From: Spirochaetia bacterium
GTDB taxonomy: Bacteria; Spirochaetota; Spirochaetia; DAHUYW01
Assembly: GCA_030041455.1 (NCBI GenBank)
Contig: JASHNV010000061.1
Span: 1 to 49,811 of the forward strand
DNA length: 49,811 nt
Reading direction: 5' to 3'
Part shown: positions 1-49,811 of the stretch, one piece after another
How positions within the stretch are numbered: position 1 is the first letter of the stretch
Layout: each line of letters opens with the position of its first letter
Program-made: the position numbers and the translations under genes
The notes under the pieces: model-generated
The model's database searches: none
The model's input: only the letters and a program-made list of their open reading frames with translations
What the model was told of the DNA's origin: nothing

Positions 1-1
1 C

Positions 2-1456
2 GCAGCCGGAACCTCGGCCCCTGCGAGCACGGCGCCGACCACGACGGCCCCCGCCGCCGCCGGCACGACCGGGGCAGGCGCCACCCCCGCTCCGGCTTCG
101 ACTCCCGCGCCGGGCGCCCAGGCGAGTCCGCTCGCCACCCTCGATGCAAGCATCGAGCAGGTTCGCGAGCGGATCCGGTTTCTCCGCTCCCTCGATCCGG
201 ACTCGGTCCACGTCGAGGCGGTGAAGCCCGTCGAGCTCGCGACGCCCTCATCGGGCGGCACGACGAAGACGACGGGCGCCCCCGCGGCCGGGTCGGGAGC
301 GTCAGGCTCGAGCGCGGCGCAAGGCGCAGGCGGTGCGCAGGCCTCGGGGAGCCCGGGCGCGAAGGCGGGAGCTCAGGCGGCGGCAGGCGGGTCGGGAGCG
401 ACCGGCTCGAGCGCGGCGCAAGGCGCCGGGGGCGCGCCGGCTTCGGGGAGTACGGGCGGCTCCGGCGCTTCCGGGGGCGGCGCTCCCGCGGGGGCGTCGA
501 GCGCGGACCAGCTCATGCCCTACCCCGCGGTCTCCTTCGAGTCGGCCGCCCGGGAAGAGGGCGTGGACTGCATCGTGACCGGGACGCTGAGCGAGGTCGA
601 AGGGTACCTCATCGTCGAGATATCGGCCTACAACGCCGCGCTGAAGCGGGTCATCTACTCGTTCCGGAAGGTCGTGACGCCCGAGGACGCGATCTCCGCG
701 GCGGAGGAGACCACCGGGCCGCTCATCGCGGCGGTTCTCGGCCGCAGCTGGGCGAACTTGAGCCTGACCGTCGAGCCCTCCGACAGCCTCGTCTACGTCG
801 ACCGGCGATTCTACGGCATCGGATCGACGGAGATCAGGCTCATGACCGCCGCGTTGCATACCATCCTCGTCAGAGCGCCCGGCTATCTCGACCGGCGCGC
901 GACCGTGTCGCTCAGCCCGAGCCAGACGCGCTCGCTCACGGTGAAGCTCGCGAAGAGCGAGAACGCGCAGATCGGCATCACGTCGTTCCCCGACGACGCC
1001 GACGTCTACGTGAACTCGCAATGGCAGGGAAAGACGCCGATGCTCCTTGACCGGCCGGACGCCTCCGCGGCGCTCTTGATCCGCAAGGCGCACTATAACG
1101 ACTACGACGGCACGCTTTCCCCCACGAGCCCGCCGAACGTCGAGGCGACGCTCCAGCCGGATGTCTTCAATCCCGCAGACTACGCCGACGACCTCAGGAG
1201 CCGCTTTTACGGCTCCTTCGGAGCGTTCGCGCTCTCGGTGATTCTGCCGGTCACCTTCTACAGCCTCTACTCCGATTACAGCGTCATCTACCAGGACGTC
1301 CTCGTCGAGCCCTCGCCGAACGCCTCGGAATACCAGCGATTGCAGACGTTGCTTCCGGTATGGTATTATTCGTTTCTCGGCGGAACCTTCATAAGCGCGG
1401 CGCTGTTCGCAAACATGGTCATGGCGATCGTCAACTATCTTGGAGCATCTCACTAG
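2..1456 (+). CDS. PEGA-domain membrane protein, 5' end outside window
   Basis: The reading frame is open from the left edge, so the N-terminus is missing and the GTG at 221 is only an internal codon. The visible part begins with about 170 residues rich in Ala, Gly, Ser, Pro and Thr, including an imperfect tandem duplication. A compact domain follows (around VSFESAAREEGVDCIVTG) that resembles sensor or envelope-assembly modules. After it come two PEGA-like stretches (LVYVDRRFYGIGS and DVYVNSQWQGKTP), beta-sandwich repeats common in exported surface proteins. Two hydrophobic segments near the C-terminus (GAFALSVILPVTFYSL and FISAALFANMVMAIV) should be membrane spans. PEGA proteins next to ftsY are typical of spirochaetes. 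Exact role unknown. The stop lies 16 bases before the ftsY start, so the two are probably cotranscribed. Confidence 0.75.
   Translation, partial: AAGTSAPASTAPTTTAPAAAGTTGAGATPAPASTPAPGAQASPLATLDASIEQVRERIRFLRSLDPDSVHVEAVKPVELATPSSGGTTKTTGAPAAGSGASGSSAAQGAGGAQASGSPGAKAGAQAAAGGSGATGSSAAQGAGGAPASGSTGGSGASGGGAPAGASSADQLMPYPAVSFESAAREEGVDCIVTGTLSEVEGYLIVEISAYNAALKRVIYSFRKVVTPEDAISAAEETTGPLIAAVLGRSWANLSLTVEPSDSLVYVDRRFYGIGSTEIRLMTAALHTILVRAPGYLDRRATVSLSPSQTRSLTVKLAKSENAQIGITSFPDDADVYVNSQWQGKTPMLLDRPDASAALLIRKAHYNDYDGTLSPTSPPNVEATLQPDVFNPADYADDLRSRFYGSFGAFALSVILPVTFYSLYSDYSVIYQDVLVEPSPNASEYQRLQTLLPVWYYSFLGGTFISAALFANMVMAIVNYLGASH
291..450 (+). repeat. imperfect direct repeat, two 61-bp units 99 bp apart
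   Basis: Units at 291-351 and 390-450 both begin GGTCGGGAGC and both contain CTCGAGCGCGGCGCAAGGCG and end in TCGGGGAG. The offset of 99 bp is 33 codons, so the duplication keeps frame and encodes two copies of a Gly/Ala/Ser-rich block (GSGASGSSAAQGAGGA and GSGATGSSAAQGAGGA) in the linker of the PEGA protein. It is a likely site of copy-number change by slippage or recombination. Confidence 0.8.
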
Positions 1457-1472
1457 GAAAGGGTCGGCGGCA

Positions 1473-2339
1473 ATGAAGAAGACGCTCGGCGAACGGCTAC
1501 GCGACCTCTTTCTCGGCACGACGCGGAACGGGCTCCTGCTCGAAGAGCTCGAGGACATCCTCGTCGAGGCGGACATCGGCGCGAGCCTCGCGGCCGAGTT
1601 GGTCGAGGCGCTCCGCGGGGAGTCCGCCGGAATCGAGAGCAGGGAGGCCCTCGGCGCGGCGCTGAAAGCGCTGCTGAAAAAGTACCTCAAGGTCGAGCCC
1701 CTGACCGTCGATCCCGGCCGGCTCAACCTCTTTCTCGTGCTCGGGGTGAACGGGGTCGGCAAGACCACCACGATCGCGAAGCTCGCGAGCTTTTTCGGCC
1801 GCACCGAGGGGATCGCCGGGATCACGCTCGCGGCCGGGGACACCTTCCGCGCGGGGGCGATCGAGCAGCTGAAGGTGCACGGCGATCGGCTCGGCGCGAG
1901 GGTCGTGAGCCAGCAGCAGGGATCGGACCCCGGCGCGGTGATCTACGACGCGATCGACAGCGCGCGCGCGCGCGGCGGCCGCCTCGTCCTCGCGGACACC
2001 GCCGGACGCATGCATACGAAGGCGAACCTCGTGAAGGAGCTTGAGAAGATCGACAAGGTGATCCGGTCCCGAATCGGCGACGGCCAGTACCGCAAGGTGC
2101 TCGTCATCGACGCGACGACGGGGCAGAACGGCCTCCGCCAGGCGGAGATCTTCAACGAAGCGGTCGGCGTGAGCTCCGGGATCCTCGCGAAATACGATTC
2201 GGCCGCGAAGGGGGGAATCGCGGTCTCGATCAGCAAGACGCTCGGCATTCCCTTCTCGTTCCTCGGGCGGGGAGAGAAGGTGGACGATCTCGAGGTCTTC
2301 GATCCGGATCGCTACCTCGACACCCTCTTCGAGGCGTGA
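1473..2339 (+). CDS. ftsY: signal recognition particle receptor FtsY
   Basis: SRP-receptor GTPase that docks ribosome-SRP complexes at the inner membrane for cotranslational insertion. 288 residues: a four-helix N domain (about 1-80) and a G domain with P-loop GVNGVGKTT (91-99), DTFRAGAIEQL, DTAGR and the closing GRGEKVDDLEVFDP. The acidic A domain of E. coli FtsY is absent, as in many short FtsY proteins. The usual TKLDGTAKGG reads AKYDSAAKGG; the Lys and Asp that contact guanine are kept. ATG 1473 was chosen because AGGAAAGG (1455-1462) lies 10 bases upstream and the protein begins at the expected MKKTLGERLRDLF; a TTG at 1440 in the same frame is less likely. Stop and next ATG are one base apart. 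Confidence 0.95.
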   Translation: MKKTLGERLRDLFLGTTRNGLLLEELEDILVEADIGASLAAELVEALRGESAGIESREALGAALKALLKKYLKVEPLTVDPGRLNLFLVLGVNGVGKTTTIAKLASFFGRTEGIAGITLAAGDTFRAGAIEQLKVHGDRLGARVVSQQQGSDPGAVIYDAIDSARARGGRLVLADTAGRMHTKANLVKELEKIDKVIRSRIGDGQYRKVLVIDATTGQNGLRQAEIFNEAVGVSSGILAKYDSAAKGGIAVSISKTLGIPFSFLGRGEKVDDLEVFDPDRYLDTLFEA

Positions 2340-2340
2340 G

Positions 2341-3417
2341 ATGAGCCGGTTGCCCGCGCGATGGGCAGGGCCCCTCGCCGCGCTCTTCCTCTCCTGTGCG
2401 AGCGCCTGCGGGGCCGAAGCGCTCTACCGCTCGAACCCGATCGGCATGGAGCTCGGCCCGCTCGGCGAGCGGCGCGCGGCTTCGACCGAGTGGGTCCTCG
2501 CCGTGCGCCACGAGGGCACGACGGAGATCAGGCTCCTCACCGATCGCGGCAAGGAGACCGAGCGCTGGGAGGACGAGTTCGACCACGGCGTTCTCCTCGC
2601 CGAGCGCGTCTATGAGGCCGGCGTCCTCACCGCCGAAAGCCGCTTCCGCAACGGCCGCCTCGCCGAGGAGCGGGATTACGCCGGCGGCAAGGAGGACTCC
2701 CGCGAGGAATACCGCTACGCCGGGGGAAATCTCTCCTCCGTCCTGGTCTTCACCGCCCGCGGCGCCCTCAAGTACCGGGAGCGCTACTACCGAGGCATGG
2801 ACGGAAGGCTCCGGGAGGTCGTCCGGGAGTACCCGGACGGCCGGATGAGCGAGTCGGAGTACACCTACGCGGACGGGCGTCTCGTCGACGAGTGGCATGG
2901 GAGCGACACGGCGGGGGAGCTCTATCGCTACGACGGCGCGCGGCTCGTCGCTCGGGAAGACTGGCGGGGAGCCAAGCTCGTCGACGAGCTCACCTACGAG
3001 CGCGCCGGGAAGGACAGCGTCGCGACCGAAACGGACCAGAGCGACGGCACGGTGACGACCAAGGAGTACGGCGCCGACGGGAATCTCGTGAGCGAGAAGA
3101 CGACGGCAGGCGGACGGGTGGTGGAGCGGTCCGACTACGCCTACCTCGACGGGCGGCTCGCCGACAAGGTGGTCTGGACGCCGGGCTCCCGGGACGAGAG
3201 CCGCTACGCCTACGGCGCCCACGGCGACCTCGCGAAGGTCGAGACCACCCACAACCGCACGCTCGCGAAGGTCACCGAGTACCAATCGCGCGAGAACTAC
3301 GTCGAGGTGATCTACTCAGGCGGGCAGCCGGTGCTCCGCGTCTACTACAAGAACGGCACGAAGCAGGCGGAGGTGCAGGTGCCGGCCGGAACGGACGCTT
3401 CGGAGGCGGCGCAATGA
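2341..3417 (+). CDS. exported YwqK/MORN-like repeat protein, putative lipoprotein
   Basis: 358 residues. The N-terminus is a signal peptide (basic start, then PLAALFLSCASACGAE); cleavage could be at ASA/C, which would make it a lipoprotein under the loose spirochaete lipobox, or by ordinary signal peptidase. The rest is a string of about ten short repeats of the form Y-x-x-G-x-L-x-x-E-x-x-Y (for example YTYADGRLVDEW and YGADGNLVSEK), as in YwqK/MORN-variant and YD-type beta-hairpin proteins. Function unknown. It sits between ftsY and lolC; its stop overlaps the lolC start (ATGA), so it is probably made together with the lipoprotein exporter, which suits a periplasmic or outer-membrane lipoprotein. 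Confidence 0.7.
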   Translation: MSRLPARWAGPLAALFLSCASACGAEALYRSNPIGMELGPLGERRAASTEWVLAVRHEGTTEIRLLTDRGKETERWEDEFDHGVLLAERVYEAGVLTAESRFRNGRLAEERDYAGGKEDSREEYRYAGGNLSSVLVFTARGALKYRERYYRGMDGRLREVVREYPDGRMSESEYTYADGRLVDEWHGSDTAGELYRYDGARLVAREDWRGAKLVDELTYERAGKDSVATETDQSDGTVTTKEYGADGNLVSEKTTAGGRVVERSDYAYLDGRLADKVVWTPGSRDESRYAYGAHGDLAKVETTHNRTLAKVTEYQSRENYVEVIYSGGQPVLRVYYKNGTKQAEVQVPAGTDASEAAQ

Positions 3418-4700
3418 AGGCCGCCTGGGTCCTCTACGTCGCGCGCCGGTACTTCCGCTCAAAGCGGCGGGAGCGCGGCCTCGCGCCGTCGACGCTCTCG
3501 GTGGCGGGAATCGCCGTGGGCGTTCTCGCGCTCATCTCGGTCCTCGCGGTCATGAACGGCTTTCAGCTCGGCTTCATCGAGGACATTCTCTCGATAAGCT
3601 CCTACCACCTGCGCGTCACGACCGGCGACGGGCCTCTCGGCGAGGCGGAGATCGAGCGCCTGAGGTCCCTCAAGGGCGTGACCGCGGTGGTCCCCTTCGC
3701 CGAGCTCCACACGATGATCGCGAGCTCGAGCTCCGAGCTCCAGGCGGCGCTCGTTCGGGGCCTGCCCGACGACGCCGCGCGCGTCGATCCCGATCTCCTC
3801 CGCCATCTCAACGTGATCCAGGGCTCGCTCGATCTCGGAGGAGGCCGTACCGTGGTCCTCGGCTCCGAGCTCGCCGAGAGCCTCTCGGTCGGCGTCGGCG
3901 ACACCGTCTCGCTCGTGTCGCTTTCAGGCGGCGCGCTCGCCGCCTTGCGACCCCGGGGGCTCCCCTTCACGGTGAGCGGGATCTTCAGGTCCGGGTACTA
4001 CGATTTCGACCAGTCCCTGTGCCTCGTCTCCCTCGCCTCCGCGCTCACCCTCGGCGCGGAGGCGGATCGCCTCACCTACGGGATCAAGCTCGCCGACCGC
4101 TTCGACGACCTTGCCGGGGCGCGCGCCGTCGCGCGGGCGCTCGCGCCCCGGAAGGTGTCGGTCGAGTCGTGGCGCCGCTACAACAGCGCGTTCTTCGGGG
4201 CGCTGCGGACCGAGAAGCTTACGATGTCCTTTCTCCTCAGCCTGATCTTCCTCGTCGTCGCCTCGAACATCTATCACCTGCTGCGCAGGGCCGTCTACGA
4301 GCGGCGCGAGGAGATCGGCGTCCTGCGCTCCCTCGGCGCCTCTCCCCGCTCGATGCGGGCGGTCTTCGTCTTCGACGGCCTCTACATCGGCGCGCTCGGC
4401 GCGACCGTCGGGCTCGTTCTCGGGCTTCTCGTCGCCGACCACATCAACGGCATCTTCGCGCTCGTCGAGCTCCTCGCGAGCCTCGCCACCGAGCTCTTCG
4501 ACACCCTTGTCCTCCACTCGGGCGTCTTTGTCGGGCTTTCCTCCGACGCCTTCTCCTTCGGGACCGTTCCGAGCCGCGTTCTCTTCGGCGAGACGCTCTT
4601 CATCTACCTCTTCGCGGTCTTCTCGGCGGTCGCCGCGGCGTACCTCGCCTCCGCCAAGGCGTCCGAGATCAAGCCCGCGGAGGTCCTGCGCTATGAGTGA
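3414..4700 (+). CDS. lolC: lipoprotein-releasing ABC transporter permease (LolC/LolE family)
   Basis: 428-residue FtsX-type permease. It has one membrane span near the N-terminus (VAGIAVGVLALISVLAVMN), a large periplasmic MacB-like domain, and three C-terminal spans (SFLLSLIFLVVASNIYHLL; GALGATVGLVLGLLVA; LFIYLFAVFSAVAAAYLAS). The start motif ARRYFRSKRR with later AVMNGFQ is typical of LolC/E. With LolD and the second permease it should extract outer-membrane lipoproteins from the inner membrane. The start is the ATG in ATGA at 3414 overlapping the previous stop; the long upstream extension of this frame is not coding. The 3' end overlaps lolD by 8 bases. Whether it is LolC or LolE cannot be settled from sequence alone. 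Confidence 0.9.
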   Translation: MKAAWVLYVARRYFRSKRRERGLAPSTLSVAGIAVGVLALISVLAVMNGFQLGFIEDILSISSYHLRVTTGDGPLGEAEIERLRSLKGVTAVVPFAELHTMIASSSSELQAALVRGLPDDAARVDPDLLRHLNVIQGSLDLGGGRTVVLGSELAESLSVGVGDTVSLVSLSGGALAALRPRGLPFTVSGIFRSGYYDFDQSLCLVSLASALTLGAEADRLTYGIKLADRFDDLAGARAVARALAPRKVSVESWRRYNSAFFGALRTEKLTMSFLLSLIFLVVASNIYHLLRRAVYERREEIGVLRSLGASPRSMRAVFVFDGLYIGALGATVGLVLGLLVADHINGIFALVELLASLATELFDTLVLHSGVFVGLSSDAFSFGTVPSRVLFGETLFIYLFAVFSAVAAAYLASAKASEIKPAEVLRYE

Positions 4701-5421
4701 CGGCGAGAAGCGGGCGGGCGCCGCCGCGGGGCGGACCGCCGGGCGCGAGGTGCTCAAGCTCGACCGCGTCGGCAAGAGCTACCTCACCGGCTCCGAGGAG
4801 CTGCGTGTGCTCGCGAACGTCTCGGTCGAGCTCGAGCGGGGCGCGATTCTCGCCATCACCGGCGAGAGCGGCTCCGGCAAGAGCACGCTGCTCAACCTCG
4901 TCGCGGGGCTCGACGCCCCGTCAAGCGGCGCGATCCTGTGCGGCGGGTACCGGGTCGAGCGCCTTTCGGAGCGGGAGCTCACGCGGTACCGAGCGAGGAC
5001 CATCGGGCTCGTTTTCCAGTTCCACTACCTCTTGAAGGACTTTACCGCCGCGGAGAACGTCATGATCCCCTCGTTCATGGCGGGCGCGCCGCGGCGGGAG
5101 GCGGCGGAGCGGGCGAGGGACCTTCTCGAGCGCGTCGGGCTCGCCGGGCGCGCCGATCACTATCCGCTGCAGCTCTCGGGGGGCGAGCGGCAGCGGGTGG
5201 CGGTCGCCCGCGCCCTCGTGAACGACCCGGAGATCGTGCTCGCCGACGAGCCGACGGGCAATCTCGACCAGCGCAACGCCAAGGTCGTCGAGGATCTCCT
5301 CTTTTCGCTCGTGAGGTCGCTTGGAAAGACGCTCCTCCTCGTGACGCACGATCCGGGGCTCGCCGAGCGCGCCGGTCGCGCGCTCCATCTCGAGCGCGGC
5401 GAGCTGGTCGCCGAGCGGTGA
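4693..5421 (+). CDS. lolD: lipoprotein-releasing ABC transporter ATPase LolD
   Basis: 242-residue ATPase of the MacB/LolD group. Walker A GESGSGKST, Q-loop region GLVFQFHYLLKDFTAAENV, signature LSGGERQRVAVARAL, Walker B VLADEPTGNLD and switch His in VTHD are all present. The Q-loop sequence FQFHYLL with AENV is the hallmark of LolD-like proteins. It powers the flanking FtsX-type permeases. ATG 4693 was chosen because it gives the standard length and overlaps the end of lolC by 8 bases. An N-terminal tail of about 20 residues rich in Ala, Gly and Arg precedes the fold. Confidence 0.92.
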   Translation: MSDGEKRAGAAAGRTAGREVLKLDRVGKSYLTGSEELRVLANVSVELERGAILAITGESGSGKSTLLNLVAGLDAPSSGAILCGGYRVERLSERELTRYRARTIGLVFQFHYLLKDFTAAENVMIPSFMAGAPRREAAERARDLLERVGLAGRADHYPLQLSGGERQRVAVARALVNDPEIVLADEPTGNLDQRNAKVVEDLLFSLVRSLGKTLLLVTHDPGLAERAGRALHLERGELVAER

Positions 5422-5464
5422 GGGAGCTCTTCTCCTCGGGGGCCCCCCGGACGGAGCCGACGAC

Positions 5465-6769
5465 GTGAAGGCGCGCTCGATCGCGTTCCTCGCGCTGCGC
5501 AACTTCTCGACCGCCGAGCGGGGACGCAGGCGCTGGGCGCTGAAGGGGGCGATCGCGGGCATCGCGCTCGCCCTCGTTCCGCTCGTGGTCGTGCTCGAGG
5601 TCGCAGACGGCATGATCCAGGGCATCACGAGCCGGTACGTGGAGATCGGAACGTTCCACTTCCAGGCGAGGCCCCTCCGCGCGGTCACGCCCCGGGAGCT
5701 CGACGCGGCGCTCGCGGAGGTCAAGCGGGTGCCGGGGGTGACCGAGGCGATCCCGGTCTCCTCGGGCCTCGCGCTCGCCTATTCGGCCGAGAGCAGAACC
5801 GGGGTGGCGGTGCGCGCGCTCCCCTCCGACCTCTACGCCAAGGACCCGGCCTTTCGCCGCTACCTGAGCTTCAGCGAGGGGGGCTACGACCTCTCGACGC
5901 CGCGCTCCGCGCTCGTAAGCGCGCAGGTGGCCGCCTCGCTCCACGTCGGAATCGGCGACCGGGTGGGCCTCCTCACCGCGAAGGTCTTCCCCGGCGGCCG
6001 GCTCATCCTGCGGCCCAACCAGCTCGTCGTGAAGGGCGTCTACTCCACCGGCTACAGCGAGCTCGACTCCCTCTCGGTCGTCGTCACCGAGGCCGAGGGC
6101 GCCTCGATCTTCACCGATCCCGGCTCGCGCTTCATCGGGATCAAGGTCCGGGACCCCTACGGCGACCTCCTGCCCCTGTCGACGGCCCTGAGGCTCGCGC
6201 TTCCGCCGGGATGGGAGCTCGCCTCGTGGTACGATCTCGAGCGGCCGATGTACGAGACCTTCGAGACGACGAGGAGCATGCTCCTTTTCATCATGGTCCT
6301 CATCGTGCTCGTCGCCTCGGTCAACATCTCGTCCTCGCTCGTCATGCTCGTCATCGAGCGGTCGGCCGAGATCGCGATTCTCAAGAGCACGGGGGCGAGC
6401 CCCGGCGGCATCACCTTGGCGTTCGTCGCGACCGGCTTCGTCGTCGGCGTCGTCGGCAGCGCGATCGGCATGGCCGCCGGGCTCCTCGTCGCGGTGAACA
6501 TCAACGGGGTCATCGCGGGGATCGAGCGGCTCATCAACGAGGGCATCGCGCTCTGGGACCTCGCGCTCTCGCCGTTCGTCTCGGTCACGCCGGTCCACGT
6601 CACGCTCCTGAGCTCCCAGTACTACCTCGAGACCATTCCGATCCGGCTCCGCTCGAGCGATCTCGCGACGATCGCCTTCCTCTCGATCCTCCTCGCCACC
6701 GCGGCGTCGTGGTTCCCGGCCCGGCGCGCGGGCGCCGTTCGCCCCCTCGAGATCCTCCGCAAGTACTGA
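5465..6769 (+). CDS. lolE: second lipoprotein-releasing permease (LolE/LolC family)
   Basis: 434-residue FtsX-type permease, the probable partner of the lolC product. It has an N-terminal span (GAIAGIALALVPLVVVLEV), a periplasmic domain, and C-terminal spans (LLFIMVLIVLVASVNISSSLV; GFVVGVVGSAIGMAAGLLVAV; LATIAFLSILLATAASWFP). The ending ARRAGAVRPLEILRKY is the usual FtsX-family tail. It starts at GTG 5465, 43 bases after lolD, with a GGAG element about 8 bases upstream. Two different permeases around one ATPase is the LolCDE layout of didermic bacteria. Confidence 0.88.
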   Translation: MKARSIAFLALRNFSTAERGRRRWALKGAIAGIALALVPLVVVLEVADGMIQGITSRYVEIGTFHFQARPLRAVTPRELDAALAEVKRVPGVTEAIPVSSGLALAYSAESRTGVAVRALPSDLYAKDPAFRRYLSFSEGGYDLSTPRSALVSAQVAASLHVGIGDRVGLLTAKVFPGGRLILRPNQLVVKGVYSTGYSELDSLSVVVTEAEGASIFTDPGSRFIGIKVRDPYGDLLPLSTALRLALPPGWELASWYDLERPMYETFETTRSMLLFIMVLIVLVASVNISSSLVMLVIERSAEIAILKSTGASPGGITLAFVATGFVVGVVGSAIGMAAGLLVAVNINGVIAGIERLINEGIALWDLALSPFVSVTPVHVTLLSSQYYLETIPIRLRSSDLATIAFLSILLATAASWFPARRAGAVRPLEILRKY

Positions 6770-6928
6770 AAGCGCCGTACCCGATCGTGTACGAGAGGAG
6801 CTCGAGGGAGCGGCGCGGTCGAGCCGACTTTTTTGCGTTTCGAGAGGAGCACGCTTCGACCGAAGCTCTCAAGAGGGCCCCGAAGTCGACTTTTCGCGCA
6901 AAGAGGATTACTATTTTGCGAGGGAACC
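6770..6928 (+). promoter_or_regulatory. mcsA upstream region: candidate promoter, palindrome and direct repeat
   Basis: A possible promoter is TCGACT (887-892 within 6887-6892), 17 bases, then TACTAT; each box matches 4 of 6 consensus bases. A perfect 10-bp palindrome AAGTCGACTT (6883-6892) overlaps the -35. A related element, GACTTTT then GCG then a purine-rich AGAGGA, occurs twice (6826-6848 and 6888-6907). These could be operator sites for a stress regulator. No CtsR heptad repeat and no ctsR gene are present. The Shine-Dalgarno of mcsA is GAGGGA at 6920-6925. Confidence 0.35.
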
Positions 6929-7450
6929 ATGAAAGAGACGAAATGCGAGATCTGCGGCGAGAAGACGTCGACGGTCCACGTCCAGCAGGTCATGGGCAAC
7001 GAGATCATCGAGCTCAATCTCTGCGACGCCTGCGCCCAGAAGAAGGGCATCTCGAGCAACGACGACAAGATCGAGCTCTCGCTCTCCCAGCTCCTCACCG
7101 GCCTCATCGATCTGAAGGCCGACGCGGGGGAGGAGAAATCGAGCGAGAGCTGCCCGCGCTGCGGCCAGAAGCTTTCGGAGTTCAGGAAGGAGGGCAGGCT
7201 CGGCTGCGCCGAGTGCTACGTCGCCTTCAAGCGCGAGATCGAGCTTTTCCTCGAGAACACGGTCGGGACGAACCGCCATCGCGGGAAATATCCGAGGAGG
7301 CTCCTCGCCTACAAGTCGCTCCTCACCGACCGGGAGCGGCTGCAGGGGAAGCTGAAGGAGGCGATCACCCGCGAGGACTACGAGGAGGCGGCCGAGCTCC
7401 GCGACGAGATCAGGACGATCGAGCGAACGGCCGGGGAGCACCATGATTAG
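6929..7450 (+). CDS. mcsA: McsA, zinc-binding UVR-motif partner of McsB
   Basis: 173 residues. Four CxxC pairs (C6/C9 CEIC, C32/C35 CDAC, then CPRC and CAEC) should bind two zinc ions, and a C-terminal UVR motif follows (REDYEEAAELRDEIRTIE). In Firmicutes McsA activates the arginine kinase McsB and helps ClpC. ATG 6929 was chosen because it sits after GAGGGA and begins with the expected KCEICGEK; the longer upstream frame is not credible. The stop overlaps the mcsB start by 8 bases, so the pair is coupled. Confidence 0.93.
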   Translation: MKETKCEICGEKTSTVHVQQVMGNEIIELNLCDACAQKKGISSNDDKIELSLSQLLTGLIDLKADAGEEKSSESCPRCGQKLSEFRKEGRLGCAECYVAFKREIELFLENTVGTNRHRGKYPRRLLAYKSLLTDRERLQGKLKEAITREDYEEAAELRDEIRTIERTAGEHHD

Positions 7451-8498
7451 GTTCACCGGGGTGAGGGAGACCCCCGGCTGGTTCCAGGAGGCGGGGCCGG
7501 AAAACGACGTCGTCATCGCGAGCAGGGTGCGCCTGTCGCGCAACCTCGCGGGCTACCCGTATCCGGGAACGATGAAGAGCGAGGAGGAGGCGGCGGTCCA
7601 GCGGGAGATCCTCGACGCCTTCGCGAAGGTCGGCGGCGATTGCAAGGCGGCGCTCCTCGGCAGCTTCACGCCCTCGGAGCGGCGGCTTCTCCTCGAGCGG
7701 AACCTCATCTCGCAGGATTTCTCCCTGAGCGCCCAGAAGGCGGTCATCCTGCGGGACGACCAGAAGCTGAGCGGCATGATCAACGAGATCGATCACCTTC
7801 GCACCGCGAGCTTCTCCGGAGGCTTGAATCTCAGGCGCTCCCACGAGGAGGTGAACGCCCTCGACAGCGAGCTTGAGAACCGGCTGGAATTTGCGGCTTC
7901 GCTTGAAATGGGCTATCTTTCAACGGAGCTCGCGAACAGCGGCACGGGCATGCGCGCCTCGATCATGCTCCACATGCCGGCGCTCGTGACCACGTCGCTC
8001 ATCGAGCGGACCTTCAAGGCGGTCGTTCAGCTCGGGCTCTCGGTGAAGGGCTTTTTCGGCGACGACGAGCACTCGCTCGGCAGCATGTATCAGGTGTCGA
8101 ACCAGTTCGGGCTCGGATCGAGCGAGAGCGAAATTCTCGACAAGCTTGAAAGTGTAGCCGCTCAGATAGTAAACTATGAGCGGAAAGCCCGGGAGGAAAT
8201 GGTTGCGAAGCAGCGGGTGGATATCGAGGACAGGGTTTACCGGGCGCTCGGCATTCTCAAGTATTGCCGGTCGATCTCGGTTCGCGAGGCGATCGAGCAC
8301 CTTTCGCAGTTGCGGCTGGGTGCCGCGCTCGGCTGGATCAAGCTGCCGTTGGAGAGGCTGACCGCGCTGCTGTTTCTCACCCAGAAATCGCACGTTCAGC
8401 AGCTGATCGACAGCCAGGAGACCGGGGCGGACACCAAGTTGATCGATTATACGCGGGCGCTTATGATCAAAGAGGCGCTCGGCGACGCGGACCTTTAA
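7443..8498 (+). CDS. mcsB: McsB-like guanidino kinase homologue, catalytic residues altered
   Basis: 351 residues, full length and in frame with the McsB family (VVIASRVRLSRNL at 23-35, LISQDF, GTGMRAS, ISNQ-like QVSNQFGLG, LEDRVYRALGIL). Active McsB phosphorylates arginines on proteins and so marks them for ClpCP. Here the NEEDH motif is NEIDH (114-118), putting Ile at the usual catalytic Glu. The SCPTN loop around B. subtilis Cys167 is STELAN, with Glu162 in place of Cys. The VRG of the nucleotide site is VKG (Lys202). Arg120 and Arg171 are kept. The protein may be a pseudokinase or adaptor, or use other residues. It lies between mcsA and clpC (12-bp gap). Confidence 0.88.
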   Translation: MIRFTGVRETPGWFQEAGPENDVVIASRVRLSRNLAGYPYPGTMKSEEEAAVQREILDAFAKVGGDCKAALLGSFTPSERRLLLERNLISQDFSLSAQKAVILRDDQKLSGMINEIDHLRTASFSGGLNLRRSHEEVNALDSELENRLEFAASLEMGYLSTELANSGTGMRASIMLHMPALVTTSLIERTFKAVVQLGLSVKGFFGDDEHSLGSMYQVSNQFGLGSSESEILDKLESVAAQIVNYERKAREEMVAKQRVDIEDRVYRALGILKYCRSISVREAIEHLSQLRLGAALGWIKLPLERLTALLFLTQKSHVQQLIDSQETGADTKLIDYTRALMIKEALGDADL

Positions 8499-8510
8499 CG
8501 GAGGAAGAGA

Positions 8511-11033
8511 ATGTTCAAGGGGCTTACGCAGAGAGCTCAAAGAATACTCACCATATTCGCGCAGGAAGAGGCGAAGCGATTCCACTCCGACCAGCTTCTT
8601 CCGGAGCACATCATTCTTGCTCTCCTGAAAGACGGGGAAGGTCTCGGCTACAAGGCGCTCAAGCGGCTGAACGTCGATCCGAGCGAAATGCAGACCGAGA
8701 TCGAGCGGAGCATTCCCAAGAAGCATTCGGGCTTCATCCTCGGCGACGTGCCTCCCTCCAAGCGCGGGAAGAAGATCCTCGAGGACTCCGCCGAGGAGGC
8801 GCGCAACCTCGGCCACGAGTACATCGGCACCGAGCACCTCCTGCTCGCCTCGGCGAAGGAGACCGGCAGCGTCGTGCAGCGCTGTCTCGCGAAGTACAAC
8901 GTCTCCGTCGAGCAGCTTCGGGAGATCGTCATCGATCTGAGCGGCTCGGCGGGCTACGCGAAGCGGATGCCTCCCCAGCTTCAGTCCCAGTCGTCGCCGC
9001 AGTCCCAGGCGCAGAAGCGCAAGCAGCCGCTTCCCGGCAAGAAGGCGACGCCGACCCTCGACGAGTTCTCGCGCGACCTCACCGAGTACGCGAGGGAGGG
9101 GAAGCTCGACCCGGTCATCGGACGGGCGAAGGAGATCCAGCGGGTCATCCAGATCCTCGCTCGGCGCACGAAGAACAACCCGGTTCTCATCGGAGAGCCC
9201 GGAGTCGGAAAGACCGCGATCGTCGAGGGCCTTGCCCAGCGGATCGTCGACGGCACGGCGCCTGAGGTCCTCATGGGCAAGCGGGTCATGACGCTCGACC
9301 TCGCCTCGCTCATCGCCGGGACGAAGTACCGCGGCGAGTTCGAGGAGCGGCTGAAGCGCGTCATGAAGGAGATCGTGAACGCGGGCAACATCGTGCTCTT
9401 CATCGACGAGCTCCACACGATTATCGGCGCAGGCGGCGCCGAGGGCGCGATCGACGCTTCGAACATGCTCAAGCCCGCCCTCTCGCGCGGGGAGCTCCAG
9501 TGCATCGGCGCGACCACGCTCAACGAGTACAAGAAGTACATCGAGAAGGACACGGCGCTCGAGCGCAGGTTCCAGTCGATCTTCGTGAGCGAGCCGTCGG
9601 TCGAGGAGACCATGGAGATCCTGAAAGGGGTGAAGACCCAGTACGAGGACCACCACAACGTCACCTACACCGACGAGGCGCTCGAGACCGCGGCGGTCCT
9701 TTCGAGCCGCTACATCACCGAGCGCTTCCTTCCCGACAAGGCGATCGATCTCATCGACGAGGCCGGCTCCCACAAGCGGATCACGAACAGCGTGCGGCCG
9801 AAGGAGCTCGCGAAGCTCGAGATGGAGATCGAGAGGCTCACGAACGAGAAGATGGCGCTCGTGACCTCGCAGAACTACGAGAAGGCGGCGGCGGTGAGGG
9901 ACACCGTTCGCCAGCTCAAAGCGAAGGTCGAGGACATGAAGCGCGGCTGGGAAGACACGCTGAAGGTCGAGAAGAACGTCGTCGACGAGGAGGACATCCA
10001 GGAGATCATCTCCAACATCACCGGCATTCCGCTCATCAGGATAGCGCAGACGGAGTCCGACAAGCTGCTCCACGTCGAGGACGAGCTCCACCACAAGGTC
10101 ATCGGGCAGGACGAGGCGATCGGCGCGGTCGCCTCCGCGATCAGGCGCGCGCGCACCGGCTTGAGCTCCCCGAGGCGGCCGATGGGCTCGTTCATTTTCC
10201 TCGGGCCCACCGGAGTCGGAAAGACGCTCCTCGCGAAGAGCCTCGCCGAGTTTCTGTTCGGCGACCAGGAGGCGCTCATCCGCATCGACATGTCCGACTA
10301 CATGGAGAAGCACAACGTCTCGAGGCTCGTCGGCGCGCCCCCGGGCTACATCGGCTACGAGGAGGGGGGCTTCCTCACCGAGAAGATCAGGCGGCGGCCG
10401 TACAGCGTAATCCTGCTCGACGAGATCGAGAAGGCCCATCCGGACGTCTTCAACCTTCTCCTCCAGGTCCTCGAGGAGGGGGAGCTTCAGGACAACTTCG
10501 GCCACCGCGTCTCCTTCCGGAACACGGTCCTCATCATGACCTCGAACGTCGGCGCGCGCGAGATCTCCCGCGACAGCGCGCTCGGCTTTCGCGCCGAGGA
10601 CAATCTCATGAGCTTCAACGAGATCAAAAGCTCGGCGATGGCGGAGCTCAAGCGCGATTTCAGGCCGGAGTTCCTGAACAGGGTCGACGAGATCGTGGTG
10701 TTCCACAGCCTCACGCGCGAGGACGTGCGGAGAATCCTCGACCTCATGCTCACGGAGGTCCAGATGCGCCTGCTCGACAACGACATCCTCATCGACGTGA
10801 AGCAGAAGGCGAAGGACCTGCTCATCGACAAGGGCTTCGACACGAAGTACGGCGCGCGCCCGCTCCGCAGGGTGATCCAGAAGCAGCTCGAGGATCGCCT
10901 GTCGCTTGAGGTCCTGAAGGGGAAGGTGCAGCCGGGCCACCGGGTGATCGTCACGGTCAAGAAGGACGAGATCGTTTTTCTTTCCAAAAACCCCCAGAAG
11001 AGCCTGCCGGCCCCGGCCGGCGTCGCCGGATAG
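8511..11033 (+). CDS. clpC: ATP-dependent Clp protease ATPase subunit ClpC
   Basis: 840 residues: a double Clp-N domain (1-145), a linker rich in Gln and Ser, AAA1 (Walker [10 protein letters not shown], Walker B LFIDEL), a middle region with a UVR motif ([16 protein letters not shown]), and AAA2 ([18 protein letters not shown]). The LGF in SALGFRAED matches the ClpP-docking loop, so it should unfold substrates for ClpP (not in the window). Glu32 and Glu108 sit where B. subtilis ClpC has the phospho-arginine-binding Glu32 and Glu106. Strong Shine-Dalgarno GGAGGAAGAGA directly before ATG 8511. Cotranscribed with mcsA and mcsB. Confidence 0.97.
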
Positions 11034-11051
11034 CCGCGCCGGCCGGCGCGG
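11034..11051. terminator. perfect GC palindrome after clpC, terminator-like
   Basis: CCGCGCCGG is followed at once by CCGGCGCGG, a perfect 18-base palindrome starting at the clpC stop. There is no T-run behind it (next bases CGCCGCGGGTTCT), so it may be a weak or Rho-linked stop, or an mRNA-stabilising hairpin. Confidence 0.35.
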
Positions 11052-11105
11052 CGCCGCGGGTTCTGTCTCAAGGCCGCGGAATGTGGTAACGTCCTCGTAA
11101 CGAAC

Positions 11106-12053
11106 ATGAATCTTGAAGCTTTCATCCTCGGCTGCGGAGGGACGATGCCCCTCCCGAATCGCCATCTCACCTCCGCGCTCCTCCGCCGCGAGGGCAGTCT
11201 CTTCCTGTTCGACGCGGGGGAGGGCACGCAGGTGTCCCTCCGCAAGCTCAACCTCCGCTGGAAGAAGATCTCGGTCGTCTTCATCTCCCATACCCACGCC
11301 GACCACGTGACCGGACTGCCGGGGATCCTCATGCTCTCGTCGCAGGTCGACCGCGAGGAGCCGCTCCTCATCGTCGGCCCTCCGAAGATCCGCCAGTACG
11401 TCGAGCTCAACCGGCGCGTGCTCGACATGTACATCAACTACGAGATCGTGGTGAAGGAGATCAGCGAGCCGCAGGTCGTCTACGAGGCCGACGATTTTCG
11501 CGTACGCGCGTTCGCGCTTCGCCACTCCAAGCCCTGCTTCGGCTACGCGCTCGAGGAGAATCCGCGCCCCGGGGTGTTCCATCCCGAGAAGGCGAGCCTC
11601 GCCGGGGTGCCGAGAGGGCCGCTCTGGTCGCGCCTGCAGGCGGGGCAGGCCGTGCGCCTCGAGGACGGGACGGAGGTTCAGCCGGAGGAGGTCATGGGCA
11701 AGCCGCGCCCGGGACGCAAGTTCACCTACGTCACGGACACCGGCTACTTTCCCGAGATCGCGCCTGAGGTGCGCGACTCCGACCTCCTCGTCTGCGAAGG
11801 CATGTTTCTCGACGACCTCGCCGTGAGCGCGCGGGAGAAACGGCATCTCACCGCCCGCCAGGCGGCGTTGATCGCGCGCGAGGCGGGCGGGGTGAAAAAG
11901 ATGGGCCTCATCCACTACAGTCCGAGGTACACCGAGCACGATCTCCGCGGGCTGTCGAAGGAGGCGCGCGAGATCTTCGAGCCTTCCTTCCTCACGCGCG
12001 ACCGCCAGGTCATTCCGATCCCGTTCGTCGAAGAGAAAGTCGTCGTCGTATGA
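11106..12053 (+). CDS. rnz: ribonuclease Z (tRNA 3' processing endonuclease)
   Basis: 315-residue metallo-beta-lactamase fold. The zinc motif SHTHADH spans 61-67, and later YVTDTGYF, the RHLTARQAALIA block and LIHYSPRY supply the remaining ligands and the RNase Z signature. It cuts the 3' trailer from tRNA precursors. ATG 11106 gives the family N-terminus MNLEAFILGCGG; no Shine-Dalgarno is visible before it. A possible -10 TAACGT lies at 11087-11092. The stop overlaps the next gene as ATGA. Confidence 0.9.
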   Translation: MNLEAFILGCGGTMPLPNRHLTSALLRREGSLFLFDAGEGTQVSLRKLNLRWKKISVVFISHTHADHVTGLPGILMLSSQVDREEPLLIVGPPKIRQYVELNRRVLDMYINYEIVVKEISEPQVVYEADDFRVRAFALRHSKPCFGYALEENPRPGVFHPEKASLAGVPRGPLWSRLQAGQAVRLEDGTEVQPEEVMGKPRPGRKFTYVTDTGYFPEIAPEVRDSDLLVCEGMFLDDLAVSAREKRHLTARQAALIAREAGGVKKMGLIHYSPRYTEHDLRGLSKEAREIFEPSFLTRDRQVIPIPFVEEKVVVV

Positions 12054-12991
12054 TGATCGAGGCCGAGAACCTCGGCAAAAGGTACGGCGCGCTCGAGGCG
12101 GTCCGGGACGTCTCCTTCACGGTCGGCTCGGGCGAGGTGGTCGGACTCCTCGGCCCGAACGGAGCCGGCAAGACCACGATCATGCGCATCCTCACCTGCT
12201 ACCACCTCCCGTCTTCCGGAACGGCGCGGCTGAACGGGCTTGACGTCGTCGAGCGGCCGCTCGAGGTGCGCCGCTCGATCGGCTATCTGCCGGAGAACGC
12301 GCCGCTCTACGCCGAGCTCACGGTGCGCGAGTACCTCCAGTTCATCGCCGAGTCCCGCGGCCTCGGCCGCGAGCGCGGACGCGCGCGGATGGACGAGGCG
12401 TGCGAGGAGTGCGGAATCGAGGAGGTGAGGAACCGGCCGATCGGCGCCCTGTCGAAGGGCTTTCGCCACCGCGTCGGCATGGCGCAGGCGATCCTTCACG
12501 ACCCGCCGGTTCTCGTGCTCGACGAGCCGACGAGCGGTCTCGATCCGAATCAGATCGCCGACATGCTCGGCCTGCTGAAGCGGCTCGGGCGCGAGAAGAC
12601 CGTGATCCTCTCGACGCACATTCTCTCCGAGGTCGAGGCGGTGTGCGGGCGCGTCCTGATCCTGAGGAAGGGAAGGGTCGTCGCGGAAGGGGCTACCCGC
12701 GAGATCGGCGCGAGGGCGCGCGGGAAGCCGCGCTTTCGCGTCGAGATCCGCGCGCAGACCCTCGCCGAGAGCCACCTCCTTGCCGTTCGCGGCGTCGAGT
12801 CGGTCGAGTCTCTGCGCTCGGCGCCGGGCGGCGCCTGGACGGCGGAGCTTACCGCCGCGCCCGACTTCGGCGAGCGGATCTTCGACTGGGCGGTCGAGCG
12901 GGGGTTCAAGGTCCTCTCGCTCTCGCCGATCTCCGTAAGCCTCGAGGAGATCTTCCACGAGCTCACCCTCGGCGGGGAGGAGAGCCGGTGA
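12050..12991 (+). CDS. gldA: ABC transporter ATP-binding protein, GldA/NosF-like
   Basis: 313 residues. Walker A GPNGAGKTT, signature LSKGFRHRVG (the LSKG form is typical of GldA-like ATPases), Walker B LVLDEPTSGLDPNQ, switch His in LSTHIL, and a C-terminal domain of about 90 residues. It should drive the membrane protein made from the next gene. The name gldA follows the Bacteroidetes gliding cassette; in spirochaetes the substrate is unknown, and motility is not implied by similarity alone. Overlaps rnz and the next gene by 4 bases each. Confidence 0.85.
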   Translation: MMIEAENLGKRYGALEAVRDVSFTVGSGEVVGLLGPNGAGKTTIMRILTCYHLPSSGTARLNGLDVVERPLEVRRSIGYLPENAPLYAELTVREYLQFIAESRGLGRERGRARMDEACEECGIEEVRNRPIGALSKGFRHRVGMAQAILHDPPVLVLDEPTSGLDPNQIADMLGLLKRLGREKTVILSTHILSEVEAVCGRVLILRKGRVVAEGATREIGARARGKPRFRVEIRAQTLAESHLLAVRGVESVESLRSAPGGAWTAELTAAPDFGERIFDWAVERGFKVLSLSPISVSLEEIFHELTLGGEESR

Positions 12992-13707
12992 GCATCGCGC
13001 CGATCGTGAAGCGGGAGCTTCGCTCGTACTTCAACACGCCGGTCGCCTACGCGGTCGCGCTGTTCTTTCTTCTCTCCTGCTCGGTGTGGTTTCTCGTTCT
13101 CGATCAGTTCATCTTCCAGAACGTCGCGTCGCTGCGGGGCTATTTCTCGATCGTGCCCGTCGTCTACCTCCTCGTCATCCCCGCGCTCATGATGAGGAGC
13201 TGGGCGGAGGAGCGGCAGACCGGCACCTCGGAGATCCTCTTCACGCTGCCGCTGCGGAGCTCCGAGCTCGTCGCGGGAAAGCTCGCGGCGGGTCTCATAC
13301 TCATCGCGCTCATCGCGCTCCTCACGGTGCCGCTCCCCCTCACGTTGAGCCCGCTCGGGGACTTCCAGCGCGGGCAGATCCTCGGCGAGTACCTCGGCGT
13401 GCTCTTCCTCGCGGCGGCCGGTCTCTCGATCTGCCAGCTCGCCTCCGCGCTTTCGGCGAACCAGGTTTCCGCCTTCATCCTCGGCGTGGCGTTCCTCGTC
13501 GGGCTGACCCTCCTGAACACGCTGAACGGCCTCCTGGAGCTGCCCCTGTGGCTCTCCGGGATCCTCAACTACCTGTCCTTCTCCTTTCACTTCGAGTCCT
13601 TCGACAAGGGGCTCATCGACACCCGCGACGTCGCCTACTTCGCCGTCGTCACCGCGCTCGGCATGTACCTCACGACGAAAGCGCTCGCCGCCCGGAAGTG
13701 GCGATGA
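12988..13707 (+). CDS. gldF: ABC-2 type permease, GldF-like
   Basis: 239 residues with about six membrane spans, opening with KRELRSYFNTPVAYAV and carrying WAEERQTGTSEILFTLP, both characteristic of GldF/ABC-2 permeases. It forms the membrane part of the transporter powered by the upstream ATPase. It begins at the GTG of GTGA (12988) overlapping the previous stop, and ends 4 bases inside the next gene. Confidence 0.87.
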   Translation: MSIAPIVKRELRSYFNTPVAYAVALFFLLSCSVWFLVLDQFIFQNVASLRGYFSIVPVVYLLVIPALMMRSWAEERQTGTSEILFTLPLRSSELVAGKLAAGLILIALIALLTVPLPLTLSPLGDFQRGQILGEYLGVLFLAAAGLSICQLASALSANQVSAFILGVAFLVGLTLLNTLNGLLELPLWLSGILNYLSFSFHFESFDKGLIDTRDVAYFAVVTALGMYLTTKALAARKWR

Positions 13708-15251
13708 AGCGCCGCGACCTCGCGGGGACGCTCCTCACCCTCGGGGTGCTCGCCTTCCTCGCCGCCGACAGCACCCTCTACTTCGCGCGCATCGACGTCA
13801 CCGACCACGGGATCTACTCCTTCTCGGCCGTCACGAGAAACCTCTACAAATCCGTCTCCGAGCCGGTCGAGATCACCTACTACGTCTCCGACCGCCTGCG
13901 GAAGATCTCGCCGGTGCCGCAGCAGGTCGAGGATGTCCTCGCGGAGTACGCGACCCTCTCGCACGGCAGGATTCACGTGCGCAGCATCGACCCGGAGCGG
14001 GTCGGGGTGGATCTCTCCGAGAGCGGCATCGTCGCCGAGCAGATGGAGATCGTGAACGACGACGAGCGGACGAGCGCAAACGTCTATTCGGGGATCGAGG
14101 TCGAGTACCTCGACCGCCACGACGCGCTGCCCTTCGTGAGCGGGACGGACGACCTCGAGTACGCCCTCACCTCCACGCTGAAAAAGCTGATCGAGGACCG
14201 CGACTGGCAGGCGGGAATCCTCGTCGGGGAGCGCGGCCGCACGGTCGACGGCGACTACAGCCTGCTCGCGGCCGATATCGGGAGATTCTACGACCTGCGG
14301 ATCCTCAAGCCCGGCGAGCCCGTCCCGAGGTCCCTCGGGGTCCTTCTGGTCCTCGGAGGCGCGGACCTCGACAAGGAGGACCTCCGCCCGATCGACCGCT
14401 TCGTCATGGGAGGCGGCGAGGCGATCTTCTGCGCTCCCGGCGTTTCGGTGGACACGACCTCCCCCGAGCTCGCGGCGAAGAGCCTGGACGATACGCCGCT
14501 CGACGATCTGCTCGCCTCCTACGGCGTGCGCGTCCCCGGCGAGCTCGTTCTCGACGCGAACGCGAAGGACTTCAGGACCGTTCAGGAGGAGGCCGGTCAG
14601 TACCTGTGGCGGGACCTCGGCCCCTACCCCTTTTGGATCGACGTGCGCAAGGAGAACGTCGCCGCCGACAATCCGGTGACGCGGAACTTCGAGGGGCTCG
14701 ACCTCCTGTGGACGAGCCCGCTCGTCCCGCTCGACGTTCCGGGCGTGCGCTACCAGAGGCTCGTGGAGTCGAGCCCGAGCGCCTGGCTCATGAAGGGGCG
14801 CTTCTCGCTCGATCCCGCCGACGCGACGTCCTACGACGCCGTTCGCGACGAGCAGCCGCCCGGCCAGTACACGCTCGCCTACGCGCTGTCGGGGCGGTTT
14901 CCGAGCTATTTCCCGGACAAGGCCGGCGAGCGCAGCGCCCCGACGCGTCTCATCGTGGTGGGAAGCGACGACTTCGCCTCCGATCTCCTCCGCTACTCGG
15001 ACAGCGCCTACAACCTGACCTTCCTCGCGAACGCCGTCGACTGGCTGTCGGGAAACGGCGACCTCCTCGCGATCAAGGAAAAGAGCCAATGGGACCCGCG
15101 GCTCGACAAGATCGAGGACCCCGGGGAGAAGGCGCGAACGTTCCGCTTCGCCGAGTTCGTGAACATCGGGCTCGTCCCCCTCGTCGTCGTCGTCTTCGCG
15201 CTCAGGCGCGCCGCGCTGCGGCGGAAGCTTCGCCAAGGGGCCGGGACGTGA
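13704..15251 (+). CDS. gldG: GldG-family ABC auxiliary protein (DUF7088/ABC-type uncharacterised domain)
   Basis: 515 residues. One N-terminal membrane span (TLLTLGVLAFLAADSTLYF), a large extracytoplasmic part with a thioredoxin-like or Rossmann-like fold (VEITYYVSDRLRKISPVPQQVEDVL; VLLVLGGADLDKEDLRPIDR), and a C-terminal span (VNIGLVPLVVVVFALRRAAL) followed by basic residues. This is the GldG layout. It probably works with the ABC-2 permease at the outer face of the inner membrane. The start is ATG 13704, coupled to the previous gene. Confidence 0.85.
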   Translation: MKRRDLAGTLLTLGVLAFLAADSTLYFARIDVTDHGIYSFSAVTRNLYKSVSEPVEITYYVSDRLRKISPVPQQVEDVLAEYATLSHGRIHVRSIDPERVGVDLSESGIVAEQMEIVNDDERTSANVYSGIEVEYLDRHDALPFVSGTDDLEYALTSTLKKLIEDRDWQAGILVGERGRTVDGDYSLLAADIGRFYDLRILKPGEPVPRSLGVLLVLGGADLDKEDLRPIDRFVMGGGEAIFCAPGVSVDTTSPELAAKSLDDTPLDDLLASYGVRVPGELVLDANAKDFRTVQEEAGQYLWRDLGPYPFWIDVRKENVAADNPVTRNFEGLDLLWTSPLVPLDVPGVRYQRLVESSPSAWLMKGRFSLDPADATSYDAVRDEQPPGQYTLAYALSGRFPSYFPDKAGERSAPTRLIVVGSDDFASDLLRYSDSAYNLTFLANAVDWLSGNGDLLAIKEKSQWDPRLDKIEDPGEKARTFRFAEFVNIGLVPLVVVVFALRRAALRRKLRQGAGT

Positions 15252-16231
15252 AGGGCTCCCCGCGGATTCCGATCCTCTCGGGGCTGCTCGCCGTCCTCGT
15301 CGCGCTCTACCTCGTCGGAGTCCTCCTCCTCGCGCCGCCGCCGACCAGGCTCCCGGAGGTCGCCCGCTTCGCCCGCTCGGGCGTCGACGGCATCGAGATC
15401 GTCCGCGGCGGGACGCGGATCGAGCTCTCCCGCGACGAGACCGGCCGTTGGTGGCAGCGGCTCGGCGGAAAGCGGTTTCCGGCCGACGGGAGGAGAATCG
15501 ACCGCTTCCTCCTCGACCTCCGGGACCTGACCTCCTATCGGGTCGCGAGCACGAACCGCGCCGACTGGAGGCGCTTCTCGGTCGACGCGCCTCAGGCGAC
15601 CCGCCTCACGCTCAGGCGGGGCTCCCGGTCAATCGAGCTCTTCGTGGGAAAGGCGGACGACTCCGGGATCGGCGTCTACGCGCGGCCGCAGGGCGACGAC
15701 CGCGTCTTCCTCACCGACGCGTCGCTCGCCTCGTCGACGGAGCTCCCGCCGAGCGCCTGGTCGTACCTGAAGATCCTTCCGGGCTCCCTTGGCGCGGAGG
15801 CTATTCAGGAGATCGGGATCCGCGCCGCGGGCTTTCGGATGGGAGGGGAGGCCGTCGCCGCCGACTACCTGCTCGTCAGCACGATCCGGGGCGGCGCGCC
15901 GCGCTGGGTCGTCCACGGAGGATCGCCCAGGCCGATCGACCCGGAGCGACTGCTCTCCCTCGAAAGCGAGCTCCTCTCCCTCTCGGGCGACGAGTTCGTC
16001 CCCGGACCGAGCGCGACGGGGCTGTCGTCGCCGGTCGCCGAGGTCCTCGTCGTCGACGACCGCGGGAGGCAGTGGACGCTCGACGTGGGAGCCCGAGCGG
16101 GGCAGAGCTTCTACGTCGCGCGCTCCGATCTGCCCTACGTGTACCTCGTGAACGGGTGGACCCTCGCGAGGATCGTGCTTCCGCTCAAGGCGCTCCTCAC
16201 CCCGGAGGTCCGATCCCGCGAAAGCCGCTAG
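15248..16231 (+). CDS. DUF4340-type membrane-anchored protein
   Basis: 327 residues with an N-terminal span (ILSGLLAVLVALYLVGVLLLA) and an exported domain containing SRDETGRWWQRLGGKRFPAD and a following repeat-like beta region. DUF4340 proteins commonly follow gldFG-type genes in spirochaetes, cyanobacteria and myxobacteria. It probably completes the four-gene ABC cassette. It begins at the GTG of GTGA (15248). No other function can be read from sequence. Confidence 0.78.
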   Translation: MKGSPRIPILSGLLAVLVALYLVGVLLLAPPPTRLPEVARFARSGVDGIEIVRGGTRIELSRDETGRWWQRLGGKRFPADGRRIDRFLLDLRDLTSYRVASTNRADWRRFSVDAPQATRLTLRRGSRSIELFVGKADDSGIGVYARPQGDDRVFLTDASLASSTELPPSAWSYLKILPGSLGAEAIQEIGIRAAGFRMGGEAVAADYLLVSTIRGGAPRWVVHGGSPRPIDPERLLSLESELLSLSGDEFVPGPSATGLSSPVAEVLVVDDRGRQWTLDVGARAGQSFYVARSDLPYVYLVNGWTLARIVLPLKALLTPEVRSRESR

Positions 16232-16253
16232 CGTAGTGTCCGAGAAATAGCCT

Positions 16254-16284
16254 GACACGAGGTGCTCTCTCAGGTATTCGTGTC
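16254..16284. repeat. inverted repeat GACACGA/TCGTGTC
   Basis: A perfect 7-base inverted repeat (16254-16260 and 16278-16284) with a 17-base loop. Just upstream, GTGTC...GACAC at 16237-16258 forms a second, overlapping one. It could be a terminator without a T-run for the gld genes, or the end of a small mobile element. Confidence 0.35.
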
Positions 16285-16473
16285 GTAGGTTCAGGCCGTC
16301 CTCACGATTGGTCCTTGATGCGGATCAACATACACGTTGCAGGTGCTGATTCGCTCAGGCGAGAGCGCACAGAAGGTAGCGCTGCGGGCACGGATCGTTC
16401 CTCCTGCTGGCGAGGGCAAGCCGAAACCGTTATGCCCCTAGCTTTGGTTTGAAGGACTTGAGAGAACGAGAGC

Positions 16474-16749
16474 TTACGTCTTCAGATCCTCCGACCTCAC
16501 GCCCCGCCCGGCTGCAATGCGTGCCCGCGCCGCGGCAATACGGTTGAGGAACCGCGGGTCATGTGCTAGGCGGTACTCGAACCAATCGTCCTCGGATTCG
16601 AAGCCGATGAGGACTCCTGCCGGCTTGCCGTGACGAGTGATCACAACGACATCTTTCTCCGCCTCGCGCAGATACCTCGACAGGTCATCCTTCACCTCCG
16701 ACAGAGGGACTTCCTTCATTCCTGTTTTTTCCCGAGCTGCTCCAGCCAT
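16474..16749 (-). CDS. Phd/YefM-type antitoxin, no toxin partner seen
   Basis: 91 residues with the prevent-host-death pattern: MKEVPLSEVKDDLSRYLREA, VVVITRHGKPAGVLIG, then an acidic and helical tail (ESEDDWFEYRLAHDPRF) that would bind a toxin. ATG 16749 was chosen because GGAGG lies 7 bases upstream; Met at 16719 is the alternative. Such proteins bind DNA and neutralise a RelE/ParE/Doc-type toxin. The 240 bases downstream on the same strand hold no toxin-like frame, so this is an orphan or a relic. Its GC content and codon use differ from neighbours. Confidence 0.75.
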   Translation of the reverse strand: MAGAAREKTGMKEVPLSEVKDDLSRYLREAEKDVVVITRHGKPAGVLIGFESEDDWFEYRLAHDPRFLNRIAAARARIAAGRGVRSEDLKT

Positions 16750-16775
16750 GCGTCTGCCTCCGACGTAGAAACAAT

Positions 16776-16848
16776 TGGACCTTCCCCGATTCGGTAGACA
16801 CAGGGTCAAGCAGTTGGGTAGAACGAAGGGAAGGACAAGGACATGGCG
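16776..16848 (+). mobile_element. possible solo fragment of an IS3-family left end
   Basis: TGGACCTTCCCCGATTCGG followed by TAGACAC, then about 50 bases to a purine-rich site and ATGGCGA, looks like the terminal repeat and orfA leader of IS3-group elements. The frame stops after six codons, so only the end would remain. Recognition is from memory of the family pattern and not from an alignment. Confidence 0.25.
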
Positions 16849-17078
16849 ATCCCCTGCTGATCCGGCACTGCACCCCATCGTCGACACCTGCAGTACCCAC
16901 AAGAGTCCGCCGGTCAGACGCTGGCTGGCGCGCCACATAGTGTGGGCAAATTGACTGCGGCAATCACCGACGACGTTGATCACTACGGCCGAACCTCGAG
17001 AAGGTTCGCGTAGACCAAAGACGCCGGCATACTACTCTTGAAAGTCGAACGTGGCAAAGAAGCGTGACGTACATACCA

Positions 17079-18800
17079 CTAGCTCGCCGTTCCGATGTGC
17101 TCCCGGTACTTCCCGGGGTCGACGCGAAAGGCGACGATGCGGGAGCGGCCCTCGGCGAGCGCCTTCTTGACGGCGGTCTCCGCCTCCTGCCTGAGGCGCG
17201 ACCCGCTCATGAGGCGGCCGTTGCGGGCGCTCATGCCGACGTAGAGCGCGGGCAGGCCGGGCTCCTCGTCGGCGAGCTTTCGCTCGAAGCTCTCCATCTT
17301 GCGGATCGCCTGGTCGACGTCGGTGTCGGGAAGGATGACTCCGAAGACGTCGCCTTCGAGTTGGAAGCAGAGGTCCTGGAACGTGAAGGCGATGAGAATC
17401 TGCTTGGCGATGGCCACCCGGGCGGGCGGCGTCGCCCCGCCCGCGAACGCCATGATCGCGACGACGAGATCCTGGTCGAACGAGGCGGCTCTCCCGACCT
17501 CCGACGAGAGACGCTTCTCGAAGTAATCCGCCCAACCGAGGCCGGTCTCGGGGGAGAAAAGGCCGTAGGGGACCTGCCCGCCGCCCGACTGAGGAGCCCG
17601 AGCGGACGCCCCCGCGGCGGCCTCGTCCGGGGATTCCGAAGCCTCCCCGCCCGCGGCCGGCGCGTCCGGGACATCCCGGGCAGGCGCCTCCGCGCGCTTC
17701 GGGCGGTCCCGGCGCGGCGCTCTCGGCGGCTCGTCGAGCGCCCCGGACGGCCCCCCGTCGATCCGCTCGAGATCCTCGAAATCGTCGAGGTCGGGAAGCT
17801 CGTCCTCCGCGGACGGCCGCTTCGGGCCCGCATCGCGCGCGACGCCGAGGTCGAGCGGCTCGAGCACCTCGAACGGCTCCTCCTCGGACCACGGCGGGAG
17901 GGCCTCATCGCCCCGGTCGGCCTCCTCGGCGCCGGGCGAGCGGACGTCGAATCCGGGCGCCTGGGCGGGAGGCGGCCCGGAAGGATCGTGCGCAGGGAGG
18001 GCGGCCAAGGAGGGACCGGGCTCCGACCGCTCGGGAGACGTCGATTCCCCGGGTCCCTGATCCGGGTCGAGCGGTTCGAGGATCTCCGGGCTCGGCTCCT
18101 CCTCCTCCGGGGGATGCTCGACGGCGACCTCAGGAATCTCAGGGAGCGAGACGCTCGCGCGAGCCGCCTCCCGGGGAGCCTCGGGCGGCGGAGTCTCGAC
18201 GGGCGGAAGATCCGCCGCCTCGGCGGGAGGCCCCTTGCGGGCGCTCGCTCTCACGGGCCGAGCGAGGAGGAGCATGATCGCGGTGAGGAGGAGAAAGCAG
18301 ATGACGACGAGGCTCACGGTCCTGAGGAGCGCGAGGATGCCGCTCTTCCCGAGCGTCGAGTAGACCGCCTTGATCACGGCGTGCGGCTCGCCCGGCAGCG
18401 GAAGGTCGGAGGTCAGGAGTCCCTCGGTGATCTTGTTGTAGAGGATCGTCCCCTTCCAGCCGCTTGCAAGCGTTTCGGGGTCGGTGATGTACCACGAGTG
18501 GCGTTCGAAGACGTAGAGGACGACGCCAGGCTCCGACTCCACGAGAACCGCCTCGACCGTGGGATCCTCGATGAAGGCCGAGCGGATGAAGGTTTTCAAG
18601 GGAGCGGAGGCAAAACCGCCGGGAGCCGCGGAAAAGGTCGCGATGCCCTCTTTCAGGTGACCGAGCTTGCGGGTCGCCGCAACGAAATTGCCCGTTTTCT
18701 CGCTACAATAGGCCGCCGTCAGCCAGATGGAGAGCGCGAGAAAGGCAAGTATACTGAAAGTCGCATACAGCGCCACGACCCTTTTGTGCATGGAGGTCAT
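17079..18800 (-). CDS. membrane protein with degenerate GGDEF domain
   Basis: 573 residues. Spans at about 9-30 and 154-180 enclose a periplasmic sensor region. A long linker rich in Pro, Glu and Ala (about 185-410) follows, then a C-terminal region from 412 that matches a GGDEF fold: SPETGLGWADYFEKRL aligns with the family's DPLTGLxNRRxFxxxL, LVVAIMAF with the first strand, and LEGDVFGVILP with the GGDEF turn. The signature and metal-binding Asp residues are missing, so cyclic-di-GMP synthesis is unlikely; a binding or structural role is possible. It is separated from the DUF115 genes by 203 bases. No clear Shine-Dalgarno precedes ATG 18800 (second Met three codons later). Confidence 0.65.
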   Translation of the reverse strand: MTSMHKRVVALYATFSILAFLALSIWLTAAYCSEKTGNFVAATRKLGHLKEGIATFSAAPGGFASAPLKTFIRSAFIEDPTVEAVLVESEPGVVLYVFERHSWYITDPETLASGWKGTILYNKITEGLLTSDLPLPGEPHAVIKAVYSTLGKSGILALLRTVSLVVICFLLLTAIMLLLARPVRASARKGPPAEAADLPPVETPPPEAPREAARASVSLPEIPEVAVEHPPEEEEPSPEILEPLDPDQGPGESTSPERSEPGPSLAALPAHDPSGPPPAQAPGFDVRSPGAEEADRGDEALPPWSEEEPFEVLEPLDLGVARDAGPKRPSAEDELPDLDDFEDLERIDGGPSGALDEPPRAPRRDRPKRAEAPARDVPDAPAAGGEASESPDEAAAGASARAPQSGGGQVPYGLFSPETGLGWADYFEKRLSSEVGRAASFDQDLVVAIMAFAGGATPPARVAIAKQILIAFTFQDLCFQLEGDVFGVILPDTDVDQAIRKMESFERKLADEEPGLPALYVGMSARNGRLMSGSRLRQEAETAVKKALAEGRSRIVAFRVDPGKYREHIGTAS

Positions 18801-19003
18801 TATTGCGCATTATCGGGAAGTTGGGAACTCTTTTTTATGCGGGAGATCGCGGCGGAACCGCAATGGATCAAGCATACTCACCTCCGCCCGACTCACGGCG
18901 GACGAACGGCGGCCAGGTGCGCGCCGAAAAGCCTGGGCCGGGCCCGGCGCGGGAGAAGCCTCGCCTCAAGTCCGTTCGCGCTCGGCCGGAGTCGCCCCGG
19001 GCG

Positions 19004-20641
19004 CTACGGCGAGAGCCGGCGGCCGATGAGGCTCCGCGCCCAGCTCCGGGCGCCCTCGAGGGTCTCGCGAGGGCTCGCGCGCGGCGGAAGCGCCGCGGCG
19101 ATCGGAAGGAGCGTGAGGGCGAGCTCGCGGCGCTCCTCGTCGAGGGAATCCAACCCGTCGTCGAACGACAGCGCGTCGATCCCCTCCTCGTAGCGAGCGA
19201 GAATCTGTCGCCAAGAAAGCGCGTCGACCTCGCCTGCTCGCCCGGAAGCGGAGAGCCGCCGGGTCTCGCGGCTCGGCTTCGCGGGAAGGTCGAGCGCGAG
19301 GCGGACGCCGATCCCCTCCGCCTGCTCGATGCGGGCGCCGCCTCCCTGGAAGGCGGACTCGAAGCGGGCCCGGTAGGCGGCGAACGCATCGGTTCCGTAG
19401 CGGATCGCGCCGCCTGCCTGCTCGCGGGTAAGGACGGGATGGGCAAGCACGAGACCGAGCAGGGAGCCTTCGAGGGGCGCGATCCGCAGGCTCGAGCGCG
19501 AAAGGTGGGGAAACACGAACGATTCGCGCGCGTAGGGGCGGCCCTCGGGGTAGGAGAGGTCGATTCCGAAGAGCGTCACCCGCCGCGCGCCCATCGCGAG
19601 AGCGAGCGACACGGCAGCGTGGCCCACGTTGCCGCCTGAGGTATCGAGGTCGCGGAAGGGACGCCAGCGGCGCGAGAGGTAGCGGGCGAAGGGGTGGCCG
19701 CTTGCGAAGAAGAGCCTTCGCTCCGCGAGGCGGACAACCCGGGGCGGCGAGGCGAGATCGACCGCGAGGAGCGCCTCGGGCGGAAAGCCGCCGAGGAAGT
19801 GAAGATAGCCCGCGTGCTGGCAATCGATCGAGAGCACGACGTCGGGCGAGAGGCCGCCCGCGCGGAGCCGCGGAAGCGCCGCGTCGGTCGCTATCGTCAC
19901 CGCGTTGCGCCGCATGGCGGCGAGGCGCTCCATCTGGCGGTCGAGCGATGGGCCCGCGCCCACCACGAGCGCCTCCTCGGCCCCGGGAAGCGGCGCGGGC
20001 TCCCGTTCCGCGGCTTCGAGGTTCATGATCATGTTCCGCATCCAGCGCGCGCCGAAGGCCGCCTGGGTCGAGAAGTCGCGCGACACCGCGTCGATGGCGC
20101 GCGAGATGGCGCCCGCCGCTTCCGCGAAGCGCTCGGGATCGCAGTCGACCCGCGCGCGAAGCGGAAGGGTCCTGAAGCCGCCTGAGAGCGCGGGGAGGTA
20201 GCGGGCGAGCAGGGTCTCCTCGATCTCGCGCTCCTCGGGGCCGGCGAGGAGCTCGAAGCGGGGGTCTTCGAGCAGCCGGCGAAAATCGCACCCCTCGAGG
20301 AGCGAGCGCGCCGTTTCGATATCGGGCTCCACGACGAGCAGGCCGGTGACCTCCGCCCGCTCGATCAGGGGGAGGAGCTGGTAGCCGCCGCCGAGCCCGA
20401 GGGCGACGACGAATCCGCGCCGCGCCTCGCCCTCGACGGCGCGGACCGCCTCGGCGCGGGGATCGACGAGCGAGTGGAGGGGGCGGAGCCTGCCGCTGCG
20501 AAAAAGCGCCGGCACCGGCTCGCCCGAGCGCGCCTGAAGCCACGAAACCGACCCGCTCGGCCTCGATCGGGCGACGCGCCCGGCGACCTCGGGCTGCCTC
20601 CTTGAAAGCAGGCGGAGGTTCGCCTCGAGGTGGGAGGTCAT
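19004..20641 (-). CDS. DUF115 / Maf-like protein, copy A
   Basis: 545 residues. A Rossmann-like N-terminal part (FVVALGLGGGY, 77-87) is followed by the DUF115 core with VGAGPSLD (227-234), ATDAALPRL, SPDVVLSIDCQ and LFGIDLSY. DUF115 is shared by archaeal 6-hydroxymethylpterin diphosphokinase (MptE) and by the motility-associated Maf proteins of Campylobacter and spirochaetes, which are linked to flagellin glycosylation with nonulosonic acids. Either role is inferred. It begins at ATG 20641 within an ATGA overlap with copy B. The two copies share layout but are far diverged. Confidence 0.78.
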   Translation of the reverse strand: MTSHLEANLRLLSRRQPEVAGRVARSRPSGSVSWLQARSGEPVPALFRSGRLRPLHSLVDPRAEAVRAVEGEARRGFVVALGLGGGYQLLPLIERAEVTGLLVVEPDIETARSLLEGCDFRRLLEDPRFELLAGPEEREIEETLLARYLPALSGGFRTLPLRARVDCDPERFAEAAGAISRAIDAVSRDFSTQAAFGARWMRNMIMNLEAAEREPAPLPGAEEALVVGAGPSLDRQMERLAAMRRNAVTIATDAALPRLRAGGLSPDVVLSIDCQHAGYLHFLGGFPPEALLAVDLASPPRVVRLAERRLFFASGHPFARYLSRRWRPFRDLDTSGGNVGHAAVSLALAMGARRVTLFGIDLSYPEGRPYARESFVFPHLSRSSLRIAPLEGSLLGLVLAHPVLTREQAGGAIRYGTDAFAAYRARFESAFQGGGARIEQAEGIGVRLALDLPAKPSRETRRLSASGRAGEVDALSWRQILARYEEGIDALSFDDGLDSLDEERRELALTLLPIAAALPPRASPRETLEGARSWARSLIGRRLSP

Positions 20642-22302
20642 CGGGAAAACGCGCCCGACAATCGCTCGACCGCCTCTTCCGAGCGCGCGAGGGCGCGAAG
20701 GTACGCCTCGCGGGCGCCGTCGATCCCCTCGGAGCGGAGGCGCCCGCGGGTCTCCGCGAGGCCCCGGGTATCGAGGTAGTAGAGGAGCTCTCCGAGGCGG
20801 CTCCCGCTTCCCGGCGCGAGGTCGAGGTAGGGCCGGGGAGCGCCGCGGGCGACGGCGTCCCGCTCGGCGGCGAGCTCGCGCCGCCACGAGCCGAGGAGCG
20901 CGTCGAGCTTCCGCTCGGTCTCCCGCCCGATCGAGGCAGGCTCGGCTCGGAGCGGCTCGGCGACACGCCGGAGGCCCGATCCGCGGAGCAGCCGGCCGAG
21001 CTCCGCGCCCTCGATGCCGGGGATCCCCGGGAGGTCGACCGCGCTCGGATTGAGCCGATACAGCCTGCCCGCGAGGCTCCTCGCTCGTCGCTCGATCCAG
21101 CCCGCGTAGGTCCTCAGGGCGAAGGGCTGGCGCGGGCGCTCCGAGCCCGGTCGGGACGGGAGGCGATTGCTTCCCTCGACGGCGCGGCAAAAGAGCCTCC
21201 CGTACTCGGGATCGAGACGGCCGGTTCGGTCGCGCCACAGGGGGTCGAAGGCGTGCGGCCGCGCGTGGTCGAGGATGTCCTCGTAGGCGAGGTCGAGGCC
21301 CGCGAAGACGAGCGGTCCGTCGGAGAGCGCGAGGGCGAGATCGATCGCCGTCGCGGCGACGGTCCCGGTTTGGGGGAGGGGGTAGGCGACGATCGCCCGG
21401 TCGGGCGCCGCCGACAGGATGTCGCTCTCGAAGAAGGTCTCGTGGCGGAGCGCAAGCACGGGCGCCTTCAGGCCCCAGGCGCCGCGCGCGGCGGAGAGCG
21501 GCATCGCGAGCGGTATCCCTCCCGGCGCGCGGCGGAGCTCGGCGAGGTGCGACGAGGCCCAAAAGCCGGGATCGGTCGTCACGACGAGATCCGGGACGAT
21601 ATCCGCGGCGAGAAGCGCGGGGACCGACGAGGCAAGGGCGAGGATCCACGCCCCTTCCCGGTTCTCCCGGAGCAAGGCCGTCGCGAGGAGGAGGCTCGGG
21701 CCCGAGGCCGCGATGACGATCGGCCGGCCGGCGGCGAGCCGCCGCAGCGCGCCGAGCGGACAGTAGGAGGGAATCGAGAGGCGATTGGCGAGGGCGTTGG
21801 CGATCCATCGGGCTCCGAAAGCGCTCGCGGTCGCGAGGCTCCCGCCGCGCTCGCGGAGGAGCTGCGCGAGCGCGACGTCGACCCTGCCTGAGAGCTCGGG
21901 GAAGGCCCGCGCCGACGGCGCCCACCTGAGAACCTTGAGGCCTCGGAGGTCGAGCTCGTCGAGGGACCGATCGAGAAACTCCTCTATTCCGCATCCTGCT
22001 CCCGGATGCCAGGAGTCCGGGCGCTGAGCCCCGCGGTGGAACGCGTCGTGAAAGTAGATGACCACGATTCTCGCGAGCGGAAAACGGGACGCGACGGCGC
22101 GGGTCAAGTACCCGAGCGCCTCGCCGACGACGATGACCGTCGACGGCGTCTCGGAGGAGACCTCCGACGAGAGAAAGCGCTCCGCCTCGCGGGCGGGCTC
22201 GTAGGCGGAATGGAGGTAGAGCGCGCCGACTTTGGCGTACTCTTCGCCCCGCGGGGTGCGCGCGATGCTGAGCTCAGGCGTTGATTTCCGCGACAAGCTC
22301 AT
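20638..22302 (-). CDS. DUF115 / Maf-like protein, copy B
   Basis: 554 residues. An N-terminal nucleotide-fold region (TVIVVGEALGYLTRAV) and DUF115 core with IAASGPSL (197-204), LASSVPALLAADIVPDLVVTTDPGF and VFAGLDLAYEDI. The glycine motif ASGPSL lacks the following Asp present in copy A (PSLD), so the two may differ in activity. The gene starts at ATG 22302, 29 bases inside the end of the upstream GAF-like gene, and its stop overlaps copy A, so all three are coupled. Tandem DUF115 genes are common in spirochaetes. Confidence 0.76.
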   Translation of the reverse strand: MSLSRKSTPELSIARTPRGEEYAKVGALYLHSAYEPAREAERFLSSEVSSETPSTVIVVGEALGYLTRAVASRFPLARIVVIYFHDAFHRGAQRPDSWHPGAGCGIEEFLDRSLDELDLRGLKVLRWAPSARAFPELSGRVDVALAQLLRERGGSLATASAFGARWIANALANRLSIPSYCPLGALRRLAAGRPIVIAASGPSLLLATALLRENREGAWILALASSVPALLAADIVPDLVVTTDPGFWASSHLAELRRAPGGIPLAMPLSAARGAWGLKAPVLALRHETFFESDILSAAPDRAIVAYPLPQTGTVAATAIDLALALSDGPLVFAGLDLAYEDILDHARPHAFDPLWRDRTGRLDPEYGRLFCRAVEGSNRLPSRPGSERPRQPFALRTYAGWIERRARSLAGRLYRLNPSAVDLPGIPGIEGAELGRLLRGSGLRRVAEPLRAEPASIGRETERKLDALLGSWRRELAAERDAVARGAPRPYLDLAPGSGSRLGELLYYLDTRGLAETRGRLRSEGIDGAREAYLRALARSEEAVERLSGAFSR

Positions 22303-23304
22303 GTGCGCCGAGGCCGTCTCGGGGATAGCTCCACAGGCGAAGGCCGAGATCCTCGGAAGCCGGCGTCTTTCCGAGCAGTCCCTTGAGCGCGGAGGCGATC
22401 TGGTGGTGGATGAGCCGCTCGTCGTGGGGCCGCCTGCTCACGAGCACGAGAAGGACCCCCCGCCGCCCCAAGGTCAAAGCCTCGCCGCTTCCCTGAACCA
22501 TGGAGGCGAGAACGCGCGCGAGGTCCGTACGGAAGCGGTACGGCTCGATCGGCGCCAGGCCGCTTGCGATGCGCTCGAAGCCGAGCTCGATGAAGGTCAG
22601 GTGCTGGCCGCCTGAGTCGGCGCGCGCCATGAGCTCGGCGAGCCTCGCCGCGAGGTCGCCGGTCTCCGGGGCCGGCGCCTCGCCGCGGAGCGCCGCTCTC
22701 GACCGGAGGATGACCGAGGCGGCGCGGCTCGCCGCCTCTTCGACGAGCCCTCCCGACTCGAGCGGACGGCTCGCCTGCGCGATGAACAAGAGCGCGACCG
22801 TCGAGCCGTCGGCGACGAAGGGGACGGCGAGCGGCGCTTCCAGGATCGCGAACTCGCGGCTGGAAAAATAGGGCGCAAGGGGCGCGAGCTGCTGAGGGTC
22901 CATCCTGACCGGCTTCCCGACCGGCGAGAGCGCCGAGACGAGCTCCTGCGGAATGCGCAGGCGGTGCTCGGTGGTCTTGTCGAACCCGACCGACGCCCAC
23001 GCGGCGAACGCGCTCTCGCCGCGATCGGGGAGGAGGACCGCCCCCTTGCGGATGCCGAAAGCGGCCGCATAGACGTCGAGAACCTCGGCGGCCGTGCCGA
23101 GACCTTCATGGATCGAGGAGATTGCGGCGAGAAACGCCTGAGCCTCAGCGGGCGTCAGCGGCTCGCCGGTTTTTTTTTTGAGTCCTGCCCGTCCAGGGCC
23201 GGCCCGGCGGCCTTCGCTCGGTTTCGCACCGCGATCGCGCGCTGGAGAAGCCCGCGCCGCGCCGGAGACAGCGGCTCGCGGCTCAACCGGTTGAGGAGCC
23301 CCAT
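22274..23304 (-). pseudogene. GAF-like protein interrupted by a -1 shift at an A10 run
   Basis: Two frames join into one protein of 343 residues. The first frame starts at ATG 23304, directly after the previous gene's TAG, and reads MGLLNRLSREPLSPARRGLL to SKKK, then ends at 23155. The second frame is open from the same A-run (23170-23179 on this strand) and continues KKKTGEPLTPAEAQAFLAAI, giving a GAF-like domain (DVYAAAFGIRKGAVLLPD; LAVPFVADGSTVALLFIAQA) and a C-terminal domain of about 110 residues. Re-reading one A restores the frame. It may be true slippage (ribosomal or transcriptional), a phase-variable gene, or a sequencing error in the homopolymer. Any frame starting inside at ATG 22903 would lose the GAF domain. 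Confidence 0.65.
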
Positions 23305-24807
23305 CTACGTGGTGAGCCCTAGCTCGTCGAATAGCTTCTTGTAGACCTCAAAATACTCGGAGCGGGCGAACTCCTCGATTTTGTCCTCGGGAAGCGATTC
23401 GAGAAGCTGATCCATGTACTTGAGAATGGATTTGATTTCGATCTTGAGATCGTCGGGGAGAGCCCCGTTCGGCGCCTTCGAGCCCTGCGCCGGGGCGGCC
23501 TGAGGCGCCGCGGGCTTCGGCGCAGGCTCCTCGATGTCGATGTCGTCGAGATCGGGGGTGGAAAGATCGATCTCGTCGAGCTCCTCGACCGCGGGCTCCG
23601 ACGCCGCAAGCGGCTCCGGCTCGATCGCGAGCGATTCTTCCTCGCTCTCGGAGAGCTTGAACTCGTCGTCGAGGGTGAGGTCCTCGACCCCGAGGCTCGA
23701 GTCGTCGGCCGGGAGGTCGGAGAGCTCTTCTTCGGCGGCGACGGGCTCCGATTCCGGAATCTCGATCGCGATCTCGTCGAGGGATTCCGTCTCGCTTTCC
23801 GGTAGGTCGTCGAAGGCGATCTCTTCCTCGACGAGGTCGAGCTCCTCTTTGGTCGTTTCGGCGCGGGACGCCTTCGGCTCGTCGTCGAGCTCGATGACGT
23901 CCTCGCGGTCGATGAGGCGTCCGGCGTCGGCGCTCTCCTCGACCCGGGGTTCCTCGAGGAGAAGGTCGTTCTCCTCCGGAACGACCGTCGGTTCGCCGGT
24001 CTCCTCCGTGATATCGGCCGTGTTGAGGATGTTGTCGAGCTCGTCGCCGGTGAGGGCGATCGTCTCGTCCTCGTCCTCCGCAAAAAAGCCGGACTCGGCC
24101 GCCTTTTCCTTCTTCTCTTCCGCGTTGGGCGCGAAACCGCTTCCGCGCAGGCCGGAGATCTCCGACTTGAGCGAGGAGAGCTCTTCCTTTATCGAAAGCA
24201 GATCTTTCTCGATCTTCTGAAGTATGGACTCCGACCCTTGTGGAATTGCCATGGACTCCTCTTTCGCTTCATTCGAATCTGCGAGGTCTGCCTCGAATGC
24301 GCTGATATCGTCGATCGTCTCGAAGCTCTTGGGCGATTTCGGTTGCGTCACATCCACGGCTTCGCGCCGCCGGCTTTCCTCCCGCCCGGCCGCCGGGGCG
24401 CTTTCGATGGTGAGGACTTCCTCCGCGGAGCCCAGCTCGGGGAGATCGTCCGGCGCCGCGCTCTCCTCTTGGAGGTCGAACTGGAAGTCTTCGTCGAGCT
24501 CCTCGAGCGCCCGACCGTCGGGTGCGCTCTGCTCCTCCGACGCGGCGGCGACGTCATCGCCGCTCTCCAGCGAGCCGAGGAGCTCCTCCTCCTCCGCGGT
24601 GAGGGTGCTCGCCTCCGCGTCGTCTCCCGGAGGGAGGCTCTCGAGGTCGAAATCCTCTCCGTTTTCGAGGATGTCTTCCGGACCGGCCTTGACCCAGACC
24701 CCGTACTGCTCGAGATCGGCCTCTTCCGTGTCGAGCGTGGAGGCGTCGAATGCCGCGGTGCTCCCGGGCTTCGGTCGTTCGCGCTCTTTCGGTTTCTCGC
24801 CGGCCAT
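23305..24807 (-). CDS. large acidic, coiled-coil protein of unknown function
   Basis: 500 residues, extremely rich in Glu, Asp and Ser. A central coiled coil (ESILQKIEKDLLSIKEELSS) follows a disordered acidic N-terminal half, and a second acidic stretch precedes a basic-acidic helical tail (LKIEIKSILKYMDQLLESLP, then EYFEVYKKLFDELGLTT). No signal peptide or membrane span. It may be a cytoplasmic scaffold or docking protein for the products of the genes behind it. Shine-Dalgarno AGGAG lies 8 bases before ATG 24807. The TAG stop is followed immediately by the next ATG. Confidence 0.7.
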   Translation of the reverse strand: MAGEKPKERERPKPGSTAAFDASTLDTEEADLEQYGVWVKAGPEDILENGEDFDLESLPPGDDAEASTLTAEEEELLGSLESGDDVAAASEEQSAPDGRALEELDEDFQFDLQEESAAPDDLPELGSAEEVLTIESAPAAGREESRRREAVDVTQPKSPKSFETIDDISAFEADLADSNEAKEESMAIPQGSESILQKIEKDLLSIKEELSSLKSEISGLRGSGFAPNAEEKKEKAAESGFFAEDEDETIALTGDELDNILNTADITEETGEPTVVPEENDLLLEEPRVEESADAGRLIDREDVIELDDEPKASRAETTKEELDLVEEEIAFDDLPESETESLDEIAIEIPESEPVAAEEELSDLPADDSSLGVEDLTLDDEFKLSESEEESLAIEPEPLAASEPAVEELDEIDLSTPDLDDIDIEEPAPKPAAPQAAPAQGSKAPNGALPDDLKIEIKSILKYMDQLLESLPEDKIEEFARSEYFEVYKKLFDELGLTT

Positions 24808-24889
24808 CGTTCAGCTCCTGGGATGATAGTTCACACTGCTCTTAGTGTCGGCAACAACGAATCAAGTATTGACCCATCCTCCGAGAAAA

Positions 24890-24918
24890 ATGGTATCCAA
24901 GCCCTAACCGGTTGTCAA
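24890..24918 (-). promoter_or_regulatory. promoter of the minus-strand cluster
   Basis: On the minus strand TTGACA (24918-24913), a 17-base spacer and TACCAT (24895-24890). The -35 is perfect. Transcription would start near 24883 and give a leader of about 75 bases before the acidic-protein gene. It lies in a clearly AT-richer divergent gap (24808-25002). Confidence 0.65.
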
Positions 24919-24991
24919 TATAGCACAACCGCCGGGACGTGGATACCTGATTTAGGCGCCCCACGGGTAAAGAAAAAGGCGCGATTCTCCG

Positions 24992-24997
24992 TATAAT
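24992..24997 (+). promoter_or_regulatory. -10 box TATAAT five bases before an ATG (leaderless candidate)
   Basis: A consensus TATAAT ends at 24997 and the ATG of the FtsB-like gene begins at 25003, where the transcript would be expected to start. No Shine-Dalgarno is present between. No good -35 is visible at the right distance. Confidence 0.5.
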
Positions 24998-25002
24998 CAG
25001 AT

Positions 25003-25446
25003 ATGAAAAGGGGCACGCGCATCTTCCTCTCGCTGTATCTCGGTTTCGTGGTGTATTGCGTCGCGATGCTCATTTTCGGCAGGACCGGCGTGCTCGCGAG
25101 CCGGGAGCTCCAGGAATACCGCGGGCGGCTCGAGCAGAATCTCTCCGGCCTGCACGACGTCAACGAGCGCCTTGCCGCCGAGTTCGAGTCGCTTCGCAGC
25201 GACCCCGACACGATCAGGGTAGAGGCGAACAAGCTCGGCTTCTACGCCCAAGACCAGCGCGTCATGAGACTCGGGAACTCGCCGCAGGACGCGAGCGTCT
25301 ACTCGATCGGAAGCCTCGTGATCGAGGCAAAGCGCTCCTCCGCCTCGGACGGGGCTATTCGCTCGATCGGGCTCGGCGCCACCCTGATTTTTTACCTCTT
25401 TTCCGGAGTTTTCCGAAGGAAGCCGCATGGTTATAAAGAAAGGTGA
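25003..25446 (+). CDS. FtsB/DivIC-like septum formation initiator protein
   Basis: 147 residues. A short cytoplasmic start, a membrane span (about 7-26), and a coiled coil (QEYRGRLEQNLSGLHDVNERLAAEFESLRSDPDTIRVEANKLGFY) match the FtsB/DivIC family of divisome proteins. Unusually, a second hydrophobic segment (119-136) and basic tail follow, so the C-terminus would return to the cytoplasm. It overlaps the next gene by 20 bases. The start lacks a Shine-Dalgarno and lies right after a -10 box. Confidence 0.75.
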   Translation: MKRGTRIFLSLYLGFVVYCVAMLIFGRTGVLASRELQEYRGRLEQNLSGLHDVNERLAAEFESLRSDPDTIRVEANKLGFYAQDQRVMRLGNSPQDASVYSIGSLVIEAKRSSASDGAIRSIGLGATLIFYLFSGVFRRKPHGYKER

Positions 25447-25993
25447 CCGACGAACCCTGCCGCTGCTCGCGGAGAATCTGTCGGCAGGCGGCATCGTCAT
25501 CATGCCCTGCGACACGATCTACGGAATCGTCGGCCGCGTCCCCGACACCGAGGCGCGGATTCGCGCCGCGAAGGGGAGGGGGGAGACCAATCCTTTCCTC
25601 ATGCTCATCGCCTCGCAGCTCGAGGTGGAACGCTTCAGCAACCTCAGCATCGACCCTCGGGTGGCCTCGCTCTGGCCGGGCCCCCTGACGTTGGTCGTTC
25701 CGGCGCGCCACGGCGGAACCGTGGCCGTGAGGGTCCCCGGCGACAAGTTCGTGCTGAAGCTTCTCGCGGAGGTCGGCTTTCCGCTCTATTCGACGAGCGC
25801 GAATCGGAGCGGCGAGCCTCCCCTCGACAAGATCGAGAAGATCATCGCCGAGTTCGAGAGCCGCGTCGACCTGATCGTCGACGCCGGCAATTTCACGGGC
25901 CGGAAGCCCTCGACGATTCTCGACGTGAGCGCGAAGCCCTATCGCATCCTCAGGCAGGGCGCCTGCGAGGTCCCCGACGCGCTCCTGAAGTAG
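25427..25993 (+). CDS. tsaC: threonylcarbamoyl-AMP synthase (TsaC/YrdC)
   Basis: 188 residues of the Sua5/YciO/YrdC family, without the extra C-terminal Sua5 domain. Motifs: IVIMPCDTIYGIVGR (substrate pocket), AKGRGETNPFLMLI, STSANRSGEP and KPSTILDV. It makes threonylcarbamoyl-AMP from threonine, bicarbonate and ATP for tRNA t6A modification. Shine-Dalgarno GAAGGA before ATG 25427 lies inside the upstream gene. It ends 20 bases from a convergent gene. A YciO-type paralogue cannot be excluded. Confidence 0.88.
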   Translation: MVIKKGDRRTLPLLAENLSAGGIVIMPCDTIYGIVGRVPDTEARIRAAKGRGETNPFLMLIASQLEVERFSNLSIDPRVASLWPGPLTLVVPARHGGTVAVRVPGDKFVLKLLAEVGFPLYSTSANRSGEPPLDKIEKIIAEFESRVDLIVDAGNFTGRKPSTILDVSAKPYRILRQGACEVPDALLK

Positions 25994-26013
25994 CGTCGAG
26001 GGCTCCGCGAGCG

Positions 26014-27378
26014 CTATCGGATCCGGCGCGCCTCAACGTAGAAGCGCTTCTCGTTCGCTTCTCCCATCGAGAAGGTTTTCCGAGGAAGCACGCCGTCGCG
26101 AACGACGGCGCGGAAGATCTCCCCCTTGTCGATCGGCGGCAGGAGGAAGCCCACGGAGTCGCCCGCGCGGCAGATCCGCTCGACGACCTCTTCCCCGTGG
26201 ATATAGTCGATGCGGGCCCGCGGATGGCCCGAGAGAAACTCGTCGAGGAACGATTGCAGGGTCCCCACCGTGAGCCCGGGGCCGTTCGCCTGCGCGAGGC
26301 GGCAGGAGTCCGCTCCGACCACGCCGAAGCGCCCCTGAGCGCCGGGATCGCGCACCTCGCGCGCAAGCGCCGCGAAATCGAGCGCGCCCCCGACGCGGAA
26401 CCGGCTGCTCGCCCCGAGGGCCTCGCGAAGCTCGCCTCCCGCCCCGAACACGACGCGGTGGATCGGCTCGAAGATCAGGCCGGGATCGTGGAGGTTCGTG
26501 AGCTCGACGAGCGCGAAGCGCGCCGGATGGAGCGCGCTCGCCCGCGCGCTCCGCTTCGTTTCCTCCCACACGGCGCGCGCCGCCGCGAGCGAGTGGTTTC
26601 CGTCTCCGACGGCGAACAGCAGCACATCGGAGCCCGCGCCGTGACGCTCGCGGAAACGCGCGGGGTCGGCGAGCCGCGTGAGCGCGGCGGCGGTTCGCTC
26701 GAGGAGGTCGCCCGAGCTCACTTCGTATCCGCTGAGGTGGCCGCCGCCCATCATGAGATCAAAGTCGTAGAGGCTCGGCAGGCTCTCTGCCGCCTCGATG
26801 AGCGGCTGGGCGACCGTCTGGCCGGGATCATCGTAGAGCACCATGATGTGGGGGAGCTCGATGGGCGCGCGGCGGCGGACGCTCATGCGGGGCGGAAGCC
26901 GCTCGACGATGGTCCCCTCCGAGGCCCTGACGAGGCTCTTGGCTCCCGGCGAGTAATCGTAGCGCTCCAAATCGATCGAAGCCACGATGCCCCAGCGGGC
27001 CTGAGCGCGGGGCGTCGAACGCTTCACGAGAACGAGCGCGGGCGCGCGCTCCGTAAGCGCGCCGCGCTCGAGGAGCTCCTCCATCGAGGCGAGGATCCTC
27101 TCCTCCCTGCGAGCCTGGTCGTCGGCGCCGAGGTAGCACTCGGGAAGGATGAGCCGCAAGGTGGAGGGCGCCCGCCCGACGAACCGGTCGACTCGCTCCC
27201 AGTACTGCGGCTCGGAGGTGTACTGGTCGCACGCGACGACGGCCCACCGCGTGTAGTCGGCGCCCGGGGACGGCAGCATGACGCTCGGTATCGCGAGGCC
27301 GACCGACAGGAATGCCTCGTCGATCGGGCGCTTAGGCGGCTGTTCCACGCCTGAGCTTACCCGTGCGAACCGGGGCAT
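26014..27378 (-). CDS. DUF1015 family protein
   Basis: 454 residues, standard length for DUF1015. Typical motifs: DEAFLSVGLAIPSVMLP and VVACDQYTSEPQYW near the start, SVRRRAPIELPHIMVLYDD, VGDGNHSLAAARAVWEE (the conserved GDGNHS), and a C-terminal IDKGEIFRAV. The family is widespread in anaerobes and spirochaetes with no settled biochemical role; a link to serine metabolism has been suggested for some members, and here glyA and serC are close. Starts at ATG 27378, divergent from the next gene. Confidence 0.82.
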   Translation of the reverse strand: MPRFARVSSGVEQPPKRPIDEAFLSVGLAIPSVMLPSPGADYTRWAVVACDQYTSEPQYWERVDRFVGRAPSTLRLILPECYLGADDQARREERILASMEELLERGALTERAPALVLVKRSTPRAQARWGIVASIDLERYDYSPGAKSLVRASEGTIVERLPPRMSVRRRAPIELPHIMVLYDDPGQTVAQPLIEAAESLPSLYDFDLMMGGGHLSGYEVSSGDLLERTAAALTRLADPARFRERHGAGSDVLLFAVGDGNHSLAAARAVWEETKRSARASALHPARFALVELTNLHDPGLIFEPIHRVVFGAGGELREALGASSRFRVGGALDFAALAREVRDPGAQGRFGVVGADSCRLAQANGPGLTVGTLQSFLDEFLSGHPRARIDYIHGEEVVERICRAGDSVGFLLPPIDKGEIFRAVVRDGVLPRKTFSMGEANEKRFYVEARRIR

Positions 27379-27393
27379 GACAAGCGGCTCGGC

Positions 27394-27422
27394 TTGAAGA
27401 GTTCGCGGCGCCGGTATAGGCT
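27394..27422 (+). promoter_or_regulatory. promoter TTGAAG-N17-TAGGCT, six bases before an ATG
   Basis: TTGAAG (27394-27399), 17-base spacer, TAGGCT (27417-27422), then six bases to ATG 27429. Start-site geometry and lack of a Shine-Dalgarno suggest a leaderless message. An alternative -10, TATAGG, would need a 15-base spacer. Confidence 0.45.
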
Positions 27423-27428
27423 GGGCCT

Positions 27429-28499
27429 ATGCCCCTCAGCGAGGGAAACGCCCGTCCGGGCATCATCGTCGAGCTCGCCGATTTTCCCCCGACCCCTGAG
27501 CGGCTGATCGATCTCGTCGAGCTTCTCGGCGGCGAGTGCGGGTACCGCGCGGTCGCGCTCGATTGGGGCGCGAGCTTTCCGTGGTCCACCGACGGACGGT
27601 TCGCCGGACGCGACGCCCTGCCGGAGTCGGTCGTGGCCGGACTCGACCGGGTCGGAGGCCGGGCCCGGCTCCTGCAGCTCTTTCCGGGTCCCGGGGAGCT
27701 CCCGTTCGTCCGACGCATTTCGGCCTACCGCCCCTTCTTCACGGAGGCGGGAAGGCTCGATCTCGGCTCGCCGGGAGCCCGCAAGCTCTACCTCGACCTC
27801 CTCGACGATTTCCTCGATCTGCTCGGCGCTTCGGCCGATTTCGCCGTGAAGCTCGAAGGCGAAGGAGAGCCCGAGGCCGCGCTCGGCGTCCTCGCATCGA
27901 GGCTCGATGAGCGCTCGCTCTCGTTTTCCGCCGTCCTCCGGGACCCCGGCGGCTCCGGCCAGCTCGTCGCCTCGCCGCTTCGATCGCGCGAGGGCCCGCG
28001 CCTTCCGCTCCTCCGCTTCCGGCCTGGCTCCGGCCTCGGAGCCGTGATCGAAAGCTCCGTCGAGGCGGCTCTCCTCGAGGCGATCGAGCGGGCGCGCGCC
28101 TCCTTCGCCGTCGATCCGGCGTCCGCCGCGCGACTCGAGATCGAGCGTCGCGCGGCGGCGGAGCGCGACGGTATCGCGCGGGAGCTCGAAGGCGACCTCG
28201 CCGACGCCTGGGACGCCGTGAGGCGCCTGCGAGAGCTCGTCGCACGGAGCGAGCTCGGCGCCCCGTGTCCCGACGGCGCCGAGGCGCTTTCGCGCGAGCG
28301 CGACCGCCTCGACGGCGCGCTCAGGCGCGCGAGGCGCCAATCGGAGCGACTCGCCGGCGTTTGCCGGGGGATTCTGTCCGCGAACGCCCTCGACGAGGCT
28401 CTCTCGGCGAGGGTTCTTCCCCTCGAGGAGGAGCTCCACCTCCTCGATCCCCGGGTGAGGGTCGCGACGAGGCGAAGCGCGCCGCCAAGCGGCGGATAG
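27429..28499 (+). CDS. protein of unknown function
   Basis: 356 residues, not recognised. The N-terminal part (GIIVELADFPPTPERLIDLVELLGG, then GYRAVALDWGASFPW and FVRRISAYRPFF) has a rhythm like a TIM-barrel glycosidase or hexosaminidase-like fold, and TEAGRLDLGSPGARKLYLDLLDDFLD resembles later barrel elements. The last 140 residues are helical and rich in Glu, Arg and Ala (EIERRAAAERDGIARELEGD and following), probably a coiled coil. No signal peptide. It is transcribed towards glyA. Confidence 0.55.
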   Translation: MPLSEGNARPGIIVELADFPPTPERLIDLVELLGGECGYRAVALDWGASFPWSTDGRFAGRDALPESVVAGLDRVGGRARLLQLFPGPGELPFVRRISAYRPFFTEAGRLDLGSPGARKLYLDLLDDFLDLLGASADFAVKLEGEGEPEAALGVLASRLDERSLSFSAVLRDPGGSGQLVASPLRSREGPRLPLLRFRPGSGLGAVIESSVEAALLEAIERARASFAVDPASAARLEIERRAAAERDGIARELEGDLADAWDAVRRLRELVARSELGAPCPDGAEALSRERDRLDGALRRARRQSERLAGVCRGILSANALDEALSARVLPLEEELHLLDPRVRVATRRSAPPSGG

Positions 28500-28540
28500 C
28501 GCCCGCTCGCGCGATCGGCCCGGGCCTTGAACTCCGCGCG

Positions 28541-28620
28541 GTTCCCGGATAGACTGGCGGAACAAACGACATACGCGGCGCGGTCCTTCGGCCGGGAAAG
28601 ATTGACCGCCCCGGGCAGAC
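28541..28620 (+). promoter_or_regulatory. probable ZTP (pfl-type) riboswitch before glyA
   Basis: The two conserved blocks of ZTP riboswitches are present in order: GACTGGCG with GAACA (28552-28564) and ACCGCC..GGGCA (28605-28617), whose GGCG and CGCC can form the family's pseudoknot. A perfect 7-bp stem TTCCCGG/CCGGGAA (28542-28548 with 28592-28598) closes the first part, and a small hairpin GGTC-CTTC-GGCC lies inside. Departures: two C in place of one U in the 3' block, one extra G after GGCG, and GGGA lies in the stem rather than beside it. ZTP riboswitches often control glyA. A 5-bp GACGC/GCGTC hairpin follows; no terminator T-run is seen. Confidence 0.55.
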
Positions 28621-28667
28621 GCCAGCTGCGCGCCTGAGCGTCCAGGTCGGCATGGAAGGAGAGTGCT

Positions 28668-30170
28668 GTGAAGTCCGATCCCCTCGCGGAGTATCTCGGG
28701 CGAGCCGAGCGGCCCGACGCTCGATTCGTCGCCTACCTCGCGAGCCTCGAAGCGGTCGCGGAGGTCGCGCCGAGCGTCGCCGCCTCCATCGTCCGGGAGC
28801 TCGACGACCAGCGCCACAACCTCAAGCTCATCGCGAGCGAGAACTACTCGAGCCTCGCGACCCAGCTCGCGATGGGCAACCTTCTCACCGACAAGTACTC
28901 CGAAGGGTACCCGAGCCACCGCTTTTACGCCGGCTGCGACAACGTCGACGCGATCGAGTCCTTCGCCGCCGAGCAGGCGTGCAAGCTCTTCGGCGCCGAG
29001 CACGCCTACGTGCAGCCCCATAGCGGCGCCGACGCGAATCTCATCGCCTACTGGGCGATCCTGAGCGCGCGCGTCGAGACTCCGGCGCTCGAGAAGCTCG
29101 GCGAGACGAACCTGTCGAAGCTCACCCAGGCGCAGTGGAGCGCGCTCCGCGAGCGTCTCGGCGGCCAGCGGCTGCTCGGCCTCGACTACTACTCGGGCGG
29201 ACACCTCACGCACGGCTACCGGAACAACGTCTCGGCGCGCATGTTCGACGCCTTCTCCTACGGCGTCGACCCGAAGACGCTGCTGCTCGACTACGACGCG
29301 ATCGAGAGACAGGCGCGGGAGCTCAAGCCCCTCATTCTCCTCTCAGGCTACAGCGCGTATCCCCGCTCGATAGACTTTCGACGCATGCGGGCGATCGCCG
29401 ACGAAGTCGGCGCCGTGCTCATGGTCGACATGGCGCACTTCGCCGGCCTTGTCGCCGGGAAGGTGTTCACCGGGGATTTCGACCCGATCGCCCACGCGCA
29501 CGTCGTCACGACGACGACGCACAAAACCCTCCGAGGGCCGCGGGGCGGCCTCATTCTGTGCAGGCGCGAGTTCGCGGAGGCGGTCGACAAGGGCTGCCCG
29601 ATGGTGATCGGCGGGCCTCTTCCCCACGTCATGGCGGCGAAGGCCGTCGCGCTCACCGAGGCGCTTCGACCGGAGTTCGCCCGCTACGCCGCGAAGATCG
29701 TCGAGAACGCGCGCGCCCTCGCGAAGGCGTGCGTCGAGGAGGGCCTCGCCGTGACGACCGGAGGGACCGACAACCACCTCTTCTTGATCGACGTGGCGCG
29801 CTCGGGTCTCACCGGCCGGCAGGCGGAGAGCGCGCTGCGCGAGTGCGGGGTCACGCTCAACAGGAACTCGCTGCCCTTCGACGCGAACGGTCCGTGGTAC
29901 ACGAGCGGGCTGCGCGTCGGCACCCCCGCGGTTACGACCCTCGGAATGGGCGAGCCTGAGATGAAGCGGATCGCGGGGATCATCGCCAGGGTGATCAAGA
30001 ACGTCAAGGCCGCGGCGGGGGAGCGGCCGGGGACCACGAGCAAAGCGAAATACACCGTTTCCGAGGAGGCGCGAAGCGAGGCGAGGGCCTCGGTCAAGCT
30101 CCTCCTCGACCGCTTCCCCGTCTACCCGGAGCTCGACCTCGGTTTCCTCAAGGAGAGGTTCTCGGGCTAG
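28668..30170 (+). CDS. glyA: serine hydroxymethyltransferase, long form
   Basis: 500 residues, about 80 more than E. coli GlyA, as in the long spirochaete/chlamydia form. It interconverts serine and glycine with tetrahydrofolate. The PLP-binding Lys is K286 in [36 protein letters not shown] and SGGHLTHG are intact. The extra length is an N-terminal extension and an insert of about 35 residues before the GGHLTHG motif. GTG 28668 follows GGAAGGAGAG at a good distance. With serC and the glycine cleavage genes it forms a one-carbon unit. Confidence 0.95.
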
Positions 30171-30189
30171 GGTCCGAGGCGGCGCGACC

Positions 30190-31269
30190 ATGAGGAGCGG
30201 GACGGGCAAAGGGCGGACGGGCGGGGCGGTCGGTCGGGTGTCGCCGCAGCTCGTGCGAATCGCCATCTTCGTCGGGCTCACCGTCGTCACCATCGGGTTC
30301 GTGCTCTATTTCACGGTCAACCGGGACACCATCAAGGCGCTCGCTCACTTCGATATCCGCTACGTCCTCGCCCTCGTCGCGATTTGGGTCGTCGCCTTCT
30401 CCATGGACGCGGTGAGCTTCATCTTCTACACGCGGGGTACCGAGGAGCGGCTGAGCCTCAAGGCCTCATTCAAGGCGGCGGCGTACCGCATCTTCTTCAA
30501 TCTCATCACGCCGTTCAGCGTCGGCGGCAACCCGTTCGTGGTGTACTATCTCCAGAAGGAGGGCGTGCCGCCGGGCAAGGGGTCGTCGATCGTGATGGCG
30601 AAGCTCCTCATGATCTCAGGGTGGGTGCTCGCCGGGGCGGCGGCCGGATTCATCTTTTTCCACAACCACATCACGAAGGTCACCGCGCTCAACACGCTCT
30701 TCCTCGTGAGCGGCCTCACCCAGGTCGCCTTCATCGTGCTCATCGTCGTGGGCCTCATGCGGCCTCGGGCCATGATTCGGATCATCGCGCTCGTCGGGGC
30801 GCTGCTCGCCCGCTTCAAGCTCGTCAAGAACCCGGCTCGGCTGCACCGGCAGGTGATTCACGAAGCGTACCTCGCGAAGACGAGCTTCAAGAGCTACTTC
30901 CAGGGCCACTTCCTCGCGTTCGCCCTCGGGACCGTCGCGATCGGCACGATGTACTGCGTGGAGGTCCTGACGCTCTGGGTCATCTTCCTCGGGCTCGGCG
31001 TCGATCTCCCATTCGCCACCGGCGTCACCATCGGCGCGCTCCTGCTCTTCCTGCTGCCCTTCCTCCCGACGCCGGGAGCCGCGGGGCTCGGCGAGGCGCT
31101 CTTCATCCTCCTCTTCGCGGGTCTCGTCCCCTACTACGTGCTCGGGGTGGCCGTGCTCCTCTGGCGTTTCTTCTACAACTATCTCACCGCGATGACCGGC
31201 GCGATCTTCTCCTCCCGACTGGTCTCGAAGATGCTGCTGAAAGCCGACCGGCCGGGCGAGCATGCCTGA
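30190..31269 (+). CDS. UPF0104 / lysylphosphatidylglycerol-synthase-like flippase domain protein
   Basis: 359 residues with about eight membrane spans. The conserved region PFSVGGNPFVVYYL followed by a mobile loop (KEGVPPGKGSSIVMAKLL) and LPTPGAAGLGEALF are typical of the flippase-like domain of MprF/UPF0104. There is no aminoacyl-transfer domain. It lies 20 bases after glyA and 18 before a glycosyltransferase, so it may translocate or support synthesis of a glycolipid. Confidence 0.8.
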   Translation: MRSGTGKGRTGGAVGRVSPQLVRIAIFVGLTVVTIGFVLYFTVNRDTIKALAHFDIRYVLALVAIWVVAFSMDAVSFIFYTRGTEERLSLKASFKAAAYRIFFNLITPFSVGGNPFVVYYLQKEGVPPGKGSSIVMAKLLMISGWVLAGAAAGFIFFHNHITKVTALNTLFLVSGLTQVAFIVLIVVGLMRPRAMIRIIALVGALLARFKLVKNPARLHRQVIHEAYLAKTSFKSYFQGHFLAFALGTVAIGTMYCVEVLTLWVIFLGLGVDLPFATGVTIGALLLFLLPFLPTPGAAGLGEALFILLFAGLVPYYVLGVAVLLWRFFYNYLTAMTGAIFSSRLVSKMLLKADRPGEHA

Positions 31270-31287
31270 GACCCGGAGCGGCCGCTC

Positions 31288-32454
31288 GTGATCGTTGGTC
31301 TGTTCAACGACTCCTTCGAGCCGATTATGGACGGCGTCGGCGTGTGCGTGCGCAACTACGCCGAGTCGCTCGCGAAGAGAAGCGATTGCAGGCCGTACGT
31401 CGTGACGTCGAGCGTGCCGGACTACGTCGACACCGCGCCGTTCCCGGTGCTTCGCTTCATGTCGGTCCCCATTCCGAAGCTCGCTCCCTACCGGGCCGGG
31501 ATTCCCGCGCTCGATCCCGAGTTTCTCTTTCAGGTTTGGAAGGTCCCCTTCGACCTCGTTCACGCCCACTGTCCCTTCGTGAGCGGCAGCATCGCGCTCA
31601 GGATCGCGCGCAGGCGGAGGATTCCCATCGTCACGACGTTCCACTCGAAGTATCGCGAGGATCTGCGCAAGGCGCTCTACTTCGAGAAGACCGCCGACCT
31701 CGCGCTGAGCTTCATCCTGCGCTACTACGACGCGGTCGATTACGTGTGGGTGCCCAACAACGCGACCGGCCAGACGCTGCGGGAGTACGGCTACGAGGGC
31801 GACTACGAGATCTTTCCGAACGGCGTCGACATCCCGGTTCCCACCGAGGAGGAATACCTGCGCTATCGAAGCGCGGGAGGCTCGCGCGCGGGCGTCTCCG
31901 CGGAGGAGTTCGTCTTCCTCTTCGTCGGGCAGCATCGCTGGGAGAAGAACGTGCGCCTCATCATCGAGTCGATGAAGGTGCTCCGGGATCGCGGCGTCGC
32001 CTACCGAATGGTCTTCGCGGGCGCGGGGAACGCCGAAAAGGAGATGAAGAAGCTCGTCGCGGCGCTGAAGGTCGCCGATCGCGTGCGGTTTCTCGGACAG
32101 CTCCTCGACCGGGAAGGGCTGAAGGAGCTCTACGCCCGCGCGGACCTCTTTCTCTTTCCTTCAATGTACGACAACGCGCCGCTCGTCGTGCGCGAGGCGG
32201 CGGCTTTCGCGCTGCCGTCGGTTCTCGCGAAGGGATCGTCGGCCGCCGAGGGCGTCGTCGACGGGGAGAACGGCTTTCTCGCCGAGAACAGCATCGAGGC
32301 CTTCAGCGACAAGCTCACCCAGATCATGCGCGACCCTGCGACGCGAAGCAAGGCGGGCCTCGGAGCGCGGAGGTCGATCTACGTAAGCTGGGAACAGGTC
32401 GTCGCCAAGGTCCACGCGCGCTATCGGGAGATCCTCGCGGCCCATCGGGCGTAG
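31288..32454 (+). CDS. GT4-family glycosyltransferase, probable glycolipid enzyme
   Basis: 388 residues. N-terminal Rossmann domain begins [20 protein letters not shown] with VHAHCPF and TTFHSKY; C-terminal domain has [16 protein letters not shown], the GAGN pocket and the donor motif [17 protein letters not shown] with a Glu in the E-x7-E region. This matches GT4 enzymes that add sugar to diacylglycerol or phosphatidylinositol. With the flippase-like gene just before, a membrane glycolipid role is likely. Starts at GTG 31288. Converges on the next gene with a 7-base gap. Confidence 0.85.
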
Positions 32455-32461
32455 GGACGAT

Positions 32462-32767
32462 TCAATAGTACTCCGGCTCGGGCGCCACCACCTTGAACGT
32501 CGTCGACGTGCGCGGCTCGGCGAGCAGCGGCTCCACGGTCTGCTTCCATTTATTGTAGTGCATCGTCTCCTTGTGGGTCATGGTGGCTTCCTCGTTCTCG
32601 TACACTTCATAGAGCACGAACTCGCTTGGAGCGGCGTCGTTCTGGAGGACATCGAAGCGGTAGACGCCGGGCTCTTTCAACGAGCCGGCATGATTCGCCG
32701 TGGCTGCGGTTTTGAAGGCTTCAACGGCATCGCTTTTCACCTTGCACGTAACCAGTCTCACGATCAT
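32462..32767 (-). CDS. antibiotic-biosynthesis-monooxygenase-fold protein, LsrG-like
   Basis: 101 residues of the ABM ferredoxin-like fold. The run [31 protein letters not shown] and [10 protein letters not shown] resembles LsrG, which handles phospho-AI-2, and YgiN quinol monooxygenases. No other lsr genes are nearby, so the substrate is unknown. ATG 32767 was chosen: GGAGG lies 4 bases upstream and the fold begins at MIVRLVTCK; a longer frame from 32818 adds an unlikely 17 residues. Confidence 0.78.
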
Positions 32768-32845
32768 ACGGCCTCCGTCATGCCGATATTCTACACCGGG
32801 GACGGCCGGAGCCGTCAACCGATCCGCGGCTCTCGATCGAGCGTG

Positions 32846-32874
32846 TTGCCTTCGACCGGATATTGCGGTACCCT
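32846..32874 (+). promoter_or_regulatory. ilvD promoter TTGCCT-N17-TACCCT
   Basis: TTGCCT (32846-32851), 17 bases, TACCCT (32869-32874). The start site would be near 32881, giving a leader of about 37 bases containing the GGGAGGA Shine-Dalgarno. No attenuator or leader peptide is seen. Confidence 0.55.
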
Positions 32875-32917
32875 ATCAAGCGTACGACAAACGGGAAACC
32901 GCCGGGAGGAATGCACG

Positions 32918-34789
32918 ATGAAAATACCCCTTCGCAGCCTGACGACGACCGCCGGGAGGCGGATGGCGGGCGCACGGGCCCTGTGGCGGGCGACCGGAAT
33001 GAAGGAATCGAGCTTCGGAAAGCCCATCATCGCGGTCGCGAACTCCTTCACGCAAATGGTGCCCGGCCACGCGCACCTTCACGACATCGGCCAATACGTG
33101 AAATCGGTGATCGACGCCGACGGCTTCCACGCCTCGGAGTTCGACACGATCGCCGTCGACGACGGGATCGCCATGGGCCACGACGGCATGCTGTACTCCC
33201 TGCCCTCGCGCGAGATTATCGCGGACAGCGTTGAGTACATGTGTAACGCGCACGCGGTCGACGCGCTCGTGTGCATCAGCAACTGCGACAAGATCACCCC
33301 GGGGATGCTCATCGCGGCGATGCGCCTGAACATCCCGACGGTGTTCGTCTCAGGCGGGCCGATGGAGGCCGGGCGGATCGGCGAGAAGCGCTACGATCTC
33401 GTCGACGCCATGGTCATGAGCGCCGATCAGAGCGTTTCCGACGCCGAGGTGAGCGCTCTCGAGAAGGCGGCCTGCCCGACGTGCGGCAGCTGCTCGGGGA
33501 TGTTCACCGCGAACTCCATGAACTGCCTGAACGAGGCGCTCGGCCTCGCGCTGCCCGGAAACGGGACGGTGGTCGCCACCCACGTGAGCCGGAAGAAGCT
33601 CTTCGAGCGCGCGGCGCACCAGATCGTGCGCCTCGCGCGCCGATTCTACGAGGAGGGCGACGAGTCGGTGCTGCCCCGCTCGATCGCCACGAAGGCCGCC
33701 TTCCTGAACGCCATGGCGCTCGACATCGCGATGGGCGGATCCACGAATACCGTGCTCCACCTCCTCGCGATCGCGCACGAGGGGGGCGTGGACTTCACGA
33801 TGAGGGACATCGACGAGCTTTCGAGGCGCATTCCCTGCCTCTGCAAGGTGGCGCCGAGCTCGGCGTTCCATCTCGAGGACGTCAACCGCGCCGGGGGGAT
33901 CCTCGCCATTCTCGGCGAGCTCGACCGCGCCGGCTTGATCGACACGAGCGTCAAGCGGGCGGACACCCTGACGCTCCGCGAGGCGATCGACCGCTACGAC
34001 ATCAGGCGTCCGAGCGTGACGGAGGAGGCGCTCGACATCTACAGGAGCGCGGCGGCGGGGAAAGTCAACCTCGTCATGGCGTCGCAGGCGAGCACCTTCC
34101 GCGAGCTCGACACCGACCGGGCCGCGGGCTGCATTCGCGATCTCGACCACGCCTACCACAAGGACGGCGGGCTCGCGGTGCTCTACGGCAACATCGCCGA
34201 GCGGGGAAGCATCGTGAAAACCGCGGGGGTGAGCCCGTCGAGCTACCGTTTCTCCGGCCGGGCGAAGGTCTACTCCTCGCAGGACTCGGCCTCCGAGGGC
34301 ATTCTCGGAGGCGAGGTCAAGGCGGGCGACGTCGTCGTCATCCGCTACGAGGGGCCGAGGGGAGGGCCGGGCATGCAGGAGATGCTCTACCCGACCTCCT
34401 ACATCAAGGCCATGCACCTCGGCGAGGTCTGCGCGCTCATCACCGACGGGAGGTTCTCGGGCGGTACCGCGGGGTTGTCGATCTGTCACGTCTCCCCGGA
34501 GGCGGCCTCCGGGGGCGGCATCGCCCTCATCGAGGACGGAGACGTCATCGAGATCGACATCCCGAGCCGGAGCCTCAACGTCAAGGTCTCCGAGCAGGAG
34601 CTCGCGGCTCGGCGGCGGAAAGAGGAGGCGAAGGGGGCCCTCGCGTTCAAGCCTCCCAAGCGCAACCGCGCGGTAAGCCCGGCGCTCAGGCTCTACTCGC
34701 TCCACGCCGCCTCCGCCGACCTCGGCGCGATTCGCATCGTGCCGGAGGACGGCGCCCCAAGCGCGCCTGAGCCCGCCGGCCGGGCCTGA
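32918..34789 (+). CDS. ilvD: dihydroxy-acid dehydratase
   Basis: 623 residues. It converts 2,3-dihydroxy-isovalerate and its homologue to the 2-oxo acids of valine and isoleucine synthesis. The cluster ligands include Cys123 in [11 protein letters not shown] and the Cys cluster of [19 protein letters not shown]; the N-terminal [15 protein letters not shown] is the E. coli-type ([4Fe-4S]) form. [21 protein letters not shown] is intact. ATG 32918 follows GGAGGA by 7 bases. It stands alone, without other ilv genes. Its 3' end is 6 bases from the convergent lon gene. Confidence 0.95.
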
Positions 34790-34795
34790 GCCCGG

Positions 34796-37135
34796 TCAAA
34801 AGGCCTGTTCTATCACGTCGTCCATGGTCTCGACCGGGTGGAAGGCGATTCCCTTCTTCACGCGCTCGGGGATCTCCTCGAGGTCCCTCACGTTCTGCTT
34901 CGGAATGATGATCGTCTTCAGCCCGTAGCGGCGCGCGGCGATCGTCTTTTCCTTCAGGCCGCCGATCGGCAGCACGTTGCCGGCGAGCGAGAGCTCGCCG
35001 GTCATCGCGAGGTCCTTCCTCACCGTTCGCGACGTCGCAAGGGAGAACAGGCAGCAGGCCATCGTGATGCCGGCCGAGGGTCCGTCCTTCGGCGTCGCCC
35101 CCGCCGGGATGTGGAGGTGGATCTGGTTCTCGTCGAAGAACTTCCGATCCACGCCGAAGCGGTCGGCGATGTGGCGGACGTAGGAGTAGGCGATGTTCGC
35201 GGACTCCTGCATCACCTGCCCCATCTGGCCGGTCAGGCGGAACCCTTCCTTCCCGGGATTGGAGACCGACTCGATCACGAGGACCTCGCCGCCGAAGTTG
35301 GTGTAGGCGAGGCCGACGGTCATGCCCGCCTTGAGCTTCCAGCGCGTCTCGTCGTCTCGGAAGAGGCGCTGGCCGAGATACTTCGACAGCCGCTCCGGTC
35401 CGACGGTGGTGGCGCCCTTCAGCTTGCCGCTCACGATCTCCATCGCGATCTTGCGGTGGATCTTGTCGAGCGCCTTCTCGAAGCTCCGCATGCCCGCCTC
35501 GCGCGCGTAGCCGTCCGCGATGGCGACGAGCGTCGCTTTCGGGTACCTCACCCGGCTCTTTTTCAGGCCGGAGCGCTGGAGGGACTTCGGGATGAGGTAC
35601 TTCCGCGCGATCGCGATCTTCTCCTCGTCGATGTATCCCGACAGGTGGATGATCTCCATGCGGTCGAGGAGCGGCTGCGGCACGGTCTCGGTCGTATTGG
35701 CGGTCGCGATGAAAAGCACCTGCGATATGTCGAAGGGAAGGTCGAGGTAGTTATCGCGAAACGCGACGTTCTGCTCGGGATCGAGCACCTCGAGGAGCGC
35801 CGAGGAGGGATCGCCTTGGAAGGAGACGCCCATTTTGTCGATCTCGTCGATCATGAAGACCGGGTCCTTCGTCTTCACGATCCGCAGGCCCTGGATGATC
35901 TTGCCGGGCATGGCGCCGACGTAGGTCCTCCGGTGGCCCTTGATCTCCGCCTCGTCGCGCATGCCGCCCACCGAGAAGCGGAAGAACTTCTTCCCCAAGG
36001 CGCTCGCGATCGAGTGGCCGATCGAGGTCTTGCCGACCCCCGGGGGGCCGACGAGGCAGAGGATCGACCCCTTCGTGTCCTCGCGGAGCTTCCGGACCGC
36101 GAGGAACTCGAGGATCCGCTCCTTCACGTCCTCGAGGCCGTAGTGGTCCGAATCGAGAACCTTCCGCGCCTCCTTCATGTCGAAGGACTCGCCCTCGGGA
36201 TCCTTCCACGGGAGGCTCATGATCGTGTCGAGGTAGTTCCGGGTGACGACGAACTCCGAGGCGTTCGGATCCATGAGCGAGAACTTCTCGAGCTCGGTCT
36301 CCACCTGCTCCTTGACCTCCCCCGTGAGGGCGAGCTTCTCGACCGCAGTCTTGAACCGCTGATACTCGCTTGACTTCGAGTCGGTCGGCATCCCGAGCTC
36401 CTGCTTGATCGCCTTGAGCTCTTCCTTGAGGAAGTACTCGCGCTGGCTCTTCTCGATCTTCTCGTTGATCTGCGTCTGGATCCGCTTCTGGATCTTCAGG
36501 AGCTCCTGCTCCTTCTTGATGAAGATGAGGACCTGCTCCATCCGTTCGCGCACGTTGACGGTCTCGAGAATCTTCTGCTGCGTGACCCGGTCGAGGTTGA
36601 GAATCGACGTGATGAAATCGGCGATCTTGCCGGGCTGGTCGATGTTCACCATGTTGAGCCGCATCTCCTCGGAGAACAGGGGATTGCCCTCGGAGATGTT
36701 CTTCATCTCGGAGATGAGGGACCGGGTGAGCGCCTTGACCTCCACCGTGTCGCCCTCGACGTCCTCGATGTACTCGATCGCGGCGGTGATGGGCGTCTCC
36801 TCCTTCAGGAACTTCTTCACCCGGAAGCGCTTGAGCGTCGAGATGAAGATGTTCATGCCCCCGTCGGGGAGGTTGATCTTGCGGACGATCTTCGCGATCG
36901 TGCCGACCTTGTAGAGATCCTCCGCCTTCGCGCTCGTCGGCTCCTCGGTGCGGATGAGGCTCAGCCCGATCATGTTGTCGCCCTGCAGCGCGAGATCGAC
37001 GACCTGAACGTCCTCCTGCGAGTTGACGACCATCGGCGTGAAGATTCCCGGGAAGATGGGCTTCCCCTGGAGCGGAATGATGAGCAGCTTGCTCGGCAGC
37101 AGAAGCTCCGCCGGTACGATTTCCTTGTCCGACAT
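34796..37135 (-). CDS. lon: ATP-dependent protease Lon
   Basis: 779 residues. N-terminal substrate domain ([19 protein letters not shown]), coiled coil region ([17 protein letters not shown]), AAA domain with GPPGVGKTS and MIDEIDKM, and a protease domain with the catalytic Ser in KDGPSAG and Lys in [10 protein letters not shown]. Degrades unfolded and regulatory proteins. ATG 37135 was chosen because AAAGGAGAG lies just upstream; a longer frame to 37207 would add 24 basic residues that overlap the promoter. No clear terminator in the 6 bases to ilvD. Confidence 0.97.
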
Positions 37136-37188
37136 GGCTCTCCTTTGCGATCGACGGGACGACCGGAGCTCCTCTCGGCGATCGAGCA

Positions 37189-37217
37189 AAGGTACCGTCA
37201 AAATCACCCCTTTTCAA
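37189..37217 (-). promoter_or_regulatory. lon promoter TTGAAA-N17-TACCTT
   Basis: On the minus strand TTGAAA (37217-37212), 17 bases, TACCTT (37194-37189). The start site would be near 37182 and give a leader of about 47 bases with the Shine-Dalgarno AAAGGAGAG. No HrcA CIRCE element is seen. Confidence 0.6.
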
Positions 37218-37275
37218 TCCGTCCGTTCGGCCGGGTCCCCGGCGAGGACGCCTGGGTAGCCGGCGGCGTTCCTGG

Positions 37276-37281
37276 TATGAT
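37276..37281 (+). promoter_or_regulatory. -10 box TATGAT five bases before recO ATG
   Basis: TATGAT ends at 37281 and ATG begins at 37287, with no Shine-Dalgarno. This is the same geometry as the FtsB-like gene. No convincing -35 is visible. Confidence 0.4.
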
Positions 37282-37286
37282 GCGTC

Positions 37287-38057
37287 ATGAGCCGGAACTT
37301 GGTCGTCGAGGCAATCGTGCTCAAAGCCGACAGGCTCCAGGAGTTTCACAAGAGCGTCACGCTGCTCTGCGCCGAGCTCGGAATCATCCGGGGCGTCGCG
37401 CACGGCGTCTACCTGGGAAAGGGCAAGCTCGGAAGCGCGAGCGACCCCTTCGCCTGCTCGAGGACCTACCTCTACTACAATCCCGTGAAACGGAGCTACA
37501 AGATCACCGAGATGGAGCCGCTCGACCTCTTCGCCGAGCTCCGCGCCGACCTCGACCGGTTCTACAATGCCTCCCTCATGGCCGAGGTGATTCTGAAATC
37601 CTTCGGCGGGGGAGGGCCCGAGAGCACCGGTCGGTGCTACGACCTCCTGAAGGAGGCGCTCGCCGCGCTCGACCGCGGCGCCGAGACGACGCGAGTCCGC
37701 GTTCAGTTCCTCTGGCGCTTCGTGGGGCAGCTCGGCTTCATGCCGAGCCTCGAGAGGTGCGAGTCGTGCGGCAGGTCGGGCCGCGAAGCCGCCGGCCTCG
37801 TCTACCGGGTCTCCGAGGGCGACTTCGTCTGCGAGGCGTGCGCGCGCTCCGCGCCGGATTCTCCGCGAGGCGCGACGATTCCCCTCTCCGCGGAGGCCGC
37901 GCGCTACCTGCTCCTTTCGTCCGCCATGGGCCTCCCCGAGGCGGTCGCGGTCGACGTGGACCCGGGATCCATGCGCGGCCTCGTGAGGGTTCTCCACACC
38001 CTCATCCAGGAAATCGTCGAGGCGCCGATTCAGACGCTCAAGGCCGGCATCCTGTGA
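37287..38057 (+). CDS. recO: DNA repair protein RecO
   Basis: 256 residues. N-terminal OB-like domain (VVEAIVLKADRLQEFHKSVTLL, GVYLGKGKLGSASDPF) and a C-terminal helical part with a zinc motif ESCG-x17-20-CEAC. It helps RecA load on gapped DNA with RecF and RecR. Weak similarity is normal for this family, but the start, zinc Cys pairs and length fit. Overlaps thpR by 4 bases. Confidence 0.85.
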   Translation: MSRNLVVEAIVLKADRLQEFHKSVTLLCAELGIIRGVAHGVYLGKGKLGSASDPFACSRTYLYYNPVKRSYKITEMEPLDLFAELRADLDRFYNASLMAEVILKSFGGGGPESTGRCYDLLKEALAALDRGAETTRVRVQFLWRFVGQLGFMPSLERCESCGRSGREAAGLVYRVSEGDFVCEACARSAPDSPRGATIPLSAEAARYLLLSSAMGLPEAVAVDVDPGSMRGLVRVLHTLIQEIVEAPIQTLKAGIL

Positions 38058-38599
38058 GAGCCTTCGTCGCCCTTCCCCTTCCGCCCGCCGTTCAGGCGGC
38101 GCTCTGGCGGTCCCTCGGGAGCCTCCGCGCCGCGACCCGCGGCGTGAGGTGGGTCGAGCCCGAGCTCATGCACCTCACTCTGCTCTTTTTCGGGACGATC
38201 GGCCCGGAGCGGGCGGACCTCGCGGTCGCGCGTCTCGCCGACCCGTCGCTCCGCCGCGGGCCCCTAGCCGCCCGCCTCGCGGGGCTCGGAGGCTTCCCCG
38301 GGCGCGGCTCTCCGCGGGTGCTCTTCGCGAGCCTCGCCGAGGGCGGCGCGGAATGCGGCGAGTACCGCGAACGGCTGAAAGCGCGTCTCGACGACGTCGT
38401 CCGGTCGGACGATCGGCCCTTCGCGCCCCACCTCACGATAGGGCGGGCGAAGGAGAGGCTCCGCGGATTGGAGCTCGACAGCTTCCCCATCGACTCCGGC
38501 GTCTTCACGATCGATCGATGCGCGCTCTACGAATCCCTGCTCGGCGGCGGGGGGCCCCGCTACCGCGAGGTCGCCTCCGTGGAGTTCCGCGACAGGTAG
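38054..38599 (+). CDS. thpR: RNA 2',3'-cyclic phosphodiesterase (ThpR/LigT)
   Basis: 181 residues with the two HxTx motifs of the 2H phosphoesterases, HLTL and HLTI, about 85 residues apart. MRAFVALPLP at the start and WVEPELMHLTLLFFG are typical. It opens 2',3'-cyclic phosphates on RNA; cellular role uncertain. It begins at the GTG of GTGA (38054) overlapping recO. Confidence 0.9.
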   Translation: MRAFVALPLPPAVQAALWRSLGSLRAATRGVRWVEPELMHLTLLFFGTIGPERADLAVARLADPSLRRGPLAARLAGLGGFPGRGSPRVLFASLAEGGAECGEYRERLKARLDDVVRSDDRPFAPHLTIGRAKERLRGLELDSFPIDSGVFTIDRCALYESLLGGGGPRYREVASVEFRDR

Positions 38600-38634
38600 A
38601 CAGCGGCCGGGATTTCGTGTAGACAAAAGGCCGA

Positions 38635-40746
38635 ATGGTCTGGCGTAAGAGAGAGTTGGACACCGCGCTCGTCAAGGAGATCGCCGCGCGCTACGGGACG
38701 GATCTCCTCACGGCGTCCGTGCTCGCGAGGCGCGGCGTCACGGCGCCCGAGGAAATCCGCTTCTACCTCGAGTCGGACCTCCGCTTCCTGCACAACCCCT
38801 TCCTGTTCAACACGATGGAGGACGCCGTCGATCGAATCATGGACGCCGCCGAAGAGGGCGAGCGCGTGAAGATCTACGGCGACCGGGACGTCGACGGCAT
38901 CACCTCGACCGTTCTTCTCCAGGGAGCGCTCCAGAGCGTCGGCGTGAGCGCGGAATGGTCCCTGCCGGGCGGCGACGATCCCTACGGCCTCACGATGAAG
39001 GCGGTCGACGAGTTCGCGGCCAAGGACGGATCCCTCATCGTGACCGTCGACTGCGGCATTTCCAACGTCCGCGAAATCGACCACGCCGCCGAGCTCGGAA
39101 TCGACGCGATCGTGATCGACCACCACAATCCGCCCGAGGAGCTTCCGCGCGCGGTCGCGATCGTCAACCCGAAAGTGAGCGGCTGCGGCTACCCGTTCCG
39201 CGATCTCGCAGGCTGCGGGGTCGTCTCGAAAGTCGTCTGGGCCCTGATGTTCGCCGGAACCGAGCTCTACAAGCAATCCCTCTGCCTGCTCAACGCCCGC
39301 CCGGCCAACGACACCTATGTCGTCGAGGCGGTGAAGCTGCGGAACCTCGTCGAGGAATCGAGGCTCACCGAGACCCTCGCCCCCGGGATCACGAGGATCG
39401 ACCAGACCCGCCTCGTGGATTACCTTTCAGGCTGCCAGATCCTCGTCTACGACGCCCAGGCGACGAAACGGACGCTTCGCGCGCTCTTCGGCGACGGCGT
39501 GGAGTTCAATCTCCTCGACGCGGCTCCCGAGATCGGGAAGGCCTTCCCGCCCTTCGCGGGCAAGAGCATCCTCAAGATTCGCGAGGAGACCGGCGCGGGC
39601 CGCTACGAGCGGAGCGCTCCCGGAGAGCTCGACGTCTTCGCGAATCTCTACGTGGACTTCGTGCTCGCGAGCCTGCCGTCGCTCGCCTCCAAGTTCCGCG
39701 AGCATCTCGACCTCGTAGCGCTCGGCACCCTCGCCGACCTCATGCCGCTTCGCAACGAGAACCGCATCCTCGTGCGCAACGGCATGGAGGTGCTGAACTC
39801 CACCGGCCGGAAGGGTCTCCAGGAGCTCATCGTCGAGCAAAATCTCTCGGGCAAGCGGCTGAGCACCGCCGACGTCGGCTGGCAGATCTCGCCGGTCATC
39901 AACTCGACGGGCCGCATGGGGGTGCCGGACAAGGCGGCCGAGCTCCTCCTCACCGAGAACCCGTCGCGGCGGCGCGAGCTCGTCGAGACGGTCTCGGGTC
40001 TGAACCGGGAGCGAAAGAAGCTCGGCGACGCGGCGTGGGAAAAGATCCTGCCGAGCGCGAAGAAGAGCTTCGAAGCGCTTGACGGAAAGCTCGTCATGGT
40101 CGCGGATCGGGAGATGCATCGCGGCATCACCGGCGTGATCGCCGCGAGGCTCGTGAATTATTTCAACGCTCCCGCGATGGTCGTCGCCTTCCTCCAGGAC
40201 AAGGCGGTCGGCTCCCTGCGGAGCGTAGCGGGCTTCAACGTGAACGAGTTTCTCGAGAAGAGCGCCGACCTTTTCATCGACTACGGCGGCCACGACTTCG
40301 CCGCCGGCTTCAGCATCACGCCCGAGAACTACGACGAGTTCGCCCGGAGGGTGCCCGGGCTCGTCGAGGAGATCGAGGCGCGCCGGACGCCCGAGACCTC
40401 CCTCGACATCGACGCCGAGCTCCCGCAGCGCTACATGACCCCCGAGCTCAACGCGCTGGTAGAGCGCTTCGAGCCGTACGGAGAGGGGAGCCCGCCCCTC
40501 GTCTTCCTCGCCCGCGCGATGCTCATCGCGGGTCTCGATCTCGTCGGCAAGCGCGAGCAGTCCCACGTGAAGCTTCTCCTCGATTCCGGCAGCTACAAGT
40601 GGCCGGCGGTCTACTGGAACGCCGCCGAGCGGGCCGGGCGGGATTTCGCGCTCGGCGACAGGGTCGACGTCGTCTTCAGGCTCGGGCGGAACTACTACCA
40701 GAATCGCGAGAGCCTCCAGCTCACCATCCTGGACCTGAAGCGGTGA
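38635..40746 (+). CDS. recJ: single-stranded-DNA exonuclease RecJ
   Basis: 703 residues, longer than E. coli RecJ (577). The DHH motifs are present: YGDRDVDGITS (81-91; the spaced Asp ligands D83, D85 and D87 are kept although Tyr is Arg), VDCGISN, VIDHHNPP, the later VALGTLADLMPL, and GGHDFAAGFS in the DHHA1 domain. The extra length is mostly between the DHH and VALGT motifs (about 130 residues, GYPFRDLAGCG to SKFREHLD), as in other spirochaetes. It degrades ssDNA 5' to 3' in RecFOR repair, beside recO. AAAAGG before ATG 38635 is a short Shine-Dalgarno. Confidence 0.92.
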   Translation: MVWRKRELDTALVKEIAARYGTDLLTASVLARRGVTAPEEIRFYLESDLRFLHNPFLFNTMEDAVDRIMDAAEEGERVKIYGDRDVDGITSTVLLQGALQSVGVSAEWSLPGGDDPYGLTMKAVDEFAAKDGSLIVTVDCGISNVREIDHAAELGIDAIVIDHHNPPEELPRAVAIVNPKVSGCGYPFRDLAGCGVVSKVVWALMFAGTELYKQSLCLLNARPANDTYVVEAVKLRNLVEESRLTETLAPGITRIDQTRLVDYLSGCQILVYDAQATKRTLRALFGDGVEFNLLDAAPEIGKAFPPFAGKSILKIREETGAGRYERSAPGELDVFANLYVDFVLASLPSLASKFREHLDLVALGTLADLMPLRNENRILVRNGMEVLNSTGRKGLQELIVEQNLSGKRLSTADVGWQISPVINSTGRMGVPDKAAELLLTENPSRRRELVETVSGLNRERKKLGDAAWEKILPSAKKSFEALDGKLVMVADREMHRGITGVIAARLVNYFNAPAMVVAFLQDKAVGSLRSVAGFNVNEFLEKSADLFIDYGGHDFAAGFSITPENYDEFARRVPGLVEEIEARRTPETSLDIDAELPQRYMTPELNALVERFEPYGEGSPPLVFLARAMLIAGLDLVGKREQSHVKLLLDSGSYKWPAVYWNAAERAGRDFALGDRVDVVFRLGRNYYQNRESLQLTILDLKR

Positions 40747-41693
40747 AGCGAGCCGGAATCCGCGCGCTCGTCGTCGCGCTCGCGCTCGCCTGCGCGGAGA
40801 GCGCGGCGGGAGAGCCGCAGGTCTCCGCGCCGCGCTCGGCGGCCCCCGGATCGCCGCTTGCCTGCGAGATCGACGACTCGGCGGATATCACGGGGGCGTA
40901 TGGGGTCCTCTCGGGCGCAGGCGGCACGAGACTCTCCGAGGCACGCGCCTTCCCGCTCGCCCTCCCCGGAGGCCGCGTCGGCTGGGTCGTTCTGCTCGCG
41001 GTTCCGAATACGCTCTCGCCGGGCGCCTACGATCTTCGCTTCGGCGTCAGGGAGCCGCGCGGCGTCGTTCGGATCGCGAGGACGTTGGACGTCCTTCCGC
41101 GCACCTTCGTCCACGAGACGATCCGTCTGAACGGGTCCCTCACCGCCCTCATCGAGAGGTACGACCCCGTGAAGGCGGCCCAGGCGCGGCAGCTCGCGGG
41201 CATTCTCGCCGCGTTCAATCCCGGGGACGTCTACGACGCCGGGCCGTTCGCGCTCCCGGTCGCGAACTTCGTGGAGACGGCCCACTTCGGGGATCGGCGC
41301 ACGTACCTCTTCGACGACGGGAAGACCCTGCCCGACATCCACGAGGGCGTCGACCTCGCCGTCCCGCTCGGAACGCCCGTGCGCGCGGCGGGCGCCGGGA
41401 AAGTCGCGTTCGCAGGCGACTGGATCGTGACCGGCAACACCGTCGTGATCGAGCACCTTCCCGGTTTCTATACGCTCTACTTTCACCTGAGCCGACTGCT
41501 CGTCGCGACCGGCGCCATGGTCTCCCGGGGCGAGGAGATCGGGCTCGTGGGCCAGACCGGGCTTGCGACCGGCCCGCACGTTCACTGGGAGGCGAGGATC
41601 CAGGGCGTGGCGGTCGACCCGAGGCTTCTCCTTGAGGCGCCTCTCATTGACAAAAGCGCCATGCTGGGTAGAATGGAGACACAATCGCCGTAA
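40743..41693 (+). CDS. exported M23-family peptidase
   Basis: 316 residues. Signal peptide ([19 protein letters not shown]), beta-rich middle, then a LytM/M23 domain with zinc ligands H200 and D204 (HEGVDLA) and H279/H281 ([10 protein letters not shown]). Should cut peptidoglycan cross-bridges or act as an activator of amidases. The full HxxxD and HxH set suggests activity. GTG of GTGA at 40743 couples it to recJ. Confidence 0.9.
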
Positions 41694-41696
41694 GAG

Positions 41697-41704
41697 GGAG
41701 GTGA
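41697..41704 (+). promoter_or_regulatory. strong Shine-Dalgarno that decides the rpsU start
   Basis: GGAGGTGA is an 8-base exact match to the anti-Shine-Dalgarno. It lies 5 bases before ATC 41710. The in-frame GTG 41701 sits inside this element and so cannot use it. Confidence 0.75.
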
Positions 41705-41709
41705 GGACA

Positions 41710-41919
41710 ATCGCGTACGTAAGGATCGACGATGGCGAGCCGCTTGAGAAAGCGCTCAAGCGCTTCAAGCGCATGGTTGAGAAGGAAGGGATCATCCGCG
41801 AGTGGAAGAAGCGCGAGTACTTCGAGAAGCCGTCCACCGTCAAGAACAGAAAGCGAAAGGCGCTTGAGCGAAAGCAGCTGAAAAAGCTCCGGAAGATCCA
41901 GGCTTTGAAGAGCTACTGA
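41710..41919 (+). CDS. rpsU: 30S ribosomal protein S21, probable ATC start
   Basis: 69 residues, (M)[20 protein letters not shown] to the Lys/Arg-rich helical tail. S21 helps mRNA base-pair with 16S rRNA during initiation. Family proteins start one residue before AYV/AxV, exactly at ATC 41710, and the ideal Shine-Dalgarno is spaced for it. GTG 41701 would add VRT and lacks a free ribosome site; other in-frame ATG/GTG/TTG codons lie far upstream in the M23 gene or inside S21. An ATC start is rare, and S21 synthesis itself may be tuned by it. Followed by a clear terminator. Confidence 0.85.
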
Positions 41920-41985
41920 GCCCGGCGGCTCAAGGCGAACGAGATCACGGAAGCCGGCGCCACGGTCGGCGGCGCCGAGAAGCGG

Positions 41986-42008
41986 GCCTCCTGCGGGGGG
42001 CTTTTTTA
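41986..42008 (+). terminator. intrinsic terminator after rpsU
   Basis: Stem GCCTCC/GGGGGC (41986-41991 with 41996-42001, one G-T pair), 4-base loop, then TTTTTTATT. It closes the recO-thpR-recJ-M23-rpsU transcription unit. The rest of 41920-42182 (263 bases) has no gene. Confidence 0.85.
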
Positions 42009-42128
42009 TTGCGCTCCGCCGCGGAGCGGCGGCGAGCGCGCGATTCCCCCGCCCGGGGGAGGCACTCCTCGATCGCGCTCCGCCGCTTTCGAGCTCGGAG
42101 CGGCGCGAGCAGCCCTTTCGAACCCCCC

Positions 42129-42157
42129 TTCCGAATCGGCGAGGAAATCGGTAGTAT
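42129..42157 (+). promoter_or_regulatory. possible serC promoter TTCCGA-N17-TAGTAT
   Basis: TTCCGA (42129-42134), 17 bases, TAGTAT (42152-42157), about 25 bases before serC. Weak, but the only candidate in the gap after the terminator. Confidence 0.3.
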
Positions 42158-42182
42158 CGGAGCCGACACATGCGGAGGGTCC

Positions 42183-43262
42183 ATGTCAAGAAAGCTTAAC
42201 TTCAACCCGGGTCCGGCGGCCATGCCCCTGTCGGTGCTCGAGACGATCAAGGAAAACATCGTCGATTTTCACGGAATCGGCATGTCGCTGCTCGAGACGA
42301 GCCATCGGAGCAAGGACTACGAGAGCGTGCAGGACCGGGCGGTCGCGCTCCTGAAGGAGCTCCTCGCGATACCCGACGGGTACAAGATCGTCCTCCTCGG
42401 CGGCGGCGCGACGCTTCAGTTCGCGATGGTGCCGCTCAACTACCTGCGCGAGGGCGCCTCGTGCGACATCGCGCTGAGCGGATCCTGGGCGCAGCGCGCC
42501 TACGAGGACGCGAAGAAGATCGGCAAGGTGAACCTCGTCTTCGACGGCAGCGCCTCGAAGTTCACGACCCTTCCCGACAGCCTCTCGCCCACGAAGGGAG
42601 CGGCCTACCTCCACCTCACGTCGAACGAGACGATCGGAGGCGTGCAGTGGCAGGCCTTTCCCGACACGGGAAGCGTCCCGCTCGTCGCCGACATGTCGAG
42701 CGACCTCCTGAGCCGGCCCGTGCCGGTCGAAAAGTTCGGGCTGATCTACGCAGGGGCGCAGAAAAACCTCGGTCCGGCAGGCGTGACCGTCGTCGTCATC
42801 CGGGACGATCTCGTCGCGCGCTCCCCGGACAGCCTTCCGGTCTATTTGAGCTACAAGACCCACGTGGAGCACAAGTCCCTCTACAACACGCCGCCTGAGT
42901 TCGCGGTCTGGGCCATGATGCTCGTCCTCGAGTGGGTGAAGGAGCAGGGAGGCGCCGCGGCGCTCAAGGAGGTGAACGAGAAGAAGGCGGCGGCGCTCTA
43001 CGGAGCGATCGACGAGAGCGGCGGATTCTATCGCTGCCCGGTCGACCGGCGCTACCGCTCGAGGATGAACGTCGTGTGGCGCCTTCCGAGCGAGGAGCTC
43101 GAAGGCCGTTTCCTGGGCGAGGCGACCGCCTCGGGAATGGTCGGGCTGAAGGGGCACCGGAGCGTGGGAGGTATCCGCGCCTCGATCTACAACGCGACGA
43201 GCCTGTCCGACGCGAAGGCTCTCGCCGATTTCATGCGAAGCTTCGCCGCGAAGAACGGATGA
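42183..43262 (+). CDS. serC: phosphoserine aminotransferase
   Basis: 359 residues of the class V aminotransferase fold. Starts RKLNFNPGPAAMP, has GGGATLQFAMVPLN, and the PLP Lys is K194 in YAGAQKNLGPAG. It moves an amino group from glutamate to 3-phosphohydroxypyruvate in serine synthesis, and usually also serves pyridoxal phosphate synthesis. GGAGG lies 5 bases before ATG 42183. It opens the serine/glycine block; serA and serB are not in the window. Confidence 0.96.
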   Translation: MSRKLNFNPGPAAMPLSVLETIKENIVDFHGIGMSLLETSHRSKDYESVQDRAVALLKELLAIPDGYKIVLLGGGATLQFAMVPLNYLREGASCDIALSGSWAQRAYEDAKKIGKVNLVFDGSASKFTTLPDSLSPTKGAAYLHLTSNETIGGVQWQAFPDTGSVPLVADMSSDLLSRPVPVEKFGLIYAGAQKNLGPAGVTVVVIRDDLVARSPDSLPVYLSYKTHVEHKSLYNTPPEFAVWAMMLVLEWVKEQGGAAALKEVNEKKAAALYGAIDESGGFYRCPVDRRYRSRMNVVWRLPSEELEGRFLGEATASGMVGLKGHRSVGGIRASIYNATSLSDAKALADFMRSFAAKNG

Positions 43263-43353
43263 GGCGCGACACGAGCGCCGCGCTCGGGCGGCCGTCACAC
43301 GGCGCGGCGCTCCGCGGGGCGCCGGGTCCCGCGGAGGCGGGGAGGGCCTGAGC

Positions 43354-44466
43354 GTGCGCCGAACGCCGCTGTACGAGGCCTACCGGGATAGTCCGGGCGT
43401 GAGGATGACCGAGTTCGGCGGCTGGCAGATGCCGCTGTGCTTCGAGAGCGGCATCATCGCCGAGCACCTCGCCGTGCGCGAGGGCGCCGGTCTTTTCGAC
43501 GTCTCGCACATGGGCGAGCTCTGGTTCGAGGGCGCGGGGAGCCTCGAGCTTCTCGACTGGCTCGTGACCAACGACGTGAGGGGCATGGAGGTCTGCCAGG
43601 CGCTCTACAGCCCGATGTGCGCCGAGGACGGCGGGACCATCGACGATCTCGTCGTCTATCGCCTCGATCGCGAGAAGTTTCTCGTCGTGGTCAACGCCGC
43701 GCGGACCGCGATCGATTTCGCGTGGATGAGCAGGGAGAACCCGTGGATCGGCTCAAGCGGCTCGCCGCCCCGGGTGAGCGACCGGTCGGAGGCGATCGCG
43801 CTTCTCGCCCTCCAGGGCCCGTCCGCCGCGGGGCTCCTCCAGCCGCTCGTCGACGTCAACCTTGCCGCCCTCGGGCGCTTTCGCTTCGCCGCGGGCGCGA
43901 CCGTCGTCGGCAAGCGCGCGCTCGTCTCCCGCACCGGCTACACGGGGGAGGACGGCTTCGAGCTCTTCGTCGACCGCGCCGACGCGCGCGCGGTGTGGGA
44001 GGGGCTCCTGCGCTCGGAGGCGGGGGCGACGCCGTGCGGCCTCGGCGCGCGGGACACCTTGCGGATCGAGGCGCGGCTTCCGCTCTACGGCCAGGAGCTT
44101 TCCGAGGAGATCAGTCCGCTTGAGGCGGGGTTGAAGGCGTTCGTGAAGCTCGACAAGCCTGACTTCTGCGGGAAGCAGGCTCTCGCGCGGGAGCGAGAGC
44201 GCGGTTCGCGGAGGGCTCTGCGCGGCTTCCAGATGGTCGACCGCGGGGTCGCACGCCACGGCCATCGCGTCTCCCGAGCGGGGAGGGTCATCGGGGAGGT
44301 CACGAGCGGAACGAAGTCCCCGTCGCTCGGCGCCTTCATCGGGCTCGCGCTCCTCGAGGCGGGAAGCGCCGGGATCGGCGACGAGGTCACCGTCTCGACG
44401 GCGCCCGAGAAGCGGGCGCGGATCGTGCCCACGCCGTTTTATCGACGGATCGGAGGGGAGAGATGA
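43354..44466 (+). CDS. gcvT: glycine cleavage T-protein (aminomethyltransferase)
   Basis: 370 residues with the folate-binding fold: GVRMTEFGGWQMPL, FDVSHMGELWFEG, VSRTGYTGEDGFELF, and C-terminal FIGLALLEAG. It passes the methylene group from lipoyl-H protein to tetrahydrofolate and releases ammonia. GTG 43354 follows GGGGAGGG. The 91-base gap after serC shows no glycine riboswitch and no promoter. Overlaps gcvH by 4 bases (ATGA). Confidence 0.95.
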   Translation: MRRTPLYEAYRDSPGVRMTEFGGWQMPLCFESGIIAEHLAVREGAGLFDVSHMGELWFEGAGSLELLDWLVTNDVRGMEVCQALYSPMCAEDGGTIDDLVVYRLDREKFLVVVNAARTAIDFAWMSRENPWIGSSGSPPRVSDRSEAIALLALQGPSAAGLLQPLVDVNLAALGRFRFAAGATVVGKRALVSRTGYTGEDGFELFVDRADARAVWEGLLRSEAGATPCGLGARDTLRIEARLPLYGQELSEEISPLEAGLKAFVKLDKPDFCGKQALARERERGSRRALRGFQMVDRGVARHGHRVSRAGRVIGEVTSGTKSPSLGAFIGLALLEAGSAGIGDEVTVSTAPEKRARIVPTPFYRRIGGER

Positions 44467-44846
44467 GCGTTCCTGCCGAGCTACGGTACACGAAAGACCA
44501 CGAGTGGGTGCGTCCGGACGGCCCGCGCGCGCTCGTCGGGATCACCGACTACGCGCAGAGCGCGCTCGGCGACATCGTCTTCGTCGAGCCCCCGAAGGTC
44601 GGCGCCGACGTCTCGCGGGGCCTGGAGGTGACCACGGTGGAGTCGGTCAAGGCGGCTTCGCCGATCTACGCGCCGGTCTCCGGGAAGATCGTCGAGGCGA
44701 ACGGCGCGCTCGACGCGACTCCGGAGCTCATCAACCAGCGACCGTACGAAGCGTTCATCTTCGTCGTGGAGATGAGCGAGCCGAAGGAGCTCGACGAACT
44801 GCTCTCTCCGGAGCGCTACGAGCAGCTCATCGCGCCGCGGCAGTGA
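44463..44846 (+). CDS. gcvH: glycine cleavage H-protein
   Basis: 127 residues. The lipoylated Lys is K63 in VESVKAASPIYAPVSG; YTKDHEWV near the start and LGDIVFVEPPKVG are standard. It shuttles the aminomethyl group between P, T and L proteins. L-protein (lpd) and lipoylation genes are not in the window. Confidence 0.96.
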   Translation: MSVPAELRYTKDHEWVRPDGPRALVGITDYAQSALGDIVFVEPPKVGADVSRGLEVTTVESVKAASPIYAPVSGKIVEANGALDATPELINQRPYEAFIFVVEMSEPKELDELLSPERYEQLIAPRQ

Positions 44847-44850
44847 GACC

Positions 44851-46197
44851 GTGCGCTCGCCGTACCTTCCGCACACCGACTCCGAGATCGAGGAGATGCT
44901 CGCCTCGCTCGAGATGTCCTCGATCGACGAGCTGTTCGCCGACATTCCCGACGGAATCCGGCTGAAGAGGCCCTTGGACCTCCCGGACGGCCTCTCGGAG
45001 TTCGAGGTGACGGCAAGGATCGAGAGCCTCGCCGCGGCCAACCGGGTCGACCGCGTCTCCTTCCTCGGCTGCGGAAGCTACGACCACATCGTCCCGGCCA
45101 CCGTTCCCTACGTGATGGGGCGGAGCGAATTCGCGACCTCCTACACCCCCTACCAGGCCGAGATCTCCCAGGGGCTCCTGCAGGCCATCTTCGAGTTCCA
45201 GTCGCTCATGTGCGAGCTCACGGGCCTCGACGTGTCCAACGCGTCGCTGTACGACGGCGCGAGCGCCGCCGCGGAGGCCTGCACCATGGCGATCGAGGCG
45301 AGGCCGGGCTCCGACGCGATCCTCGTCTCCGAGACGCTCCACCCGGGCGTGCGCCGCGTCCTTGCGACCTATTTCTCCCATCGCGGCGTGAGGCTCCTCG
45401 CCGTGCGCGAGCGGGAGGGCGCCGTCTGCCTCGACGATCTCGACGATCTCCTCGGCGAATCGGTCGCCGCCCTCATCGTCCAGTCGCCGAACATCTACGG
45501 CTATCTCGAGGACTACGAGGGCGTCGCGGAGCGGGTTCACGCGGCGGGCGCCCTTTTCATCGTGACCGCGAATCCGATGTCGCTCCCGCTCCTTCGTACT
45601 CCGCGCGAGTGGGGCGCCGACATCGCCGCGGGAGATACCCAGCCCTTCGGCATCCCGCCCTATTTCGGCGGCCCCACGGCGGGCTACCTCACCGCCGTCT
45701 CCGGGCTCCTTCGCAAGATGCCGGGCCGGATCGTCGGCGAGACGCTCGACGCGGCGGGAGACCGCGCCTTCGTGCTCACGCTGCAGACCCGCGAGCAGCA
45801 CATCAAGCGGGAGCGCGCAACCTCGAACATCTGCACGAACCAAGCGCTCGTCGCCCTCGGCAACGCGGCCTACCTCGCCACGGTCGGGGAAAAGGGTCTC
45901 CGCGAGGTCTGCGCCCTGAACGTCGAGAAGGCGCGCTACCTTCACGCCCGCCTCGTCGAGGATCTCGGGCTTCGACCGCTCGCGGACCGACCCTTCTTCA
46001 ACGAGTTTACGATTCGCCTTCCGCGGCGCGCCGAGGAGGTCCTGCGCGCGATGGAAGGCGAGGGGTACCACGCGGGAGTCGCCTTGGGCGGCTTGAAGGG
46101 CGGTCCGGACGACCTCGTCGCCGTCGCGGTGACCGAGAAGCGAACGAGGGCCGAGCTTGACGGCTATGTCGAGGCGCTCCGGCGGGTGCTCAGGTGA
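44851..46197 (+). CDS. gcvPA: glycine dehydrogenase P-protein, subunit 1
   Basis: 448 residues. YLPHTDSEIEEMLASLEMSSIDELF, YTPYQAEISQGLLQAIFEFQSLM and TSNICTNQAL are typical of the N-terminal half of split P-protein. It forms the decarboxylase with subunit 2, where PLP is held. GTG 44851 is 4 bases after gcvH. Overlaps subunit 2 (GTGA). Confidence 0.95.
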   Translation: MRSPYLPHTDSEIEEMLASLEMSSIDELFADIPDGIRLKRPLDLPDGLSEFEVTARIESLAAANRVDRVSFLGCGSYDHIVPATVPYVMGRSEFATSYTPYQAEISQGLLQAIFEFQSLMCELTGLDVSNASLYDGASAAAEACTMAIEARPGSDAILVSETLHPGVRRVLATYFSHRGVRLLAVREREGAVCLDDLDDLLGESVAALIVQSPNIYGYLEDYEGVAERVHAAGALFIVTANPMSLPLLRTPREWGADIAAGDTQPFGIPPYFGGPTAGYLTAVSGLLRKMPGRIVGETLDAAGDRAFVLTLQTREQHIKRERATSNICTNQALVALGNAAYLATVGEKGLREVCALNVEKARYLHARLVEDLGLRPLADRPFFNEFTIRLPRRAEEVLRAMEGEGYHAGVALGGLKGGPDDLVAVAVTEKRTRAELDGYVEALRRVLR

Positions 46198-47675
46198 GCG
46201 AGCTCATGTTCGAGCGCTCGCGGAAGGGCAGGGTGGGTTACCGCTTTCCCGCAAGCGACGTCGCCCCGCTCCCGTCTCTCGACGCGGCGGAGCTTTTCGG
46301 CGAGCGCTATGCGCGGAGGATCCCGCTCCGACTCCCCGAGCTCTCCGAGGTGGACGTGGTGCGCCACTTCGCCGCGCTTGCCCGGAGGAACTACAGCATC
46401 GAGCAGGGGATGTATCCGCTCGGGTCGTGCACGATGAAGTACAACCCGAAGATCAACGACCAGCTCGCGGGTCTTCGGGGCTTCAGCGCGCTCCACCCGC
46501 TGCAGCCCGAGGCGTCCGTCCAGGGGCTGCTCGAGCTCCTCCACGACCTCACCGCGCGCCTGTGCGAGATCACCGGAATGGCCTGGGGCTCGCTGCAGCC
46601 CTTCGCCGGAGCGCAAGGCGAGTTCGTCGGCATGAAGCTCTTCAAGGCCTACTTCGCGGCGCGCGGCGAGAGGAAGCGCACCCGCATTCTCGTTCCCGAC
46701 TCGGCGCACGGCACGAACCCCGCCTCCGCGCACCTTGCGGGCTTCGACGTCGTAGAGCTCCGCTCCGACGCCCGCGGCATGGTCTCCCTCGAGTCGATCG
46801 AGCCTCACCTCGACGAGCGCCTCGCGGGCATCATGCTCACGAATCCGAACACGCTCGGTCTCTTCGAGCGCTCGATCGAGGAGATCGCGCGCGCCGTCCA
46901 CGGCGCCGGAGGGCTCCTGTACTACGACGGCGCGAATCTCAACGCGATCATGGGCAGGGTCCGACCCGGAGACATGGGCTTCGACGTCGTTCACCTCAAC
47001 CTTCACAAGACCTTCTCCACGCCGCACGGAGGCGGCGGGCCCGGGGCCGGACCGGTCCTCGTCGGGGAGAAGCTCCTCGCCTTCCTGCCTGAGCCCGACG
47101 TCCGCTCGGATGCCGGGGGCTATCGCCTGGCCTACGACCGGCCGGCGTCGATCGGCAAGGTCGCCTGTTTCTACGGCAACATCGGCGTGCTCGTCCGCGC
47201 CTACGCCTACCTGCTCTCCATGGGGCGCGACGGGCTTGCGGCGGCTTCCGAGCGCGCCGTGCTCAACGCGAACTACCTCAAGCGCCGCCTTCAGCCGCTT
47301 TTCGAGGTCCCCTACGACCGGCTGTGCAAGCACGAGTTCGTGCTCTCCGCGAGGACGCTGAAGGCCTCCTTCGGCGTCTCCGCGCTCGACATCGCGAAGC
47401 GCCTCCTCGACGGCGGCGTCCATCCTCCGACCATCTACTTCCCGCTCATCGTCGCCGAGGCGCTCATGGTCGAGCCGACGGAGAGCGAGTCGAAGGAGAG
47501 CCTCGATCGCTATGCCGAGATCATGGGCCTGATCGCCCGGGAGGCGCGCGAGTCGCCCCAAGCGCTCCGCGAGGCGCCGTCCTCGGCGCCCGTGCGGCGG
47601 ATCGACGAGGTTCGAGCGGCGAGGCATCCGATCGTCCGCTGGCGCGACGTTGACACGGGGGATCAACTCAAATAG
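46194..47675 (+). CDS. gcvPB: glycine dehydrogenase P-protein, subunit 2
   Basis: 493 residues. PLP Lys is K272 in HLNLHKTFSTPHGGGGPGAG; MYPLGSCTMKYNPKIN and DSAHGTNPASAHLAGF match the C-terminal half of P-protein. With subunit 1 it releases CO2 from glycine. Coupled GTG start at 46194. The gcvTHPAPB order as four adjacent genes is the split arrangement of anaerobes and spirochaetes. Confidence 0.96.
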   Translation: MSELMFERSRKGRVGYRFPASDVAPLPSLDAAELFGERYARRIPLRLPELSEVDVVRHFAALARRNYSIEQGMYPLGSCTMKYNPKINDQLAGLRGFSALHPLQPEASVQGLLELLHDLTARLCEITGMAWGSLQPFAGAQGEFVGMKLFKAYFAARGERKRTRILVPDSAHGTNPASAHLAGFDVVELRSDARGMVSLESIEPHLDERLAGIMLTNPNTLGLFERSIEEIARAVHGAGGLLYYDGANLNAIMGRVRPGDMGFDVVHLNLHKTFSTPHGGGGPGAGPVLVGEKLLAFLPEPDVRSDAGGYRLAYDRPASIGKVACFYGNIGVLVRAYAYLLSMGRDGLAAASERAVLNANYLKRRLQPLFEVPYDRLCKHEFVLSARTLKASFGVSALDIAKRLLDGGVHPPTIYFPLIVAEALMVEPTESESKESLDRYAEIMGLIAREARESPQALREAPSSAPVRRIDEVRAARHPIVRWRDVDTGDQLK

Positions 47676-47695
47676 GCTCATGCCCGGAGGAAGGA

Positions 47696-48679
47696 ATGGC
47701 CGATCTGTCCACCGCCTACCTTGGCCTGAAGCTGCGCAACCCGATCGTAGCGGCGAGCTCCAACCTTACGTCGACGATAAAGAAGATCCTTGCCTGCGAG
47801 AAGGCCGGCCTCGGCGCGCTCGTGCTGAAGTCGCTGTTCGAGGAGCAGGTCCGCCACGACACCGGGCGCCTCGCCGAGAACATCGACTCAAGCGCGCATT
47901 CCGACGCCCACGACATCATCGCGGGCGCGGGTGAAAACCACCTCGTCGACGCCTACCTCAAGCTCGTCGAGGAGGCGAAGAAGCGAGCCGGGATACCCGT
48001 CATCGCGAGCCTCCATTGCCTTTCGACGCGCTCGTGGGTCACCTACGCCCGGCGCATCGAGGCCGCCGGCGCGGACGCGCTCGAGCTCAATCTCTATCGG
48101 CTCGCCGACGATCCGAAGCTCGGCGCCCGGGAGGTCGAGGGCGGTTACCACGAGGCGGTCAAGCGCGTCGCCGCCGCGGTCTCCATACCGGTCGCCGTGA
48201 AGCTTGGCCCGCACTTCGACTCCCTCGCCGAGTCGGTCGGGAAGTTTCGCGACGACGGCGCGACGGGGGTGACGCTTTTCAACCGCTACTACCGACCCGA
48301 CGTCGACATCGAGTCCTTGAGAGCCATTCCGGCGAAGATCTTCTCGAGCGAGCGCGAGATGAATCTCCCGCTTCAGTGGATCAGCCTGCTCTCCGGAAGG
48401 GTGCAAACCGATTTTGCCGCGAGCACCGGCGTTCACGACGCCCCGGGGGTCATCAAGCAGCTCCTCGTCGGCGCGAAGGCGGTGCAGCTGTGCACGGCTC
48501 TCTACGAGAGCGGCCTCGATTTCGTGCCGCGGCTCCTCGCGGAGCTCTCCGCTTGGATGCTCCGCCACGGCTTCGGATCGGTCGCGGAGTTCAACGGAAT
48601 GCTCTGCCGCGAGCGGTGCGCGAGCCCGAGGCTCTTCGAGCAGAACCAATACATCCAGGCGCTCGTCGGCATCAGCTGA
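47696..48679 (+). CDS. dihydroorotate-dehydrogenase-like flavoprotein
   Basis: 327 residues with a TIM-barrel FMN fold: LGLKLRNPIVAASSNLT, LVLKSLFEEQ, ADALELNLY, VAVKLGPH, and ASTGVHDAPGVIKQLLVGAKAVQLCTAL. Family members annotated as DHOD-like often lack orotate activity. It follows gcvPB by 20 bases with a clear GGAGGAAGG and ATG 47696, so it is a likely member of the glycine operon. Substrate unknown. The pyrimidine pathway is not represented nearby. Confidence 0.83.
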   Translation: MADLSTAYLGLKLRNPIVAASSNLTSTIKKILACEKAGLGALVLKSLFEEQVRHDTGRLAENIDSSAHSDAHDIIAGAGENHLVDAYLKLVEEAKKRAGIPVIASLHCLSTRSWVTYARRIEAAGADALELNLYRLADDPKLGAREVEGGYHEAVKRVAAAVSIPVAVKLGPHFDSLAESVGKFRDDGATGVTLFNRYYRPDVDIESLRAIPAKIFSSEREMNLPLQWISLLSGRVQTDFAASTGVHDAPGVIKQLLVGAKAVQLCTALYESGLDFVPRLLAELSAWMLRHGFGSVAEFNGMLCRERCASPRLFEQNQYIQALVGIS

Positions 48680-48684
48680 CCCCT

Positions 48685-48723
48685 GAGCGGGCACGCTCCG
48701 CCGCGCCGGAATGGCGCCCGCTC
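48685..48723 (+). terminator. possible terminator hairpin of the gcv unit
   Basis: Perfect 8-bp stem GAGCGGGC/GCCCGCTC with a 23-base loop, 6 bases after the stop. An overlapping GCGCC/GGCGC hairpin is the alternative. No T-run, so it is uncertain. Confidence 0.35.
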
Positions 48724-49618
48724 CGATCGGAGGCCGACCCGCGATTTCGCCCGGGCGGCGCGCCTCGGGCGTCGTGCGCGCCTTCGGGCTCCCTACCGGT
48801 CGCTCTCGGCCCGACGTCGGAAGCTTCCGAGAGCCGCTTCCTTCACACCACACGGCGCTCCCGGTTCCGTCTCGACCGTCGCGAGGCGGTCGCGCGCTCT
48901 CAGGCGACGGACGGGCTCTCCTGAGGTCGAACCTCCCGAACGGGCGGGCCGGTACCGGTTCGTGCGACGGAACCCCTTGTACGGTCTCCCGACCTTGCCG
49001 GGAGGACGGATCCGGGGATTGCGCCGGAGGTCGCTCGACACGCTGAAGGCGGCCCTGGCGCCCTTTCGGCGCCCTCGCGGACAGCCCGCGTTGTCCCCGG
49101 CGCCGGACAATGTTCATGCGAGCGAGCGGCATGCGCGGGTCGACGACCGTGCCGCTGGAGCGTCACCCGGCCGGTCCGGTCAGCGTCCGCCGCTATGTCC
49201 GGACCTCACGGCGCGGGACACGGACGGGGCTTGCGGCAGGGATCGCCGGCGCCGCCGCGCCAGTCCGAGCGCCACGCGCCTCGAATCCGCGCACGATCGC
49301 GATCCTGCGATCGCCCGGCTCGATCGAGATCGGGCGATGATCCCGGCCGCTTTCGGCGCGGCGCGGGGAACGTTGTCTCCTTCGCGGCCGTCGGATAGAC
49401 GCGCCGGCTCCTAGCGGAGCGCGAGACGGGTCCGGTCGAGCAACAGGGCTCCCGTGTCGTGTCCTTACAAAAAGCTCGAACCTGATCGTGCCAGGATAGT
49501 ACGGCAAGGAAAGACGAACCGCGCCCGCGGGTTTGCTCCATACGGTGCAAGGAGATGGCCGCGAAGGCCGAAGACCGAGCGCTTCGGTCGCCGCTCGACC
49601 GAATCCGATCCGGAAAGG

Positions 49619-49647
49619 TTTACATTCCGTGAGAAAGGGGTTACCAT
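49619..49647 (+). promoter_or_regulatory. promoter TTTACA-N17-TACCAT
   Basis: TTTACA (49619-49624), 17 bases, TACCAT (49642-49647), about 22 bases before ATG 49669. Start near 49654 leaves a leader that just holds the GGGAGAGG Shine-Dalgarno. Confidence 0.6.
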
Positions 49648-49668
49648 TACGTCAGGGAGAGGCGCGGC

Positions 49669-49811
49669 ATGAACGGCGAGTTTGACGATATCCGTCCCTA
49701 CAACGACTCGGAACTACCCACCGTACTCGAGAGAATTTCGCGGAACAAGTGGCTGATCGCAGGGGCGAGGAGCGTCTTCTGGCCGCACTGTCCCCGGATC
49801 CTCAACCCCAT
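49669..49811 (+). CDS. N-terminus of a probable acyltransferase, cut by window edge
   Basis: 47 codons are visible: MNGEFDDIRPYNDSELPTV, then LERISRNKWLI. The FDDIRPYNDSE opening is the start of a spirochaete family annotated as lysophospholipid or glycerol-3-phosphate-type acyltransferase; the catalytic region lies outside. GGGAGAGG precedes ATG by about 6 bases, and a good promoter lies before it. Confidence 0.6.
   Translation, partial: MNGEFDDIRPYNDSELPTVLERISRNKWLIAGARSVFWPHCPRILNP

Follow-up and report, generated by a model that had tools for sequence, protein, structure and literature searches.

A predicted arginine pseudokinase homologous to McsB is encoded between mcsA and clpC in a class of spirochaetes

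The McsB homologue encoded between mcsA and clpC in a genome of the Spirochaetia (assembly GCA_030041455.1) is probably (at about 0.68) an arginine pseudokinase that has been retained to act together with McsA as an adaptor or regulator of ClpC. Its gene lies at coordinates 7443–8498 and is transcribed rightwards in the window, which is the whole 49,811 bp stretch of contig JASHNV010000061.1 that was analysed. The 351-residue product is predicted to lack arginine kinase activity and may still bind ATP; binding to ClpC, or an adaptor role there, is putative and is suggested by the linkage of the genes.

The product is by sequence a homologue of McsB. It contains the ATP:guanido phosphotransferase domain PF00217 (161.3 bits; cut-off 22.4) and the C-terminal McsB dimerisation domain, and matches solved McsB chains over residues 12–323 (8wtb, E = 1.2e-66; 6tv6, 1.3e-66; 6fh1, 1.4e-62). 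The homology to the McsB proteins of B. subtilis, G. stearothermophilus, and S. aureus is full-length, with 31–36% identity to Firmicutes McsB. However, the scores fall below the NCBIfam McsB equivalog cut-offs (NF002194, 324.5 against 385; NF053707, 283.9 against 500; others likewise), and because of this and of the changes in its active-site residues the product should not be filed as a protein-arginine kinase. It is the only guanidino-kinase gene detected in the whole genome, and no second, intact McsB copy was seen there; absences from the PF00217 and CtsR genome searches are not absolute, since the B. subtilis control gave no match in either although the species has both mcsB and ctsR. 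A scan of genome contigs with the window protein as single query matched the same-genus locus only.

Four active-site residues differ from those of B. subtilis McsB (reference sequence L105, NZ_AP028965.1). The two numberings stay 5 apart across the kinase motifs, such that E121, the catalytic Glu of the NEED motif, C167, R207, and the lid Glu E212 correspond to I116 (codon 7788–7790), E162 (7926–7928), K202 (8046–8048), and D207 (8061–8063), all on the forward strand; NEED is changed to NEID, SCPTN to TELAN, and VRGIYGE to VKGFFGD. A further change, R337 to I334 (8442–8444, forward strand), turns the RDxxRA motif of the phospho-arginine (pArg) receptor into IDxxRA, but this is weak evidence because Firmicutes also vary at that position (Arg in 4/7), and it was rejected as a diagnostic. 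The first-pass annotation had described the Ile, Glu, and Lys at positions 121, 167, and 207, and both the PDB matches and the alignment bear it out; the observation holds and reaches further than noted, with the lid Glu and R337 changes added to it. That annotation had also held that neither misalignment nor a frameshift produces these differences, and both were rejected here: the reading frame is intact, the alignment is ungapped around the kinase motifs, and the flanking residues N114, E115, D117, H118, R120, N165, G167, T168, G169, R171, and G203 are McsB-like. Residues R28, R30, R33, D335, and R338 are retained as well. Sequencing error was rejected as a cause because a same-genus genome (L010/L038), 80% identical, shares the substitutions (NEIDH, TTEIAN, VKG, and GDD) and because the catalytic loss is class-wide. 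An AlphaFold model built from two sequences was uninformative (mean pLDDT 36).

It speaks against a loss of activity that both catalytic Glu residues of animal arginine kinase are reportedly accessory, with residual activity left when either is mutated singly. When arginines of B. subtilis McsB were changed to Lys, the R29K, R31K, R34K, R125K, R176K, R207K, and R337K proteins were inactive, and R86K, R255K, R272K, R281K, and R341K were weakly active and unresponsive to McsA (PMC7235348). In vitro, R207K leaves the B. subtilis enzyme without activity, and the C167S variant is also dead as a kinase (PMC7235348). The window McsB naturally carries the inactivating R207K change in the form of K202, and keeps the other five of the six kinase-essential arginines R29, R31, R34, R125, R176, and R207; the McsA-response arginines R86, R255, R272, R281, and R341 are all Arg. 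Counted over nine kinase-critical positions, it retains five, with nine of nine in the Firmicutes references (n = 7, same alignment) and zero to six in class members.

It is unlikely that the protein is still an arginine kinase working by a changed mechanism, with Glu115, Asp207, and Glu162 in the place of Glu121, Glu212, and Cys167, and Lys202 in that of Arg207. Such an enzyme could draw on the ATP-phosphate arginines R28, R30, R120, and R171, which are present together with Asp207 and Glu115, and the site could have been rebuilt, as position 167 is acidic in 14 of 18 near relatives and position 207 is Lys in 17. However, either of the B. subtilis substitutions R207K and C167S inactivates alone, position 121 is occupied by I, V, T, Q, M, or K in near relatives with no single conserved replacement, and the class yielded no YwlE-type P-loop. 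A salt bridge between an acidic residue 167 and Lys207 was considered and rejected, as the Fisher test gave no significant association between the two (p = 0.25 overall and 0.05 within the class). The first-pass annotation had offered a changed mechanism, or phosphorylation of another residue, as its alternative, and this gained no positive support.

The substitutions extend well beyond one genome. The McsB set comprises 90 sequences from the same class, 72 from other classes of the phylum, and seven Firmicutes references. Within the class, Cys167 occurs in 0/90, Glu121 in 13, Glu212 in 5, and Glu121 and Cys167 together in none; position 207 is Arg or Lys in 38/90 and position 31 is Arg in 66/90. 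All seven Firmicutes references keep Glu121, Cys167, and Glu212. Glu121 and Cys167 are both kept in 23/72 sequences of the other classes, and just two McsB proteins there keep all four active-site residues (L039 in genome G070, and the near-canonical L219 in genome G232). The loss of catalytic residues is evidently a lineage trait of this spirochaete class, and the alignment of spirochaete McsB to the B. subtilis protein that had been proposed as a check thus confirms the loss and widens it.

A quick tree built without the trait columns, which has many unresolved forks, clusters the class sequences strongly, although not as one clean clade. On it the class label requires two changes, C167 seven, E121 eleven, and E212 ten, so that the catalytic residues changed more than once across the phylum. 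One locus (L037, genome G027) has a 567-residue open frame upstream of clpC with a very weak and extremely degenerate McsB-like domain; this may be an in-frame mcsA-mcsB fusion or simply an open frame that runs upstream. Separately, locus L112 (NZ_CP110821.1), a plasmid of Candidatus Bandiella woodruffii, a Rickettsiales endosymbiont of a ciliate, encodes at coordinates 2641–3738 a McsB homologue that is annotated as hypothetical and whose NEEDH, SCPTN, and RGTYGE motifs are canonical; transposases are nearby, and no mcsA or clpC was seen adjoining the gene.

The 18 near relatives show which parts of the protein are constrained. R29, R31, D122, H123, N170, G172, and R341 are invariant, and columns 121, 167, and 212 are as variable as the average column or more so; the constraint lost is therefore that on guanidinium binding and catalysis, and not that on the fold or the nucleotide side. 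Comparison with the same-genus relative gives dN of 0.13 and dS of 0.96 (dN/dS about 0.14), which indicates purifying selection on McsB. Loss of catalytic residues with a fold and other residues held under purifying selection is the sequence pattern of a pseudokinase, and it is found here.

A decaying relic, without present function and carried between mcsA and clpC by its position in the operon, is a very improbable explanation. The catalytic residues do drift, sequence divergence is strong in many lineages, and many genomes of the phylum have no detectable McsB (a match is present in 187/296). Against this stand the low dN/dS, uninterrupted open frames in almost every McsB match, the conservation across the class of R341 (90/90), R34 (87/90), and R255 (83/90), and the retained zinc Cys residues of McsA.

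Some protein pseudokinases have repurposed pockets, with other transfer chemistry or another target residue. A pocket of this kind, which would bind nucleotide and either transfer something else or phosphorylate a different residue, might be read from the strong constraint on the nucleotide-side arginines and from the near-invariant Lys207 and mostly acidic position 167 of near relatives. It is nonetheless quite improbable here, as the ATP-site residues also decay in distant class members (see the counts at positions 207 and 31 above), and there is for this reason no single new catalytic set common to the class.

The predicted pseudokinase is encoded in a conserved setting, with linked mcsA and clpC genes transcribed in the same direction. 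The mcsA homologue (6929–7450, forward strand) overlaps mcsB by 8 nt, and its product scores 119.7 bits against NCBIfam McsA, below the cut-off of 210, and has all eight zinc-finger Cys residues and a UVR motif. Among relatives, the Cys residues of the second finger are retained in 50/50 and those of the first in 48/50. The role described for the zinc finger of S. aureus McsA is to orient the catalytic Cys of McsB (PMC12467219), and the window system differs in that the finger is kept although McsB has no catalytic Cys. Downstream, clpC (8511–11033, forward strand) encodes an 840-residue unfoldase with an N-domain, AAA+ domains, a UVR/M-domain, and an LGF loop; the genome also has two genes of the ClpP family. 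The order mcsA-mcsB-clpC is retained in the class loci examined. Directly upstream of mcsA and on the same strand are genes for an ABC ATPase between two FtsX-type permeases (LolCDE-like; 3342–6769), in the position where Firmicutes have ctsR. Further left is a 358-codon frame (2341–3417) with a tyrosine/glycine-rich, repeat-like sequence and no Pfam match.

The first-pass annotation had pointed to Glu32, a second-site Glu, and the LGF loop in ClpC, and these are present; its argument that they represent an intact pArg reader is weak. Nearly all loci have conserved Glu32 and Glu106, with intact and altered McsB alike, and the pockets that these residues form also help to maintain the ClpC resting state (PMC12583610), so that the conservation of the two residues does not imply pArg reading and was rejected as proof of it. 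In genus g12 of family f12 (L021, L022, L028, and L186), the ClpC frame starts at the first AAA+ domain and has no N-domain, with McsB adjoining; McsA is upstream of McsB in the three loci checked, and a related genus (L066) keeps the ClpC N-domain. The pArg reader is thus missing entirely from this sister genus, with McsA and McsB retained. R254, which is mutated in a non-activatable B. subtilis ClpC, is conserved, in a segment of generally conserved AAA+ sequence.

Evidence of a pArg eraser was sought among the low-molecular-weight phosphatases (LMW-PTPs). The Thr of the CTGNTCRS P-loop is presumably the residue that makes YwlE selective. In the class, each LMW-PTP P-loop that was read is either C.GN[IV]CRSP (phosphotyrosine type) or CTGNSCRSQ (ArsC-like, of the arsenate-reductase type), and none is a YwlE-like CTGNTCRSP. 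A single residue confers the phosphoarginine selectivity of YwlE, according to work cited in PMC5506225. The LMW-PTP of the window's own genome (L127) has CTGNICRS, with two weaker LMW-PTP matches besides, and the pattern C.GNTCR.P has no match in that genome. A motif scan of 296 genomes of the phylum found one genuine YwlE-type P-loop, in G070, the genome in which McsB (L039) is fully canonical. This genome of another class (L039, L167/L173) has an apparently intact pArg writer and eraser pair, the P-loop being CTGNTCRSPMAE. Genome G232 (L219; 81% complete) has the near-canonical McsB and no match to the YwlE pattern, and with that and a single positive case the co-occurrence of YwlE and McsB is suggestive only. 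Pattern matches in family f19 and in G311 were rejected, as they read CNGNTCRRP or CSGNTCRRP and not CTGNTCRS, and the two in f19 whose frames were read are 80-residue chance frames. There is no ctsR gene in the operon, and none was found in 41 genomes, in a search that likewise gave no CtsR match in the B. subtilis control.

These observations also bear on whether another, unrelated kinase makes pArg, with the dead McsB still serving as a scaffold for its recognition by ClpC. Mycobacterium smegmatis has both pArg and a pArg-binding ClpC1 with no known McsB homologue (PMC9604228), and Glu32 and Glu106 of ClpC are conserved here. However, no YwlE-type eraser P-loop was found, and the conservation of the two Glu residues is explicable by the resting state, which leaves this possibility very improbable.

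The reading of this McsB as a pseudokinase or a ClpC adaptor was put forward in the first-pass annotation and is well supported by the class-wide loss, the inactivating effect of R207K and of C167S taken singly, the purifying selection, and the McsA and ClpC neighbours. This spirochaete class has lost Glu121, Cys167, and Glu212, which grip the guanidinium of the substrate and activate it, and has lost Arg207 as well; near relatives retain the fold, most of the ATP-phosphate-binding arginines, and the McsA-responsive residues. In the mechanism proposed, McsA would dock on McsB, which would work without phosphotransfer, and the pair may bind clients, ClpC, or both, and so regulate delivery to ClpCP or its activation. 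In this role McsB would be analogous to the ClpC adaptor MecA, which brings clients to ClpC and relieves its resting state without phosphorylation; the likeness is to the proposed role, and no sequence relation is claimed.

A kinase-free role is plausible because kinase-dead B. subtilis McsB C167S retains a partial, kinase-independent adaptor function for MgsR, whose half-life is 12.3 min in this mutant against 17.7 min in the deletion (PMC7235348). The window protein resembles this laboratory mutant in having no Cys167, but differs from its one engineered change in having four active-site changes and a Cys167 loss that is class-wide. Stimulation of ClpC by McsB in B. subtilis is reported to need kinase activity (PMC5506225), and a kinase-free adaptor must therefore differ from this best-studied case. 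Compared with Firmicutes McsB as a whole, the gene order, the ATP-side and McsA-response arginines, and D338 and R341 of the pArg receptor are alike, whereas the window protein has E121I, C167E, R207K, E212D, and R337I in a system with no CtsR gene and no YwlE-type phosphatase found. It shares with the bacterial Ser/Thr and eukaryotic pseudokinases a conserved fold under selection and the loss of catalytic residues, although the guanidino-kinase fold is unrelated to theirs. The open-licence PMC literature gave nothing relevant on McsB in spirochaetes or on McsB as a pseudokinase, and no naturally occurring pseudokinase of the guanidino-kinase fold was found in it.

A McsB homologue tends to be called an arginine kinase, and the co-occurrence of mcsB and clpC to be read as presence of the pArg-ClpCP pathway; the predicted loss of activity here is a warning against naming these genes protein-arginine kinase from homology. 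It is conceivable, if rather doubtful, that a non-phosphorylating McsA-McsB pair runs ClpC quality control throughout the class, that the former kinase pocket binds regulatory ATP or carries a new ATP-dependent chemistry, and that a pArg degron system has become a pure adaptor system. In B. subtilis it is difficult to tell what McsB does as a kinase from what it does as an adaptor; the apparent loss of catalysis across an entire class of spirochaetes, with the operon kept, would constitute a natural experiment that separates the two roles.
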